From the NCBI RefSeq assembly GCF_000427425.1, contig NZ_KE386495.1, positions 1 through 64,000 on the forward strand: 64,000 nucleotides of DNA, in the 5' to 3' direction. The notes beneath the pieces are model-generated. The model worked only from the letters and a program-made list of their open reading frames with translations. It had not been told where the DNA came from and did not search any database. Made by a program: the position numbers and the translations under genes. Positions within the stretch are counted from its first letter, which is position 1; each line of letters opens with the position of its first letter. This stretch comes from Caldanaerobius polysaccharolyticus DSM 13641 (GTDB taxonomy: Bacteria > Bacillota > Thermoanaerobacteria > Thermoanaerobacterales > Caldanaerobiaceae). Positions 1 through 64,000 of this stretch are shown in pieces.

Positions 1-28
1 CCTGAGCCAGGATCAAACTCTCTTGTAA
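1..28 (-). rRNA. rrs: 16S rRNA gene, 5' end (cut by window edge)
   Basis: The reverse complement of positions 2-21 reads AGAGTTTGATCCTGGCTCAG, the universal bacterial 16S 5' sequence. Transcription runs leftward out of the window, so only about the first 28 nt are present. The mature 5' end is placed by analogy, a few bases before this motif. Confidence 0.95.
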
Positions 29-112
29 ACTCTTTTCTATCACTTAACACATTTGTATCCCGCTCACTGTTTAATTGGCAAGGTCCGTTAGCCTCTCGGC
101 TGACAGCTTCTT
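29..112 (-). other. rRNA operon leader
   Basis: Transcribed leader between the promoters and the 16S gene. On the minus strand around 66-93 it reads ACCTTGCCAATTAAACAGTG, which resembles the ACCTTGAAAACTnAA element common before 16S in Firmicutes. I see no open reading frame. The exact mature end and antitermination boxes were not resolved. Confidence 0.55.
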
Positions 113-141
113 ATTCTATCACCTGCGCCGCTTCCTGTCAA
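113..141 (-). promoter_or_regulatory. rRNA promoter P1
   Basis: Minus strand: -35 TTGACA (141-136), a 17-nt spacer and -10 TAGAAT (118-113). It is the promoter nearest to the 16S gene of three in tandem. Confidence 0.8.
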
Positions 142-173
142 GAGCTTTTTTTGCTCCCTCGCGACGCTTCTAT

Positions 174-202
174 AGCTTACCACCCTTTTGACCTTTTGTC
201 AA
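174..202 (-). promoter_or_regulatory. rRNA promoter P2
   Basis: Minus strand: perfect -35 TTGACA (202-197), 17-nt spacer and a weak -10 TAAGCT (179-174) that keeps the most conserved T1, A2 and T6. It lies 61 bp upstream of P1. Confidence 0.6.
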
Positions 203-235
203 GGGGCTTCTTCTTTCGCCCCGTGTGGCTTTATT

Positions 236-265
236 AATATACCACAGCTTTATACGTTATGTCAA
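236..265 (-). promoter_or_regulatory. rRNA promoter P3
   Basis: Minus strand: -35 TTGACA (265-260), 18-nt spacer and -10 TATATT (241-236). This is the most distal of the three tandem rRNA promoters and lies 63 bp from P2. Confidence 0.75.
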
Positions 266-286
266 GGGGTTTTTGCATAGGTGTAA

Positions 287-436
287 TTAACTCTTCTCTT
301 TTACTTCATTATTATGATCGCTGTTATGATTACCATAGCCTCCACAGCAACCACCCAAACCCGCTTTATACATTAAGAAGTGAACTAAAAACATAACGCC
401 TGCAAATACTATTATATACAATACTTCGCTGTTCAT
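287..436 (-). CDS. Tiny membrane protein with Cys/His-rich tail, CsoR-type promoter
   Basis: 49-residue protein with one N-terminal membrane segment (about residues 5-24, LYIIVFAGVMFLVHFLMY), then a GGCCGGYGNH motif and a polar His/Asp tail (NHNSDHNN). The start at 436 is chosen because GGAGG lies just upstream; a longer frame to 505 would contain that site. A copper-type operator and promoter sit directly before it (462-505). The Cys pair and histidines suggest metal binding at the membrane, but the family is not one I can name. It is the last gene before the rRNA promoters. Confidence 0.65.
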   Translation of the reverse strand: MNSEVLYIIVFAGVMFLVHFLMYKAGLGGCCGGYGNHNSDHNNEVKEKS

Positions 437-461
437 TTTGATCACTCCCTCCCTCATACCT

Positions 462-478
462 CTACCCTCTATGGGTAT
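462..478 (-). promoter_or_regulatory. CsoR-like copper operator
   Basis: CTACCC-TCTAT-GGGTAT, an inverted repeat with a 5-nt centre that matches the general form of CsoR operators (TACCC...GGGTA). It overlaps the -10 box of the promoter at 477-505. A near-identical site with the same 5-nt centre lies before the YHS gene (7645-7661). Confidence 0.6.
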
Positions 479-505
479 TATAAGCGATGTTTTTGAAATA
501 GTCAA
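477..505 (-). promoter_or_regulatory. Sigma-A promoter of the 49-aa membrane protein
   Basis: Minus strand: -35 TTGACT (505-500), 17-nt spacer, perfect -10 TATAAT (482-477). The operator at 462-478 begins on the -10 box, a layout that allows repression. Confidence 0.75.
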
Positions 506-511
506 TTAATT

Positions 512-2492
512 TTATCTGCCGATGATAAATTTACTACTCAAACTTATCAGGGCGTATACAGCCCCTCCGGCGAGTATAGCAATGTCAAATCCAAATTCCA
601 TTGACAATATAACTGATAATACGGAGCCAACTATCGACATTACCCCGTTAATACCCCACATTACAGCTATTATATCGTCCTTGCCGCTGGCACTTAATAA
701 CAGGATGCCCTAAATAAAGTATGAATTTTTGTATCAGTGGTGTTTCAATTAGCATATAACCAATTCCCAGGCCGCTGAAGTATAAAGCAGGTTTTAAAAT
801 ACTGTTGCGTGATACGATTGGTTTGAATAATACAACACTGCCCAATAATACAGTAAATAGTATCACCATTAATACCAGTGTAGTCCCTTTATTAAAGTTA
901 TAAAAATACGGCTTATCATCAGTTGCAGGTGCTGCGTTGAAAGGAAAACCCGTTTCAAATCCTGTCAGGGATAAATGCCCCTTGCTTATATGATAAAGCG
1001 GACCTTTTTCAACAACGTACGGTATATACAGTATAGAATTTTGGCCTTTTGCAGCAGCGTTTTTCAGCTTATTGCTTTCCGATACAGTAAAAGGCTTATT
1101 TTTTACAATAAGCATCGGATAGTGAATATGCTCGTCACCGGGTTCATCTTGCGCCATTTTTTGCCTAAATATAGCCATGTACTCTGGAGTGTCTTCAATC
1201 GGTATACCTTTATTGTTTAACGCGCGAATAACGGTTGCTGCTAATTTACTTAAGTCCTCCTCGTCATGAGCCAAAAACGCGATTTTTCCGTTTTCGGTGA
1301 GATGATCCATGTAATCCTGTATTGCCTCTATGGTATACAAATAGTTTTCTGAAAGGACATATCCTATATTTTGCGATGCATTGGTCATAACCAATGATAA
1401 ATATATGACGTCGTACTTTTCTTTTGATTTTCTTATAAAGTTTCTACCGTCTTCTCCGTAAATACGCACCCCCGGCCTGTTGTAAATATCTCCGTTAAAT
1501 TCCTTAAAATATTCTACCGCATCTATGCTTGATGTGTTAATTTCTACGCCGGTTATATTCTTGCTATTCCCAGCCAGTGCATACAGTATGTCCCTTCCTC
1601 CGCCAGGTCCGATTATCAACGCCTTATCGTTATGCCCAAAAGAAAAAGGCAGATATTCAATGTCCTTCTTGTATTTATTTAAGCTGCTTATTTTACCGTC
1701 AAATTTATACATAGGCGCATTGGCAGTGCCGTCAATCGTCAATATCATCTCATCGGGATCTCCTTCTATCTTTATAACATCTGTTCTGGAAAATGCATTC
1801 CATTTAGTAAATACAATTTTACCCTTTTTGCCAGATTCGGAAAGACTGCCAAGGGTTTTTGTTCTATTTGTGAGAAATCCGTTGAAATTTTGTTCAATTG
1901 AATAAACATATCGGGCGGGGATAAAAAGACCAATTAAAAATATCGTCAAAAGAATAAAGATGGACAGCGATTTCACTTTAAAATGTTTTGCGTAAAGCAA
2001 AGCAGCCACAGATGAGATAATACATATCAAAATCACAGATCTGAACATCCCAAGGTTATTTAATGAGAGCAATACGATTATGCTGCCTAACCCCGAGCCT
2101 ATCAGATCTGCAAAATACAACTTGTCGCTTATTCCGGCCAGTTCTCTAAATACAGATGAAAAATAATATCCACCTATTACGAAAGGCAGTGCCGCTAAAA
2201 TCAAGTAAACCAATAAATCATTTTGAAAGGGCAAGATATATATAATACCCAATGAAGCTATATAGGAAATAGACAGCATTACAATACTTTTATACAGTGA
2301 TTGAACCTCAAAGGCATTGATTTTTTGGCGTTGGTTATATGCTATTATGCCGCCTATACCCAGGCCGAATATGGCAAAAGATGTGATTAAAAATGTATAA
2401 TGATACCAGAACAACGTGGAGTATATTCTGTTCAATATCACCTGATAAATAAACAGAGAAATTGATACAAGGCTTACGCTGAGTAGAATCAC
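512..2492 (-). pseudogene. Membrane spermidine-synthase-like protein, broken by a 3' deletion and frameshift
   Basis: Starts at GTG 2492 behind AAAGGAGG. The main frame reads 614 residues to a stop at 648: a multi-span N-terminal membrane domain (about residues 1-205), then a Rossmann methyltransferase/aminopropyltransferase fold with GPGGGRD and TGVEIN motifs, then the first C-terminal helices. After FILYLGHPV, near 700, the frame is lost. The correct end is read in another frame (SASGKDDIIAVMWGINGV and on) down to a stop at 512. Full-length relatives have several more helices between these pieces, so an internal out-of-frame deletion is inferred. A truncated product is still possible, since the catalytic fold is intact. 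It follows ccdA by 26 nt. The substrate is unknown; no true polyamine role is implied. Confidence 0.75.
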
Positions 2493-2518
2493 GTTTGGTC
2501 CTCCTTTTGCACTCCCTT

Positions 2519-3250
2519 CTACATTCCTAATGGCAGCTTATACGGCAATAACCTGCTTAAAAACGCCGTTAAATCCTGAACCTTGCCCAAAAGCGTCAGG
2601 AGCCCCAGGAAAATTAGAAAAGTTCCCAAGATTGCTGATATAATATTTTGATATTTCTTTGTTTTCTTTATAACATTAATCGCCTCTGGCATATAGTAAC
2701 CTACCAGCAAATAGGGCACCGCCAGGCCTATTGAAAACAGGAACATGGTCTTCATGCCGATTAGCGTACTCCCCGTGGTGGCGGTATATATCAACATGGA
2801 ATATAAAACCGGCCCTATGCAGTGGGAACACACTATAGCAAAAAACAGGCCTATTAAAAAGGTAGTAAGATACCTGGAAGATGTTTTAATGTCATGTGCA
2901 CTGTATTTACTTAAAAATGAAAAGTTTAAATTAATTAAGCCGATTAAATTTAAACCCATTGCTATAATCAGTATCCCGCCGATTACGCTCATTATCGAGA
3001 TATAGCTGTTCAACCACTTGCCTATAGTACCTGATAACCCACCGACCAAAGTAAAGACGATTGTAAAGGCAAGTACGAACACAAAGGTATTTATGAGAAT
3101 AAACTTCCTCATCGCCCTGTGAAATTCTACGTCCTTTAGATCCTTTATAGACATGCCGGTTATCAGCGAGAAATATACGCTTATCATGGGTATTATACAT
3201 GGGGATAAAAACGAAGCAACGCCTGCTATAAAAGGTAATGCATAAGACAC
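2519..3250 (-). CDS. ccdA: CcdA/DsbD-type thiol-disulfide transporter
   Basis: 243-residue membrane protein with about six helices. It carries the two half-site cysteines of the family: SPCIIP at residues 16-21 and SHCIGP near residue 142. CcdA moves reducing equivalents from cytoplasmic thioredoxin across the membrane to extracytoplasmic thiol proteins. The length is typical of CcdA. It lies 13 nt after the 171-aa anchored protein and 26 nt before the spermidine-synthase-like gene, so it is probably cotranscribed with lgt and the copper genes. No thioredoxin-like partner is in the window. Electron supply for metal-binding cysteines outside the cell is an inference from context. Confidence 0.9.
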   Translation of the reverse strand: MSYALPFIAGVASFLSPCIIPMISVYFSLITGMSIKDLKDVEFHRAMRKFILINTFVFVLAFTIVFTLVGGLSGTIGKWLNSYISIMSVIGGILIIAMGLNLIGLINLNFSFLSKYSAHDIKTSSRYLTTFLIGLFFAIVCSHCIGPVLYSMLIYTATTGSTLIGMKTMFLFSIGLAVPYLLVGYYMPEAINVIKKTKKYQNIISAILGTFLIFLGLLTLLGKVQDLTAFLSRLLPYKLPLGM

Positions 3251-3263
3251 CTATAGCTCCCCC

Positions 3264-3779
3264 TTATTTTAAAAACCTTTCGTCCCATTTATATACTCTG
3301 GATTTAACCCCGCCTATATCCCTCAATTCTAACTGAATATATTTGGTATTGGGTGTAATCAAATTTTTGCCGTTTATCTTTTTTGGTATTTTTATAAAGG
3401 CGACAACGTGGTGCCCCGATCCCTCTATTGACCACTTTACGTTGTCAACCTTAAGACCTTCACTATTAGTAAACAATACTTTTCCGCTTAGGTCGAGTTT
3501 AGATAAATCCACCTGATGGTTGTCTAAAAATACCTGAAAAACCAGATTGTCTTTATCATCTTGTACAGGATTCATATAGCTTACGCCAATGCTTATATCG
3601 CCTTCATCGTTGGTAATCAGAAGGTCTTGAGGATTTATATTTGTAGTAGATGCTTTTACTGTCTTAGAATTGTCTGCAGCGTTTTTAGGTTTAGATAATT
3701 TTGATTCAAAGTAAAATACAGAAGATATTAATGCTATTACAACAATAGCAATTGTTATCCTTTTAACTAATTTGCTCAT
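3264..3779 (-). CDS. N-terminally anchored extracytoplasmic protein of unknown function
   Basis: 171 residues. A basic start followed by one hydrophobic segment (residues 6-25) looks like an uncleaved anchor or a signal peptide without a lipobox cysteine. The rest is a soluble, beta-rich-looking domain with no cysteine and no motif I recognise. Its start overlaps the lgt-like stop by 4 nt (ATGA), which indicates translational coupling, and ccdA follows after 13 nt. Context suggests a partner of the CcdA/copper block, but the sequence alone gives no function. Confidence 0.8.
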   Translation of the reverse strand: MSKLVKRITIAIVVIALISSVFYFESKLSKPKNAADNSKTVKASTTNINPQDLLITNDEGDISIGVSYMNPVQDDKDNLVFQVFLDNHQVDLSKLDLSGKVLFTNSEGLKVDNVKWSIEGSGHHVVAFIKIPKKINGKNLITPNTKYIQLELRDIGGVKSRVYKWDERFLK

Positions 3780-4621
3780 AAAACAAAACCTCTCCTTATG
3801 CCATAATATATCATCAAGGATATAATGTATAATAATGTCACGATAAACCCGTCTTCAATAGCTTCCCCCCTGGATACTACTTCATTCCCCCTCACTTCAT
3901 CCCTACTGCGTTTTTTGAGGACATACATAGCACATAAACCAGCAACAATTATTGCTGCGCTTAAAACATGGGCAATGGAGAAGGGCCCAAATACCATTGG
4001 GTTTGTCCTGAAGAACTCAACAATGCCCCTGTTTGCGCTAAAAAATATCAAATACCACAAAATCAACTGCCCATTATAATCGACATTTTTGCGCTTTCTC
4101 CACAACACAAAAAACAGGATGTAATCCAGCGTAAATTCATACACCTGTGCTGGATGAACCCATTGTCCATTATATGGGACACCCCAAAACCATTTTTTTG
4201 ACATAGGAACGCCAAACGCGTCGCACCCAATCCTGCCGATCGCCTGGCCCAATGCCAGCGAAGGCGCAGCTATATCGGCAAAAACCCAAAAATTCTGCTT
4301 GTGCTTTTTGGTGTACCATATAGCAAACAATGTCGCAAATATTATAGCGCCCTGTATAGACATACCGCCGTCATTTATTTTGATTATATCCAGTGGATGG
4401 CTTATAAAATATTTAGGGTCAAAAAATATTACATAACCCAGCCTTCCACCTACAATCCCGAATAATACCAAATACAAAAGGAAATCTAAGTATTTGTCAG
4501 CATCTACGCCTTTACGGATCGCCTCTTTATACGCTAGTAACAATCCTGCAATGATTGCAATAGCTATCATCAGGCCAAATAAGTACACAGATATGTGCCC
4601 TATTTTAAATAACTCAACCAA
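3776..4621 (-). CDS. Divergent Lgt-family membrane protein (prolipoprotein diacylglyceryl transferase paralogue)
   Basis: 281 residues from TTG 4621, chosen because AAGGGGAG sits 5 nt upstream. The Lgt fold is clear: seven-helix pattern, GGRLGYVIF, NDGGMSIQGA, GRIG, HPAQVYE and IVEFFR. Compared with E. coli Lgt, recalled from memory, Tyr26 becomes Phe (YLFGLM), the essential His103 becomes Gln (MSIQG) and Asn146 becomes Cys (GRIGCD), while Arg143, the HPxQxYE block and Arg239 remain. A housekeeping role is therefore doubtful, and another lgt gene is expected elsewhere. The C-terminal extension ends in an extra membrane segment. It overlaps the next gene by 4 nt. Confidence 0.8.
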   Translation of the reverse strand: MVELFKIGHISVYLFGLMIAIAIIAGLLLAYKEAIRKGVDADKYLDFLLYLVLFGIVGGRLGYVIFFDPKYFISHPLDIIKINDGGMSIQGAIIFATLFAIWYTKKHKQNFWVFADIAAPSLALGQAIGRIGCDAFGVPMSKKWFWGVPYNGQWVHPAQVYEFTLDYILFFVLWRKRKNVDYNGQLILWYLIFFSANRGIVEFFRTNPMVFGPFSIAHVLSAAIIVAGLCAMYVLKKRSRDEVRGNEVVSRGEAIEDGFIVTLLYIISLMIYYGIRRGFVL

Positions 4622-4660
4622 GAAAACTCCCCTTCCCAAGTATTGTTTTCATATTTAAAT

Positions 4661-4680
4661 GGTGGCCATTAAAAGCCACC
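4661..4680 (-). terminator. Hairpin after the Met-rich ORF
   Basis: GGTGGC / GCCACC stem with an 8-nt loop, overlapping the stop of the Met-rich ORF. The T tract after it is weak, so it may act as a processing or attenuating hairpin rather than a full terminator. Confidence 0.35.
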
Positions 4681-4773
4681 CATCATGCCGCTGTTCAAGC
4701 TATGCATGCCCTCCATAGATTTGTGCATTTCTATCATTCCGTTTTTCCCTATAGACTCCATCATAGCAGCCAT
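4669..4773 (-). CDS. Met-rich mini-ORF, probably a remnant of a copper-associated protein
   Basis: 34 codons from ATG 4773 with 10 methionines: it begins MAAMMESIGKNGM and ends GMMGGF. The open frame extends upstream without a good start (…AKNRRRDNGYGN), and the nearest GGAG is about 19 nt from the ATG. This suggests a truncated gene rather than a designed small protein. Met-rich, Cys-free proteins often bind Cu(I) outside the cell, which fits the position between copA and the lgt-like gene. Confidence 0.4.
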   Translation of the reverse strand: MAAMMESIGKNGMIEMHKSMEGMHSLNSGMMGGF

Positions 4774-4844
4774 ATTACCATATCCGTTATCTCTCCTTCG
4801 GTTCTTCGCATATATATCATACAATTTAATTGTGGAGAAAATAT

Positions 4845-4876
4845 GAAGAAAAATGGTCCGTTATAAGGACCATTTT
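4845..4876 (-). terminator. Rho-independent terminator of copA
   Basis: A 10-bp stem AAAATGGTCC / GGACCATTTT with a 7-nt loop, followed on the minus strand by TTTTTCTT. It starts 5 nt after the copA stop codon. Confidence 0.85.
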
Positions 4877-4881
4877 AAAAC

Positions 4882-7287
4882 TCACCTGGCCGCATTAGGT
4901 TTGAATCTTTTAAGCCTCAAGGCATTGGTAACCACAGAAACCGAGCTAAACGCCATAGCCGCACCCGCAATGGCAGGATTCAGAAATCCAAGAGCAGATA
5001 TCGGTATACCTATTATATTATAAATAAATGCCCAGAAGAGGTTCTGCTTTATATTTCTCATGGTGGCGCGGCTTAATCTGATAGCAGTGGGTATTCCCAT
5101 CAGATCACCGCTCATAAGTGTTATATCAGCGGCTTCAATAGCCACATCTGTGCCTGTTCCTATGGCAATACCTACATCTGATGCCGCCAATGCCGGAGCG
5201 TCATTTATCCCATCTCCTACCATAGCGGTTATCTTACCCTGTTTTTTGAGCTTCTCGACTTCTTCCGCCTTATTCTCAGGCAATACCTCCGCTAAAACAT
5301 GCTCTATGCCTACCTGCTTTGCTATGGCACTGGCTGTTCGCCTATTGTCACCTGTTATCATCCAGACCTCTATCCCCATTTTCTTTAGCTGATCTATGGC
5401 CTGCTTTGAATTCTCTTTCACCGTATCTGCAACTGCCACAATCCCAGCCAGTTTGCCATCAACCGCCATTATCATCGCGGTCTTGCCTTCTTCTTCTAGT
5501 TTATCCACTCTCTCTTCTATGGAATCTATAGGAATTCCTTCTTTTTGCATAAGCCTTCTATTCCCAATGTAAACGTCTTTGCCGTCAATTCTGGCATATA
5601 CTCCATGCCCAGGTATCGCCTTAAAGTCCTGAGGGTCATCCAGGCTTATATTGTCGCTTTTTGCCTTATTCACTATTGCTTCCCCTAAAGGATGTTCCGA
5701 ATTCTTTTCAGCTATAGCTGCAAACCTCAATATATCGCTCTCACTATAATCATTTACTTTAATTACGTCAGTAACCTCCGGCTGGCCTTTTGTGATTGTA
5801 CCCGTCTTATCCAGGACGATGGCATTTATCCTATGAGCTCTCTCCAGGTGTTCTCCGCCTTTTATGAGTATGCCGTTTTCCGCGCCTTTACCTGTACCCA
5901 CCATAATCGACGTGGGTGTAGCAAGCCCCAGCGCACACGGGCATGCAATGACAAGGACCGCTATAGCGCTTATTATGCCCATGGATAGATTGCCAAACCC
6001 AAGATACCATACCAAAAATGTTATCGCCGCTATTCCTATTACCACAGGTACAAATATACCCGAGATCTGGTCTGCCAGGCGCTGGATCGGCGCCTTAGAT
6101 CCTTGAGCGTCTTCTACTAATTTTATTATCTGTGCCAGTGCTGTATCTTTTCCTACCTTTGTGGCCTCAAACTTGAAGGATCCTGTCTTGTTTATCGTTG
6201 CACCGATAACCTCATCACCGACTCTTTTCTCAACAGGTATGGATTCACCTGTGAGCATCGACTCGTCAACAGCCGAATAGCCTTCTATGATTTTGCCATC
6301 TACAGGTATTTTTTCACCTGGCCTTACTACTACTATATCTCCTACCTGAACTTCTTCAACAGGTATGTCAACCTCTTTCCCGTCTTTTATAACCCTGGCA
6401 GTCTTGGCCTGAAGCCCCATGAGCTTTTTAATAGCCTCAGAGGTCCTGCCTTTTGCTACTGCCTCCAGGTATTTGCCCAGGAGGATCAATGTTATTATGA
6501 CAGCAGCTGCTTCAAAATAGAGCTGTCCATGAACACCGGCAAATACATTATATACGCTGTAAAAATAAGCTATTGTCGTGCCCATGGCGATTAACACGTC
6601 CATATTTGCAGATCCACCTAACAGGGCGTGATAAGCCCCTTTATAAAATCTATAACCTATGATAAACTGTATTGGGGTAGCTATAACCAATTCTAAATAT
6701 GGATTGCCCAGGACAGTCATTATGCCAAATCCGGATTCTAAAATCATATTTAAAACCAATGGTATTGATAGTATCGCCGATATTACAAAGAGAACTCTAA
6801 GGTGTCTTATTTCCATGTCTTTCTCTTGTTTATCTACATCAACACCTTCGGTCTTTTCAATGGCATCATAACCTACTTTCCTTACGATTTTTATAAGATC
6901 ATTTACGCTTACCTGCTCTGCATTGTAATCTATAACCGCTGTTTCTGTGGCAAAATTTACACTGGCATTTCTCACCCCCGGTGTTTTACTTAATGCTTTT
7001 TGAATTCTCATGGCACAAGAAGCACACGTCATGCCTTTTAACTTTAAAGTTGTTCTGTCTTCTATAACATCATATCCAACATCTCTGATCTTTTTTACAA
7101 AGTCATCTGCGCCTACATCTTGCGGATTATATGTTATGGTGGCTTTTTCCACCGCGAAATTTACATTGGCATCACTTACACCGGGCATCTTTTTTAGCGC
7201 CTTTTCTATCCTTGAGGCGCAGGCTGCACACGTCATGCCTTTAATCTTAAAGCTTATTTTAGCTGCCTCTTTGTCCATAACTTCCAT
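4882..7287 (-). CDS. copA: Copper-exporting P1B-type ATPase
   Basis: 801 residues. Two N-terminal heavy-metal domains with GMTCAAC (about residue 18) and GMTCASC (about 85). Eight membrane helices with the intramembrane CPC (IACPCALG, about 449), the phosphorylation motif DKTGT (about 487), SEHPLG and [10 protein letters not shown] follow. These mark a Cu(I)/Ag(I) exporter. AAGGAGG lies 7 nt before ATG. It follows the YHS gene by 150 nt across a hairpin. No CsoR-type box was found directly before copA, so it may be read from the YHS promoter. Its own terminator follows. Confidence 0.96.
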
Positions 7288-7399
7288 GTTGAAACCTCCT
7301 TATCTTTTATTTTGTAATCGGATTCCACTTCTATACATCATATATGTTAATTATTTATAGTAATCATATCGGTATACTAGACTTTAAAACAAAAGTTGT

Positions 7400-7434
7400 A
7401 GAAAAGGGAAACTTAAAAGAAGCTTCCCTTTTCT
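7400..7434 (-). terminator. Long hairpin between the YHS gene and copA
   Basis: Near-perfect inverted repeat of about 15 bp (AGAAAAGGGAA... / ...TTCCCTTTTCT) starting just after the YHS stop. Downstream on the minus strand is ACAACTTTTGTTTT, only a loose T tract. It could end most YHS transcripts and let a fraction continue into copA. Confidence 0.55.
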
Positions 7435-7437
7435 AGA

Positions 7438-7620
7438 TTAGCAGCAGTGACTGCCATGGCTCATATGGCCCGTATCTTCTTTCACATACTTTGCAGGATC
7501 TCCGTCAAATTCTACCTTACAGTGGTTGGAACAGAAATAATATGTTTTCCCATTGTACTCTGATTTTGCCGGCGCTTTAGCTTCATCTACCGTCATTCCG
7601 CAAACTGGATCTTTAACCAT
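7438..7620 (-). CDS. YHS-domain metal protein
   Basis: 60 residues from ATG 7620 (RBS AGAGGTG). The YHS motif is clear: KDPVCGMTVDE, YYFCSNHCKVEF and DPAKYV. A His/Cys tail (GHMSHGSHCC) follows. Such small YHS proteins accompany copper or heavy-metal ATPases and are thought to bind the metal in the cytoplasm. The gene has its own promoter with a CsoR-like operator (7645-7661) and lies upstream of copA on the same strand. Confidence 0.88.
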   Translation of the reverse strand: MVKDPVCGMTVDEAKAPAKSEYNGKTYYFCSNHCKVEFDGDPAKYVKEDTGHMSHGSHCC

Positions 7621-7644
7621 ATATATCACCTCTATCAATATACT

Positions 7645-7661
7645 ATACCCTCGTTGGGTAC
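7645..7661 (-). promoter_or_regulatory. CsoR-like copper operator of the YHS gene
   Basis: ATACCC-TCGTT-GGGTAC, an inverted repeat with a 5-nt centre, 6 nt downstream of the -10 box. It matches the site at 462-478 in arm sequence and centre length. No csoR gene is in the window. Confidence 0.6.
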
Positions 7662-7667
7662 ACCTTT

Positions 7668-7696
7668 ATATTACCATCTGTTATCCCTTTTGTCAA
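7668..7696 (-). promoter_or_regulatory. Sigma-A promoter of the YHS gene (and possibly copA)
   Basis: Minus strand: -35 TTGACA (7696-7691), 17-nt spacer and -10 TAATAT (7673-7668). The -35 overlaps the end of the kinase gene. Confidence 0.65.
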
Positions 7697-9108
7697 TAAT
7701 AAATTTTGGGGAGTTTTACCACAAACTTCGTCCCCTTTCCCTCTTCACTTTCCACCGTTATATCGCCCCTATGGGCTTTGACCAAAGTTTTAGCTATTGT
7801 CAGGCCTATCCCCGCTCCCCCTGTTTTTCTACTTCTGGACCTATCGCTTCTGTAAAACCTCTCAAATATATAAGGTAGGTCCTCCTTTGGAATACCTATA
7901 CCGCTGTCCTGTATGCTTACATAGACATCCCCTATACCTTCCTCCAATTCTACTTTTATAAATCCTCCGGAATCGGTGTACTTGATGGCATTGGAAATGA
8001 TATTGATTACTACCTGGCTGACCTTGTCTCTGTCGCCTTCAATAAATACATTATCCTTTATTTGGCGCTTAAGCTTTATCCCTTTGCTCGCAATGTGATA
8101 CTCAAAGCTGTCTACGATTTCGTTTAAAAGCTCCGTCATGCTAAACTTCTTTACATTCAGCTTAATATCGTCATTTTCTATATCTGTCAAATGCCTCAGC
8201 TGTTCCACAAGCTTAATCAATCTCATTACTTCGTTTTTACACACCTCCAACCTCTCGGGGGTTGGCTCCCATATACCATCGCTGATAGCTTCAATGTGGC
8301 TCTGCAATATTGTAAGAGGGGTCCTTAGCTCATGGGATATATCAGATGTCAGCCTCTTTCTAAGCGCTTCTTGCTCACTCAATGATCTTGCCAGGTGATT
8401 TATGGAATTTGATAGCACCTGAAGTTCCTGCACTTTATTGTTTAAACTTATTTTTGTGTTTAACTCACCTTTTCTGATATTATTTGCCGCATCTGCTATC
8501 TTTAAAATAGGCTCTGATATCACCTTAGATGACTGTATTCCCAGTATTACAGCTACCAGTATTGAAATAATGGCAGCGTAGGCTATTGAAGAATTAATCC
8601 CTCTGGTAAACTCTATTGCCCTTTCAGTTACCAAGAAAGGACCTATATAGCCAATTTGAGCAGTGCCGATTATCCTTCCATTAGATGTAAGCGTATATGT
8701 TTTTGTGACGTACTTGCCGATTTCATGGTCCATCATACCATTGGGATTCATGCCTCCCATGCTTTTCCCCATTTCCTTCATCATATTCTTATGCATTTCA
8801 GCCATTTCCTGAACCATATGGTGTCTAAATACAGTGTTGCCATTTACATCCTTTATAGTTACATCAAATTCCATCATCAGCGGAGACAATTTTATATTAT
8901 TATAGGCCTCTTCTGTCCATCGATTATTTATTGAGTAAGAGTTTTCAATTAGCTGAATTAATTCTCTAATCCTGTTTTCTTGCTCATCCATCATATAAAT
9001 ATTAAATTTGTTAAATAAAGTGATGTTGGTGATCAAGCTTACCAGCACTATCGAAAAAATAGTACTGCCTGATATCAACAAGATTAACCTCGTCCTGAGC
9101 TTATACAT
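7693..9108 (-). CDS. Sensor histidine kinase with Met/His-rich sensor loop
   Basis: 471 residues. Membrane helices near residues 8-30 and 172-192 enclose an extracytoplasmic loop. HAMP runs from about 193 to 245. HisKA carries SDISHELRTPL with phospho-acceptor His259. HATPase_c shows NIISNAIKYTD, DSGIGI and GGAGIGL. Within the sensor loop, residues 98-126 hold 10 methionines, and His96, 97, 106 and 128 flank them, as in copper or silver sensors. Its start overlaps the response regulator by 8 nt. With copA and YHS downstream, copper sensing is a reasonable inference. Confidence 0.93.
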   Translation of the reverse strand: MYKLRTRLILLISGSTIFSIVLVSLITNITLFNKFNIYMMDEQENRIRELIQLIENSYSINNRWTEEAYNNIKLSPLMMEFDVTIKDVNGNTVFRHHMVQEMAEMHKNMMKEMGKSMGGMNPNGMMDHEIGKYVTKTYTLTSNGRIIGTAQIGYIGPFLVTERAIEFTRGINSSIAYAAIISILVAVILGIQSSKVISEPILKIADAANNIRKGELNTKISLNNKVQELQVLSNSINHLARSLSEQEALRKRLTSDISHELRTPLTILQSHIEAISDGIWEPTPERLEVCKNEVMRLIKLVEQLRHLTDIENDDIKLNVKKFSMTELLNEIVDSFEYHIASKGIKLKRQIKDNVFIEGDRDKVSQVVINIISNAIKYTDSGGFIKVELEEGIGDVYVSIQDSGIGIPKEDLPYIFERFYRSDRSRSRKTGGAGIGLTIAKTLVKAHRGDITVESEEGKGTKFVVKLPKIYY

Positions 9109-9799
9109 CTTTAGCCTCCATAAATTTGTAGCCTATACCATATACCGTAACGATGTATTTGTTTTTATCATCTTCAATTTTACGCCTCAAATTTTTGATA
9201 TGAGTGTCTACGGTCCTCTCAAACCCATCATAATCGTAACCCTGCATTTTTACCACTAGCTCATCCCTTGTAAACACCTTTCCTGTATTCCTGGCTAATA
9301 TAGACAAGAGCTTGAATTCCATCGGCGTCAATTTCAGATTGTTACCCTGTTTTTTGACTTCCATTTTATCAAAATCTATAGTTAAGTCGCCATTGTTAAA
9401 CTCTATTATATCAGCTTTTATAGAGTTCCGGTCAACCCTTCTCAATATGGCCCTCACATGGGCCATAACCTCTTTAGGGCTAAATGGTTTTACCATATAA
9501 TCATCCGCACCTATATCAAGGCCGTTTATCCTGTTATCTTCTTCCGCTTTTGCTGTGAGCATGAGTATAGGTACCTGGGACTTCAACCTTATCTTCTTGC
9601 AAACTTCTTCACCGGAGACATCAGGCAGCATCAGGTCCAAAATGATAAAATGGATGGTATTTTTATGAAATACATCCAGTGCCTCTTTACCGCTATATGC
9701 GGTATACACATTATATCCTTCTTTCTCTAGATAAGCTTTCAGTACATTGATGATCTGTTCTTCATCATCAACTACCAGGATGTTTCTTTTATCTTCCAT
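9101..9799 (-). CDS. OmpR/PhoB-family response regulator
   Basis: 232 residues from ATG 9799 (weak site GGTGATGATGAG; a longer GTG frame to 9826 lacks any site). The receiver has VVDDEE, the phospho-acceptor Asp in ILDLMLPD, TAKAEE and VKPFSP. The C-terminal winged helix has LTPMEFKLL and RTVDTHIKNLRRKIE. It is coupled to the kinase by an 8-nt overlap and is probably its partner. Likely targets are the adjacent copper genes, but no repeated binding site was identified. Confidence 0.93.
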   Translation of the reverse strand: MEDKRNILVVDDEEQIINVLKAYLEKEGYNVYTAYSGKEALDVFHKNTIHFIILDLMLPDVSGEEVCKKIRLKSQVPILMLTAKAEEDNRINGLDIGADDYMVKPFSPKEVMAHVRAILRRVDRNSIKADIIEFNNGDLTIDFDKMEVKKQGNNLKLTPMEFKLLSILARNTGKVFTRDELVVKMQGYDYDGFERTVDTHIKNLRRKIEDDKNKYIVTVYGIGYKFMEAKDV

Positions 9800-9836
9800 C
9801 TCATCATCACCACAATTTAATGCCACTGTAAAGACC

Positions 9837-9860
9837 GAGCCTTACTTTACAGTAAGGCTC
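9837..9860 (-). terminator. Hairpin after the ABC-class ATPase
   Basis: Perfect 10-bp stem GAGCCTTACT / AGTAAGGCTC with a TTAC loop, overlapping the stop codon of the upstream gene. It is followed by GGTCTTTACAG, a poor T tract, so termination is uncertain. Confidence 0.45.
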
Positions 9861-11542
9861 CTGAGTCTATTTAGCGCAGCAGCCACTTCCTGCGGCCTTG
9901 GCAAAGCCAGATTGCCTGGATGCTTGCCGTAAAAAGGCGATATCACGTCAAGCCCTTTTGACCGTATATCCTCGTACACCTTATCTACTATCTCTTTGAC
10001 GCTACTCCTGCCGTCTACGTATTTACCTGCCGCGTACCTTATGATCTCCCCAATAGCGCTGGTCTGGCTCCTGTCTACCAGCTGCTCCACGTAATCCAGC
10101 TCAATTTCTTCATATCCGAACTTAATAGTATCTGTATCCCTGGACTTTACTTTTTTGCCCTTTAGCTCAAGGCCACTTTTAAGCAGTACCCTGGGCTTTA
10201 CCGATATATCGTCGGAGCGGGCTTCAATCTCCCTGTGGGTTTCAAATTCGGCAGCTATCTTTTTAGCGTCCTCCGTCACATCATAGGGCCTGTAATCGTG
10301 CATTTTAATCACGCAATCAGCCACGTCAAAGTAATCGCCGCTACCGCCCATAACCAGTATTGTGGATATACCGTTATTGGTGTACAGCTGCCTTACCCTA
10401 TCTATGAAAGGGGTTATAGGTTCGTCCTCTTTAGCGATTAATCTCTGCATCCTGGCGTCCCTTATCATGAAATTGGTGGCTGATGTGTCCTCATCTAAAA
10501 GCAATAACCCCGTGCCTATCTCCATAGCCTCAACGATATTTGCCGCCTGAGAGGTGCTACCGCTGGCATTCTCCGTGCTAAACCTTGTGGTATCGATCCT
10601 ATTAGGCAGATTGTTTATAAACGGGCTTATATCCACTTTTTCTACCCTGCGCCCGTCTTCAGCTCTTATCTTCACAGCGTCAGCAATGGTTATAACAAAC
10701 TCCCTGCCATCACCGGGTATGTGGTTGTAGACCCCCCTCTGAATAGCCTGAAGCAGCGTGGATTTTCCGTGATAACCTCCTCCCACGATCAGCGTAACCC
10801 CTTCGGGTATTCCCATCCCCGTTATCCTGCCGCGATTGGGAAGCTCAAATTCCACCCTGAGGCTTTCTGGCGATTGAAAAGGCACCACATGCCTATCTTT
10901 AAGGGGCCTGTCGCTTATGCCGCTTTCCCTGGGAAGTATAGACCCGTCAGCGACAAAGGCCACAAGGCCTCTTTCTCTCAGCTTGCTCCTGAGGTAATCC
11001 TCGTCTTCCGCTGTCTTAACCCATAACCATATCTGCTCTAAATCGAGGCTATTCTTTAAAAGGGCTCTTTCTACGATCTGAGGCATGAGTTCCAACAGCA
11101 TCTTGGCCGCCCCATCGCCATTTATACGCCTGCCAAAAGCGGGAAGACCGATGCTCAACCTGGCCTCTACGTAGTCCTTTGTAACCACCATAGCAGTTCG
11201 TTTGATTATCTCCTGCCCGCCTTTGTCTATGTAAATATCTCCGCTGTGGCCCGTCCCCTTGACAACCGGCAATGTCTTTACAACCCCATGGACGGCCCTC
11301 GCCAGAAAATCCTCCAGGGCGATGCGCCTCGAAGGGCTGTTGTACATGGTCTCCTCAAATCCTGCTATTTTTTGAGGCACTCTGAGCCTTATCCTCGACG
11401 GGGTAGCAAAAGGATCTCCTTGGACGTAGTCAATGTATAGAGTAAATTTTTCAAATTCGTATTCACCTTGAATATCCTTATACGCTTTATACCCTTTACC
11501 GTTTATCCTGCTCAGCTTTTTTCTAATTTCGTCCTTTGTCAT
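9842..11542 (-). CDS. Predicted ATPase of the ABC class (PF09818-type)
   Basis: 566 residues from ATG 11542 (GGAG 8 nt upstream). The central P-loop is GGGYHGKSTLL, near residue 254. Downstream are a signature-like SGSTSQAANI, Walker B LLLLDEDTSATN, and a VMGGSGDYFDVAD segment. It has no membrane segment and no transporter partner. This architecture matches the stand-alone ABC-class ATPase family whose bacterial role is unknown. It is monocistronic, between bioY and the two-component genes. Confidence 0.88.
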   Translation of the reverse strand: MTKDEIRKKLSRINGKGYKAYKDIQGEYEFEKFTLYIDYVQGDPFATPSRIRLRVPQKIAGFEETMYNSPSRRIALEDFLARAVHGVVKTLPVVKGTGHSGDIYIDKGGQEIIKRTAMVVTKDYVEARLSIGLPAFGRRINGDGAAKMLLELMPQIVERALLKNSLDLEQIWLWVKTAEDEDYLRSKLRERGLVAFVADGSILPRESGISDRPLKDRHVVPFQSPESLRVEFELPNRGRITGMGIPEGVTLIVGGGYHGKSTLLQAIQRGVYNHIPGDGREFVITIADAVKIRAEDGRRVEKVDISPFINNLPNRIDTTRFSTENASGSTSQAANIVEAMEIGTGLLLLDEDTSATNFMIRDARMQRLIAKEDEPITPFIDRVRQLYTNNGISTILVMGGSGDYFDVADCVIKMHDYRPYDVTEDAKKIAAEFETHREIEARSDDISVKPRVLLKSGLELKGKKVKSRDTDTIKFGYEEIELDYVEQLVDRSQTSAIGEIIRYAAGKYVDGRSSVKEIVDKVYEDIRSKGLDVISPFYGKHPGNLALPRPQEVAAALNRLRSLTVK

Positions 11543-11646
11543 GAAAAGCACTCCTTTTCTAGTAATAGCTTAAAGCCGCTATTCTAAGTATACCACATAT
11601 ATGCCTAATAATCATACCCTTTCGAGGACTACACAACAATGTCGCG

Positions 11647-12186
11647 CTAAACATTAGAAAAACTCATAATCGATTTTCTAAGGGGCTCTACTACCAATGC
11701 GGCGATTACCACTTTAACTATATCTAAAGGCACAAAAGGTACAACCCCGGCGTAGAACGCCTTTAACAAGCTCATCTTAGCCACTACAGCCAATTGGACC
11801 ATGCCTACCAGGTATATTAACACAAGCCCTACAAACATGGATATAAAGCTCATGAGCTTGTTATAACCTTTTGCACGTTCTAAAATATAACCGGCAAAAA
11901 AAGCCGCAACGGGAAATGCGATTATGTATCCACCTGATGGGCCGACAATGGCAGAAAATCCCCCTTTAAAACCCGCAAAGACAGGTATGCCTATCGCGCC
12001 CAGCAAATCGTATACCAGCATTGACAGAGCTCCTAATTTGCTCCCCAGTACAGCTCCGGCCATGCACACGGCCAACACCTGAAAAGTAATAGGAACAGGC
12101 GTAAAGGGCAGAGGTATGGATATCTGCGCCATCACAGCTGTGATCGCCGCGAATAACCCCGCATAAGCCATTTCTTTTAATTTCAT
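11647..12186 (-). CDS. bioY: BioY biotin transporter S component
   Basis: 179 residues, about six membrane helices. It has the BioY signatures SIPLPFTPVPITFQ and AFPVAAFFAGYI, and a GPSGGYI motif. BioY binds biotin and works with an ECF energising module; none is in the window. CAGGAGG lies just before ATG. The promoter is at 12223-12252, and the sequence after its -10 box contains TTGTAAAC, similar to one half of a BirA box, so biotin control is possible but not shown. Confidence 0.93.
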   Translation of the reverse strand: MKLKEMAYAGLFAAITAVMAQISIPLPFTPVPITFQVLAVCMAGAVLGSKLGALSMLVYDLLGAIGIPVFAGFKGGFSAIVGPSGGYIIAFPVAAFFAGYILERAKGYNKLMSFISMFVGLVLIYLVGMVQLAVVAKMSLLKAFYAGVVPFVPLDIVKVVIAALVVEPLRKSIMSFSNV

Positions 12187-12222
12187 TTGTCAACCTCCTG
12201 ACATTATATAGTTTACAATTTA

Positions 12223-12252
12223 ATTATAATCACACCGTTTGCCGCAAGTCAA
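12223..12252 (-). promoter_or_regulatory. Sigma-A promoter of bioY
   Basis: Minus strand: -35 TTGACT (12252-12247), 18-nt spacer and perfect -10 TATAAT (12228-12223). TTGTAAAC follows at 12219-12212, a possible BirA half-site. The second half-site is not evident. Confidence 0.65.
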
Positions 12253-12294
12253 GAAAAACCCAAAACCGGCAGCTTAAAATCAAACTGCCGGTTT
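12253..12294 (-). terminator. Terminator of the arsR-lar-cdd-pdp operon
   Basis: A 10-bp stem AAACCGGCAG / CTGCCGGTTT with a 12-nt loop that contains the aminotransferase stop codon, followed by TGGGTTTTTCTT. It ends the seven-cistron minus-strand operon. Confidence 0.85.
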
Positions 12295-13428
12295 ATGCAC
12301 TAAATCCATAAACACCTCTGCCATATCGCACCTGCACTTAAACCCAAAGCGTTCAAGGGATTTTTGCAGGGCAAAAAGGGTATACGACACACAATCTACC
12401 CTGGCGTTTTCGCCCATATGCCCTATGCGCAGCACCTTTCCAGCTAGATAGCCAAAAGAACCCGCTATCATGACATTGAAGCGATCCAACATATACTGCC
12501 TCAACGCTTTTTCATCTACGCCCTCAGGGACCTCTATGGCTGTCACGGTATTAGAAAACCCTTCCTTTATATAGAGGTCAAGACCCGCTTCTCTCACGGC
12601 TTGCCTCACTGCCTCGGCTATAACCTTATGCCTTTTTAAAATATCCCTGTCCTCCAGGACATTGTCCACAGCCTGGCGAAAAGCTACTATATCGCTTACA
12701 GGGGGCGTATAGGGAAACCACTTTTGCTCATAGTAATCTTTCCATAAAAGCAGGTTACAGTAAAACGAAGCTATAGGAGTCCTTCTCCTTTGCATGGCGC
12801 TGTACGCATCCTGGCTTATGCTCAAAAAGGTAAGGCCAGGAGGCGCTGACAGGCACTTCTGCGAACCGCCTAAGGCGATGTCTACAGACCATTCATCAAC
12901 TTTGAGCTCTTCACCGCCTATGGCAGAAACGCTGTCCACTACTGTCATTATCCCCCTGCTTTTAAGCATGGGGCATATGCGGCTTACATCGTTTAAAACA
13001 CCTGAAGGCGTATCGCAGTGCACCACGGTGGCGTACTTAAAACCCCCATAACTGTCCAAAAATCTCTCCAGCTCTCCTACGTCTATCTGCCTTCTCCTGT
13101 CACCTCTAAAGAATACCACCTGTCCGCCGTATATCCTGACAAAGTCAGCAAAGCCCTCGCCAAAAATACCGTTTTCGATGACCAGAACCCTGTCGCCGGG
13201 TTCCGTGAGAGAAGCACAGGCTGCCTCCAGACCCAATATCCCCTCGCCGCACAAAATCCTTACCTGGTTTTTGGTTTTGAGCAATTGGCCGAGTTTCTCG
13301 CACGTATCCCGGTAAAAATCGTAAAACTGAACGTCTAAATCGGGATTGGTGGTTTTCATGGCTCTTGCAAGCCTTACATTTTCCCGTACCTGAGTGGGAC
13401 CAGGCGTCATTATAAGAGGTACATTCAT
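12280..13428 (-). CDS. Class V aminotransferase (serine-pyruvate/alanine-glyoxylate type)
   Basis: 382 residues. N-terminal TPGPTQV and PLP-binding features are present: GEGILGLEAA, VVDSVSAIGGEE, and the Schiff-base lysine in GGSQKCLSAPPG. This is the fold-type I, class V family that transaminates serine, alanine or glyoxylate. ATG follows AAGGGTGATCAGCG. It is the last gene of an operon with larBC, cdd and pdp, 23 nt after pdp. The true substrate cannot be told from sequence. Confidence 0.9.
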   Translation of the reverse strand: MNVPLIMTPGPTQVRENVRLARAMKTTNPDLDVQFYDFYRDTCEKLGQLLKTKNQVRILCGEGILGLEAACASLTEPGDRVLVIENGIFGEGFADFVRIYGGQVVFFRGDRRRQIDVGELERFLDSYGGFKYATVVHCDTPSGVLNDVSRICPMLKSRGIMTVVDSVSAIGGEELKVDEWSVDIALGGSQKCLSAPPGLTFLSISQDAYSAMQRRRTPIASFYCNLLLWKDYYEQKWFPYTPPVSDIVAFRQAVDNVLEDRDILKRHKVIAEAVRQAVREAGLDLYIKEGFSNTVTAIEVPEGVDEKALRQYMLDRFNVMIAGSFGYLAGKVLRIGHMGENARVDCVSYTLFALQKSLERFGFKCRCDMAEVFMDLVHKPAV

Positions 13429-13451
13429 CGCTGATCACCCTTTTCTCAACG

Positions 13452-14771
13452 TCATTTTAAATCCTCCTGTGTCACCCGAGCGTATACCAGCTTGTTCTTC
13501 TCCACAGGTGTAGGGGAAAAGGCTATAGACTCTCTTACCATCTTAGCCCCATAAGCCAATTTATCACGGCTGCTGGCGTATACCGTAGCGTAAACCTGGC
13601 CTTTTCTCAAATAGTCGCCGGCTTTACCTCCCAACAGGATCCCCACCGAGTGATCGATGTCATCCCCTTTTTTCTCTCGGCCCGCCCCCAATCTTACCGA
13701 GCATAACCCCAGTTTAAGCCCATCTATGTCCTTTATATAGCAATCCTCCTCGGCTACAAGGCTGCGCGTAAAAGGAGCCTGAGGCAATTTACTGTAATCC
13801 TCCAGCACGTCGGCGTCACCGCCCTGGGCTCTAATTATCTCTTTAAATTTCTCCAACGCCTTGCCGTTTTCTATATTTTCCTCCATAACGCGCCGGGCTT
13901 TTTCTGGCTCCTTTTCTATCCCAGCCATAAGGGCCATCTCCGCAGCAAATTCCAAACACAGTTCTTTTAAGTCTTTATGGCCCCTGCCTTTTAAAACCTC
14001 AGCCGCTTCCATCACCTCCAGGGAATTCCCTATGGCCAGACCCAAAGGCTGATCCATAGATGTTACGTAAGCGACTACCTCTTTTCCCGCAACCCTTCCG
14101 ATTGCTACCATGGTTTTAGCCAGTTCAAGGGCATCGCTGTAGGTCTTCATAAAGGCGCCCCTGCCAAATTTCACGTCCAGCAATATCCTGTCGGCGCCGC
14201 CTGCCAGCTTTTTGCTCATGATAGAGCTGGCAATAAGTGGTATGGACTCCACCGTCGCCGTAACATCCCTTAAAGAGTAAAGCATTTTATCAGCAGGTAC
14301 CAGTCTCTCCGACTGCTCCGTTATAGCAGCTCCTATACTGCGCACCTGGTTTACAAACTCCTCTTTTGTCAGCGCGGTCCTAAACCCCTTTATAGACTCC
14401 AGTTTATCTATGGTTCCCCCTGTGTATCCCAGCCCTCTCCCGGCCATTTTCGCTACCTTGATCCCCGCCGATGCAGCCAGAGGTATCAACACCAAGGTTG
14501 TGGTGTCGGCTATTCCGCCGCTGCTGTGCTTATCCACCTTTACGCCATCTACGGCACTTAAATCCACCACCTCACCTGATCGCGCCATGGCCAACGTCAG
14601 CGCCGTAGTCTCCTCATAGCTCATGCCCCTAAAGTAAACAGCCATGAGAAATGCAGACATCTGATAGTCAGGTATATCCCCTTTTACATAGCCCTCTATC
14701 AGGTACTCAATCTCCCCCTGGCTCAGGCGACCTCCATCCCGCTTTTTCCGTATAAGTTCAGGTACAAACAA
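13452..14771 (-). CDS. pdp: Pyrimidine-nucleoside phosphorylase
   Basis: 439 residues, the normal length of the family. It has VDKHSSGGIADTTTLVL, AGRGLGYTGGTIDKLE and SKKLAGGADRILLDVK, the phosphate and nucleoside binding regions. The usual GVGDK is changed to GIADT. The enzyme cleaves uridine or thymidine with phosphate to base and (deoxy)ribose-1-phosphate. It starts at TTG behind GGTGATGG, 21 nt after cdd; the two together serve pyrimidine salvage. Confidence 0.94.
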   Translation of the reverse strand: MFVPELIRKKRDGGRLSQGEIEYLIEGYVKGDIPDYQMSAFLMAVYFRGMSYEETTALTLAMARSGEVVDLSAVDGVKVDKHSSGGIADTTTLVLIPLAASAGIKVAKMAGRGLGYTGGTIDKLESIKGFRTALTKEEFVNQVRSIGAAITEQSERLVPADKMLYSLRDVTATVESIPLIASSIMSKKLAGGADRILLDVKFGRGAFMKTYSDALELAKTMVAIGRVAGKEVVAYVTSMDQPLGLAIGNSLEVMEAAEVLKGRGHKDLKELCLEFAAEMALMAGIEKEPEKARRVMEENIENGKALEKFKEIIRAQGGDADVLEDYSKLPQAPFTRSLVAEEDCYIKDIDGLKLGLCSVRLGAGREKKGDDIDHSVGILLGGKAGDYLRKGQVYATVYASSRDKLAYGAKMVRESIAFSPTPVEKNKLVYARVTQEDLK

Positions 14772-14792
14772 CAGCCATCACCCTTTATCACC

Positions 14793-15191
14793 TCACAGTT
14801 TAAAAGCATAGGGCAATAGGTCCTCTACGTTGTACATAAGAATTTGGCTCATATCCTTGTTCAACAGTATGACCTCAGCCCGAGGAGCCAGCTCCAGTAA
14901 GACCTGTCTGCAAGCGCCACACGGCGAAATAGGCTGTTGAGTTTCGCCTGCCACCGCAATAGCTTTAATATCCCTGTAACCTTCTGAATACGCCTTAAAA
15001 AGAGCCACCCTTTCGGCACACACTGTAAGGCCATAGGAAGAGATTTCTATATTGCAACCAGTAAACACCCTGCCATCGTCGGTCAGCACGGCAGCGCCCA
15101 CTTTGAAACGGGAATACACAGCATAAGCGTTTTCTCTCGCCCTGATGGCCTCTTTGGCCAGCTTTTCTTTCCAATCGCTCTCAATCAACAC
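14793..15191 (-). CDS. cdd: Cytidine deaminase
   Basis: 132 residues with the zinc-site motifs GCNIEISSYGLTVCAERVA (catalytic CAE) and PCGACRQVL. It converts cytidine and deoxycytidine to uridine forms, feeding Pdp just downstream. It starts at GTG behind a GGGGTG site, 16 nt after larC2, as part of the same operon. Confidence 0.95.
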   Translation of the reverse strand: MLIESDWKEKLAKEAIRARENAYAVYSRFKVGAAVLTDDGRVFTGCNIEISSYGLTVCAERVALFKAYSEGYRDIKAIAVAGETQQPISPCGACRQVLLELAPRAEVILLNKDMSQILMYNVEDLLPYAFKL

Positions 15192-15207
15192 CTACACCCC
15201 ATTTTCC

Positions 15208-15669
15208 TTATCCTTTTCTCTGCTCTAAATTGACCTTTATAACCTCATCATACACTTTACCTATAGGCACTCCATGCGCTGCAGCTGCCTTCTTTACGTC
15301 CTCGTACTCGGGAACAGACTTTACAAGCTCGCCTTTTAAAAAGCCATTTTTAACCTTTATCTCACCGTAGCTGGTAGACACCTTAGCAAAGCTTCTATCT
15401 AGCTTCTCCCTCTGTATCTCAAAAATCCTTATTCCAAAAGTGGTGGTTTCTCTAAATACAATATCCTTCATGGCATCGGCGCTATCAGGCTCGCACAGCA
15501 CTGAAAGTTTTACAGCCGGCCGCTCTTTTTTCATAATGATCGGCGTCAGAAACACATCTAAAGCGCCGCCGTCAAACAGCCTCTGCATTATGTACTGGTA
15601 ATACTCAGGGTTCATATCATCGATGTTGGTCTCAAGAAGTACCAGATGTTCCCTCTCACTACGGTCCAT
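15208..15669 (-). CDS. larC: LarC C-terminal part (larC2), nickel insertion for the nickel-pincer cofactor
   Basis: 153 residues. It opens with MDRSEREHLVLLETNIDDM and continues with YYQYIMQRLFDGGALDVFL and the C-terminal KVYDEVIK region of LarC. Its ATG overlaps the larC1 stop (TAATG) and is in the -1 frame relative to larC1. A run of nine A residues lies 20 nt earlier in the message. The full LarC enzyme uses CTP to insert nickel into the pyridinium dithiocarboxylate cofactor. Confidence 0.9.
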   Translation of the reverse strand: MDRSEREHLVLLETNIDDMNPEYYQYIMQRLFDGGALDVFLTPIIMKKERPAVKLSVLCEPDSADAMKDIVFRETTTFGIRIFEIQREKLDRSFAKVSTSYGEIKVKNGFLKGELVKSVPEYEDVKKAAAAHGVPIGKVYDEVIKVNLEQRKG

Positions 15670-16424
15670 TAAATTGTCGGTTTTTTTTTATCCTGCAATT
15701 CACCGTAAATAACCCTTAGCAGATTTGGTATATCCATATCCCTGGTACCAGCGCCGTACCCAACCCTCTCCACTGCCATAGGCGGCATATCGCCAAAACG
15801 CGATGCCAGCGTCTTTACAATAGCTGCGCCTGTTGGCGTCACCAGCTCTTTTTTTACACCGTTGTCGTACACAGGCACCCCTTTTAAAATCTCCATAGTA
15901 GCTGGGGCAGGAATCGGTATGATGCCGTGCATGCTATGAGCCATACCCCCGCCTACAGGCAGCGGCGAACACCATATCACATCGGGCTTGAGCATGTTAA
16001 TGGCTATAGCCGTACCCACAATATCTACAATAGAATCCACCGCCCCTACCTCGTGAAAGTGAACTTCCTCCGGCGGCCTGCCGTGAACCTTTGCCTCGGC
16101 CAGCGCCAGGTTTTCAAAAATCCTGATGGCCGTATTTTTAACCTCATCATCCAAACCGCTATTGCCAATAAGCTCTTTTATCTGCGAGAAATTTCTATGT
16201 ACGTGCTGTCCGTGGTCGTCCTCATCGCCATGTAACTGGACTTTGAAGTACATAGCAGTTATGCCGTTTTTTGATGTCCTGCCTATGTCCAGCGCGTATC
16301 CGCCTATATCCAGTGATTTTAGCTGCCTGTGGAATTCTTCCACATCCAGCCCTAAATCTAAAAGGGACGAAATGGTCATATCCCCGCTGATACCGGCAAA
16401 ACAATCAAAGTACAATACCTTCAT
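15669..16424 (-). CDS. larC: LarC N-terminal part (larC1)
   Basis: 251 residues with the family start YFDCFAGISGDM, the GKVHG-like KVHGRPPEEVHFHEVGAVDS segment and LVTPTGAAI. It ends LQDKKKPTI at TAA, right after GAT AAA AAA AAA. A -1 slip on the A9 run joins it to larC2 as LQDKKKTDNLMDRSERE. In Lactobacillus plantarum larC is likewise made by frameshifting of two frames, so this is probably programmed. The start overlaps larB by 4 nt. Confidence 0.92.
   Translation of the reverse strand: MKVLYFDCFAGISGDMTISSLLDLGLDVEEFHRQLKSLDIGGYALDIGRTSKNGITAMYFKVQLHGDEDDHGQHVHRNFSQIKELIGNSGLDDEVKNTAIRIFENLALAEAKVHGRPPEEVHFHEVGAVDSIVDIVGTAIAINMLKPDVIWCSPLPVGGGMAHSMHGIIPIPAPATMEILKGVPVYDNGVKKELVTPTGAAIVKTLASRFGDMPPMAVERVGYGAGTRDMDIPNLLRVIYGELQDKKKPTI
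15681..15689 (-). promoter_or_regulatory. A9 slippery run for -1 frameshift in larC
   Basis: Nine A residues on the coding (minus) strand, read as AAA AAA AAA in the larC1 frame. A -1 shift opens the larC2 frame 12 nt before the larC1 stop. Either ribosomal or transcriptional slippage could use it. Confidence 0.6.
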
Positions 16425-17188
16425 TTATCATACCCCTGTTCACCTATTTTATTTATCATACTGGCTAAATACCCGGCCCCAAAGCCATTGTCGATATTGA
16501 CCACGCCTATTCCGCTGGCACAACTGTTTAGCATCGTGAGCAAGGCGGATAAGCCATGGAAATTGGCCCCATATCCCACGCTGGTAGGAACGGCTATAAC
16601 CGGGGAATCCACCAGTCCTCCAATGACGCTGGCCAGTGCTCCCTCCATGCCAGCGACAGCTATTATCACCCTGGCCCTCATAAGCCTTTCGGAATTCATC
16701 AAAAGCCTGTGTATTCCAGCAACGCCTACATCGTACAGCCTATCCACGGTGTTGCCCAGCACTTCGGCCGTTACAGCCGCTTCCTCTGCTACAGGCACAT
16801 CGGCTGTACCCCCTGTGGCTACCAGTACTATGCCTTTAGACTTCTTTATCTCTCGCCTCTTTACCACCACTATCCTAGCCAGTTCATGGTATTCTACGTC
16901 CCCTGTTATCTTTTTTATAGCCTCATATACTTCAGGTGTAGCCCTAGTGGCCAGTATATTGTTTTCTCTCTCCAGCATCTTTTTCACAATTCCCACGATG
17001 TGCTCCAGCTTTTTCCCCTGGCAAAAGATCACCTCAGGGTATCCCGTCCTTATGTTTCTGTGGTAATCAATCTTGGCATAGCCCAAGTCTTCAAAAGGCA
17101 GCACTTTGAGCTTTCTAATGCCCTCTTCAACGGTGATTTCCCCTGTCTGGATCTTCTCCAGAAGTTTTTTAAGCGCCTCCTCGTTCAT
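16421..17188 (-). CDS. larB: LarB, first enzyme of the nickel-pincer cofactor pathway
   Basis: 255 residues with a C-terminal PurE-like carboxylase domain: IVLVATGGTADVPVAEEA, VAGMEGALASVIGGLV and SVGYGANFHGLSALL. LarB carboxylates and hydrolyses nicotinic acid adenine dinucleotide to start cofactor synthesis. RBS AGAGGCG before ATG. It overlaps larC1 by 4 nt. LarE, which does the sulfur transfer, and LarA, the best known client, are not in the window. The ArsR regulator lies 32 nt upstream. Confidence 0.94.
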   Translation of the reverse strand: MNEEALKKLLEKIQTGEITVEEGIRKLKVLPFEDLGYAKIDYHRNIRTGYPEVIFCQGKKLEHIVGIVKKMLERENNILATRATPEVYEAIKKITGDVEYHELARIVVVKRREIKKSKGIVLVATGGTADVPVAEEAAVTAEVLGNTVDRLYDVGVAGIHRLLMNSERLMRARVIIAVAGMEGALASVIGGLVDSPVIAVPTSVGYGANFHGLSALLTMLNSCASGIGVVNIDNGFGAGYLASMINKIGEQGYDK

Positions 17189-17220
17189 AGCATCGCCTCT
17201 TTCACTTTCTCACTATAAAC

Positions 17221-17517
17221 TTACAGGTTATCCTCTAAAAGTATTTTATTTAGACTCTCGCACAACTCCTTGAGCTTTCCTCCGTTTACTACATAATAAG
17301 AACATCCTTCGGATTTTTCGCATTTTACCAGTCCAGCCGATTTTAAAATTTTAAGGTGATGGGAAACGTTAGGCTGTGAAATGCATAACTCCTCTGCCAA
17401 ATCGCAAACACAGTATTCGTCGCCTTTTTGCTGCTTTAACAACATACTCAATATCCTGAGCCTTATGGGATCGCTCAAGGCCTTTAAGGTATCAACCAGG
17501 ACCAGTATATCTTCCAA
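17221..17517 (-). CDS. ArsR/SmtB-family regulator heading the lar operon
   Basis: 98 residues, a winged helix with ALSDPIRLRILSML and the recognition helix region SQPNVSHHLKILKSAGL. A CVCDL motif in helix 3 places thiols where ArsR-type arsenic or metal sensors bind their ligand. Its promoter and a 46-bp palindrome lie directly upstream (17546-17615), fitting autoregulation. It is the first gene before larB, so control of the nickel-cofactor genes by a metal or metalloid is inferred. Confidence 0.9.
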   Translation of the reverse strand: MEDILVLVDTLKALSDPIRLRILSMLLKQQKGDEYCVCDLAEELCISQPNVSHHLKILKSAGLVKCEKSEGCSYYVVNGGKLKELCESLNKILLEDNL

Positions 17518-17545
17518 TCTACCTCAACCCCGCAAAAATATAAAA

Positions 17546-17586
17546 ATAATAAAAGCATGTTTATATTTAAATATAAACATGCTTTT

Positions 17587-17591
<5 letters not shown>
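17546..17591. promoter_or_regulatory. 46-bp perfect palindrome: groEL terminator and candidate ArsR operator
   Basis: 23-nt arms with no loop, centred between 17568 and 17569; the arms read ATAATAAAAGCATG then TTTATATTT. On the minus strand it follows the groEL stop and is followed by ATTTTTATATTTTT, as a strong terminator would be. It also overlaps the -10 of the arsR promoter and holds an ATGTTTATAT-type inverted repeat like ArsR/SmtB operators. Confidence 0.75.
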
Positions 17592-19239
<1,648 letters not shown>

Positions 19240-19251
19240 TCATATGTAATT

Positions 19252-19533
19252 TTAGTCAAGTATGGCTAAGATATCATTTTGTCTCAGTATCAGATACTCC
19301 TGGCCATCCAGTTTTACTTCTGTTCCCGCGTATTTAGAATAGATGACCTTATCGCCGACCTTAACCTCAAGCTCGACTTTCTTGCCGTCTATGTACTCGC
19401 CAGTACCCACAGCCACTACTTCGCCCTGCTGCGGCTTCTCTTTCGCTGTACCAGGCAGTACTATTCCCCCTACCACTTCTTCTGCTTCGATGGGTTTAAT
19501 GACCACTCTGTCGCCTAATGGCCTGATTTTCAT
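19252..19533 (-). CDS. groS: Co-chaperonin GroES
   Basis: 93 residues with [12 protein letters not shown], the mobile loop [17 protein letters not shown] and [13 protein letters not shown]. It caps the GroEL ring. CIRCE and a sigma-A promoter lie upstream. Confidence 0.98.
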
Positions 19534-19560
19534 CTTTCCAACCTCCTACTGTGGATTTTA

Positions 19561-19587
19561 TTAGCACTCGCTTTTATCGAGTGCTAA
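19561..19587. promoter_or_regulatory. CIRCE element (HrcA operator)
   Basis: Perfect TTAGCACTC-N9-GAGTGCTAA between the groES promoter and start. It is the binding site of the heat-shock repressor HrcA, whose gene is not in the window. Confidence 0.97.
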
Positions 19588-19598
19588 TCACATGAAAT

Positions 19599-19627
19599 AT
19601 AATAGATTAAAAAAAAAGATATTGCAA
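19599..19627 (-). promoter_or_regulatory. Sigma-A promoter of groES-groEL
   Basis: Minus strand: -35 TTGCAA (19627-19622), 17-nt spacer and -10 TATTAT (19604-19599), 12 bp ahead of CIRCE. Confidence 0.75.
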
Positions 19628-19687
19628 ATCCACCTAAAGTTAATTTTTCACCGTTTTAAGCAATTATACGCGCATTTATCAAATTTT

Positions 19688-20578
19688 TTAGTCCTTTTCT
19701 TCGTTTTTCTCATTTTCTTTCTTCTTTTCTTCAATTTCTAACGGTTTAGCTTTCTCAGAAGAACCTTCTTTGTTCTGTTCATCACCGCTCATTAGATAAT
19801 TTATGACTTTATCAAAGACTTCCTTTTGTTGATCGTTCATAAGAGCACGCACATTATTTAAAAATCTTTCCCTCTCATCTCCCGAATTGCCTCTCACCAT
19901 ATCTTCATTTCCACTGTTCTTGCTTTCTTTATCGCTGATCACCGATTCTGCTTTAGTGACCAGGTCGATTATTTTTAAATTCTTAATGAACTTATCTATT
20001 TTGCCATCGTCATCCCTAAACAGCGGCTTAAACATCTCTATAACCCGTGCTAACTTCTCTATCTGGCTTATCTCAGGATTTTCCACTATAGATTTAATCT
20101 TTGCCATGTACTCGCTCCAGTTGTTCACAAGCCCATCTATCAGTTCCAGCAGATTGATGGAGAAGTCCAAAAGCTCCTGTTTATCCTCCGCCATGTGGGG
20201 TTTTGCCGCCTTCAGCATCTCTATCCTCTTTTTTCTCTCATCCCTTATATCCCTCATCTGATGTACTACTCCAGTTTCGTCTATACTGTTTAAGCGCTTG
20301 CAGCAGTCATATACGTTGATGACGTTTATGTACAGATCTGATAGTATCTGCTCCCTTTCAGGCAAATAAGTCTTAACACTAGAAACCAAATCCTTTATTT
20401 TATACAAGTGATCTTCTGTCAACTTTATATCTGGCATCCTTAGTTTCAGCCCGTCTTGGTCCCCGCGCTGCCTTCTCCTGGGCAGAGGCAAAGCCATTAT
20501 ATTGTCTCCCATTCTCAGTTTCTTTTCTCTAATTATCAAAAGTAAAAGCAATAAGATGACCAGCATCTCTCTGTTCAA
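19688..20578 (-). CDS. Unknown helical protein with N-terminal membrane segment
   Basis: 296 residues. It begins with a short hydrophobic segment (MLVILLLLLLII, residues 5-16) followed by a very basic stretch (PRRRQRG). The rest is a charged, mostly helical body with no motif I recognise. The C-terminal 40 residues are almost all Lys/Glu (KKKENEKNEEKD end). It is the last and largest gene of the tiny-membrane-protein cluster, 64 nt after the 31-aa gene. The poly-Leu anchor recalls the LLFFFLLL cores of its neighbours. No function can be assigned. Confidence 0.75.
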   Translation of the reverse strand: MNREMLVILLLLLLIIREKKLRMGDNIMALPLPRRRQRGDQDGLKLRMPDIKLTEDHLYKIKDLVSSVKTYLPEREQILSDLYINVINVYDCCKRLNSIDETGVVHQMRDIRDERKKRIEMLKAAKPHMAEDKQELLDFSINLLELIDGLVNNWSEYMAKIKSIVENPEISQIEKLARVIEMFKPLFRDDDGKIDKFIKNLKIIDLVTKAESVISDKESKNSGNEDMVRGNSGDERERFLNNVRALMNDQQKEVFDKVINYLMSGDEQNKEGSSEKAKPLEIEEKKKENEKNEEKD

Positions 20579-20642
20579 TTAAATCCCTCCTTGATAGCAA
20601 ATATGTACAGGGCCAGCTTTCCTGGCCCCAATTGCCTTTTAC

Positions 20643-20738
20643 TTAATTTTCATGTATCATCGGTATAAAGAAGAATATAAACAATATTATTATAATAATC
20701 CAGAAAAAGCCGCCGCGGTGCCATCCTGATTCTGGCAT
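20643..20738 (-). CDS. 31-aa membrane protein with FFWIIIII core
   Basis: Starts MPESGWHRGGFFWIIIII and ends in FFFIPMIHEN; almost all of it is one membrane helix. GGAGG lies 8 nt before ATG. It closely resembles the 34-aa protein at 21442-21546: both have (W/F)(H/R)RGGFFWIII after a short polar start and a proline after the helix. The function is unknown. Confidence 0.7.
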   Translation of the reverse strand: MPESGWHRGGFFWIIIIILFIFFFIPMIHEN

Positions 20739-20804
20739 TTTGATAACCTCCTCTTTTTTCTCTTTTTTAAATCTAATATATTATACGGGAACAGCTCAAA
20801 AGTG

Positions 20805-20987
20805 TTACTGCAATTCAAGGCCCAACAATCTTCCAAAAAACCTTCTAACCTTTCTCCTGGGTTTATCCTTTGACACCATAGTGAGTATCAAAAAGAAAAA
20901 AAGCAGGTTATTTTCATCGAAATGAACATCAAAAAATATCGTAAGCAGCAGGAAAAAGAACAGCAGGGTATCACCGGGTATCTTCAT
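20805..20987 (-). CDS. 60-aa protein with two LLFFFL(L/I)L repeats
   Basis: It reads MKIPGDTLLFFFLLLTIFF, then a short acidic linker, then NNLLFFFLILTMV, then a basic tail (PRRKVRRFFGRLLG). The two hydrophobic repeats could each be half of a hairpin or one membrane segment. AGGAGG lies 9 nt before ATG. The gene follows the terminator at 21036-21073. The basic tail might lie along the membrane or bind nucleic acid; this is speculation. Confidence 0.75.
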   Translation of the reverse strand: MKIPGDTLLFFFLLLTIFFDVHFDENNLLFFFLILTMVSKDKPRRKVRRFFGRLLGLELQ

Positions 20988-21035
20988 AGCAAAACCTCCT
21001 ATTCACATTCTTTATACATTCTATGTAAGAATTTA

Positions 21036-21073
21036 AAAAAGGCTCTATCGTGCGATCACGATAGAGCCTTTTT
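21036..21073. terminator. Strong bidirectional terminator
   Basis: A 17-bp perfect stem, AAAAAGGCTCTATCGTG on the left arm, with a 4-nt CGAT loop. A/T runs lie on both sides. It separates the 68-aa gene from the 60-aa gene on the minus strand. Confidence 0.92.
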
Positions 21074-21078
21074 GCGGA

Positions 21079-21285
21079 TTAGTTAAACCAACGACCCTGG
21101 AATAATATGACGAGGAGCAGGAAGAAGAACAACAATGAACTGCCGCTGGTACCCGTGCCACCAAAGAGCCCATCAAAGAATCCCCAGAACCCATCGCCAA
21201 ATATTATGACCAGGAGCAGGAAGAAGAACAACAGTGAGCTGCCGCTATCAAAAAAGCCGCCTTGTGTCAATTTGTTCTCTGTCAT
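21079..21285 (-). CDS. 68-aa protein with two SGSSLLFFFLLLVI repeats
   Basis: Two copies of SGSSLLFFFLLLVI(I/L)F are separated by a Gly/Phe-rich linker (GDGFWGFFDGLFGGTG). The duplication is visible at DNA level around 21107-21134 and 21207-21236. GAGGAGG lies upstream of ATG. The opposite strand also has an open frame here but lacks a ribosome site, so the minus strand is taken as real. The function is unknown; I recall similar LLFFFLLLV repeats in small clostridial proteins but cannot confirm it here. Confidence 0.75.
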   Translation of the reverse strand: MTENKLTQGGFFDSGSSLLFFFLLLVIIFGDGFWGFFDGLFGGTGTSGSSLLFFFLLLVILFQGRWFN

Positions 21286-21305
21286 ATCAGACCCTCCTCA
21301 ATTAC

Positions 21306-21428
21306 TTATTTTTTTAGCTCTCTGTCTTCACATTTTCTTCTAGGCCTTAAAAGGATCACTATCAATATCACGATAATAATGATGAAGAAAAACCACTCAA
21401 AACCCCAGAATTCCTGCTGCTCAGGCAT
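21306..21428 (-). CDS. 40-aa membrane protein
   Basis: It begins MPEQQEFWGFEWFFFIIIIV, a polar start and one long hydrophobic helix, and ends with a basic tail (RPRRKCEDRELKK). GGAGGG lies 8 nt upstream of ATG. It lies 13 nt after the 34-aa gene and 20 nt before the 68-aa gene, so all three look cotranscribed. Confidence 0.7.
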   Translation of the reverse strand: MPEQQEFWGFEWFFFIIIIVILIVILLRPRRKCEDRELKK

Positions 21429-21441
21429 AACACAACCCTCC

Positions 21442-21546
21442 TTACTTATCAAATACTATAATACCGGGTACAAATAACAGGATTATTATTATTATTATAA
21501 TGATCCAGAAAAATCCTCCACGGAACCACTGATCTTTCCCTGCCAT
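21442..21546 (-). CDS. 34-aa membrane protein with FFWIIIII core
   Basis: It begins MAGKDQWFRGGFFWIIIIII and ends FVPGIIVFDK. AAGGAAGGTG precedes ATG. It is first in the minus-strand cluster and is a clear paralogue of the 31-aa protein at 20643. A possible sporulation-type promoter lies at 21615-21642. Confidence 0.7.
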   Translation of the reverse strand: MAGKDQWFRGGFFWIIIIIIIILLFVPGIIVFDK

Positions 21547-21614
21547 GATTTCACCTTCCTTTTAAATAATGCTTTACTCAAATCTCACCTAATCCTTTTA
21601 TCTTAAGTCTAATT

Positions 21615-21642
21615 TATAATATGTGGCTATGCAGCTATGTGT
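21615..21642 (-). promoter_or_regulatory. Possible sigma-K/sigma-E-like promoter of the tiny-protein cluster
   Basis: Minus strand: AC (21642-21641), 17 nt, then CATATTATA (21623-21615). This fits the AC-N16/17-CATAnnnTA pattern of mother-cell sigma-K promoters. Such short motifs occur by chance, so the call is weak. Confidence 0.3.
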
Positions 21643-21704
21643 TACACATCAGGACTCCCTTTCATAGTATGTAGTGAAATTGCCGTGAAGGGGGAAACGC
21701 CTAC

Positions 21705-22952
21705 ATGATAGATCTCATAATGGGAGCCATACTGGCTAAATTCTTAAAAGACAGCACCACAGAAAAAAAAATAGACAAGAGGCTAAAAATAAAAGCCCTG
21801 GATAACATCAGGGGCAGTATTACAGCCATAGTCCATACCAGAGCTTCAAAGGAGAGCATATTAAAGCACTTTGAGAAGTGTGGGGCATCGTTGAAATACG
21901 AATTGCCTTTTATTGATAGCTACGTGGTAGAAATACCCTGTGAAAGCATCAAAAAACTGGCGTCAAACCGCGATGTCATATTCATATCCGACGACTCTGA
22001 GGTCAAAAGCACTCTCAACATCGCCACAAAAGTCATAGGCTCTAAAAGTGTAAATGAATCGGGCTACACAGGTAAAGGTATAGGTATAGCTTTTCTGGAT
22101 ACAGGTGTTTATCCCCACCCCGACCTCACAGAGCCAGAAAACCGAATAATAGCGTTTAAAGATTTTATAAACGGTAAACAAAAACCCTACGACGACAACG
22201 GACACGGGACCCACGTTGCGGGCGATGCCGCGAGTAACGGCTATAGTTCTAACGGAAAGTACAGAGGGGTAGCCCCAGAAGCCAACATCATAGGTGTCAA
22301 AGTACTGGACGCAGCAGGTAGAGGTAATACATCTGATATACTGGCTGGTATGCAATGGGTCGTGGATAACGCAGATAAATATAATATCCGCATAGTATCC
22401 TTGTCCCTGGGTGACAAAGCGGTGCTTCCCTATTTTCTCGATCCCATGGCGCGAGGATGTGAGAAATTGTGGCAGCAGGGTTTTGTAGTAACAGTAGCGG
22501 CTGGAAACAACGGCCCTGAACCCAGGACCATAACCACGCCAGGCATAAGCCCATCGGCTATAACCGTTGGAGCGCTGGACGACAGAAGAACTGTAGATAC
22601 CTCGGACGATGAGGTAGCGTATTTTTCTAGCAGAGGTCCTACTTCCTCTGGCAGGCTTAAACCCGATGTGCTGGCACCAGGGGTAAACATCGTATCCCTC
22701 AACAGAAGTCCTATGTCAATGGGAGCAAGCAGCTTTTTATTTGAAAAGATGTACCGCACCGCTTCAGGTACTTCTATGGCGACGCCTATGGTAGCAGGAG
22801 CGGCAGCTCTATTGTTGCAAAAAAACCCGCACCTGACCCCTTCTCAAGTAAAAAACATAATGATAAAAACAGCAAAGCCGCTAAATGGCAAAGACAAATA
22901 TGCAGAGGGGTACGGTGTGATAGATATCAATGCCATGATTCAACAGGCATAA
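21705..22952 (+). CDS. S8 subtilisin-family serine protease (AprX-like)
   Basis: 415 residues. A propeptide-like region comes first (to about residue 110). The catalytic triad follows: Asp in AFLDTGVYPHPDL, His in NGHGTHVAG and Ser in ASGTSMATPMVAGA, plus the oxyanion Asn in AAGNNGPE. No signal peptide is evident, as in the cytoplasmic AprX type. The start follows AAGGGGG. It is transcribed away from the tiny-protein cluster and ends at a bidirectional terminator. Confidence 0.93.
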   Translation: MIDLIMGAILAKFLKDSTTEKKIDKRLKIKALDNIRGSITAIVHTRASKESILKHFEKCGASLKYELPFIDSYVVEIPCESIKKLASNRDVIFISDDSEVKSTLNIATKVIGSKSVNESGYTGKGIGIAFLDTGVYPHPDLTEPENRIIAFKDFINGKQKPYDDNGHGTHVAGDAASNGYSSNGKYRGVAPEANIIGVKVLDAAGRGNTSDILAGMQWVVDNADKYNIRIVSLSLGDKAVLPYFLDPMARGCEKLWQQGFVVTVAAGNNGPEPRTITTPGISPSAITVGALDDRRTVDTSDDEVAYFSSRGPTSSGRLKPDVLAPGVNIVSLNRSPMSMGASSFLFEKMYRTASGTSMATPMVAGAAALLLQKNPHLTPSQVKNIMIKTAKPLNGKDKYAEGYGVIDINAMIQQA

Positions 22953-22956
22953 AAAT

Positions 22957-22986
22957 AATGAGCACCTGCAACCTACGGTGCTCATT
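22957..22986. terminator. Bidirectional terminator between protease and atpC
   Basis: A 10-bp stem AATGAGCACC / GGTGCTCATT with a 10-nt loop. T-rich sequence lies on both sides (ATTTTATT on plus, ATTATTTTTATG on minus), so it serves the two convergent genes. Confidence 0.88.
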
Positions 22987-23394
22987 TTATTCCCTGTATT
23001 TCCTCGCGATTTTAAGTCGGTTCAAAGCCCTGGCAAGAGCCGCCTGTGACCGTATATACTCCTCTCTGCTTTTTATCTGCCTCAACCTCTCAAGAGCCCT
23101 CTCCTTAGCAGCTTCTGCCCTTTTTATATCAATTTCCTCCGGCCACTCCACGGCATCGGAAAGGATAAGGGTGCTCTCGGGTTTCACCTCCATAAACCCA
23201 CCAGATATAAAGGCTTCCCTCCACACTCCGTTGGCCAATATCCTTAAAGAGCCTATACCAATAGGTGCCACCATCGGCGTATGCCCGTGTAGCACTCCCA
23301 GCTCCCCATCTACGCTGCGCACGATGACCATGTCCACATCGCCTTCAAAAAACCTCTTCTCCGGTGTCAAAACCTCCAATCTGAATGTCTGCAT
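22987..23394 (-). CDS. atpC: ATP synthase epsilon subunit
   Basis: 135 residues. N-terminal beta domain with LEVLTPEKRFFEGDVDMV and LGVLHGHTPMVAP, then a C-terminal helical hairpin rich in Arg/Ala. It is the last gene of the F1Fo operon and its stop touches the terminator. Confidence 0.96.
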   Translation of the reverse strand: MQTFRLEVLTPEKRFFEGDVDMVIVRSVDGELGVLHGHTPMVAPIGIGSLRILANGVWREAFISGGFMEVKPESTLILSDAVEWPEEIDIKRAEAAKERALERLRQIKSREEYIRSQAALARALNRLKIARKYRE

Positions 23395-23405
23395 AAAATC
23401 AACCC

Positions 23406-25677
<2,272 letters not shown>

Positions 25678-25678
25678 C

Positions 25679-27193
25679 CTATTTCACCTCGAAATTATTC
25701 TCTTTGTACTTCTGTATGGCCTCTTTCATCCTGTTTGCCAGTTCCTCGCTTATATCTTTTTTCTCCTTTATCTCCTGTAATATATCAGGGTAGTTGTTTT
25801 TTACGTATTCAATCAGCCCTTCGTGGAATCTCCTTACCTCACTTACCGGTACGTCCACCAGGAACTTGTTGTTTACAGCGAAAATCATCAAGACCTGGTA
25901 CTCCAAAGGCAACGGCTTGTACTGCTCCTGCTTTATGGACTCCACGATGCGCTGCCCCTGCTGCAACAGCTCCAACGTGCTTTTGTCGAGATCTGAACCA
26001 AACTGAGCAAAGACCTCCAGCTCCCTATACTGCGCCAGGTCCAGCCTCAGCCTGGACGCGACTTTTTTCATCGCCTTGGTCTGTGCAGCGCCGCCCACAC
26101 GGGATACAGAAAGTCCCACATTGATTGCAGGCCTTATTCCAGCGAAAAACAACTCGCTCTCCAGAAAGATCTGCCCATCGGTTATAGATATGACGTTGGT
26201 GGGAATATAAGCCGATATATCACCGGCCTGGGTCTCTATGATGGGAAGAGCCGTAATGGAACCTCCTCCTGCTTCCTCGCTCAGCTTAGCCGCTCTTTCC
26301 AGAAGCCTTGAGTGCAGGTAGAACACATCACCGGGATACGCTTCTCTTCCAGGGGGCCTTCTCAAAAGCAAGGAAAGGGTCCTGTAAGCTACAGCGTGCT
26401 TGGACAGGTCGTCGTACACGATCAGCACGTCTTTACCTTTGTACATGAAATACTCGCCCATGGAACACGCCGCATAGGGCGCAATGTACTGGAGCGCAGC
26501 CGATTCACTGGCCGTCGCCGAAACCACAATAGAATAGTCCATTGCCCCGTGCATGGTCAGCGTGTGCACAATCCTGGCCACCGTTGACGCCTTTTGCCCT
26601 ATGGCAACGTATATGCATATGACGTCCTGATCTTTCTGGTTTAATATGGTGTCGATGGCAATAGCCGTTTTGCCTGTCTGCCTGTCCCCTATGATCAACT
26701 CCCTCTGGCCCCTACCTATGGGTATCATGCTATCGATGGCTAAAATACCTGTCTGGAGAGGCGTATCCACAGATTTTCTATCCAGTATAGCAGGCGCTGG
26801 GTTCTCCACCGGTCGCCTCTCTGTGGCATTGATGTCCCCTTTGCCGTCTAGCGGCTGACCTAGGGCGTTGACAACGCGCCCTATCAACTGCTCTCCCACA
26901 GGCACGTCGATAACCCTACCGGTTCTCTTTACAATAGACCCCTCTTTTACCCCTTCAGAAGACCCAAGGATAACACATCCTACATTGTCTTCCTCCAGGT
27001 TTAGCGCCATTCCGTACTCGCCGTTTTCAAATTCCAGCAGCTCCCCGGCCATGCAGTTATTGAGGCCGTAAATTCTTGCGATGCCATCACCGCTCTCAAT
27101 GACATAACCTATTTCCTCTAATTTTTGGTGAAATTCCAGATTTTCTATCTCCTGTTTCAGGATGCTGCTTATCTCACCTGGTTTCAATTGCAT
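25679..27193 (-). CDS. atpA: ATP synthase alpha subunit
   Basis: 504 residues with P-loop [15 protein letters not shown] and the family region [18 protein letters not shown]. This is the non-catalytic nucleotide subunit of F1. It is 4 nt after atpH. Confidence 0.98.
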
Positions 27194-27197
27194 GATA

Positions 27198-27731
27198 TCA
27201 CCTACTCACATCCACATTTTGAAGTGATCTCCTCACAAGGTTAAGCCTGTTCTTTACAGAAAAATCCAGAATCCTGTCATCAAATTTCAACTGAAGCCCT
27301 CCCAGAATGGCAGGGTCCACTTCACTTTCCAGCTTCAAGGAATAATCTATTCCCTCGCTGAGCTTTCTCTCAATAGCCTCTATAACACCCGACTTAAGCG
27401 GTCGGGCAGAAACCACCTTTACCACCTTTATGCGGTGCGCCTCCATGTAAAGGCGGTTTACGTATTCGTAAATGCCCTGGATATCGTCCACGTGCCCGTT
27501 TTTAATCAACAGCAAAACCAGGTTTACGACCTTTTTGTCAAAATCCTTTAAAGCCTTTTTCACAGCAGCTTCTTTTTTTTCGTACTCGATTACAGGGTTT
27601 TTGAGGGCCTCTGCAAAACCGCTTAAAATCCTGCACGCATCGCCCAGCTGGGCGATACACGCCTCTGCATCCGGTCCTTCACAGGCATCATAAAATGCAG
27701 TCCCGTACCTCTTTGCTACTACCTCGGCCAT
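27198..27731 (-). CDS. atpH: ATP synthase delta subunit
   Basis: 177 residues. The N-terminal six-helix domain ([12 protein letters not shown]) and the C-terminal [18 protein letters not shown] motif form the stator cap. It overlaps atpF by 13 nt. Confidence 0.95.
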
Positions 27732-28216
27732 AATTCCAGACCTTCCTCATCTAGCAATTTGTCGATGTATATCTGGTCTTTGACCATATCCAGCTGCTGA
27801 TTTATAACTTTGGTGGCTATCTTAATGCTTATATCCACTATCTGGTCCTTCATATCCTCTAAGGCCTTTTGCCTGTCTCGTTCTATCTGCTCCCTGGCCT
27901 GGGTTACGATGATTTCAGCCTGCCTCTTGGCTTCGTTTATTATCTCCTCCTGTGTCTTTATAGCCTGCTGTTTTGCCTGCTCTATCAATTCCCTGGACTT
28001 TTCCCTGATATCTGACAGCTCTTTTTCGTAGTTTTTCTTGATCTCGTCAGCTTCTTCCAACCTCTTGCGAGCAGTCTCCAGCGACTCTTCAATTCTCGCC
28101 GTGCGCCTGTTCATAAAATCCGTGACAGGCTTAAACAGGTACTTTCTAAAAACGAGGTAAAGGATTATGACATTGGCGATCTCAAAGTAAAAGGTCCAGC
28201 TGGTAAAGTCAATCAA
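27719..28216 (-). CDS. atpF: ATP synthase b subunit
   Basis: 165 residues. One N-terminal membrane helix (YFEIANVIILYLVFRKY) is followed by a long Glu/Lys/Arg-rich coiled coil, the peripheral stalk. It starts at TTG behind AAGGCGG and overlaps atpH by 13 nt. Confidence 0.95.
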   Translation of the reverse strand: MIDFTSWTFYFEIANVIILYLVFRKYLFKPVTDFMNRRTARIEESLETARKRLEEADEIKKNYEKELSDIREKSRELIEQAKQQAIKTQEEIINEAKRQAEIIVTQAREQIERDRQKALEDMKDQIVDISIKIATKVINQQLDMVKDQIYIDKLLDEEGLELWPR

Positions 28217-28253
28217 ACTACCGCCTTCTTTCCCCTAAATTCCCTGTTAAAAA

Positions 28254-28475
28254 TTATTTTACGACAAAAATGATGAGTATAGCGACCAACAGGCCGTATA
28301 TAGCCGTAGCCTCAGCCAACGCCACGCCCAGCAGAAACACCTGGTTTATCTTGCTTATAGCCTCAGGCTGACGAGCTACCGCCTCAGTGGCCTTACCTGT
28401 GGCAATTCCAATGCCCACACCTGCGCCTACACCTGTTAACGCCGCTATTGCAGCTGCCAGTGCCACTAATGACAT
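28254..28475 (-). CDS. atpE: ATP synthase c subunit
   Basis: 73-residue helical hairpin with the loop ARQPE. The ion-binding carboxylate is Glu55 (VALAEATAIYG). Aligned to the sodium c-ring of Ilyobacter from memory, Gln32 becomes Ile22, Val63 becomes Leu53 and Ser66 becomes Ala56, while Thr57 and Tyr60 remain. Loss of the Gln and Ser ligands favours protons as coupling ion. Confidence 0.96.
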   Translation of the reverse strand: MSLVALAAAIAALTGVGAGVGIGIATGKATEAVARQPEAISKINQVFLLGVALAEATAIYGLLVAILIIFVVK

Positions 28476-28489
28476 GATCTCACCTCCTT

Positions 28490-29200
28490 CTAAAATTCGT
28501 TCTCATTTACGGCTTCAGACACGTACAGCATGCTTAAAAACACGAATATAAGCATCTGAATAAAGCCGTCGAACAGGTCAAAGTAAAGGCTCAGCGCCGC
28601 CGGTATCACCAGAGGCACAACCCTGTATATGAGCTCCATGATTATAACGCCTGCTAGGATATTGCCGTAAAGTCGAACAGTAAGGGATAACGGCCTCGTA
28701 AAAAGGTCCAGCACGCCCAATAGGGGAATAGGTTTTACAAAAGACATGAGCCAGCTTTTAAAGCCTTTGTATTTTATATGAGCTATTATGGTAATCGCAA
28801 TGGTCATTACCGCTAGAGCAGCAGTTAAGCTTATATCCCTCGTGGGTGGTTTAAAGCCTATAAGGCTTATGATATTAGCCACGAACAAAAATATAGCCAC
28901 AGTCCCGAAATAAGGAGCAAACGGCTCCCACTTCTCACCTATAAGTTGCTTTGCTAAATTGTTCAAAGACTCTACTATCATCTCAACTACATTTTGAGAA
29001 CCCCTAGGTACTTCTTCAAGTCTTCGGGTAAAAACAAACATAAGCGCTATCAACATTGCCATGATAATCCACGTGACCACAACCGTATCAGTAACAGGTA
29101 TGCCTTTCCCCAATGGAATGGTAAACACCACCTTAGGCCCTACGTCCAAGCTCCCACCTCCTTGCGCTGAAAAATACTTAGACAAATCGATAACAATCAT
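28490..29200 (-). CDS. atpB: ATP synthase a subunit
   Basis: 236 residues, multi-span. The essential arginine is in SLTVRLYGNILAGVI. It forms the ion half-channels against the c ring. AAGGAG lies 5 nt before ATG. First gene of the operon; no atpI was seen upstream. Confidence 0.96.
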   Translation of the reverse strand: MIVIDLSKYFSAQGGGSLDVGPKVVFTIPLGKGIPVTDTVVVTWIIMAMLIALMFVFTRRLEEVPRGSQNVVEMIVESLNNLAKQLIGEKWEPFAPYFGTVAIFLFVANIISLIGFKPPTRDISLTAALAVMTIAITIIAHIKYKGFKSWLMSFVKPIPLLGVLDLFTRPLSLTVRLYGNILAGVIIMELIYRVVPLVIPAALSLYFDLFDGFIQMLIFVFLSMLYVSEAVNENEF

Positions 29201-29317
29201 TATACTCCTTTTTATGTATTAATTCAAATACAAAAATAGTTTAGAAATTCATCGAATAATATGTGAGATCGTTTTTACCTCTCCTAATCACGCATTCTCT
29301 CATTCGCGCACCCCATT

Positions 29318-29740
29318 TTAAATCTTACTGGTTTCTGTGGGCAATGACCTGTGGGCTAGTCCTATAGCGACATCGTTGAGGTTTAAAAGCCCTATCTCAA
29401 AGAAAATGGCTACGCTCAGGTGCTCGCTGTGCCTTGCAATACCTATTTTGCCGCCCACGCTCAACCCAAAAGCCCGTGGAGCGATCTGAGATAAGGCCTC
29501 TCTGGTCACGCCCACTATAGCGCCTTCTCCCACATGGGTATCCTCTACAACCCCTTCCCTCTTCGCAGCAACCGCAGCCCTCTCTAATATTTTTTTTATA
29601 GAGGCATTGAAATCGCCGCCAAAGTCCACCGCTACGGCTTTTATCCCCTTTTCCCTGTATTTGTGCTTTAACAGGTCTTCTTCTTCGCGGCTGGATATAG
29701 CCATTTTTAACGCCGCCTTAGCCACATCAATGCTCCTCAT
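29318..29740 (-). CDS. HutP-family protein
   Basis: 140 residues. The conserved end SVAIFFEIGLLNLNDVAIGL with AHRS and the EGVVEDTHVGEGAIVG region match the clostridial HutP-type family. Bacillus HutP is a histidine- and Mg-dependent RNA-binding antiterminator; this copy has no hut operon nearby, so its target is unknown. GAGAGGG lies just before ATG. It sits between ogg and the ATP synthase operon. Confidence 0.8.
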   Translation of the reverse strand: MRSIDVAKAALKMAISSREEEDLLKHKYREKGIKAVAVDFGGDFNASIKKILERAAVAAKREGVVEDTHVGEGAIVGVTREALSQIAPRAFGLSVGGKIGIARHSEHLSVAIFFEIGLLNLNDVAIGLAHRSLPTETSKI

Positions 29741-29769
29741 ACTACAATCCCTCTCTATTATTTTTTACC

Positions 29770-30633
29770 CTACATCGCTTTTTCTCTCATATAGTAGAAA
29801 AGGTACTGCTGGGCATATCCTGCGTAATCCCCAAACTTACTTTCAGCAAAGCGCCTTATCCTGTCTATGTTGCTATCCTTAAAACCGTAAAGCTGAGTAA
29901 GCACCTTCTTAACCCATACATCCACGGGAAAGGCCTGGGTTTTTCCGTAGGCAAAGAGCAGTATGCAATCAGCCACTTTATCCCCCACTCCAGGAATCTC
30001 CTTTAGCCTGGATCTGGCCTCATCTATATCCATCTCGTAGATGGCCTTTAAATCAAAGCCCTGCTGTACCATCCTGGCAGCTTCTATGATGTAGCTAGCC
30101 CTGAAGCCGCACCTGGTCTCCTTTAAAGTTTCCTCATCCACAGCCGCCAGCCTCTCAGGGCCTGGGAATGTGTAATAGGTTCTACCCATGTAATCCACAG
30201 GATCGCCGTAGGACCTGCATATATTCTCCACGACCCTTTTTATCTGAGGAATCCTGTTGTTAGCCGAGATAATAAAGGAAATCAGGCACTCCCACGGGTC
30301 TTGCCTCAATATCCTTATACCCCTTCCCATGCGCATGGCCTTATCCAGTATCTCATCGCCCTTTAATGCTTCCGCAATAGAGCTGTAATCCTTGTCCATA
30401 TCAAAATAATAGTACCAGGTGTCCTCAAGGTCCTTCTTTGAAGTATCTTTTAAATACAGCATACCGTCGCCTATCTCTGACACGTTGAGGGCTTTTCCAT
30501 AAGCAACGCCTGTATAGCTGCCGTCAGGCTCAGCGTTCCACCTGAAACACTGCCCACATTCAAAAGTGTTTTTAAGGTCTATATCAAGGCCGTATACCAC
30601 CACACCGCCTTGCCTTTCTTCTACTTTCAACAT
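29770..30633 (-). CDS. ogg: OGG1-type 8-oxoguanine DNA glycosylase/lyase
   Basis: 287 residues from ATG 30633 (AGGGG 10 nt upstream; a TTG 9 nt earlier is too close). The N-terminal OGG domain has GQCFRW. The helix-hairpin-helix-GPD core has IPGVGDKVADCILLF with the catalytic Lys, and the catalytic Asp is in FPVDVWVKK. It removes oxidised guanine in base excision repair. The C-terminal YAQQYLFYYMR is typical of bacterial members. Confidence 0.93.
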   Translation of the reverse strand: MLKVEERQGGVVVYGLDIDLKNTFECGQCFRWNAEPDGSYTGVAYGKALNVSEIGDGMLYLKDTSKKDLEDTWYYYFDMDKDYSSIAEALKGDEILDKAMRMGRGIRILRQDPWECLISFIISANNRIPQIKRVVENICRSYGDPVDYMGRTYYTFPGPERLAAVDEETLKETRCGFRASYIIEAARMVQQGFDLKAIYEMDIDEARSRLKEIPGVGDKVADCILLFAYGKTQAFPVDVWVKKVLTQLYGFKDSNIDRIRRFAESKFGDYAGYAQQYLFYYMREKAM

Positions 30634-30728
30634 CGCGTTCAATCCCCTAATAAAAGTATGTCTAAAATTCTAGAATAATTGTATCGCTGTAAAAAGAGCC
30701 TGTCAATTGACTATGTGTAACCATTATA

Positions 30729-30757
30729 TTGACACAGCTGGCATTAAAATGTATTAT
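30729..30757 (+). promoter_or_regulatory. Sigma-A promoter of the rRNA methyltransferase gene
   Basis: Perfect -35 TTGACA (30729-30734), 17-nt spacer, -10 TATTAT (30752-30757), about 32 bp before the start codon. Confidence 0.8.
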
Positions 30758-30789
30758 AACGTCAAAGATAACAGCGGGGTGAAAACTTT

Positions 30790-31962
30790 ATGGCAACAGT
30801 CATGTTAAATAGAAAAATACCTGATAGAGTAGTACAAGGCCATCCATGGATATACCGTACCGAAATAGATCGGGTAGAAGGAGAATACATGCCCGGAGAC
30901 ATAGTAGACGTAAGAGACAAAAACAACCGGTTTGTAGGCAGGGGTTACATAAATTTAAAATCCATGATCAGCGTAAGATTGCTCACGAGAAAAGAAGAAA
31001 AAATCGACGAAGAATTTTTCAGAAAGAGGATACAAGATGCCTGGGAATACAGAAAGAGGGTGATGGACGACGTCAATTCCTGCCGGATTGTGTACGGGGA
31101 ATCAGACTTCCTGCCTGCGCTAATCGTAGATAAATTTGGGGATTACCTGGTTACCCAATTTTTATCTTTGGGCATGGATGTGAGAAAAAAGATGATCGTA
31201 AACCTGCTGGATGAAATCATAAAACCCGCGGGCATCTTTGAAAGGGATGACGTCCACGTAAGAGAAATAGAAGGCCTAAAGCAGGAGAAAGGCTACCTTA
31301 AAGGGCAATTTGACCCGGTGCAGGAATTTACAGAAAACGGGATAAAATTCTACGTAGACATGGAAAACGGCCAGAAAACCGGGTATTTCCTGGACCAGAA
31401 AGAAAACAGGGCATCCATTTCAAAATACGTAAAAGGAGCGCAAGTCCTGGATTGTTTCTGCCATACCGGTTCCTTTGCCATACACGCAGCCTACTACGGG
31501 GCAAAAGATGTCACAGCTGTGGATATATCCGATGACGCCATATCGATGGCAGAAAAAAATGCCCGTTTAAATTCGCTACAAGGCCGAATATCTTTTGTGT
31601 GCGCCAACGTCTTTGATCTGCTCCGCCAGTACGTAAGCGAGGGAAAAGCCTACGATGTGGTAATACTGGATCCACCCGCTTTCACCAAGAGCAAAAGCAC
31701 TGTACCCTCAGCGCTAAAAGGCTACAAGGAGATCAACCTTAGGGCTTTAAAGCTGTTAAACCCCGGTGGATTTCTCATAACAGCGTCATGCTCCCAGCAC
31801 GTATCCCCTGAGCTCTTTAAAGAAGTGGTGCTGGATGCAGCCATTGACGCCAAAAGGGACATAAGGATTGTGGAAGAGAGGTCCCAGGCAAAAGACCATC
31901 CGATTTTACCCGGTGCGCCTGAGACCAGATATTTAAAATTCCTCGTGCTCCACGTGTTGTAA
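30790..31962 (+). CDS. Class I SAM-dependent rRNA cytosine-C5 methyltransferase (RlmI-like)
   Basis: 390 residues. An N-terminal PUA domain (GHPWIYRTEIDRVEG, PGDIVDV) precedes an RlmI-type domain with YFLDQKENR, the SAM site VLDCFCHTGSFAIHAA and the catalytic region DPPAFTKSK, and ends with TASCSQHV. The family methylates 23S rRNA cytosine. GGGGTG precedes ATG. Monocistronic, ending 4 nt before a convergent gene. Confidence 0.92.
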   Translation: MATVMLNRKIPDRVVQGHPWIYRTEIDRVEGEYMPGDIVDVRDKNNRFVGRGYINLKSMISVRLLTRKEEKIDEEFFRKRIQDAWEYRKRVMDDVNSCRIVYGESDFLPALIVDKFGDYLVTQFLSLGMDVRKKMIVNLLDEIIKPAGIFERDDVHVREIEGLKQEKGYLKGQFDPVQEFTENGIKFYVDMENGQKTGYFLDQKENRASISKYVKGAQVLDCFCHTGSFAIHAAYYGAKDVTAVDISDDAISMAEKNARLNSLQGRISFVCANVFDLLRQYVSEGKAYDVVILDPPAFTKSKSTVPSALKGYKEINLRALKLLNPGGFLITASCSQHVSPELFKEVVLDAAIDAKRDIRIVEERSQAKDHPILPGAPETRYLKFLVLHVL

Positions 31963-31966
31963 ATCC

Positions 31967-33010
31967 CTATTTGCTCAAGGCGCTGTGCAGCCAGTCATAA
32001 GATATCCTGCCGCTGATATGGTGACCTCCTTTAAAGCGATCCCTCACCAGGTTATAAGGAACCCCCAGGAGATCATAGGCTTTTTTAACCTTATCATAGG
32101 CGTAATCAGCGGCATCTACGGGGAAAATAGGGTCATCGGTGCCACTCTCTATAAGCATAGGCCGTGGGGCTACAAGGCACGCGATGTCGTACATCTCCCC
32201 GTATTTGAGTATGCCCGGAATGTAATTGTCCTCACAATGGCGAACAGACAGGATGGAGCCTTTAAACGTGCAAAGATAGCCGCTCACCACAGCGGCTTTA
32301 ATCCTATCCTCTAAAGCCGCCGTAAAGAGAGATACCATCCCTCCCCCTGATATACCCATACACCCAATTCTACTTGAATCCACCTCATCCCTTTGCTCAA
32401 GGTAATCCACAGCCCTTATGGCGTCCCACACCCTCATGCCTATTAATGTTTTGCCTAGCATCATGGCGTAAAAAGAAGCCCTCCGACACGAGCTGGCATA
32501 AGGCCCTTTTTCCTCATCTTCCACCTCTCGCCTTTCCCCAAAGCCCATGATCTCCGGTGCCATCACCACCATGCCCCTTTTTACCAGTTCCAGAGCAAAA
32601 TCCCTATGGTAACCCTGGGGAAGAGGGCGAGGACTATCTCTATCGGTGCCATCCTCGTTGATGCCCACGATGTCCTTATTGCCGTAGCCGTGGCCGCACA
32701 AAGCCAAAACAGCAGGAACCCTTCCCTTGATATCGTCAGGAACCAGCATGTACGCCGATGCCACGACATACGGCGCTGTGCGGTATAACACCTTTTCTCT
32801 GGTGTAACCCTTAAGGTGAACCCTCTGCACTACTTCAGGTTTAAGCTCCACCTTTTCAGGAAAACCACCCAAGAGCTCTATGAGCTTTGCCCTGAAGCCA
32901 CTTTTCCACCTACCAAACTCCTCCGAGCTGTTTAAGTCAAATCGGTACACAGGTGTCAGCACTTCGTATGCCTTTTCCAAAGAGTACAGAGGTCTCAGCT
33001 CATCAATCAT
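31967..33010 (-). CDS. Alpha/beta hydrolase (acetyl-esterase/dienelactone-hydrolase-like)
   Basis: 347 residues. Nucleophile elbow GCMGISGGGMVSL, an ESGTDDPIFP region carrying the acid, and GGHHISG with the catalytic His. LCGHGYGNKD matches the family of large carbohydrate-associated esterases. It has no signal peptide. It overlaps the pseudouridine synthase by 4 nt. The substrate is unknown. Confidence 0.85.
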   Translation of the reverse strand: MIDELRPLYSLEKAYEVLTPVYRFDLNSSEEFGRWKSGFRAKLIELLGGFPEKVELKPEVVQRVHLKGYTREKVLYRTAPYVVASAYMLVPDDIKGRVPAVLALCGHGYGNKDIVGINEDGTDRDSPRPLPQGYHRDFALELVKRGMVVMAPEIMGFGERREVEDEEKGPYASSCRRASFYAMMLGKTLIGMRVWDAIRAVDYLEQRDEVDSSRIGCMGISGGGMVSLFTAALEDRIKAAVVSGYLCTFKGSILSVRHCEDNYIPGILKYGEMYDIACLVAPRPMLIESGTDDPIFPVDAADYAYDKVKKAYDLLGVPYNLVRDRFKGGHHISGRISYDWLHSALSK

Positions 33011-33744
33011 GTTCCTTTCTCCTCTCTGTAAACGCAGGATTTTAATTCCAATAGCTCTTTATCGGTCAGCTCTCTAAAATGCCCCGGCTTTAAGTTTTCG
33101 TCTAGGACCAGAGGACCCATGGCCACTCTCTTTAAGTACCGTACCCTTTTGCCCACCGCCAGAAACATCCTCTTTACCTGGTGGAATTTGCCCTCCACGA
33201 TGGACACATAGGCCTCAGATACATCCCCCTGGCTTAATATCTCCAAGTTGGCCGGTAACGTAACGTATCCGTCGTCCAGTTTTATTCCTTCTTTAAACCT
33301 CTCAACATCGCTTTCACTCAGTCCACCCGCCACTCGCACGTAATACTTTTTCTCTACCTTCTTACCAGGAGAGAGCAACCTGTGTGCCAGATCGCCGTCG
33401 TTGGTCACAAGAAGTAACCCCTCAGAGTCCTTATCAAGCCTGCCCACAGGGAACACTTTAAAATGCCTGTACTCATCGGGCAAAAGATCCATAACCGTCA
33501 TCTCCCTGGTGTCTTCTGTGGCTGTGATATAACCCATCTTCTTATTGTGCATCAAGTATACGTATTCCCTGTAATCAACTCTGATGCCATCAATCAAAAT
33601 CTCGTCTTTATACGGGTCTACGTGCTGACCAGGATTCTTGACGATAGCGCCGTTGACCACAACGCTCCCTCGCCTTATGAGAGCTTTTACCTCTTTTCGG
33701 GTTCCGACACCACTGTTAGCTAAAATTTTGTCAAGTCTTTCCAT
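33007..33744 (-). CDS. RsuA/RluB-family rRNA pseudouridine synthase
   Basis: 245 residues. N-terminal S4 RNA-binding domain (RLDKILANSGVGTRKE) and a catalytic domain with GRLDKDSEGLLLVTNDG, where Asp is the catalytic residue. SEAYVSIVEGKFHQVKRM is the usual end motif. It acts on 16S or 23S rRNA. It is coupled to the downstream hydrolase by ATGA. Confidence 0.93.
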   Translation of the reverse strand: MERLDKILANSGVGTRKEVKALIRRGSVVVNGAIVKNPGQHVDPYKDEILIDGIRVDYREYVYLMHNKKMGYITATEDTREMTVMDLLPDEYRHFKVFPVGRLDKDSEGLLLVTNDGDLAHRLLSPGKKVEKKYYVRVAGGLSESDVERFKEGIKLDDGYVTLPANLEILSQGDVSEAYVSIVEGKFHQVKRMFLAVGKRVRYLKRVAMGPLVLDENLKPGHFRELTDKELLELKSCVYREEKGT

Positions 33745-33789
33745 TATATCACCGCGCTTTTTTATTAATTATACCATTATTTGCAAACA

Positions 33790-33825
33790 ATTTAATATTT
33801 TTTTGACATCCTGCAAATATTAAAT
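33790..33825. repeat. Inverted repeat before the 108-aa gene
   Basis: TTTAATATTT and AAATATTAAA, 10-nt arms separated by about 13 nt, ending just before the ribosome site GGTGGAGG. It may be an operator or an RNA hairpin in the leader. Confidence 0.4.
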
Positions 33826-33840
33826 GGTGGAGGTGTAATA

Positions 33841-34167
33841 ATGAGAATCACTGCAGTTTTGCCAACCCAGGAACAGGTAGGAGCATTAATCGACAACCTC
33901 AAAAATATAGGATACGACAGGCGCGACCTCATCATAGCAGACGTAAACAACGAGGGCGATTACAGAGAGCCCAACGACAGGGGAAGCATTGTAGATCTTC
34001 AAACGGAAAGAGAAGGCCTGGGCGAAAAAGAGCCCTACAGCCAAGCCTTTGACTTAAAAGACGTCAGCGGTGGAATTCTGGTGTCCCTCGAGACGTCTGT
34101 CAAAGAGGTTTCAAAAATAATGGAGATAATGGAACAATCGGGTGCCATAAAAATAATAAGAGGCTAA
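33841..34167 (+). CDS. Small soluble protein of unknown function
   Basis: 108 residues with alternating short strands and helices: MRITAVLPTQEQVGALI, then a charged middle, then VSGGILVSLETSV and IMEQSGAIKII. No cysteine or membrane segment. GGTGGAGG sits 8 nt before ATG. The GGILVSLET and MEQSGAI pieces resemble small ferredoxin-fold stress or regulatory proteins, but I cannot name the family. Monocistronic. Confidence 0.75.
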   Translation: MRITAVLPTQEQVGALIDNLKNIGYDRRDLIIADVNNEGDYREPNDRGSIVDLQTEREGLGEKEPYSQAFDLKDVSGGILVSLETSVKEVSKIMEIMEQSGAIKIIRG

Positions 34168-34172
34168 AGGAT

Positions 34173-34190
34173 TGCTTTACAGCAATCCCA
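34173..34190. terminator. Small hairpin between convergent genes
   Basis: GGATTGC / GCAATCC stem with a short loop just after the 108-aa gene. T tracts are short on both strands, so it is a weak terminator candidate. Confidence 0.35.
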
Positions 34191-34211
34191 TAACCTCCCC
34201 ATTAAAACCCT

Positions 34212-36188
34212 TTAAACATCCTTTAGCACCATTACAGAATACGGTGCCACAGTTACATCTCCTCTGTAAACATTACCTGTAAGCACATCCACCATGTCTT
34301 TATTCAGCTTTAAACTACCCTCGCGATGCTCTATCTCCAAAACCACCATTCCCGATCCCGCCTCACCAGATCGGGGCACCACCAGCAAGTTACTGGAAGC
34401 GTCAAAAGGCGAAATACCAGCCTCTCTGGCCACATCCACTACCAACCTCTGAAAATCCTCTTCAGAAGGCATGGTACCCAGGACGATTATCTGTCCTTTT
34501 CCCATCCTGCACCTCGTAATGGCTGCCAGACCTGCCAGAGGCCCTTCGGTGTAGACAGCCATAGCCTCTGCCCCACGGGTTTCAAAGCCATCATACCATA
34601 TAGAGCCTTTAAATGTCCTGCCATCGCTCCACTGTGCCGTAAAGTCCTTAGGATCTCCCGGAATCTGGTACTTGCAGTATACCTTGCCCCATTCCTCCAG
34701 ATAGCCAAAAGGAGCTTTAGTGTACTTGGTGGCGTGGATGGTGCGCACGTCGGACAAAGGCCCTACAATCCACGTGCCGCCATTATATATCCAGTCCTTC
34801 AGCCTTTCTTTCAACCCCGACTCTTCCAGAGTGGGCAAAAAAGGCGATATAACCACCTTATAATCCTCCAGAGAGGATGCAGGGTCAATAATGTCCGGCC
34901 TGAGCTGAGCTTTTATCAGAGGATGGTAAACCCCATTGAGCATCCTGTCAGCGTAATTAAACCCATTTACCATAGGCTGGAACTGGAACAACCACCACGC
35001 ATAACCGGAAAAGTGCACTGCCAGCCCTGATTTTACGGGCCTTGTGCCCCGCAAAAACTCACCTGATCGCCTGAAGCCATCAGCCACCTCTTTGACCTCA
35101 TCAAATATGTGCAAAGGTCTGCCGCAACTGGATATTACTGAGCCGTGCATCAGTTCCTGCCCGCTCCAGTGGGCCCGCCATAACCAGTAGAGATTGGCTT
35201 CTCCTCCCAACGCTATGGGAAGCCAGGAATTAACCCTGCAAAAGCCTTCGTCCTTGTAACCGTTAGCAGTAGTAGAACCATTCCAGCACGTCTGGGTTTC
35301 GGTATTCCAGAAAGGAGTGTCTTTTAAAGGCCGTATAAAATCCATCCAAAAAGCCGCCTGCCACAGATTGTCCATGTTGTTGTAGTGGTTGAACTGAATT
35401 ACGTCTAATACCTGGCTCATCTTTTTATAGTTGAGGCCATTTACAGGCATCATGTCAGTGCCCACAGGCTGCCTGGCCAGTTTATGTAATATCTTCACCT
35501 GGGCTTGGGTAAAATCCACGTAAGAGTCGGATTGGAAGTTCATCCATGCCGTAAGCAGCGACGGATGATGCCATGTATCAGATCTGGGAATAGGTAGTTG
35601 ATCAAAAGATTTATAGGTTTGACTCCAAAGATCTGTGCACCACGCCTTATTTAAATTGTCAATGGTCCCAAATTGGCTGCGCATAGAATCAATGAATTTA
35701 CTGTGACATACAGGACAGCAACAACCTCTTCCATGAGGAGGATACAGCTCGTTGTCGATCTGCCATCCTATGACGTTGGGGTCCTGTCCAAATTCTTCTG
35801 CCAGCTTTGTCACTATTTTCTCGCAGTACTCCCTGTAAACAGGGTTATTGGGGCACGCGTGCCTTCTGGCACCGTGTTGCGCCCTGGTTCCATCATCCAG
35901 CACCACTAAAACCTCCGGGTATTTCTCCACAAGCCATATGGGAGGGGTACATGTAGGCGTGCACATGATGACGGCAATTCCCGCCTCTGCCAGCTTGTCT
36001 ACCACTGTGTGCAGCCATTGAAAATCGTAAACGCCTTCCTGAGGCTCCATGCGGCTCCAGGCAAATTCCCCTACCCTCACTACATTTACCCCGGCCTCTT
36101 TCATCAGTGCAATGTCTTCATCAACCTGCTCCAGAGGCCAGTCCTCAGGGTAATAAGCAGCACCTAAATACGGAGGTAAAACCTTCAT
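34212..36188 (-). CDS. GH42 beta-galactosidase
   Basis: 658 residues from ATG 36188 (GAGGAG 8 nt upstream). It starts LGAAYYPEDWP; the acid/base Glu is in WQIDNELYP and the nucleophile Glu in TPFWNTETQTC. A Cys cluster GRGCCCPVCHSKF plus the earlier HACPN is the zinc site of GH42. The trimerisation and C-terminal beta domains follow. No signal peptide, so it acts on imported galactosides. Monocistronic. Confidence 0.94.
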   Translation of the reverse strand: MKVLPPYLGAAYYPEDWPLEQVDEDIALMKEAGVNVVRVGEFAWSRMEPQEGVYDFQWLHTVVDKLAEAGIAVIMCTPTCTPPIWLVEKYPEVLVVLDDGTRAQHGARRHACPNNPVYREYCEKIVTKLAEEFGQDPNVIGWQIDNELYPPHGRGCCCPVCHSKFIDSMRSQFGTIDNLNKAWCTDLWSQTYKSFDQLPIPRSDTWHHPSLLTAWMNFQSDSYVDFTQAQVKILHKLARQPVGTDMMPVNGLNYKKMSQVLDVIQFNHYNNMDNLWQAAFWMDFIRPLKDTPFWNTETQTCWNGSTTANGYKDEGFCRVNSWLPIALGGEANLYWLWRAHWSGQELMHGSVISSCGRPLHIFDEVKEVADGFRRSGEFLRGTRPVKSGLAVHFSGYAWWLFQFQPMVNGFNYADRMLNGVYHPLIKAQLRPDIIDPASSLEDYKVVISPFLPTLEESGLKERLKDWIYNGGTWIVGPLSDVRTIHATKYTKAPFGYLEEWGKVYCKYQIPGDPKDFTAQWSDGRTFKGSIWYDGFETRGAEAMAVYTEGPLAGLAAITRCRMGKGQIIVLGTMPSEEDFQRLVVDVAREAGISPFDASSNLLVVPRSGEAGSGMVVLEIEHREGSLKLNKDMVDVLTGNVYRGDVTVAPYSVMVLKDV

Positions 36189-36270
36189 GATCAATTCTCC
36201 TCTCTACAGATAAAATCTGTAATCCACTACTCATTTTACTATACCAAAGACAAAAATCAACCGTTTTCTT

Positions 36271-36299
36271 TTAACAATTTACTCTTTTCTTGATATAAT
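36271..36299 (+). promoter_or_regulatory. Sigma-A promoter of the MA-like peptidase gene
   Basis: -35 TTAACA (36271-36276), 17-nt spacer, perfect -10 TATAAT (36294-36299). Confidence 0.65.
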
Positions 36300-36332
36300 A
36301 AACTGTATATATTTGTGAAAAGGGGAGTATTT

Positions 36333-37091
36333 ATGCAGAAAAAGTTAAAAATTGCGTCAGTTATTATTGCGATACTTATACTAATACTAATAATTATGTT
36401 TTTACCTAAATTAAGTTTAAAGACAGAAAAAATGACATCCCAAGAGACAAATAATTTTGTTTTTTACTATGAAAAGCAAGATGAAAGGGCAGTATCAGAT
36501 ATGGCAAAAGTTTTAGATAAAACCTATAAAAAAATTAATACGACCATGAATTTTAATAAAATCGGAAAAACAGAGGTATACGTTTATCCCGATCTCCCAA
36601 CCTTTCACACAAAAAAATATGGTTATTTAGGCATGATTTTAGCTCCTGACTGGTATATCGGAGATAATGTAAAAGATAAAGTAATTATTGTTTCACCGTT
36701 AAATCCAGGACCAGTGCATGACTATAACAGCGTAGTTCAGGCCGTGGTACACGAATATGTTCATACGGTAATTTATCAAATAAACAAAAAAACGCCGAAA
36801 TTTTTAAACGAGGGGTTGGCAGGTTATTTATCAGGTAATAGTAAACCAAATTATCCATTAGAAAATGTTCCTAGCATAGAAGATACAAAAATAAGTAATC
36901 CTATTGAATTCGGCAACAAAGGGCTCTACGCTTTTTCTTATACGTACATAGAATTTCTCGATAAAAAATATGGCATAAATGATATTATGAAATTAGTAAA
37001 AAAGCCTTCATCATATAAAGAAATATTTGGTGTATCTGAACAAGATATATACAAACAGTGGATCCAATATATTAAAGATAATTATAGATGA
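36333..37091 (+). CDS. Membrane-anchored MA-family (gluzincin) metallopeptidase
   Basis: 252 residues from ATG 36333 (AAGGGGAG upstream; the GTG at 36315 precedes that site). An N-terminal membrane anchor (residues 5-24) is followed by an extracytoplasmic domain with HEYVHTVIYQ, the HExxH zinc site, and the downstream Glu in FLNEGLAGYLS. That is the peptidase-MA-like pattern. The gene is visibly richer in A/T than those to its left and begins the AT-rich accessory stretch. The substrate is unknown. Confidence 0.85.
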   Translation: MQKKLKIASVIIAILILILIIMFLPKLSLKTEKMTSQETNNFVFYYEKQDERAVSDMAKVLDKTYKKINTTMNFNKIGKTEVYVYPDLPTFHTKKYGYLGMILAPDWYIGDNVKDKVIIVSPLNPGPVHDYNSVVQAVVHEYVHTVIYQINKKTPKFLNEGLAGYLSGNSKPNYPLENVPSIEDTKISNPIEFGNKGLYAFSYTYIEFLDKKYGINDIMKLVKKPSSYKEIFGVSEQDIYKQWIQYIKDNYR

Positions 37092-37115
37092 ACTTTTTCG
37101 CTACAGGCTAACTCT

Positions 37116-37380
37116 ATGACATTACCAAGGGAAAATAAAGTGTGCTCGTACGGTAATTATTTGATGTCTCCGCAATCAAGAATACATCGGGAGATTTAAG
37201 CGCGATATTTAATCAGTTTTATAATTACCTCAAAGATAAAATTTGCAGAGTATACAGTGCACCTTTTGGCGTAAGATTTCCTTCAAACCTGACGTTGTCG
37301 TTGTATGCGATAGGAAACTCGATGGCGAGGAAAAAAAGCAGTTCCTGTTTATTAGGTTGTTCTATGTGCTTGCCGCACAC
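37116..37380 (+). pseudogene. Uma2-family (DUF820) nuclease-like pseudogene
   Basis: Three pieces in different frames give recognisable Uma2 blocks: YLMSPQSRIHREI (to about 37196), AIFNQFYNYLKDKICRVYSA with PFGVRFPS (about 37203-37285) and KPDVVVVCDRKLDGEEK (about 37284-37335). Uma2 proteins have a PD-(D/E)XK fold. At least two frameshifts, with a short deletion between FPS and KPD, show it is dead. The N-terminal part is also eroded. Confidence 0.7.
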
Positions 37381-37390
37381 ACATAAAAAA

Positions 37391-37425
37391 GGCACGTTTG
37401 AATGCTATATCCGTTCAAACGTGCC
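37391..37425 (-). terminator. Terminator of the Rpn-family gene
   Basis: A 12-bp perfect stem GGCACGTTTGAA / TTCAAACGTGCC with an 11-nt loop, followed on the minus strand by TTTTTTATG. It lies 19 nt after the gene. Confidence 0.92.
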
Positions 37426-37443
37426 CGTGAGGTAAATTATATG

Positions 37444-38340
37444 CTACTTATCAAAATACTTCTCCAAATCTTCCGGCTTTTCGATATCGAATATATCATC
37501 TGTTATCTTTTCTAAAATTTTACTGTCAGCGCTTTTTACCAACTCTTCGTACTTTTTGGGAAAATTCTTAAATTTTTTATTAAGAAGTTTCAGCACTACT
37601 TCCGTTTTGCCTTTTTCTATACCTTTTTCTATCCCCTTTTCTATACCTTTCTCTATGCCCTTCTCCATAATCATCTTGTAAGATGGTAGTTCTTCTAGCT
37701 TTAACATCTTTTCCACCCCCTCAAAAATTTTCTTTATGATTTCCTGACTATATACAATACTTGAAAGCAGCTCAGCTTTAAATGCTATAGATCTCTTTCT
37801 GTCCACATCAATAGGCGCATCTTTAATTAAGTCCACGCACATTTTGAGATACTTTTCTCCTTTTTCGATCCTCCTGTTCCTATCAACTATCGGCAGAAGC
37901 GAGTAAAGATCAAAATATTTTGTCTCCGCTATCTCTGAAAACCTGATTTCACCTACATCTATTATCCTATATCTATAATCAAGTTTATTGTCTCCTACCT
38001 CATAGTTAATACCATTGTCCATTTTTACCCTGTCCTTACCTATATACAGCACCACCTGATACGGCATAAGTTTGTGTTTTTCTATTATTTCCAGCGCGTA
38101 TCGAAGCATTCTGTACGGCATTACTCTGTCGTTATCGGACTGAAACTCTATATGAACGGCGATCTCTCCCGTATCCGTATCGCACCTAAATATCATATCG
38201 CTATCCCTGCGCTCTACCCTTGCAAACTCTATATTAAGTTCATCTAGCTTTCTAAGGTTAATACCCGTTAAATATATGATTATATCGTCTGCTATATCTG
38301 AAAATATGCTCTTTAGAGTTAAATCGTATGTTTGAGGCAT
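37444..38340 (-). CDS. Rpn-family recombination-promoting nuclease / PD-(D/E)XK transposase-like protein
   Basis: 298 residues from ATG 38340 (AAGGGGGA 5 nt upstream). N-terminal MPQTYDLTLKSIFSD, then the nuclease core ending in EIAVHIEFQSDND (the ExQ of this PD-(D/E)XK group) and MPYRMLRYALEI. The C-terminal part holds five tandem EKGI units (about 37608-37667), a feature common in these proteins. The family promotes RecA-independent recombination in E. coli. Monocistronic with its own terminator. Confidence 0.85.
   Translation of the reverse strand: MPQTYDLTLKSIFSDIADDIIIYLTGINLRKLDELNIEFARVERRDSDMIFRCDTDTGEIAVHIEFQSDNDRVMPYRMLRYALEIIEKHKLMPYQVVLYIGKDRVKMDNGINYEVGDNKLDYRYRIIDVGEIRFSEIAETKYFDLYSLLPIVDRNRRIEKGEKYLKMCVDLIKDAPIDVDRKRSIAFKAELLSSIVYSQEIIKKIFEGVEKMLKLEELPSYKMIMEKGIEKGIEKGIEKGIEKGKTEVVLKLLNKKFKNFPKKYEELVKSADSKILEKITDDIFDIEKPEDLEKYFDK
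37608..37667 (-). repeat. 12-bp tandem repeat encoding (EKGI)n
   Basis: About five 12-bp units, each coding Glu-Lys-Gly-Ile, inside the Rpn-like gene. The units are in frame, so changes in copy number would keep the protein intact. Synonymous differences between units show it is not a fresh expansion. Confidence 0.8.
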
Positions 38341-38540
38341 TCTATCCCCCTTTTCCTTCGTCCTATACACATTTATTATATCACAAAAAGCCTGACAAAA
38401 AGAGCACCTCTACGCGACGTTTTTATAATCAAAAGACAAAGCACATTTACACTTTGCCGCTTATGTCGAATACCTCTATAACCTTAAAAATTTATAAATA
38501 ACAACTATAAATAAACTTTTTTAATTCACACCATCACCAC

Positions 38541-39479
38541 CTAAATTCTTTCTACTTGGATTTTATCTAAAACCTCCTGAACTTCTTTAAATGAACATAC
38601 TTCAGTTCCAGGTTTTGAAGCCGTTATTGTTCCAGCAGCCGTAGTCCAACGAGCTATTTCAAACAAACTGTAGCCATTTAAAAGGCAATACACCAGAGCG
38701 GCAACCATAGAATCACCAGCTCCTGTCGCACTTTTTCTATCGATTTCATAGCTCTTTACTCTGTATACTTCTTTTTCATCCAAAACTATTGCCCCATCTG
38801 CTCCCATGGAGACGATCACAATCTTTATTCCTTTATCTAATAAACTTTTTGCTGCATTTACAATATCCCTATCATCAGTTAGCTTTTTCCCAAATAACAT
38901 CTCTAACTCAAAAATATTAGGCTTTATAGCAAAAGGCAACGCTTTTATGCCTTCTGCTAATACCTCACCATCTGCATCTAAAATAGCTTTAACACCTTCT
39001 TTTCTCGCTATCTCAATTAGCTCGTAATAAATGCCATTGTCTATACCAGGAGGCAAACTTCCACTTATAACAACAAACATCGCTTGTTTTATAAGACGTG
39101 TATATTTCTCTTTAAATTCGTTTAACACTTCTGTAGACACAGAAAACCCCATTTCGTTAATTTCTGTCACAAGGTTTGAATGTTTATCTATAATCTTTAG
39201 ATTTGTCCTCGTATTGCCGTGTTCTTTTAAAAAATCGTTTTTAATACCATCTTTTTCTAGATATTCTAATAATAATTGTCCTTGAACACCCGCTATTAAA
39301 CCTGTAGCTAAAACATTTATGTTAAATTTTTTCAAAACCCTTGCAACATTTATGCCCTTTCCCCCAGCGTCAATTCTCATACTTTGAACACGGTTTAGAC
39401 CACCCACATTAAATTTTTCAACGACTATAGTTTTGTCTAGTGCAGGGTTTAAAGTTACCGTAAGGACATAAGATTCCAC
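38541..39479 (-). CDS. PfkB-family hexose-phosphate kinase (1-phosphofructokinase/tagatose-6-phosphate kinase type)
   Basis: 312 residues. It opens TVTLNPALDKTI, has the sugar site DAGGKGINVARVLK and the ATP/catalytic motif SATGAGDSMVAALV, all typical of FruK/LacC. It starts at GTG behind GAGGAGG. It lies downstream of a sugar ABC operon but beyond a terminator, with its own leader. The sugar phosphate is not certain. Confidence 0.88.
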   Translation of the reverse strand: MESYVLTVTLNPALDKTIVVEKFNVGGLNRVQSMRIDAGGKGINVARVLKKFNINVLATGLIAGVQGQLLLEYLEKDGIKNDFLKEHGNTRTNLKIIDKHSNLVTEINEMGFSVSTEVLNEFKEKYTRLIKQAMFVVISGSLPPGIDNGIYYELIEIARKEGVKAILDADGEVLAEGIKALPFAIKPNIFELEMLFGKKLTDDRDIVNAAKSLLDKGIKIVIVSMGADGAIVLDEKEVYRVKSYEIDRKSATGAGDSMVAALVYCLLNGYSLFEIARWTTAAGTITASKPGTEVCSFKEVQEVLDKIQVERI

Positions 39480-39732
39480 TTAATTCGCCTCCTCAGTGTT
39501 TACTATTCAACACCAACTCTACAAATTTTTCTTCCATCTAAAAATCGTTATAACTGGAGACTGCGGCTATTGTATTGTCGTCTGTATTATTGAACAAATA
39601 ATACTTTATTTACCTTTATTTTATCAGAAAAAAAGAGGATCTCCATATATAATTTCACTTTACTTGGTAATCAAAAGGTTTTTTGTCCCAGGCTATTTAA
39701 AATGAGCTAAAACAAAATTTGGAAAAGTAAAA
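39480..39732. other. Intergenic leader of the kinase gene
   Basis: AT-rich, no open frame with a ribosome site. A weak minus-strand promoter candidate is TTGTTC-17-TACAAT, about 100 bp before the kinase start. No operator or riboswitch was recognised. Confidence 0.4.
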
Positions 39733-39781
39733 AGTACCTCCTGTAGAACTTACCTCGAATTAACAAAAAACAGGAGGTACT
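39733..39781 (-). terminator. Terminator of the sugar ABC operon
   Basis: An 11-bp perfect stem AGTACCTCCTG / CAGGAGGTACT with a 27-nt loop, followed on the minus strand by TTTTTACTTTT. The stem contains AGGAGG, which would be hidden in the folded RNA. Confidence 0.8.
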
Positions 39782-39802
39782 AATCAATCAGTTGACAAAA
39801 AT

Positions 39803-40837
39803 TTATTTACTGTAAAAATAATTAACGTTATCCTTAGTAACCACATTAACGCCCGTATCTACAGAAGCCGGTAAAGGTGCAACTTTAGCCTGTTGCCAAT
39901 TTCCACCGACAGGATGAACTAAATTATGCTTGATGTTATACAAAAACATCATACCCCAATACCCCATATTCCACGTGCCCTGCGCAATGGTAGCGTCGAT
40001 TACTCCTTCCTTGATATTGTCAAGAGTCCCTTTATCCGTATCAAAGCTCACTATATGAACCTTCCCCACTTTATTGGCTTCCTTCACTGCAGTCGCTGCG
40101 CCCACGCCTGTAGAAGCTTCTGTCGTAAACACTCCTACTAAATTGGGATGAGCTTGCATCATGCTACCCATAGCCTGAGCTGAAGCAACCTGATCTGATT
40201 TACCATCCTGTACTGAGACTACTTTCATATTAGGAAATTCTTTAGCAATAGTATCCTTAAATCCCGCCGTACGTTCCTCATGATTCAACTGACCCGGGAT
40301 CGTAATTACTCCCACCTCTCCTTTTCCCCCTACTAACTTTGCAAGGGTTCTTGCTGCAACAACTCCAGCATCATAATTTGATGTGCCAAGATAAGAATAA
40401 CGAGAAGATTTTGGTGAATCAGCATCAAACGTTACAACAGGTATACCTTCTTTTATTGCTTTATCAATTGGTTCTTTAAGCGCATCAGGATTGATAGCCG
40501 TTACTAATATACCGCTTGGTTTTTGCGCTATAACTTGTTCTAAAACCGTAACTTCTTGATTTATATCGTATTCATTTGCGCCTGTATATTGAGCCGTCAC
40601 ACCCAAGTTATTAGCTGCATCCTGCATGCCTTTATATGCGCCTTTCCAATATTCAATGCCTGACACAAATGTCACCATTACATATTTTTCACTTTTAGAA
40701 CCAACTAATGGACTTCCTGAAGAAGAAGATGTTGTCTTTGAATTATTTGACAGCTTATTACAGCCTGATAATAAACCTGTAATAATGACCGTCACCGCAA
40801 CAAATAACACAAATATCTTTTTAGCACATCGCTTCAT
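39803..40837 (-). CDS. Sugar ABC transporter substrate-binding lipoprotein (RbsB-like)
   Basis: 344 residues. Signal peptide with lipobox LLSGC (Cys26), a Ser-rich linker, then a periplasmic-binding-protein type I fold: YWKGAYKGMQDAANNLG, PDALKEPIDKAIKEGIPVVT, VVSFDTDKGTL. It captures a sugar for the permease and ATPase encoded upstream. GGGAGG precedes ATG. AraR-like operators before the operon suggest a pentose, but this is inference. Confidence 0.92.
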   Translation of the reverse strand: MKRCAKKIFVLFVAVTVIITGLLSGCNKLSNNSKTTSSSSGSPLVGSKSEKYVMVTFVSGIEYWKGAYKGMQDAANNLGVTAQYTGANEYDINQEVTVLEQVIAQKPSGILVTAINPDALKEPIDKAIKEGIPVVTFDADSPKSSRYSYLGTSNYDAGVVAARTLAKLVGGKGEVGVITIPGQLNHEERTAGFKDTIAKEFPNMKVVSVQDGKSDQVASAQAMGSMMQAHPNLVGVFTTEASTGVGAATAVKEANKVGKVHIVSFDTDKGTLDNIKEGVIDATIAQGTWNMGYWGMMFLYNIKHNLVHPVGGNWQQAKVAPLPASVDTGVNVVTKDNVNYFYSK

Positions 40838-40868
40838 ATTGCTTATATTCCTCCCCTTATAAAGATTT

Positions 40869-41822
40869 TTAAGCCTTATTCTGATTTTTATTTACATATA
40901 TATCGATCATAACTGCTGCTATTAAAACTATGCCAGTTACAAGGCTTTGCCAGTATACAGAAACATTCATAAGCACTAATGCATTATTAACCAACCCAAC
41001 CAACAGGATGCCTAGAAGCGCACCCCAAATCGTCCCAACGCCACCGGTAAGGCTTGCACCGCCAATTACAGCACCAGCTATTGCTCGTAACTCAGCACCT
41101 GTACCAACAGTGGGAGTTGCCACCCCAAACCTTGCAAGCGTTACAATGCCAGCTATACCTGACAATGTAGCACTTATCGTATAAACCAGCATTTTTGTAT
41201 AATTAACGTTTATACCTGATAAATACGCCGCCTTCTCGTTAGAACCAACGAAATAAACCTGCCTAAACACTGCTGACTTTCTCATAAGATAGTCAAAAAC
41301 AATTACTAAAATAAACAATATAATAACAGGATTTGGTATCCCCAAAAAACTTCCCCGGCCTATAAAATCAAACATCTTAGATATACTTCCAAGGCTTACA
41401 GGAGAGCCTTTGGTAAAGACATACGCAATCCCCCTTGCAATAGACATCATACCTAGAGTAGTAATAAACGGATTCATCTGAATTTTAGTAACGAATACAC
41501 CAATTACAACACCTGCTAATACCGACACTAAAACTGAAACCAAGACGCTGATCCATACATTCACGCCATTAACTATCAACATGCCAGCTACTACGTTACT
41601 TAAAGCCATCACCGAGCCTACCGACAAATCTATTCCTCCTAGCACCAACACTATAGTCATACCTATTGCAATGACGCCATCCATCGAAAGGCCCACTAAC
41701 GTCGTAGCTATATTGGAGGATGTAAGGAATCCAGGTATAAAAAGAGCCATTAAAATTGCCATCGCCAATATAATAAATATAATTGAAGTTTCTCTAACCG
41801 CAAATACATTTTTGAATTTCAT
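40869..41822 (-). CDS. Sugar ABC transporter permease (RbsC-like)
   Basis: 317 residues, about 8-10 membrane helices. It has the CUT2 permease signatures VLGGIDLSVGSVMALS and ELRAIAGAVIGGASLTGGVG. GAGGAGG lies upstream of ATG, and the ATPase gene ends 3 nt before its start. Confidence 0.94.
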   Translation of the reverse strand: MKFKNVFAVRETSIIFIILAMAILMALFIPGFLTSSNIATTLVGLSMDGVIAIGMTIVLVLGGIDLSVGSVMALSNVVAGMLIVNGVNVWISVLVSVLVSVLAGVVIGVFVTKIQMNPFITTLGMMSIARGIAYVFTKGSPVSLGSISKMFDFIGRGSFLGIPNPVIILFILVIVFDYLMRKSAVFRQVYFVGSNEKAAYLSGINVNYTKMLVYTISATLSGIAGIVTLARFGVATPTVGTGAELRAIAGAVIGGASLTGGVGTIWGALLGILLVGLVNNALVLMNVSVYWQSLVTGIVLIAAVMIDIYVNKNQNKA

Positions 41823-41825
41823 TGC

Positions 41826-43352
41826 TTATGCCTCCTCAATGTGCAGTGGTCTTGTGTCTTTTTTTCTACCAGTTGCATATTGCATAACCATTTCTTCGCT
41901 TGCATCTTTTGCAACTAGCTCTCCTGTTATTTCACCTTGGTAAATCACAAGAATCCTATCGCTTATGCCTAATATCTCAGGTAAATCTGATGAGATAACA
42001 ATTATCCCTCTACCTTCATTGGCCAATCTTCTCAAAAGCTCATGGATTTCATGCTTTGCTCCAACATCAATCCCACGCGTAGGCTCATCAAGCAAGAGGA
42101 CTTGTGGGTCAACAGCCAGCCACCTTGAAAGAAGTACTTTCTGCTGATTCCCTCCGCTTAAATTAATAACCCTCTGATTTATATCTCTACACTTTATACC
42201 CAATTTTTCTTTAAACTCTTGGCTTATTTTAGATACAGCACCCTCTTGTATTAAACCCTTTCTACTCACCTGCTTAAAATCAGCAGCTATTATATTTTCC
42301 CTTACGCTTTTTTGTAAAAATAAACCTTCTCCTTTCCTGTCCTCAGTGATGTATACCAGTCCATTTTTGATCGAACTGCGCACATTATTTAGCGGAATTT
42401 TTTGACCCAACAATCTTACTTCTCCTCTATCTACGCGATCTATCCCGCATATGCCTCTCGCTATCTCTGTTCTCCCAGCGCCGATTAACCCAAATAAACC
42501 TAAAATTTCTCCTTCATATAATTTAAAAGAAATATCTCTATATACTCCATTTCTCGTCAAACCATTAACTTCAAGTTTAACATCACCTCGCCTCTCGCTT
42601 TTAGGAGGATAAATGCTCTCCAATTTCCGTCCTACCATTGAAGAAACCACTTCGTCAACTGTAATTTCCGAAATTTTCTTTGTCCACACATGTACACCAT
42701 CTCTTAAAACCGTACATCTTTCACATATTTTAAAAATTTCGTTCATTTTATGGCTGATATATAATATCGCAATGCCACTTCTCTTTAAAATACTTAACAC
42801 CTTAAATAAATTTTCAACCTCCGCATCCGTCAAAGCCGAAGTAGGCTCATCCAAAACAAGAACTCTGCAGTCCATTGATATTGCTTTAGCAATTTCTACT
42901 ATTTGTTGCTGTGAAATACTTAAATTACCAACAATCGCTTCAGGATCAATATCTGCGTTGAGTTTCTCGAGAATCTCTTTTGTCACTTCATTCATTTTTC
43001 TTTTGTCTACAATTCCTCTGCTGTTGACTATCAATCTTCCTGCAAAGATATTTTCCAGTACGCTTAGATGTGGGAAAAGGCTTAACTCTTGATGTACAAT
43101 ACCTATTCCAATTTTTTGAGCATCCTTAGGTTCACTGAATTTAACTCTTTTATTTTCAAAAAATATATCTCCAGAATCCGGCTGCAAACTCCCTGTCAAA
43201 ATATTCATCAGAGTAGATTTTCCAGCGCCATTCTCACCGCATATAGCGTGAATTTCCCCTTCGTATATATCCAGATTTATATCTTTCAACACTTGAACTC
43301 CATAAAATGACTTACTAATCCCTTTCATCCTAATCAGTGGATCATTTTTCAT
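41826..43352 (-). CDS. Sugar ABC transporter double ATPase (RbsA/CUT2-like)
   Basis: 508 residues with two ABC domains. Domain 1 has CGENGAGKSTLMNIL, LSISQQQIVEIAKAI and VLVLDEPTSAL. Domain 2 has the degenerate GLIGAGRTEIARGI and a normal NLSGGNQQKVLLSRWL plus LLLDEPTRGIDVGAK. Such fused ATPases energise CUT2 importers for ribose, xylose, galactose or arabinose. First gene of the operon. Confidence 0.95.
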   Translation of the reverse strand: MKNDPLIRMKGISKSFYGVQVLKDINLDIYEGEIHAICGENGAGKSTLMNILTGSLQPDSGDIFFENKRVKFSEPKDAQKIGIGIVHQELSLFPHLSVLENIFAGRLIVNSRGIVDKRKMNEVTKEILEKLNADIDPEAIVGNLSISQQQIVEIAKAISMDCRVLVLDEPTSALTDAEVENLFKVLSILKRSGIAILYISHKMNEIFKICERCTVLRDGVHVWTKKISEITVDEVVSSMVGRKLESIYPPKSERRGDVKLEVNGLTRNGVYRDISFKLYEGEILGLFGLIGAGRTEIARGICGIDRVDRGEVRLLGQKIPLNNVRSSIKNGLVYITEDRKGEGLFLQKSVRENIIAADFKQVSRKGLIQEGAVSKISQEFKEKLGIKCRDINQRVINLSGGNQQKVLLSRWLAVDPQVLLLDEPTRGIDVGAKHEIHELLRRLANEGRGIIVISSDLPEILGISDRILVIYQGEITGELVAKDASEEMVMQYATGRKKDTRPLHIEEA

Positions 43353-43451
43353 CGCTTCACACCCTCATATGAGATGGTTTGGTATCATCCAGTAATTTTT
43401 TACAATTACTTTTTATTCGTATATCACCTTCCCTTCTCTTTTTACATTATG

Positions 43452-43492
43452 TATACGTACATTTTGCAAATAGAAGCTAAATTGTACGTATA
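43452..43492. promoter_or_regulatory. Paired AraR-like operators
   Basis: TATACGTACA at 43452-43461 and its exact inverse TGTACGTATA at 43483-43492, centres 31 bp apart (three helical turns). Each resembles the Bacillus AraR site ATTTGTACGTACAAAT. They lie between the candidate promoter and the ABC operon. No araR gene is in the window. Confidence 0.5.
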
Positions 43493-43509
43493 TCTTCATT
43501 TCTATATTT

Positions 43510-43538
43510 AGGATACTCCCTTATAAAAACATTTTCAA
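43510..43538 (-). promoter_or_regulatory. Candidate promoter of the sugar ABC operon
   Basis: Minus strand: -35 TTGAAA (43538-43533), 17-nt spacer, -10 TATCCT (43515-43510). It is weak, and the paired operators follow directly. Confidence 0.4.
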
Positions 43539-43840
43539 AGTCCAAATTTGGTCAAATTCATCGAATATTCTCCGTTTTTTTTTTTTTCAGAATATTACTC
43601 ACGTTTTCTCACTCTCTCACCATTTTTCTCCTTTATTTATTCAAAGTACCTTTATTAGCATGTCAAGTGCTACCATCTTTATGTAACAGATTTTTTATAT
43701 TAAAAAAGGACATAGGATTATGGTGTTCTTATCATTATCAATAAATTATGGTAATATTAAGCTACAGTCTTCTTCCATCTATCAAGCGTAGAGTAAAATT
43801 GCTGTTCATCTAAACAAAATGAAAGCTATCGCTTTTCAAT
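43539..43840. other. AT-rich intergenic region
   Basis: No open frame with a ribosome site and no repeat except a run of 14 T at about 43575-43589. It separates the ABC operon promoter from the CRISPR leader-like region. Confidence 0.5.
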
Positions 43841-44015
43841 GTCGTCGACCTGTGATAGTGTAAAAATAGCAGGGGTTAGACGACATACTTTTTTATAAAA
43901 AAAGCCTTGATTTAGATGGAAAATTATAATATCATTAAATCATAAATGATAATTGAGATAATTGATTATCATTATTGCGCTGACGTGAAAATACCGTTTT
44001 AAGCGCCCTGTACGG
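43841..44015 (+). promoter_or_regulatory. CRISPR leader-like region with GTCGTC hairpin
   Basis: An imperfect inverted repeat, GTCGTCGACC (43841-43850) and GGGGTTAGACGAC (43872-43884), is followed by about 130 bp of AT-rich DNA that runs straight into the first CRISPR repeat. I recall similar GTCGTCGACC hairpins in CRISPR leaders of thermophilic Clostridia; a search is needed to confirm. Confidence 0.5.
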
Positions 44016-44110
44016 GTTTTGAGTCTACCTATGAGGGATTGAAACTGGAAGCGTCGGAAAAACAACTGTATACAGCTCAATTAGTTTTGAGCCCACCTAG
44101 GGATTAAAAC
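44016..44110 (+). CRISPR. Orphan one-spacer CRISPR array (type I-B-like repeat)
   Basis: Repeat 1 (44016-44045, 30 bp) begins GTTTTGAGTCTACCTATGAG and ends GGATTGAAAC. The spacer is 38 bp (44046-44083). Repeat 2 (44084-44110) begins GTTTTGAGCCCACCTAGGGA and ends TTAAAAC; it is 27 bp, with a 3-bp loss and three substitutions, as expected for a decayed terminal repeat. Repeat length, spacer length and the ATTGAAAC 3' end, the usual crRNA handle, fit type I-B. Leader-like sequence lies on the 5' side. No cas gene is in the window. Confidence 0.75.
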
Positions 44111-44480
44111 AGTCTTTTCTCATTACCATACCTTAACATACTTACGTTCTACAAGAAATAGATGTAAGAGAGGATTACTACCTGTACTGATTTTCTTGAT
44201 AAACAAACCCTTTGGCGATCTACAAGCTATATAAAAAGTCATAATCATTAAAGCTAAAAGCCATTGTAAAAGATCAGTCAAACAAATTTGCAAAGTATAG
44301 CGTAGATTTAATTTTAAGAAAGGTAGAAACTTATGTTTTATATAATTATTTTTCAAATAATCAATATAATTTCCTTAATATTTTTACTCTATTTTATATA
44401 TAAAATCTATCTATATATCAGCAGGAAATAGCAAAATACAACCCCAGCACATAACGATTTAGTTCGACACATCAAGACTA
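44111..44480. other. Region after the CRISPR, no convincing gene
   Basis: A minus-strand open frame of 77 codons (44123-44356) starts at TTG without a ribosome site. It contains a hydrophobic stretch (LLQWLLALMIMTFYIACR) and may be a remnant of an unidentified gene. Nothing else is visible before the sdpR promoter. Confidence 0.35.
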
Positions 44481-44508
44481 TTGACTTATACTTATATAGT
44501 GTTATAAT
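44481..44508 (+). promoter_or_regulatory. Sigma-A promoter of sdpR-sdpI
   Basis: -35 TTGACT (44481-44486), 16-nt spacer, perfect -10 TATAAT (44503-44508). Confidence 0.7.
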
Positions 44509-44532
44509 ATATTTAGAAAATTATCTAAATAT
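44509..44532. promoter_or_regulatory. Palindromic operator, probably for SdpR
   Basis: ATATTTAGA-N6-TCTAAATAT, 9-nt arms, starting on the base after the -10 box. Position and symmetry fit autorepression by the ArsR-type protein encoded next. Confidence 0.6.
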
Positions 44533-44558
44533 CTAAAAATCGAGGTGTTTGCATTGGG

Positions 44559-44840
44559 GTGAGTATGGTACTTAAAGCCATCGCAGACGAGACTAGGAGG
44601 AAAATACTCAAAATGCTTAAAGAAGGTGACATGACTGCCGGAGAAATCGCAGACCGCTTTGATATAACCAAACCCAGTATTTCCCATCACTTAAACGTAC
44701 TCAAGCAGGCAGGATTGGTGTTAGACGAGAGAAAAGGGCAAAATATCTATTACTCCCTGAACACATCGGTTCTTGAAGATGTACTACAATGGGTTATGGA
44801 TATGCTCAATATAAAAGGCGAGGAGGATAAAAATGAGTGA
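44559..44840 (+). CDS. sdpR: SdpR-like ArsR-family autorepressor
   Basis: 93 residues from GTG 44559. The winged helix has KAIADETRRKILKMLKEGDM, TAGEIADRFDITKPSISHHL and NVLKQAGLVLDERKGQNIYY, very close to B. subtilis SdpR. No metal-binding cysteines. It overlaps the sdpI-like gene by 8 nt. In B. subtilis SdpR and SdpI form an immunity circuit against the SdpC toxin; no sdpC is present here. Confidence 0.9.
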   Translation: MSMVLKAIADETRRKILKMLKEGDMTAGEIADRFDITKPSISHHLNVLKQAGLVLDERKGQNIYYSLNTSVLEDVLQWVMDMLNIKGEEDKNE

Positions 44841-45507
44841 AATGAAATATAATGTGGCTTCTGAGGTCAAAAAAGACTGGTGGTTGATCGCGGTCATATG
44901 CATAACATGGATCATCACGTTTGCGATCTACGGAAGATTGCCCGAGAAGATACCTATTCACTGGAATGCCGCCGGCCATATAGACAGATATGGAGCAAAA
45001 GCTACCATATTTCTCTCTCCTTCTCTAACCACATTGATATATGCGGGAATGCTGTTTTTGCCGCTAATTGACCCGAGAAGAGCCAATTACGCAAAATTTA
45101 CCGGACCTTATAGGGTTATAAGATCGCTCCTGGTGTTGATCTTTGTGATCATACACTTAATGTCTACCGGAGCTGCGCTCAACTACAGCATCAAAATCGA
45201 TAGGATTTTACCCCTTGTCTTATCTATAATGATCATCGTCATGGGAAATTACATGGGCAAACTCCGTCACAACTATTTCGTAGGTATAAAGACTCCCTGG
45301 ACGTTAGCTGATGAAGACGTCTGGAACAAAACCCACCGCTTCGGAGGACTGCTATGGGTGCTGGCGGGCTTAATAGGTCTTATAGGGTCATTTATAGGCG
45401 GCATGTGGGCTTTTATGATGTTTTTGATACCATTGTTAGCGGCATCGATTGCAGCTGTGGTGTATTCGTACTTTGCATATAAAAATAAGGCTTATCCTCC
45501 AAGATAA
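44833..45507 (+). CDS. sdpI: SdpI-family membrane protein
   Basis: 224 residues, about six membrane helices. The DUF1648 start has LPEKIPIHWNAAGHIDRYG, and the SdpI domain has MGNYMGKLRHNYFVGIKTPW and DEDVWNKTHRFGG. It is coupled to sdpR. It may act as an immunity or signal-transducing membrane protein; without a toxin gene nearby the role is open. Its 3' end lies within the terminator shared with livF. Confidence 0.9.
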   Translation: MSEMKYNVASEVKKDWWLIAVICITWIITFAIYGRLPEKIPIHWNAAGHIDRYGAKATIFLSPSLTTLIYAGMLFLPLIDPRRANYAKFTGPYRVIRSLLVLIFVIIHLMSTGAALNYSIKIDRILPLVLSIMIIVMGNYMGKLRHNYFVGIKTPWTLADEDVWNKTHRFGGLLWVLAGLIGLIGSFIGGMWAFMMFLIPLLAASIAAVVYSYFAYKNKAYPPR

Positions 45508-45512
45508 GCCTT
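45487..45512. terminator. Bidirectional terminator between sdpI and livF
   Basis: A 10-bp stem AAGGCTTATC / GATAAGCCTT with a 6-nt loop. The minus strand continues with ATTTTTATAT and the plus strand with TTTGC. It overlaps the 3' ends of both convergent genes. Confidence 0.85.
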
Positions 45513-46196
45513 TTGCACCTGCGGGTTGTCTGCTAGATCCTTGGCCTGTCCTTCCAGTGTTATGCGCCCTGTCTCCAGGACATAAGCCCTATGGGCTATG
45601 GACAGGGCCATTTTTGCGTTTTGCTCTACCAGCAGTATGGTGGTGCCGCTTTGGTTTATCTCCTTTATTATCTCAAAGATGTCTTTTACGATAATAGGCG
45701 CAAGGCCCATAGAGGGTTCGTCCATAAGGAGTAACCGTGGCCTGGACATCAACGCTCTGCCAATTGCCAGCATCTGCTGCTCGCCGCCGCTTAAAGTACC
45801 TGCCAGCTGCCTTTTTCTCTCCGCTAGACGAGGAAATCGCCCATATACTCTTTCCAGGTCTTTTTTTATGCCGTCTTTATCCGACCTCAAATACGCTCCA
45901 AGCTCCAGGTTTTCCAGCACCGTCATATTGGGAAATATACGGCGACCTTCGGGTACCTGACATATCCCCAACTTTACAATATCCGGCGGCGAAAGCCTTG
46001 TTATGTCTTTTCCCTCAAACATTACACTGCCGCTTTGCACCCTGTTTAAGCCGCATATGGTATTTAAAGTCGTAGATTTTCCCGCCCCATTGGCCCCAAT
46101 AAGGGTCACTATTTCTCCTTCCTCAACCCTTAAGGATATACCCTGTATGGCGTGAATAGCCCCGTAATACACGTGTACATCTCTCAACTCCAGCAT
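45492..46196 (-). CDS. livF: Branched-chain amino acid ABC transporter ATPase LivF
   Basis: 234 residues: LIGANGAGKSTTLNTICGL, LSGGEQQMLAIGRAL and LLLMDEPSMGLAP. GAGGAG precedes ATG. It is the last gene of the liv operon, 4 nt after livG. Confidence 0.95.
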   Translation of the reverse strand: MLELRDVHVYYGAIHAIQGISLRVEEGEIVTLIGANGAGKSTTLNTICGLNRVQSGSVMFEGKDITRLSPPDIVKLGICQVPEGRRIFPNMTVLENLELGAYLRSDKDGIKKDLERVYGRFPRLAERKRQLAGTLSGGEQQMLAIGRALMSRPRLLLMDEPSMGLAPIIVKDIFEIIKEINQSGTTILLVEQNAKMALSIAHRAYVLETGRITLEGQAKDLADNPQVQKAYLGG

Positions 46197-46200
46197 TTTT

Positions 46201-46974
46201 CTACTCCTCTCCCAGATAGGCCTTTATGACCTGAGGATTGTTCTTTATCTCATCAGGAGTGCCTTCAGCAATAAGTTTGCCGTAATCCAGCACGTATATC
46301 CTCTCGCAAATCCCCATCACCACGGACATATCGTGTTCTATGAGGAGGACCGTCAGGTTAAACCTCTTTCTCATCCACTTTATAAGCTCCATCAGCTCTG
46401 CAGACTCCTGTGGGTTCATACCTGCCGCAGGTTCATCCAGAAGCAACAACCTGGGTTTAAGCGCCAGGGCGCGGGCTATTTCCAGCCGGCGCTGTTCGCC
46501 GTAAGGAAGATTTTTAGCCAAAGCATCTTTTTTCTTGTCCAGGTTAAAAACCTTAAGCAATTCCACAGCTTTTTCCCTTAACTCCTGTTCCTTTCTGCCA
46601 AAGGAAGGAAGGCGCAGTATCGCCTCCCACATGCTGTAGCTCACGTGAGCGTGAAATGCCAAAAGCACATTGTCAAGGACCGTCATATCCTTAAAAAGCC
46701 TTATATTCTGAAAGGTCCTGGCTATGCCCATGCGGGCGATTTCATGAGGTGATGCCTTGGCCAGATCTACTTCCACTTCGCCGTGCAACGTAAGAGATCC
46801 ATCTGTGGGGATGTACACCCCTGTTATGAGGTTGAATACGGTGGTCTTACCTGCGCCGTTGGGGCCGATGAGACCAACGATCTCGCCCTGATGCACCTGG
46901 ATATTGACATTGGATACAGCGCTTAAACCTCCAAACGTCTTGGTCAAGTCATTGAGCGTCAGTAGCGGTGGCAT
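46201..46974 (-). CDS. livG: Branched-chain amino acid ABC transporter ATPase LivG
   Basis: 257 residues from ATG 46974 (GAGAGGTG upstream). LIGPNGAGKTTVFNLITG, ARTFQNIRLF and LLLLDEPAAGMNPQE with the C-terminal VIKAYLGE of the LivG type. Its start overlaps the end of livM by 26 nt. Confidence 0.95.
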   Translation of the reverse strand: MPPLLTLNDLTKTFGGLSAVSNVNIQVHQGEIVGLIGPNGAGKTTVFNLITGVYIPTDGSLTLHGEVEVDLAKASPHEIARMGIARTFQNIRLFKDMTVLDNVLLAFHAHVSYSMWEAILRLPSFGRKEQELREKAVELLKVFNLDKKKDALAKNLPYGEQRRLEIARALALKPRLLLLDEPAAGMNPQESAELMELIKWMRKRFNLTVLLIEHDMSVVMGICERIYVLDYGKLIAEGTPDEIKNNPQVIKAYLGEE

Positions 46975-47905
46975 CTTTATCACCTCTCTTAAACACTTTC
47001 CACGAAAGCTCCTTATTTCCCATAAGCCCCTGTGGCCTGTACAACATGATAATCAGCAACATCAGCGCGTAAAGTATCATGCGAATTTCCGGAAAATTCT
47101 GCAGATACATGGACAAAAGTGTGAGAACCGCTGCCCCCAGTATAGAGCCCGTTATGCTCCCCATGCCGCCAAATACCACCATGACCAGTATATCGATGGA
47201 CTTCATAAAACCGAAAGAATTGGGCTTTAACATATAGAAATAATTGGCGTAAAGAGCTCCCGCTATGCCTGCAAAAAGAGCCCCTATGGTGAATGCCAAT
47301 ATTTTGTAATACGCTATATTTATTCCCGCCGATTCTGCAGCGATTTCATCTTCCCTTATAGCTATACACGCCCTCCCGTAAGAGGAGTCTATAAAGTTGC
47401 GGATTACTACTACTGTGGCCACGGTTATAAAGAATATCCATGTCCAGTTGGTATACCTGGGTATATCGGGTAATCCGCTGGCGCCTCCGATGTAATCGAC
47501 ATTAAGGGCGATAATACGTATTATCTCGCTCAAACCCAATGTGGCAATAGCCAGATAATCACCCCTTAACCTCAGTGTGGGAATGCCCACCAGCACACCT
47601 ACCAATCCTGCCGCCAAAGCCGCAGCGATAATCGCCACAGGGAAAGGCAAGTTGAGCTTCAGCGTCAGAACAGCTGAGACATAAGCGCCTATGGCCATAA
47701 AGCCCGCGTGGCCCAGGGAAAACTGCCCTGTAAATCCCGTGATGAGGTTCAAACTCACCGCCAGTATAACGTTTATAGCCAGCAAAAATATATTTAGCTG
47801 CAAGTACTCGTTTATTATACCCGCATATATCAAGACTTCAACCACCGCGTAGATAAGCGCCAGAACTACTGCGTTTAACAAAAATCTCTTCCTATCTGCG
47901 CTCAT
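46949..47905 (-). CDS. livM: Branched-chain amino acid ABC transporter permease LivM
   Basis: 318 residues, about eight membrane helices, with LITGFTGQFSLGHAGFMAIG, RLRGDYLAIATLGLSEIIR and VMVVFGGMGSITG. GAAGGTG precedes ATG, and livH ends 2 nt before its start. Confidence 0.95.
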   Translation of the reverse strand: MSADRKRFLLNAVVLALIYAVVEVLIYAGIINEYLQLNIFLLAINVILAVSLNLITGFTGQFSLGHAGFMAIGAYVSAVLTLKLNLPFPVAIIAAALAAGLVGVLVGIPTLRLRGDYLAIATLGLSEIIRIIALNVDYIGGASGLPDIPRYTNWTWIFFITVATVVVIRNFIDSSYGRACIAIREDEIAAESAGINIAYYKILAFTIGALFAGIAGALYANYFYMLKPNSFGFMKSIDILVMVVFGGMGSITGSILGAAVLTLLSMYLQNFPEIRMILYALMLLIIMLYRPQGLMGNKELSWKVFKRGDKDATATDAQ

Positions 47906-47907
47906 AA

Positions 47908-48792
47908 TTACACCTTCTCCACTGTATTTTTGCCCAACAAGCCCGACGGCTTTATAAGCAGTATTAAGATGAGAATGACAAAGGCAACCGCATCCCTGAA
48001 ATTAGAGTTAATATAGCCGCTGACCAGCGTCTCAATCATTCCCAAAAGCAAGCCGCCCACCATAGCACCGGGTATGCTCCCTATGCCACCGAACACGGCC
48101 GCGATAAACGCCTTTAAGCCAGGCATAATCCCCATAAGGGGGTCTATGGAATTGTAGTACAGACCAACCAGCACGCCGGCAGCTCCAGCCAAAGCCGAGC
48201 CTAAAGCAAAAGTAGCAGATATGGTGTTATCCACGTTTATCCCCATAAGCTGCGCCGCATCTTTATCTATAGATACTGCCCTCATGGCTTTGCCTATCTT
48301 GGTTCTATGCACTACAAACTGAAGCAATACCATCAACACTACCGATATAGCAAACATATAAAGCTGCATATTGCTCAAACTCACCTGGCCGTTTAAAAAG
48401 GCATACTGCCTCTCTGGCAGTACGTTGGGAAACGTTCTGGTATCAGGCCCTGCAACGTACATGGTAACGTACTCAAGAAGCAGGGACACCCCTATGGCCG
48501 TGATAAGCAAAGCTATCCTGGTAGAGTTTCTCAAGGGCTTATAAGCTACTTTTTCAATCCCTATCCCCAGTAAAGCGCATATTACCATAGAAAGGATAAG
48601 CGCAGGTACAAATCCCAGATGAAATGTGGTAACAGCCACAAACCCTACGTAAGCGCCTATCATGTACACATCCCCATGGGCAAAGTTGATAAGGTTTATG
48701 ATTCCATAGATCATAGTATAGCCCAGCGCCAGAAGGGAGTAAATGCTTCCTAGAAAAATACCGTTTAACAGCTGCTGTATAAAAACCCCCAT
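47908..48792 (-). CDS. livH: Branched-chain amino acid ABC transporter permease LivH
   Basis: 294 residues from ATG 48792 (GAGAGGTGAG upstream; the longer frame to 48816 precedes this site). It has LINFAHGDVYMIGAYVG and AFIAAVFGGIGSIPGAMVGG. It lies after a hairpin that separates it from the binding-protein gene. Confidence 0.95.
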   Translation of the reverse strand: MGVFIQQLLNGIFLGSIYSLLALGYTMIYGIINLINFAHGDVYMIGAYVGFVAVTTFHLGFVPALILSMVICALLGIGIEKVAYKPLRNSTRIALLITAIGVSLLLEYVTMYVAGPDTRTFPNVLPERQYAFLNGQVSLSNMQLYMFAISVVLMVLLQFVVHRTKIGKAMRAVSIDKDAAQLMGINVDNTISATFALGSALAGAAGVLVGLYYNSIDPLMGIMPGLKAFIAAVFGGIGSIPGAMVGGLLLGMIETLVSGYINSNFRDAVAFVILILILLIKPSGLLGKNTVEKV

Positions 48793-48820
48793 AATCTCAC
48801 CTCTCACAACACACAAATTA

Positions 48821-48850
48821 TGCCAAACAGGCGACTTCTCCTGTTTGGCA
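48821..48850 (-). terminator. Intra-operon hairpin between livJ and livH
   Basis: A perfect 11-bp stem TGCCAAACAGG / CCTGTTTGGCA with an 8-nt loop. There is no long T tract, so it is more likely an attenuator or mRNA stabiliser that keeps binding-protein mRNA above permease mRNA. Confidence 0.6.
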
Positions 48851-48861
48851 AATTATTATTT

Positions 48862-50022
48862 TCATGGATTAATTTTGGTTACAAATACCTGCTTATCGCC
48901 TTTCCACTCCACAACTACCACTGATTTTATAGGGTTGTGTTTATCGTCTACAGATAATGTTCCCGTAACCCCTTTAAAGTCCTTGGTGGAAGCTAGGGCG
49001 TCTTTTATTTTCTGGGGATCGGTAGAGTTAGCCCTCTTTATGGCATCGGCCAGGAAATACATCTCATCGTAAGCCAGCGCATGGAATGCATTGGGCTCCT
49101 TATTGTACTTTTCCTTAAACGCCTTTATGAACTCTACGACTTTGGGATCGGTATCGTCAGCAGAGTAGTGATTGGTAAAGTACACATCGGTAAGGGATGA
49201 ACCTGCCTCCTTAGGAACTACTTCCGAGTCAAAACCATCGCCGCCTAGTATAGGCGCCTTTATACCCATATCCCTTGCCTGCTTTATGATAAGCCCTACT
49301 TCGTTGTAATAACCTGGCACGTATATAACGTCGGCATTGTAGCCTTTTATCTTGGTTAAGACGCTGCGGAAATCTTTATCTTTTCCCTGGTAATACTCCA
49401 CGCCCAGTATTTTCCCACCGTTTGACGTAAACACATCTTTAAAGCTGGCCGCCAACCCTTTGCTGTAGTCCGATGTGGTCTCGATGTACATAACGGCGGT
49501 CTTCGCTTTTAAATGTTCAAGCGCAAATTTAGCCATGCTGCCGCCCTGGAATGAATCGTTAAAACACGTCCTGAAAATATACTCTGCTACCCCACTAGGC
49601 GTTACGGTAACATCGTCAGCCGTTGCTGAACCAGTAATCAGGGGAATTTTGTTCTGCGTAACTACAGGTCTTACCGCCTTTACATTGCCCGATGTGGCAG
49701 GACCCAGTATAGCGACTACCTTTTGCCCTACCAGCTTGGTAGCCACATTGGTAGCCTCAGCGGCATCGGATTTGTTGTCTTGGATGACAAGGTTGATCTT
49801 TTTACCCAATACACCGCCTGCCTTGTTTATTTCGTCCACAGCCATTTTTATCCCATCCAGTGACGCCTGTCCGTACTGGGCAAGGTCGTTGGATAATTCA
49901 TAATCCACACCTACGTTTATCGTATTTCCTCCTCCTGATGACGTGGATGCGCTCTTACACCCCGATAAAGCAAAAAGGCTAATCGCAATAATCGCAACAA
50001 TCGCACTCAACCGTTTGAACAT
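48862..50022 (-). CDS. livJ: Branched-chain amino acid binding lipoprotein (LivJ-like)
   Basis: 386 residues from ATG 50022 (AAAGGGGAG upstream). Lipobox LFALSGC, then a type I periplasmic-binding fold with GQASLDGIKMAVDEINKAGG, ILGPATSGNVKAVRPV and GGDGFDSEVV. It is the first gene of the liv operon, under a strong promoter. Confidence 0.94.
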   Translation of the reverse strand: MFKRLSAIVAIIAISLFALSGCKSASTSSGGGNTINVGVDYELSNDLAQYGQASLDGIKMAVDEINKAGGVLGKKINLVIQDNKSDAAEATNVATKLVGQKVVAILGPATSGNVKAVRPVVTQNKIPLITGSATADDVTVTPSGVAEYIFRTCFNDSFQGGSMAKFALEHLKAKTAVMYIETTSDYSKGLAASFKDVFTSNGGKILGVEYYQGKDKDFRSVLTKIKGYNADVIYVPGYYNEVGLIIKQARDMGIKAPILGGDGFDSEVVPKEAGSSLTDVYFTNHYSADDTDPKVVEFIKAFKEKYNKEPNAFHALAYDEMYFLADAIKRANSTDPQKIKDALASTKDFKGVTGTLSVDDKHNPIKSVVVVEWKGDKQVFVTKINP

Positions 50023-50053
50023 ATTTCTCCCCTTTCTAAATCTAATACCTTTT

Positions 50054-50082
50054 AATATATCAGTGCAATAAAGTACAGTCAA
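50054..50082 (-). promoter_or_regulatory. Sigma-A promoter of the liv operon
   Basis: Minus strand: -35 TTGACT (50082-50077), 17-nt spacer and -10 TATATT (50059-50054), 32 bp before the start codon. Confidence 0.75.
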
Positions 50083-50089
50083 GTTAAAT

Positions 50090-50109
50090 TTGTTGAATAA
50101 TTTCAACAA
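50090..50109. promoter_or_regulatory. Palindrome upstream of the liv promoter
   Basis: TTGTTGAA-N4-TTCAACAA, 8-nt arms, ending 8 bp before the -35 box. It could be an activator or repressor site. It resembles but does not match the Rex consensus TTGTTAA-N4-TTAACAA. Confidence 0.45.
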
Positions 50110-50139
50110 TTTTTTAATCTTTATGCGATGATTTTTATA

Positions 50140-50172
50140 CTACAAAAAATTAAGGTGCAGACGCGCTGCACC
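50140..50172 (-). terminator. Terminator of the Gfo/Idh-ThuA operon
   Basis: GGTGCAG / CTGCACC stem with a 5-nt loop, followed on the minus strand by TTAATTTTTTGTAG, 10 nt after the stop codon. Confidence 0.85.
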
Positions 50173-50181
50173 CGGAAACGC

Positions 50182-51345
50182 TTATATATCATCCACTTTA
50201 ACCCACTGGCGTTGCTCTATGGAAACATCCACGGCCTCCAGGACCTGCTGGCACCTGACGCCGTCGTAGAAATTGGGTTCTGGCAGTTTATCTTCTGATA
50301 CCGCTTTTATAAACTCGTACACCTCGTGTACAAAGGTATTTTCATACCCTATCACATGGCCTGCTGGCCACCATGCCGCCATATAAGGATGTACCGGTTC
50401 GCTGACCTGTACTGTCTTAAACCCTTGCTCACCCTCGGGGTCGTCCACCGAATAGTACTTTAACTCATTCATCCGCTCAAATTCAAACCTAATGCTGCCT
50501 TTGCTGCCGTTTATCTCAAACCACATGCCGTTCTTATGGCCTGTGGCAAATCGGGTAGCTTCTATAATACCCAAGGCGCCGTTCTTAAACCGGCATAAAA
50601 ACAATGTGGCATCATCCACGTTGACATGAGCCCTGGGGGCACCTTTAGCCGCTCTGCCGCTTAATCCCGTCATCTCGCTAACCATAGGGCGTTGCTTTAC
50701 AAAGGTCTCATTCATGCCCATGACCTCATCAAACTCCCCCACTAGATACCTGGCTATATCGATAAGGTGAGCGCCCAGGTCTCCCAGCGACCCTGAACCC
50801 GCAACCTCTTTTTGCAGCCTCCACACCAGAGGAAACTCCGGATCTATAATCCAATCCTGCAGGTAAAAACCTCTGAAGTGGAATATCCTGCCCAGCTTGC
50901 CTCCATCTATGAGCTTTTTAGCCAATCGCACGGCAGGAGCACACCTGTAGTTAAACCCCACCATGTGCTTTACACCGGCACTCTCTACGGCTTTAAGCAT
51001 TTCTCTCGCATCAGAAAGGTTTAAAGCCAAGGGCTTTTCACAAAACACATGCTTGCCAGCCTCCGCTGCCGCTATGGCGATGTCCTTATGGGCATTACTG
51101 GGCGCCGTTATATCCACCATGTCAATGTCATCCCTGGAAATGAGCTCTTTCCATGACGTCACGTATCCTTCCCAGCCAAACCTCTCGGCGGCCGCCTTGA
51201 CTCCCTCCTCATCTCGCCCACACAATAGCTTCATTCTAGGCCTTAACGGCATATTGAAAAACATGCTCACGTTTTTATAAGCAAAGCTATGGGCTTTACC
51301 CATAAATTTATAACCTACCAAGCCCACATTGAGCGTATCGCCCAT
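50182..51345 (-). CDS. Gfo/Idh/MocA-family NAD(P)-dependent oxidoreductase
   Basis: 387 residues from ATG 51345 (GGGGG 9 nt upstream). N-terminal Rossmann fold (NVGLVGYKFMGKAHSFA), CEKPLALNLSDA with the catalytic Lys of the EKP motif, and GSLGDLGAHLIDIARYLVG with the His of the family. It oxidises or reduces a sugar or inositol-type ring. It lies 32 nt after a second member of the same family. Confidence 0.9.
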   Translation of the reverse strand: MGDTLNVGLVGYKFMGKAHSFAYKNVSMFFNMPLRPRMKLLCGRDEEGVKAAAERFGWEGYVTSWKELISRDDIDMVDITAPSNAHKDIAIAAAEAGKHVFCEKPLALNLSDAREMLKAVESAGVKHMVGFNYRCAPAVRLAKKLIDGGKLGRIFHFRGFYLQDWIIDPEFPLVWRLQKEVAGSGSLGDLGAHLIDIARYLVGEFDEVMGMNETFVKQRPMVSEMTGLSGRAAKGAPRAHVNVDDATLFLCRFKNGALGIIEATRFATGHKNGMWFEINGSKGSIRFEFERMNELKYYSVDDPEGEQGFKTVQVSEPVHPYMAAWWPAGHVIGYENTFVHEVYEFIKAVSEDKLPEPNFYDGVRCQQVLEAVDVSIEQRQWVKVDDI

Positions 51346-51376
51346 AACCACATACCCCCTTTACCACTATTTATAT

Positions 51377-52483
51377 TTACCTATCGAGAGTACCATACAT
51401 AAGGCCTAACGGCAAAGGCGCAGGTCTCTCACAGGTGCTTTCAAGCATGTAGTGCTTTCCTTGCTGTGCAGCTATGTGGAATCCGTGCATTATCTCGAGG
51501 ACGTGATACGTCAAGTGCCCACTGGCCCTATGGGGCCTACCCGAAATCAGTGCGTACGCCATATCCGACACTCCAATACCCCTGCTGTTTTCAGAATAGC
51601 CGTGGGTTAAAGGTACCTCTTTCCATTCTCCATGGTCTTTTCGCCTTATATATACAGGACCACCAAAGGTGTTGGGGTCTGGTACTATCAACGTGCCTTC
51701 AGAACCGTAAATCTCTATGCGCGGCAGCTGGCTATGCCATACGTCAAAGCTGGTTAAAATAACCCCGATGGCTCCGCTATTAAATTCCATTATTCCCGCT
51801 ACATGGGTAGGAACCTCCACTTGAATCCTCTTACCGTATTTTTGTCTGCTGGTTATAATCCTCTCCGGAAAGGTTATCCTGGTACAACCTGTAACCCTCT
51901 TTACAGGACCCATCAGAGTCACCAAAGCTGTCAGGTAGTACGGTCCCATGTCAAACATAGGTCCTCCCCCTACCTGATAGTAAAATTCGGGATCCGGATG
52001 CCAGCTTTCGTGGCCGTGGCACAACATGAAAGCGGTAGCACCAATAGGCTCGCCAATCCAGCCGTCATCTATGAGCTTTCTACATGTTTGAATACCGCCT
52101 CCTAAGAAGGTATCCGGTGCACCACCTACCAGCAGACCTTTAGCCTTGGCCAGGTTAATGATACTTTTGCCATCCTCTAAAGTTATGGCCATGGGTTTTT
52201 CAGCGTAAATATTTTTCCCCGCATTAAGGGCTGCCATAGTAACCTCTGCGTGAGCTTTGGGAATAGTGAGATTGATCACTATCTGTATTTCTGGATCAGA
52301 TAAAAGCTCATCCACCGTACAGGCCTTGGGTACGCCAAATTCCTGGGCTTTTGCCTTAGCCCTATCCATGATCAGGTCAGCACACGCCACTATCTCCAGG
52401 TTTTCGAAAATCTTTCCCGCTTTAAAGTACACGCCACTTATATTGCCGCAACCTATAATACCTACCTTTACCTTTTCAACCAC
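51377..52483 (-). CDS. Gfo/Idh/MocA-family oxidoreductase
   Basis: 368 residues with [19 protein letters not shown], the catalytic [12 protein letters not shown], and [19 protein letters not shown]. Distinct from its neighbour, so the two probably do successive steps on one substrate. It follows the ThuA gene by 16 nt. Confidence 0.9.
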
Positions 52484-52499
52484 AAACTCACCCCCTTAT

Positions 52500-53123
52500 T
52501 TAGCGCGCAGCCCAAACCATGCCATTAGCCATGATGGACAACACAGGTGGCATCTTTACAATGGATGCGGTATGCCCTAGAGAACAATAGAAAACCCTTC
52601 CTTTGCCATAAGTTTTGGTCCAAGCCACCGGCATTACCACATCGCCAAAGTTGGTGGTTGCTAGAACCTTTATGGCAGGGTCTATGTGCATGTAATACTG
52701 TTCTGACGTCACCTGAAAATCGTCAATGCCATAGGTTATAGGGTGGCTTTTATCCAAAATATGAACGGTATATGTAACGCCGTCGCCACCAGGATGAGCC
52801 ACCCACTGCCCACCTACCATATACTGATATTCGGTTTCTGACCTGAAAGAATCTCCCATACCGCCGTGCAGCCCCGCTATTCCCGTCCCTTCTCTTATAG
52901 CAGCCAATAGCGGATTTAACTGCTCAGGTTTAATCGTACCCATCGTCCACTCAGGCACTATCAGGTCGTATGTTTTTAATTTCTCGTAATCAGCGAAACT
53001 GTCCAATGTATTTGACACATCGACGCAAAAGCCTTTTCCCCTCAAGACCTCCGCCAATATTTCTGCCACCTGCTTAGGTTCATGGCCTTCCCATCCACCC
53101 CAGACGATTAACGCCTTTTTCAT
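52500..53123 (-). CDS. ThuA-like glutamine-amidotransferase-fold protein
   Basis: 207 residues from ATG 53123 (AAAGGGG 8 nt upstream). KKALIVWGGWEGHEP, LHGGMGDSF and GGQWVAHPGGDG are ThuA signatures. ThuA proteins accompany Gfo/Idh oxidoreductases in disaccharide use through 3-keto sugars. A longer frame to 53195 exists with a poorly spaced AAGGAGG. Confidence 0.88.
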   Translation of the reverse strand: MKKALIVWGGWEGHEPKQVAEILAEVLRGKGFCVDVSNTLDSFADYEKLKTYDLIVPEWTMGTIKPEQLNPLLAAIREGTGIAGLHGGMGDSFRSETEYQYMVGGQWVAHPGGDGVTYTVHILDKSHPITYGIDDFQVTSEQYYMHIDPAIKVLATTNFGDVVMPVAWTKTYGKGRVFYCSLGHTASIVKMPPVLSIMANGMVWAAR

Positions 53124-53239
53124 GGCAACAACCCCTTTATTAAGTGAGTTTAAAAATGCTGGTACACCATAGTTAGTCTTTATAATATATTCCATATCCT
53201 TTGCTAAAATCCTCCTTAAAAGACAAAAATGGCATAAAA

Positions 53240-53266
53240 AAATTAGCGCTATTACCGCGCTAATTT
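53240..53266 (-). terminator. Terminator of the kinase-DUF815 operon
   Basis: A 10-bp stem AAATTAGCGC / GCGCTAATTT with a 7-nt loop that overlaps the DUF815 stop codon, followed on the minus strand by TTTTTATGCC. Confidence 0.88.
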
Positions 53267-54565
53267 ATACCTCATGTGGTCTATAAACTGCCTGGCGCTA
53301 CGGGGCGACATGCCGTTGTGCCACATAGCCCACTTAATGGCTTGCTCTCTCAGCACATTCCAATCCACATCCAATCCGAATCGCTCAGCGAGGCCTTTTA
53401 CTATATCAAGGTACTTTCTTTGATCAGGAGTGGAAAAGGTAACGGTTATGCCGAATCTATCCGCCAGTGACAGCTTTTCCTCCTTGGTATCCCTGCTGTG
53501 AAGCTCCTCAGAATCATTATCTTGCAGGTACTCTTTGACCAAATGCCTCCTATTGGACGTGGCGTATACAACCGCATTGGGAGGCAAAGCTTCCACTCCC
53601 CCTTCCAATATAGACTTAAGCTCTTTATAATTGGTTTCCATCTCATCAAAAGACAGGTCGTCGAAAAAGAGTATAAATTTAAGGCCACGGTTTCTGACGC
53701 TGTCAATAATATCGTGCAAAAAGGGCATATCCCCTCGCCTGACCTCCACCATCCTCAGGCCCTGACCGCTGTACTCATTGAGCAACGCCTTGACAGTGGA
53801 CGACTTGCCCGTACCTCTATCGCCGTACAACAGCACGTTGCTGGCAGGCAAGCCTTTCAAAAATGCCTGCGTATTATCTATGACCACCTGCCGCTCATCC
53901 CTGTAGCCTATGAGCTCATCAAAAGTAACAGGGTCCACGTTGCGTATACCTTCAAGATGTCCTTCACACCCTTCAACTACCCATCGAAAAGCTGTATACT
54001 GACCAAAAATCCCGCAGCCATTTGACCTGTAATACTCTGATAGGTACCGGACCATCTGAACATCCTCTCGGTCCCACAGGTAGATCAGATCCTCTCTCGC
54101 GCCTTTTAAGCCGCGGGCTGAGCTTTCATAGGATTTAAGACAGCCTTCAAAATGCGCAAGATCAACGTCTACAACCTCTTTTACAGCGCCCACGACGTCA
54201 AGCCTGCTCAAGGTTTTAAGCCACTTTAACTCCTGTAAGGCCTCCCACGCCAGTGAATCGCCCACTGCCTCAAAGCCGTACCTTTCTGAAATAAGGCTAA
54301 AGGCATTTTCATCGTAGGCAACCGCGTCGGTCAATACCCTGCGCCATAAGTCCTGAAATGCCCCATTTTCTATAGCGTAATTCAAAAGAATGCTGTAAAG
54401 GTCGCCGTAAAGAGAGTATATAACACCTAAAGAAGGGTTTTCTTTTAAAAGCTCCTTGGCAATGCCGATTACTTCTCTTATCCCCGGCCGATGCACAATG
54501 CCCCTGTACAGTATCAATTTACTTGCGCCATCTAGCACTTCCTTCAATAAATCTTTGGTAGACAC
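53252..54565 (-). CDS. DUF815-family AAA+ ATPase
   Basis: 437 residues. A long N-terminal helical region (to about 210) is followed by an AAA core: DELIGYRDERQVVIDNTQAF, Walker A LLYGDRGTGKSSTVKALL, Walker B KFILFFDDLSFDE and sensor NAVVYATSNRRHLV. DUF815 proteins are of unknown function. It lies 5 nt after the sugar kinase, though a functional link is not evident. Confidence 0.92.
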   Translation of the reverse strand: MSTKDLLKEVLDGASKLILYRGIVHRPGIREVIGIAKELLKENPSLGVIYSLYGDLYSILLNYAIENGAFQDLWRRVLTDAVAYDENAFSLISERYGFEAVGDSLAWEALQELKWLKTLSRLDVVGAVKEVVDVDLAHFEGCLKSYESSARGLKGAREDLIYLWDREDVQMVRYLSEYYRSNGCGIFGQYTAFRWVVEGCEGHLEGIRNVDPVTFDELIGYRDERQVVIDNTQAFLKGLPASNVLLYGDRGTGKSSTVKALLNEYSGQGLRMVEVRRGDMPFLHDIIDSVRNRGLKFILFFDDLSFDEMETNYKELKSILEGGVEALPPNAVVYATSNRRHLVKEYLQDNDSEELHSRDTKEEKLSLADRFGITVTFSTPDQRKYLDIVKGLAERFGLDVDWNVLREQAIKWAMWHNGMSPRSARQFIDHMRYKLAR

Positions 54566-54570
54566 CTACC

Positions 54571-55545
54571 TCACCTTTCCGACAAAAAATTTTTTACTTC
54601 CTCCATAGTGGGCAGAGCCGGTATCGCGCCTTTTTTTGTCACAGCTATGGTACCACAAGCATTGGCAGTCCTCAAAATCTCATTCAGAAGCTTTAAGTCC
54701 ATGTGGCCTTCTTTAAATTCTCTGATAAAAGGACGTACGCCGCTGAGCACACCTGCCACAAAAGCATCGCCAGCTCCAGTAGCATCCACGGCCTTCACAT
54801 CCCTGAAAGTATCCACATGGCCTTTATAATCCCCGTATACATAGTCAACCCCATCTATGCCCCTGGTCACCAGGATAAGCAACGCCGTGGTTTTGTCCTT
54901 TAACCGCTTTAGCCCTGCATCCACATCCCTTTCGCCTGTCAAAAATTCCATCTCCACGTCGCTCACCTTGAGTATATCAGGCAGGTTCATAGTGGATACA
55001 ATGGCTTTTCTGGCCGTATCCTCATCAGGCCATAGATCAAGCCTCAAATTAGGGTCGTAACTTACAATCAGGCCGTGTTTTCTGGCCAGCTCCACAGCGT
55101 AAAGGGTAGCCGACCTGGCCGGTTCGTCTATTAAAGAAATAGATCCAAAGTGAAGAATGTGGGCGGATTTTATGTAGTCTTCAGAAATATCTTCCTTTCG
55201 CAACATCATGTCTGCCCCTGGATGCCTGTAGAAGACAAAGTCCCTGTCCCCATCGGCTGTCAGCGAAACAAATGCCAGCGTCGTCCTGGCCTGGTCAGTT
55301 AAATTTACCCATGTGGTATCCACGCCGTAGTCCTTCAGCGTGTCTCTTAAAAAGCGTCCAAAAGGATCATTTCCCACTGTGCCTATAAAACCCGACTTTA
55401 GACCCAACTTTGAAACCGCTACGGCTACATTGGCAGGAGCACCACCGGCCGCTTTTAAAAATCCCGGGGACTGGGCTAAAGTTACGCCTGACTCCATTGA
55501 AACAAAATCTATCAACACTTCACCTAATGAAATAACATCCAGCAT
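54571..55545 (-). CDS. PfkB-family sugar kinase (fructokinase/KDG-kinase-like)
   Basis: 324 residues: ISLGEVLIDFV, AAGGAPANVAVAVSKLG (sugar site), YDPNLRLDLW and VDATGAGDAFVAGVL (ATP site and catalytic Asp). The GGAPANVA signature is typical of fructokinases. It probably phosphorylates a free hexose or ketogluconate at the expense of ATP. First of a two-gene unit with the DUF815 ATPase. Confidence 0.9.
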   Translation of the reverse strand: MLDVISLGEVLIDFVSMESGVTLAQSPGFLKAAGGAPANVAVAVSKLGLKSGFIGTVGNDPFGRFLRDTLKDYGVDTTWVNLTDQARTTLAFVSLTADGDRDFVFYRHPGADMMLRKEDISEDYIKSAHILHFGSISLIDEPARSATLYAVELARKHGLIVSYDPNLRLDLWPDEDTARKAIVSTMNLPDILKVSDVEMEFLTGERDVDAGLKRLKDKTTALLILVTRGIDGVDYVYGDYKGHVDTFRDVKAVDATGAGDAFVAGVLSGVRPFIREFKEGHMDLKLLNEILRTANACGTIAVTKKGAIPALPTMEEVKNFLSER

Positions 55546-55642
55546 AAAAAATCTCCCTTCCCATTTTAAACCTCGTTTAATCTACCATTATAATACCATA
55601 CGGTACAGGCGCTGTAAATCTTATTAAATTGTATACAGTATA

Positions 55643-55671
55643 TTGACCACAAAAATCATGTATGGTATTAT
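55643..55671 (+). promoter_or_regulatory. Sigma-A promoter of the glycyl-radical activase gene
   Basis: -35 TTGACC (55643-55648), 17-nt spacer, -10 TATTAT (55666-55671), 28 bp before the start codon. Confidence 0.65.
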
Positions 55672-55699
55672 ATTGTATAAAAGTGGGGAGGGGTTATGA

Positions 55700-56437
55700 A
55701 TGAAAGGCTATATACATTCCATAGAAACATGCGGCACGGTAGACGGCCCTGGCATCAGGTATGTAGTATTTACACAGGGTTGTCCGCTAAGGTGCAGGTA
55801 CTGTCATAACCCCGACACGTGGAAGATGTTGGATGGGAAAGAAGTAACCGTCGATGAGATAATCCAGGATGCAGTTAAATACAAACCATATATGAAATTT
55901 TCTGGCGGTGGACTTACCCTTACAGGTGGAGAGCCCACACTTCAGATAGAATTCGCCACAGAGTTATTTAAAAGGTGCAAAGAAGAAGACATCCACACAG
56001 CTTTAGATACATCGGGATATGTAGACATAGAAAAAGCTGATAAGCTGTTAAAATATACAGATCTGGTACTGCTGGACATAAAGCACATCGACAGTAATAC
56101 CCATAAGGATATAACAGGAGTTCCCAATGACAAGACCCTGAGGTTCGCCCGCCACCTGTCGGATATAGATATACCTACGTGGATCAGATATGTGCTCGTA
56201 CCAGGCCTTACTGATAAGCAAGAAGATATAGAAAAACTGGCTGTATTTGTCAGTACCCTTTCTAGCGTTGAAAGAGTAGAAATACTGCCATACCATACAA
56301 TGGGTGTAAATAAGTGGAAAGAATTAGGTTATGAATATACGTTAAAAGACGTAAATCCGCCTTCAAAAGAAGCTATTGCCAGAGCGATAAATATATTTAA
56401 AAAGCACTTAAAGATAACCCAAAAAGTGGTAGCATAG
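55700..56437 (+). CDS. pflA: Pyruvate-formate-lyase-activating radical SAM enzyme
   Basis: 245 residues. The iron-sulfur motif is CPLRCRYCHNPDTW (CxxxCxxC), with GPGIRYVVFTQGC before it and GGGLTLTGGEP and DIKHID after it. The length and lack of an extra ferredoxin insert fit PflA rather than larger activases. It makes the glycyl radical on pyruvate formate-lyase, but no pflB lies in the window. GGGGAGG precedes ATG. Confidence 0.92.
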   Translation: MKGYIHSIETCGTVDGPGIRYVVFTQGCPLRCRYCHNPDTWKMLDGKEVTVDEIIQDAVKYKPYMKFSGGGLTLTGGEPTLQIEFATELFKRCKEEDIHTALDTSGYVDIEKADKLLKYTDLVLLDIKHIDSNTHKDITGVPNDKTLRFARHLSDIDIPTWIRYVLVPGLTDKQEDIEKLAVFVSTLSSVERVEILPYHTMGVNKWKELGYEYTLKDVNPPSKEAIARAINIFKKHLKITQKVVA

Positions 56438-56452
56438 CTACCGCTTTTTTAA
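56420..56452 (+). terminator. Terminator of pflA
   Basis: GGTAGC-ATA-GCTACC core with flanking AAAAGT/GCTTTT pairing, overlapping the pflA stop codon, followed by TTTTTTAATTTTTT. Confidence 0.85.
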
Positions 56453-56456
56453 TTTT

Positions 56457-57002
56457 TTATAAGTTGATTTCAAACAGTGGTGTATAAATCCTTTTATAAT
56501 CGTCAACCCTGCTCTCCATAAGGGTTACTCTATCTACCGCAAACTCTCCCGACAAAAAGCAAAAAGACCTTATTATATCCATAATTTCGCTGCTTTTATC
56601 TACTTCCCTGGCTACTGTTATATGAGACTTAAAGGGCCTTTTATCCCTGGGTATGCCCACACAAGCCAGTTCGCTTTCTATGATGCTGTGCAACCTGCCT
56701 AAACCCCTTGTTTTATCCACGACCCCCACCCATAGCACCCGTATGTTTTCATCTCCCGGGAAATACCCGACCTTATGTAGTTTTATATTAAAAGGGTGGA
56801 TCCCTGTAAACTTACCCTTCAGCGCATCGTGTATTTTTTGTACATCCGTATAATTTATTTCGCCTAAAAACTTCAGCGTTATGTGAAAATTGTCTTTAGG
56901 GGTAAATCGCGCCTTTATATTGTGAGCTTTTATAAACTCCTGCATCCGGCACAGGTCTTGCACGGCTTCTTCGCTTAAATGAACGGCTAAAAATGTCCTC
57001 AA
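56457..57002 (-). CDS. thpR: RNA 2',3'-cyclic phosphodiesterase ThpR
   Basis: 181 residues from TTG 57002, chosen because GGGGTGG is 5 nt upstream and the protein then starts RTFLAVHLSEE as in the family. The two HxT motifs are NFHITLKFLGE and KSHITVAR. It opens 2',3'-cyclic phosphates on RNA ends. It lies just after tRNA-Tyr and its terminator. Confidence 0.9.
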   Translation of the reverse strand: MRTFLAVHLSEEAVQDLCRMQEFIKAHNIKARFTPKDNFHITLKFLGEINYTDVQKIHDALKGKFTGIHPFNIKLHKVGYFPGDENIRVLWVGVVDKTRGLGRLHSIIESELACVGIPRDKRPFKSHITVAREVDKSSEIMDIIRSFCFLSGEFAVDRVTLMESRVDDYKRIYTPLFEINL

Positions 57003-57030
57003 GCTGCCACCCCTTGTCTTTATTACAAAA

Positions 57031-57080
57031 ATTATAAAAAAGGCGTATGCTCTTTTTATAAGCATCAAGAGCCATACGCT
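57031..57080 (-). terminator. Terminator of tRNA-Tyr
   Basis: GCGTATGGCTCT pairs with AGAGCATACGC (one bulge) across a 14-nt loop, followed on the minus strand by CTTTTTTATAATTTTTG. Confidence 0.75.
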
Positions 57081-57095
57081 TTTTTTGCCTTATAG

Positions 57096-57177
57096 TGGAG
57101 GGAGATGGATTCGAACCATCGAAGGCTGCGCCAACAGATTTACAGTCTGCCCCCTTTAGCCACTTGGGTATCCCTCC
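57096..57177 (-). tRNA. tRNA-Tyr (GTA anticodon)
   Basis: The acceptor stem GGAGGGA pairs with TCCCTCC. The anticodon loop is CTGTAAA with GTA, there is a long variable arm as expected for tyrosine, and the T loop is GTTCGAATC. CCA is not encoded, and the 3' discriminator is A. Confidence 0.96.
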
Positions 57178-57265
57178 ATAATGGATACAGCATTTTTTAG
57201 TATACAACATTTATACCGACCTGTCAAGGAAATCTCGCGAAAAAAAAAATAAGGTTAATTGTAAA

Positions 57266-58461
<1,196 letters not shown>

Positions 58462-58484
58462 ATTGCAATTTAAGGAAAAAAAAT

Positions 58485-58512
58485 ATGCAACAAAATAAAG
58501 ATTTTGTTGCAT
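58485..58512 (-). terminator. Integrase terminator / left recombinase-core-like site
   Basis: 12-bp perfect arms ATGCAACAAAAT and ATTTTGTTGCAT around a 4-nt centre (AAAG on plus). On the minus strand a run of eight T follows, so it can terminate the integrase mRNA. The same sequence, inverted, lies upstream of the gene at 59176-59199. Confidence 0.75.
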
Positions 58513-58523
58513 TCAAACCTAAT

Positions 58524-59084
58524 TTAAAACTGTACAAGAGAGTAAAGCTCGTCCTTCTGGTCCTGGCTTACACCTATGTAGCGAAGAGTTATACTTTGAT
58601 TGCTGTGATTAAATGTATCCATGATTAAGCCTATATTGTACTTTGACATTTTATACGTCCAGTACCCCCACGTCTTGCGCAGGCTGTGGGTTCCAAAGTT
58701 CTCAATGCCACAGGCGTTTGCGGCTTCCTTTAACACCCTGTACGCCTGCACCCTGCCAAAATAACTTCCCTTTCGGCTGTGAAACAGATAAGAGTCTGGT
58801 GATAATCTTTGCTGTTCCACATAATCTTTAATAGCTTTCCGCAGAGCATTATTTAATTTTATCTTTTTTTCTTTTTTGGTTTTCTTCTCTTTGATTACCA
58901 GATAATCGCGAAATTCTCCATCACTGTTGAAGATATCTTTTACCTTTATGGGCAATATATCGCTTATCCTCAGACCTGTGTTCAAGCCAAATTTGAACAA
59001 CAAACCGTACTTGGGATCTTTTTCGTTTAGGTAGTAATACATTCTCTTGATCTTAAGCTTATTTCTTATAGGTTCTACTGTCAT
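58524..59084 (-). CDS. Minimal tyrosine recombinase (phage-integrase family)
   Basis: 186 residues from ATG 59084 (GGAGG 6 nt upstream). It is mostly catalytic domain: the first Arg is in NTGLRISDILPIKV, HxxR in GTHSLRKTWGYW, the next conserved His in FNHSNQSITLRYIG, whose Tyr is the nucleophile. The N-terminal core-binding domain is almost absent. It may be a short recombinase or resolvase, or a 5'-truncated integrase that regained a start. No excisionase or phage genes are adjacent. Confidence 0.88.
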   Translation of the reverse strand: MTVEPIRNKLKIKRMYYYLNEKDPKYGLLFKFGLNTGLRISDILPIKVKDIFNSDGEFRDYLVIKEKKTKKEKKIKLNNALRKAIKDYVEQQRLSPDSYLFHSRKGSYFGRVQAYRVLKEAANACGIENFGTHSLRKTWGYWTYKMSKYNIGLIMDTFNHSNQSITLRYIGVSQDQKDELYSLVQF

Positions 59085-59175
59085 GATGCGCCTCCGTGTC
59101 ATCTTTTGTCGGTTTGAGTATCTACTAAGATTATATAAAAAACAACAAAGTTTTGCAATTGAATTTAAATATTAA

Positions 59176-59199
59176 ATGCAACAAAATCTTTATTTTGTT
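59176..59199 (+). repeat. Right copy of the recombinase-core-like site
   Basis: ATGCAACAAAAT-CTTT-ATTTTGTT, identical over 24 bp to the inverse of 58485-58512, ending where the last four bases of the second arm differ. It is 92 bp upstream of the integrase start. The asymmetric 4-nt centre puts it in inverted orientation to the left copy. Confidence 0.6.
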
Positions 59200-59252
59200 T
59201 CTTAAAATTTTTTATACGTTTTAAAAATTTTATACTTAGGAGTGAAATCCTC

Positions 59253-59954
59253 ATGAGTCGCCATATAATCCATTGGTATCAGCCCATTATTCAACTAGAT
59301 GCGGGCAGTATACTGGGATACGAAGCTCTTTTAAGAAACGTCCTGAACATATACGTTTCCCCACAGAACCTTTTCAAATACGCCAAAAAGGCGGGCATCA
59401 GCCTTAAGCTGGACACGTACTCCTTACAACTGGCTATGAAAAACGCCAATTCTATGTTAAACACGTTGTTTGTAAACGTCCTCCCCTCTACACTGCTTAA
59501 CAAAAACTTTATCCGATGGTGGGACAACCATATAAACCTCTCTGCTCCTATCGTTTTGGAACTATCAGAAATAGAACCAGTTGCCAATTGGTCTGATCTT
59601 AAATACACAGTGAGCGAATTGCACCGCCGAGGAGTAAAAATCGCCATCGACGACATGGGCACAGGCTATTCTTCTTTAAGGCACTGGTGCGACCTAAATC
59701 CCGATTTTGTAAAACTGGACGGGTATTACATAAATGACCTTACAAAAGACAACCGGAAGCAGCGGGTTATAAAAAGCCTATTAAACCTTTTCGAGAATAC
59801 CGCTGATCTCATCGCAGAAAAAATAGAAACCCAAGATGAACTTCACGTGATCAGAGATCTAGGTGTGAAATACGCCCAGGGATATATTTTAGGCAAACCT
59901 GCACCTCTCCAATACATTATAAAAAATTTAAAGGGTGATGACTTTGAAAAATAG
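59253..59954 (+). CDS. EAL-domain cyclic-di-GMP phosphodiesterase
   Basis: 233 residues, a single EAL domain without sensor. The usual ligands are kept: Glu in YEALLR, Asn in FVNV, Glu in LELSEIEP, the DD pair in AIDDMGTGYSSL, Lys in FVKLDG, Glu in AEKIETQ and Gln in YAQGYILGKP. It is thus probably active in cleaving c-di-GMP to pGpG. GGAGTG precedes ATG. It overlaps the PilZ gene, which suggests that the pair works together. Confidence 0.93.
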   Translation: MSRHIIHWYQPIIQLDAGSILGYEALLRNVLNIYVSPQNLFKYAKKAGISLKLDTYSLQLAMKNANSMLNTLFVNVLPSTLLNKNFIRWWDNHINLSAPIVLELSEIEPVANWSDLKYTVSELHRRGVKIAIDDMGTGYSSLRHWCDLNPDFVKLDGYYINDLTKDNRKQRVIKSLLNLFENTADLIAEKIETQDELHVIRDLGVKYAQGYILGKPAPLQYIIKNLKGDDFEK

Positions 59955-60402
59955 GCGCAAATACTTTAGGGTGAAATTGCACAACCCTTTATGTGCAAAA
60001 ATGACAATTAAATACGTATACGGAAAAGCTGTAAAAACAGGTTATGCCAATGTGTGCGTTAACGACATCGGCCCAGGGGGATTGAAATTCCTTTCAAATT
60101 TAAAATTACAGGCTAATCCCAACATCGTGCTGGAATTTGAATTAAACATTCTCAATACCACTTTAAAAGTGTATGGAACAATAGTTCGAATAGAAGAAAT
60201 TGAACCCGACATATTTGGCTACGGCGTGGAATTCGTTTTCATAGAAGATACATTTCGCACCAAATTAATATCAATCTTTAACGAGCTTGCAATTTACCTT
60301 AAAAAGAATATAAAATCACCTAATGGTAATTTTTGTAAACTAGGAGAAGCCGGGTGCTTTAAAACCAAAAAGCAAAAAAACTCTGACTCTACATATGTAT
60401 AA
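59944..60402 (+). CDS. PilZ-domain protein
   Basis: 152 residues from TTG 59944 (AGGGTG 8 nt upstream; GTG 59935 and ATG 59938 are too close to that site). The c-di-GMP binding signature RRKYFR (RxxxR) is followed by NDIGPGGLKFLS, where the usual Ser of DxSxxG is Gly. The C-terminal tail is Lys-rich. It overlaps the EAL gene by 11 nt. Likely a c-di-GMP effector; the output is unknown. Confidence 0.88.
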   Translation: MKNRRKYFRVKLHNPLCAKMTIKYVYGKAVKTGYANVCVNDIGPGGLKFLSNLKLQANPNIVLEFELNILNTTLKVYGTIVRIEEIEPDIFGYGVEFVFIEDTFRTKLISIFNELAIYLKKNIKSPNGNFCKLGEAGCFKTKKQKNSDSTYV

Positions 60403-60448
60403 AAAGCCTCACCTCAACGCGACTTATATAGCGAAGGAGGTGAGGACG

Positions 60449-60673
60449 ATGGCAGTTCTGTTCAACCTCAACGCTTCCAGGCTGACCATTGAATACGACG
60501 GAGGTATCGACGCTCAGGGCAGAAAGATAACCGTAAGGAGCAATTATAACATAAAAGCCGATGCCACCGACCAGGACGCCATGGATGCGGCTTTGATCAT
60601 AGCTGGTCTACAAAAATACCAAGTAAACCAGATTCTTAGGCAGAACACCGGTATTCTTACTCAGCAACCTTAA
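60449..60673 (+). CDS. DUF1659-family small protein
   Basis: 74 residues from ATG 60449 (GGAGGTGAGG upstream). It has LTIEYDGGIDAQGRKITVRS, then DATDQDAMDAALIIAGLQKY, the pattern of DUF1659. The family has no known function and normally stands before DUF2922 and YvrJ genes, as here. Confidence 0.88.
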   Translation: MAVLFNLNASRLTIEYDGGIDAQGRKITVRSNYNIKADATDQDAMDAALIIAGLQKYQVNQILRQNTGILTQQP

Positions 60674-60721
60674 CACGGTAAAGCCGTCAAATTAGCCTTG
60701 GAAAAGAAAGGAGGTATAACC

Positions 60722-60940
60722 TTGAAAACTCTTTCGATGGTTTTTCGGAATACCGTAGGGCGCCTCGTGAGAGTAAACGTGGATAACGTAAGAGACGATA
60801 TAACCGAAGCGGAGATAAAGAACGCTATGGAAGCCCTCGTCTCTAAAAACGTATTTGAGATATCAGGAGGCGAGTTAAAAGAACCTGTAAGCGCCAGCAT
60901 AATCACCACTCAGACGCAGGAATTTGACCTTGTGCTGTAA
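60722..60940 (+). CDS. DUF2922-family small protein
   Basis: 72 residues from TTG 60722 (AAAGGAGG 6 nt upstream). It reads KTLSMVFRNTVGRLVRVNV, then ITEAEIKNAMEALVSKNVFE, matching DUF2922. It lies 48 nt after the DUF1659 gene. Function unknown. Confidence 0.88.
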   Translation: MKTLSMVFRNTVGRLVRVNVDNVRDDITEAEIKNAMEALVSKNVFEISGGELKEPVSASIITTQTQEFDLVL

Positions 60941-60954
60941 AAGAAGGTATTTCT

Positions 60955-61125
60955 ATGCAAGACATATTATCGCAGATCTCCAACCTGGGATTCCCCATCG
61001 TGATAAGCGTATACTTGCTGGTGCGCATTGAAAACAAGCTGGACAGCCTTACCCGATCTATAAACGAGCTGGCCAGAGTCATAGACACATTTAAAGCCCT
61101 GATGGCATCACCTGGCAACAGGTGA
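60955..61125 (+). CDS. YvrJ-family membrane peptide
   Basis: 56 residues from ATG 60955 (AGAAGG upstream). One membrane helix (GFPIVISVYLLVRIE, residues 12-26) is followed by an amphipathic KLDSLTRSINELARVI helix, the YvrJ pattern. It is 14 nt after the DUF2922 gene and ends the triad. Confidence 0.85.
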   Translation: MQDILSQISNLGFPIVISVYLLVRIENKLDSLTRSINELARVIDTFKALMASPGNR

Positions 61126-61136
61126 GCCCAGGGCTT
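61093..61136 (+). terminator. Terminator of the DUF1659-DUF2922-YvrJ unit
   Basis: Outer stem AAAGCCCTG / CAGGGCTTT and inner stem CACCTG / CAGGTG, followed by TTTTTAG. The hairpin overlaps the last codons of yvrJ. Confidence 0.85.
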
Positions 61137-61152
61137 TTTAGTTGAAAATATC

Positions 61153-62187
61153 TTACTTTTTGCTTACCACCTCTATCAATTCATCGCTTATAACGCAACC
61201 ATCGGCATCTACCAGTCCAAAATTCATCTCTTTGTACGACCAGCATGCTCTGCCTATATTAAGTTCTCTTGCCAAATCTACAAAATCCCTGTGCCAGTTT
61301 ATCCTGCTCTGGAGAGGAGCATCGCTTATAACGCCATATTCTCCACAGTAAAGTTCTTTGCCCGTAGACCTCATAAAATCCTCCGCCACTTTAAGGTTTT
61401 TCTCCATAAGCCCCCTGTCATTAACCACATCCACCTGGCTTTCCCATCCTTTGTACTCAGGCCTTTTTCTTAAAAATTCCTTTAATCCCACAAACCTGCC
61501 CGGGTATTCTTGCCCCTGATTGAATTCCGCACATACATCCACCCATGAGGCTTTCTGATGAGTAAAAAGCATGGGCTCATAGTAATGGAAGGTGTACACC
61601 ACATTGGGGTCGTCAATAATTTCTAACTCCTTGAGCGTAAACACGGAATTGTAGCGATTTCCTCCGATTATGATTATCCTATCCAGGTCGATCTCCCTTA
61701 TAGCCCTCATAGCCCTGTGAGACAGCACATTCCACCTTTTGCTGTCAGGTTCAACCACCTCATTGAGCAGCTCAAAAGCCACATTATCCCTTTCATTTAC
61801 GTACCTTTTTGCAAAATATTGCCACAACTTTACAAAGCGTTCCTGCAATAGCGGATCGTCAAACAAGCGGTTTTTATCCGGGGTACTGAAACTAAAACCA
61901 GGCGCCCTATGGAGATCCAGTATTACGTTTAAGCCGTGATTTTTACACCACTGGACGCATTTGTCCACGTACTTAAAGCCCTCTTCCTTGTAATTAAAAG
62001 GCGCATCATCGTCCTCTAGAAGGGGATAGTCTACAGGAAGTCTCACGTGGTCCATTCCCCACGAAGATATCCGCTTTATATCCTGCTCCGTTATAAACGT
62101 ATCAAAGTGCTCATAGCTGTACTCCCTATACTGGGACAGCCATCCCCCCAGGTTAACCCCTGCCATGTAACCCTGCATTCTCTTCAC
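61153..62187 (-). CDS. GH5-family glycoside hydrolase, cytoplasmic
   Basis: 344 residues from GTG 62187 (AAGGG 6 nt upstream). It has GVNLGGWLSQY, HVRLPVDYPLLE and LNVILDLHRAPG, the acid/base Glu in FELLNEVVEP and the nucleophile Glu in ELYCGEYGV. The fold is that of exo-glucanase/cellulase GH5. No signal peptide, so it likely trims imported oligosaccharides. Confidence 0.92.
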   Translation of the reverse strand: MKRMQGYMAGVNLGGWLSQYREYSYEHFDTFITEQDIKRISSWGMDHVRLPVDYPLLEDDDAPFNYKEEGFKYVDKCVQWCKNHGLNVILDLHRAPGFSFSTPDKNRLFDDPLLQERFVKLWQYFAKRYVNERDNVAFELLNEVVEPDSKRWNVLSHRAMRAIREIDLDRIIIIGGNRYNSVFTLKELEIIDDPNVVYTFHYYEPMLFTHQKASWVDVCAEFNQGQEYPGRFVGLKEFLRKRPEYKGWESQVDVVNDRGLMEKNLKVAEDFMRSTGKELYCGEYGVISDAPLQSRINWHRDFVDLARELNIGRACWSYKEMNFGLVDADGCVISDELIEVVSKK

Positions 62188-62286
62188 GACAATCCCTTCT
62201 CCTTGAAAATTTTATTTCACGTCCATCCTCAAGATCTTCCTTTAACAATTATCATATAATTTTCCTTTCCTGTCAAATCCAATCTC

Positions 62287-63147
62287 TCAAGGGTCTTCTT
62301 TGCGGGACCGCTCCAGCAGCTTCTTTTCCAGCTCCGCTATGTTATACTTCCTCTGATCCTTATAGCAATTAAAATAATTTAGAGGCTTTACAATCGCTTT
62401 TTTTGCGGCTTCGTTTAATACTTTCTCCTTCATAGCATAATTTTCTACCACTTTTTCCAGAAACTTTACCGGGTTTTTTATCTCCCTGTCCCGCATCCTG
62501 CTAAGGCATATTTCCATATCCCGATCGTCTAGCCCATATTTGGCTTTTAGCCTTTCTTTTATTGAGTCTACGTTTTCACTTTCTTTCGCCCCTTCCCGAT
62601 ATATATTATTTGATGGATTGATAGATACTCTATCTATCATATCTATCTTATCATCCCATTGGGTACGAGGTTGACTTTGAATCTGCCTGCCTTCATTTTT
62701 TTGCACAGACACCTGCCCCATTATAACATCAAGCCATTTTTCTAATGGCATCCCATCGCCTTTTTCATCTACCGCCATCACTTCTTTGGGAGCTTTCTCG
62801 TCTGGCCTTAGCATAAAATACCTCTTTATTCTGCCTCTGTCAGTATTATCGACGTAGCAGATGATAAAGCCCTTCTCCATCAAAGATTTTAAAGCCTCGC
62901 TCACAGCCCCACTGGAAAGACCTGTGCCCCTGTCCATGCGTATTCGGCCTTTTTTGTACCTCCCGTTTCTTATTTCGTCTACCGTAAGGCGCACCGGTCC
63001 ATTGTAATTTTCAAAACCCCATGTATGCCTCAGTATGTATAAAAGGATTTTTAACTCGGCGCCGTTTAACTGTGCGAGGCATTGATCCAGTATCTCCACA
63101 GGCACTTTAAAATATCCGCCTTCGCCTTTGTGTAGCCCCTTAAACAT
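62287..63147 (-). CDS. Replication-initiator-like winged-helix protein
   Basis: 286 residues. The N-terminal part has VPVEILDQCLAQLNGAELKI, ILRHTWGFEN and SSGAVSEALKSLMEKGFIIC, a winged helix like phage replication (O-type) or DnaD-like proteins. The C-terminal part is helical with CLSRMRDREIKNPVKFLEKV. GGGGAGGAG precedes ATG. It may be the remnant of a mobile element's replication module or a host DnaD relative. A palindrome lies in its leader (63164-63197). Confidence 0.75.
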   Translation of the reverse strand: MFKGLHKGEGGYFKVPVEILDQCLAQLNGAELKILLYILRHTWGFENYNGPVRLTVDEIRNGRYKKGRIRMDRGTGLSSGAVSEALKSLMEKGFIICYVDNTDRGRIKRYFMLRPDEKAPKEVMAVDEKGDGMPLEKWLDVIMGQVSVQKNEGRQIQSQPRTQWDDKIDMIDRVSINPSNNIYREGAKESENVDSIKERLKAKYGLDDRDMEICLSRMRDREIKNPVKFLEKVVENYAMKEKVLNEAAKKAIVKPLNYFNCYKDQRKYNIAELEKKLLERSRKEDP

Positions 63148-63163
63148 AAAAATCTCCTCCCCG

Positions 63164-63197
63164 TTTATTTAGTGGCTTACCTCTTTCACTAAATAAA
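63164..63197. promoter_or_regulatory. Palindrome before the replication-like gene
   Basis: 11-bp perfect arms TTTATTTAGTG and CACTAAATAAA with a 12-nt loop, 16 bp upstream of the start codon. It may be an autoregulatory operator, an iteron-like site or a hairpin ending the upstream stalk-domain gene. Confidence 0.5.
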
Positions 63198-63224
63198 TCA
63201 CAGGGAAGAGATAAATTTTATACT

Positions 63225-63845
63225 TCAAAAATGAACTGTGCTGCTTATATTTTCGTAAACATTTTCATAAACACTTCCATAAACACTCTCTGACACAGTG
63301 TTATTCTCTTCATCGACATTTTCCTCTATATCTATATCGCCAGTCTCTCCGTTATAATTTACTTTTGCGCCAAAAATCTCACTTATCAATCTTAAAGGCA
63401 CAAAAGTGCGGTTGCTAATTAATTGTATAGCAACATTATTATCAAGCTTCTTGCCGTTTACATACATTTCATTATTGATAAGGTCTAATTTAACCACTAT
63501 ATCACCTTTTGTAATGGTTACCGTAGAAGTTTGGGCATCATACTCTACACTGGCTTTAAATCCATTTGCTATAGCTCGGACGGGAACTAACGTCCTTCCC
63601 TCTTTTATAACAGGAGGTACATCAAACTTAATTAAGACACCATTTACTCTTACAACGCCTTTGCTTTTCTTTTCATACTTTTTCTCTTTCTCATAAGACC
63701 TTTCGTTCTTTTGCTCCACCACTTTTTTAACGGCGCTTAACTTTACGGATTTATCCCCCTTATTCTTATTCTGATGACCGTACACCGGCAATATTATGCT
63801 CAGTAAAAAAAATACTATCAAGGCTAACGTAACCTTTTTTCGCAT
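63225..63845 (-). CDS. Exported protein with copper-amine-oxidase N-terminal (stalk) domain
   Basis: 206 residues. Signal peptide (residues 1-23, ending VYGHQ), a Lys/Glu-rich linker, then a stalk domain: VNGVLIKFDVPPVIKEGRTL, VPVRAIANGFKASVEYD, NRTFVPLRLISEIFGA. The C-terminus has short SVYGSVYENVYEN repeats. Such domains occur in cell-surface proteins of Clostridia; no enzyme domain follows here. GAGGAGG precedes ATG. Confidence 0.9.
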   Translation of the reverse strand: MRKKVTLALIVFFLLSIILPVYGHQNKNKGDKSVKLSAVKKVVEQKNERSYEKEKKYEKKSKGVVRVNGVLIKFDVPPVIKEGRTLVPVRAIANGFKASVEYDAQTSTVTITKGDIVVKLDLINNEMYVNGKKLDNNVAIQLISNRTFVPLRLISEIFGAKVNYNGETGDIDIEENVDEENNTVSESVYGSVYENVYENISSTVHF

Positions 63846-63884
63846 ATTCCATTCCTCCTCATTTTATACAACTTTTTTTATTAA

Positions 63885-63913
63885 AAAATAACATTTAATT
63901 CTTGTGCTGTCAA
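63885..63913 (-). promoter_or_regulatory. Sigma-A promoter of the stalk-domain gene
   Basis: Minus strand: -35 TTGACA (63913-63908), 17-nt spacer, -10 TATTTT (63890-63885), 40 bp before the start codon. Confidence 0.65.
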
Positions 63914-64000
63914 TTTAAATACTGTCGTAGAAACAAAGTGTATCAATAAGTCCGTATCATCTGATTGAATCTGTAATAAGCAACCAGTATAGCAATTAAT

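Follow-up and report, generated by a model that had tools for sequence, protein, structure and literature searches.

Can open reading frames (ORFs) that encode little beyond a hydrophobic core be genuine genes, and if so, what might their products build? The question is raised by five consecutive minus-strand ORFs in the window, the whole 64,000-nucleotide stretch of Caldanaerobius polysaccharolyticus DSM 13641 DNA that was analysed here. Little of what makes up clostridial spore coats and outer forespore membranes has been catalogued, and annotation easily overlooks proteins of 30–60 residues.

Five tiny genes in three protein families

The five minus-strand ORFs named in the original prediction are all present, each with a purine-rich ribosome site closely 5′ of it. 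In order of transcription they are C1 (21442–21546; 34 aa, MAGKDQWFRGGFFWIIIIIIIILLFVPGIIVFDK), X (21306–21428; 40 aa from its ATG, FEWFFFIIIIVILIVILL), B (21079–21285; 68 aa), A (20805–20987; 60 aa), and C2 (20643–20738; 31 aa, GGFFWIIIIILFIFFFIP). C1, X, and C2 have a single core, which is of the FFWIIIIIIII type in C1 and the FFWIIIII type in C2. B contains a double core of two LLFFFLLLV units, and A joins the cores LLFFFLLLT and LLFFFLILT to a basic amphipathic tail. Alignment sorts the five into three families: C (C1, X, and C2), B, and A. The FFWIIIII and LLFFF types first proposed were recovered, but the FFFIIII gene, proposed as a type of its own, is X, a divergent member of the FFWIIII family that the C profile matches with an E value of 1.9e-13. 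X is confined to the window's genus among the loci examined. The DNA duplication reported within the 68-aa gene was confirmed, its 47 nt being 91% identical, and a third copy of this unit lies inside the A gene at 66% identity. The two FFWIII genes, C1 and C2, share 62 nt at 76% identity.

Substitution patterns indicate strong constraint on the encoded proteins. The dN/dS ratio is about 0.01–0.18 in every comparison with unsaturated dS, in all three families, and protein A is 85% identical within the genus although its synonymous sites are saturated. Frame, start, order, and spacing are kept in four genera, which together with dN/dS far below 1 places the cluster beyond chance. The five ORFs are real, constrained genes (for C1, on the ORF list, orthologues, and low dN/dS), and A, B, and C are order-wide conserved protein families not listed in family databases. 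The proposal of a tiny membrane-protein family under selection had named two findings that would count against it, homologues without conserved starts and frames and no preference for synonymous change; the homologues keep both starts and frames, and substitutions strongly favour synonymous change. Searches with the five proteins gave no match in Pfam, NCBIfam, or PHROGs, bar one weak PHROGs match of unknown function (E 0.07) in a set that covers holins and phage small membrane proteins. Families of toxins, holins, TatA, and bacteriocins, considered for the tiny proteins, were rejected for want of a significant match. Literature searches found neither a description of the genes nor expression data for them.

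Known tiny proteins of spore formers invite comparison. PF09680, the YjcZ (Tiny_TM_bacill) family, holds tiny transmembrane sporulation proteins of Bacillus. YjcZ proteins are tiny, with a glycine/aromatic-rich start, one hydrophobic core, and a link to sporulation. The window proteins share the size, the glycine/aromatic-rich start, and the hydrophobic core, but differ in their double-core members, their putatively anchored partner, and their protease neighbour, which YjcZ proteins are not known to have. An hmmscan search of the five proteins and their orthologues against Pfam-A and NCBIfam at E values up to 10 gave no match to YjcZ (PF09680), short low-complexity queries limiting the sensitivity of such a search. 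SpoVM and CmpA are tiny mother-cell proteins at the forespore surface, and SpoVM is a short amphipathic helix that recruits SpoIVA. The window proteins are likewise tiny, predicted for a membrane surface, and expected to show mother-cell-type expression; unlike SpoVM, with which they share no sequence match, they have uniformly hydrophobic cores instead of a short amphipathic helix, occur several to a locus, and include probable hairpins.

An AlphaFold2 model of A (pLDDT 68.5) contains two 15-residue helices with an acidic loop between them, followed by a third, basic amphipathic helix. At 15 residues the helices are short for spanning a membrane completely, so A may form a shallow hairpin or part of a thin oligomeric layer. 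The long protein described below is predicted to be all-helical, at low confidence (52.6).

Conservation and gene order in the Thermoanaerobacterales

A sixth member of the cluster lies 3′ of C2 (19688–20578, minus strand). It encodes 296 aa, beginning MNREMLVILLLLLLIIREKK, in which an N-terminal hydrophobic core is followed by helical repeats with KP(Y/F)L-type turns, and it has no Pfam, NCBIfam, or PDB relative. Neither this gene nor the promoters formed part of the original prediction. Further downstream lie groES and then groEL, with their own CIRCE element at 19561–19587, directly before groES and downstream of the tiny genes. On the other side, the divergent neighbour of C1 encodes an AprX-like S8 subtilase of 415 aa (21705–22952, plus strand; Peptidase_S8, E 2.5e-58), and at every locus where both were scored aprX lies within 265 nt of C1. 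The protease beside which conserved gene order was to be sought is thus a conserved neighbour.

The order C1-(X)-B-A-C2, long gene, groES-groEL recurs, with small local losses, in the 22 genomes that carry the set, out of 24 analysed for the order, and spans four genera. The C profile and the long gene each have matches in 22 of these 24; the long gene had no match in the other relatives searched outside it, and the A profile matches members of the order only among 398 genomes drawn from the phylum. Named relatives with the set include Thermoanaerobacter, Caldanaerobacter, Thermoanaerobacterium, and a Mahella MAG. The local variation mostly concerns C2, which is present in two copies in several Thermoanaerobacterium-like genomes and one related genome, absent from two Thermoanaerobacter-like genomes, and broken by a frame change in a third (locus L044, genome G021), where, the genome being a MAG, either an assembly error or a decaying gene is possible. 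In two Thermoanaerobacter-type genomes (L042, L043, and L098; G016 and G012), one of them T. wiegelii Rt8.B1, the cluster is interrupted by transposon-like insertions, and the tiny ORFs stay open on both sides.

The Mahella locus (L108) has a divergent subtilase, B (63 aa), A (44 aa), a C/B fusion, and the long protein. The fusion joins a C core to an LLFFFLLLV core in 63 aa from its ATG. There is no groES beside this cluster, which makes the subtilase, the tiny proteins, and the long protein the stable unit and groES a local neighbour. A heat-shock (HrcA/CIRCE) or groESL operon was rejected as the main reading on the basis of this locus and of the downstream position of CIRCE.

The set is absent from spore formers in the same class and from family f2 of the order. 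SpoIVA is present in all tested genomes with the set, bar one 80%-complete genome that carries an analogous cluster, but it also occurs in genomes without the cluster, so that its presence or absence does not discriminate. On these distributions the cluster is not a core sporulation set.

Lone C-type paralogues occur elsewhere in several genomes (L083–L087, L099, and L100; L092–L095 and L097), each preceded by a CATATTAT- or CATAATAT-type box; in one genus the neighbour is pckA, in others it is an aminopeptidase-like gene. Genome G019 carries, next to a YmaF-family gene, a second C-B-A-C cluster (L091, 6101–6829) that has a promoter of its own; the A copy there lacks the usual start. In Thermoanaerobacterium-type genomes (L028 and L030–L032), a conserved 172-aa gene is found past the subtilase, about 3.6–4.2 kb before groES, and has IYIAKFILFVFLLILINDTKF as its central hydrophobic stretch.

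Promoters and transcript layout

Candidate promoters were found for three transcripts. P1, before C1-X-B (21609–21645, minus strand), reads GTAACAC ... CATATTAT AAATTAG, with the spacing AC-N15-CATATTAT; in the aligned genomes GTGTCAC or GTAACAC is followed after ~15 nt by CATATTAT and a conserved TA(t/g)TAGGTC. P2, before C2 and the long gene (20773–20808, minus strand), reads GTAACAC-N15-CGTATAAT ATATTAG. Its form across genomes is GTAACA-N16-CGTATWAT-(g/a)TATTAG, and its −35 starts on the A stop codon. The divergent aprX promoter (21641–21675, plus strand) reads GTTACAC ... CATAGTAT GTAGT, spaced as GTTACAC-N17-CATAGTAT. Neither A nor the long gene has a clear box to itself.

CATATTAT is a canonical mother-cell −10 box, and the σK promoters of C. 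difficile pair a −35 AC with CATATAAT (PMC3789822). The C1 promoter has both elements of the mother-cell (σK/σE) type, a CATA-type −10 and an upstream AC; C2 has them in relaxed form only. The box AC-N14-18-CATAnTAT lies 5′ of 19 of 19 C1 orthologues vs 8 of 279 background genes, counts to be read with the regular expression having been fixed after part of the sequences had been seen and with C1 orthologues being non-independent observations. Among the eight background matches are members of such clusters, an aprX, and a single lipoprotein orthologue that recurs. For C2 the strict box is found in none of 19 cases and the relaxed form in 17, vs 18 of 279 background genes. The strict box also precedes C paralogues and the tiny genes of the distant loci described below. 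A 16-nt motif comprising the box and downstream sequence, built from 11 genomes, has all of its perfect matches at C1 and C2; matches with one mismatch elsewhere are mostly intragenic and no commoner than in the control, and thus the motif revealed no wider regulon. The order has seven yabG loci; the promoters of two of them, which belong to the window's genus, do not clearly have the full box in common.

The transcript is also punctuated by hairpins. In the window a strong terminator-type hairpin, possibly an attenuator, lies between B and A (21036–21073, minus strand; −26.3 kcal/mol, z −8.1); 19 of 19 loci have a hairpin in this position, with differing stem sequences. Between C2 and the long gene lies another hairpin (20609–20630, minus strand; z −2.7), at whose position a GC-rich inverted repeat is aligned. 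In the two genera with several genomes, the synonymous divergence of B is mostly no greater than that of groEL, and that of A and the long gene is mostly near saturation; high output of C1–B and lower output of the rest would fit this layout. TTC makes up 63–78% of B's Phe codons vs 13–27% in the background, but this bias is weakened as proof of high expression because TTC may serve to avoid T runs. In the window's B, Phe codons are mostly TTC despite the AT-rich genome, perhaps through T-run avoidance in FFF or high expression.

Analogous clusters in distant Bacillota

Weak profile matches led to analogous clusters in distant Bacillota. Besides tiny core proteins, these hold proteins with KPFL units, disordered proteins with one or two cores at their end, and a trypsin-like protease resembling Nal1; larger partners, as in the window, bear a core of this kind at one terminus. 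L165 carries an S8 protease besides the Nal1-like one. The clusters L165, L166, and L205 (genomes G154, G115, and G074) encode tandem core proteins of 29–62 aa of the SSLVFLIILVLLIFDG type, and L205 has at least seven tiny ORFs in a row. These three resemble the window in their tandem core proteins, KPFL-containing and core-tailed partners, and promoter type; they differ in core sequence and in having a Nal1-like protease. When the long protein and the KPFL proteins were compared profile to profile, 25 columns aligned at a probability of 6%, and we therefore call the distant clusters analogous and not homologous. The SLVFLIIL type occurs in three of 358 genomes. The Nal1-like protease, used as a search anchor, gave more loci, several of them without tiny genes nearby.

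Several analogous clusters adjoin coat or germination genes. Pfam matches place YabG beside L165, L203, and L207, a SipL and LysM protein in L203, and a SleB-type hydrolase with YpeB in L204; in L212 a SleB/YpeB-type pair was read from its likeness to L204. In C. difficile, the YabG-like CD3569 is σK-controlled and the YmaF-like CD3620 is on the mother-cell list (PMC3789822). Both share with the window a promoter of the AC ... CATATWAT kind, and their homologues lie beside related or analogous clusters, but they are different proteins, linked to the window by regulation and neighbourhood only.

Two further loci (L167 and L173; G120 and G185) have a 60-aa double-core protein (DNSWLIIIIILFLFMG...EDELLIIILLLLF) behind GTAACAC-N17-CATACTAT, adjoining a Mn-catalase/ferritin-like gene and a Nal1-like protease. 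At L220 and L221 (G420, Mahella MAG), yabG is in two overlapping pieces with an internal stop, through either gene breakage or misassembly.

A putative role in the spore envelope

From the promoters and neighbours we infer expression during sporulation in the mother cell: mother-cell-type promoters, together with the coat and germination neighbours of the analogous clusters (yabG, sleB-ypeB, SipL/LysM), favour this reading. A role in sporulation or heat shock had been hinted at from the outset; the first gains from this evidence, and the second loses ground to the CIRCE element and the Mahella locus. We consider it the best reading, and somewhat more likely than not, that the cluster encodes mother-cell-made spore-envelope proteins of late sporulation, with co-packing cores and an anchored long protein.

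As to envelope location, co-assembly, and the part of the protease, we offer a hypothesis. Late in sporulation, the mother cell would produce the tiny proteins from σK- or σE-type promoters, and they would join the spore envelope, at the outer forespore membrane or the base of the coat. The single-core C and the double-core A and B would insert as short helices or hairpins, whose Phe/Ile cores could pack into an oligomeric hydrophobic layer in or on the membrane. The 296-aa protein may be tethered in this layer by its N-terminal core, its helical KP(Y/F)L repeats facing the mother cell, and the AprX-like protease, with its similar promoter, may mature or trim coat or anchored proteins. Conserved across the order and defined by its promoters, such a set of core-only proteins and their anchored partner would offer a directly testable entry into the building of very heat-resistant spores by thermophilic anaerobes, and a reason to search the surroundings of yabG, sleB, and coat genes in other genomes for similar proteins.

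A broader conjecture, which we hold tentatively and with less than even confidence, is that spore-forming Bacillota repeatedly build a part of the envelope from core-only mini-proteins (Phe/Ile-rich cores of 12–20 residues, alone or as hairpins), core-tailed KP(Y/F)L scaffolds, and an AprX- or Nal1-like protease, the window holding the Thermoanaerobacterales version of what would be an undescribed module.

Alternative explanations

The alternative that survives best, unlikely as we think it, is a vegetative response to membrane stress, in which σA-transcribed membrane subunits are tied to groESL/AprX quality control and the long protein is a cytosolic adaptor. In the order the cluster is always directly upstream of groES, but groESL has its own CIRCE, and the Mahella set persists without groES. 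The C1 and C2 boxes can also be read as weak σA promoters (TATWAT, four of six −35 positions), and TATWAT with GTAACA at 17 nt would be a passable one, yet CATATTAT with AC is of the mother-cell type. B and C1 have the synonymous evolution of a highly expressed gene, as this explanation would have it; the coat and germination genes near analogous clusters speak against it.

We give distinctly less credence to a germination apparatus in which AprX acts in signalling like a Csp protease and the tiny proteins hold AprX or its target at the spore membrane. In C. difficile the mother cell expresses the csp genes (PMC3789822), and the subtilase is conserved beside the cluster under a similar promoter, but its scores of 80 and 66 bits fall far under the curated cut-offs of the CspBA/CspC germination subtilase models, 1250 and 675 bits respectively. 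Some analogous clusters do lie near sleB-ypeB, whereas no cortex-lytic enzyme adjoins the window cluster.

Membrane-active peptides encoded in tandem, either type I toxins or leaderless bacteriocins, would match the genes in size, hydrophobicity, and tandem copies. Their position is fixed in the order and not scattered, however, no exporter lies in the immediate neighbourhood, and a C core is fused to a B core in Mahella. The stretch 19300–23000 had no Rfam match, a search that covers listed antisense RNAs, and neither a toxin model nor a toxin, bacteriocin, or phage family matched significantly; we regard this explanation as very improbable.

Finally, that the ORFs are translated little or never and owe their conservation to an RNA element, as low-complexity composition, the conserved hairpin after B, and the extra synonymous conservation in B might suggest, is scarcely credible given the low dN/dS in all three families, the conservation of protein A over saturated synonymous sites, the C paralogues elsewhere in the genomes, and the Mahella C/B fusion.
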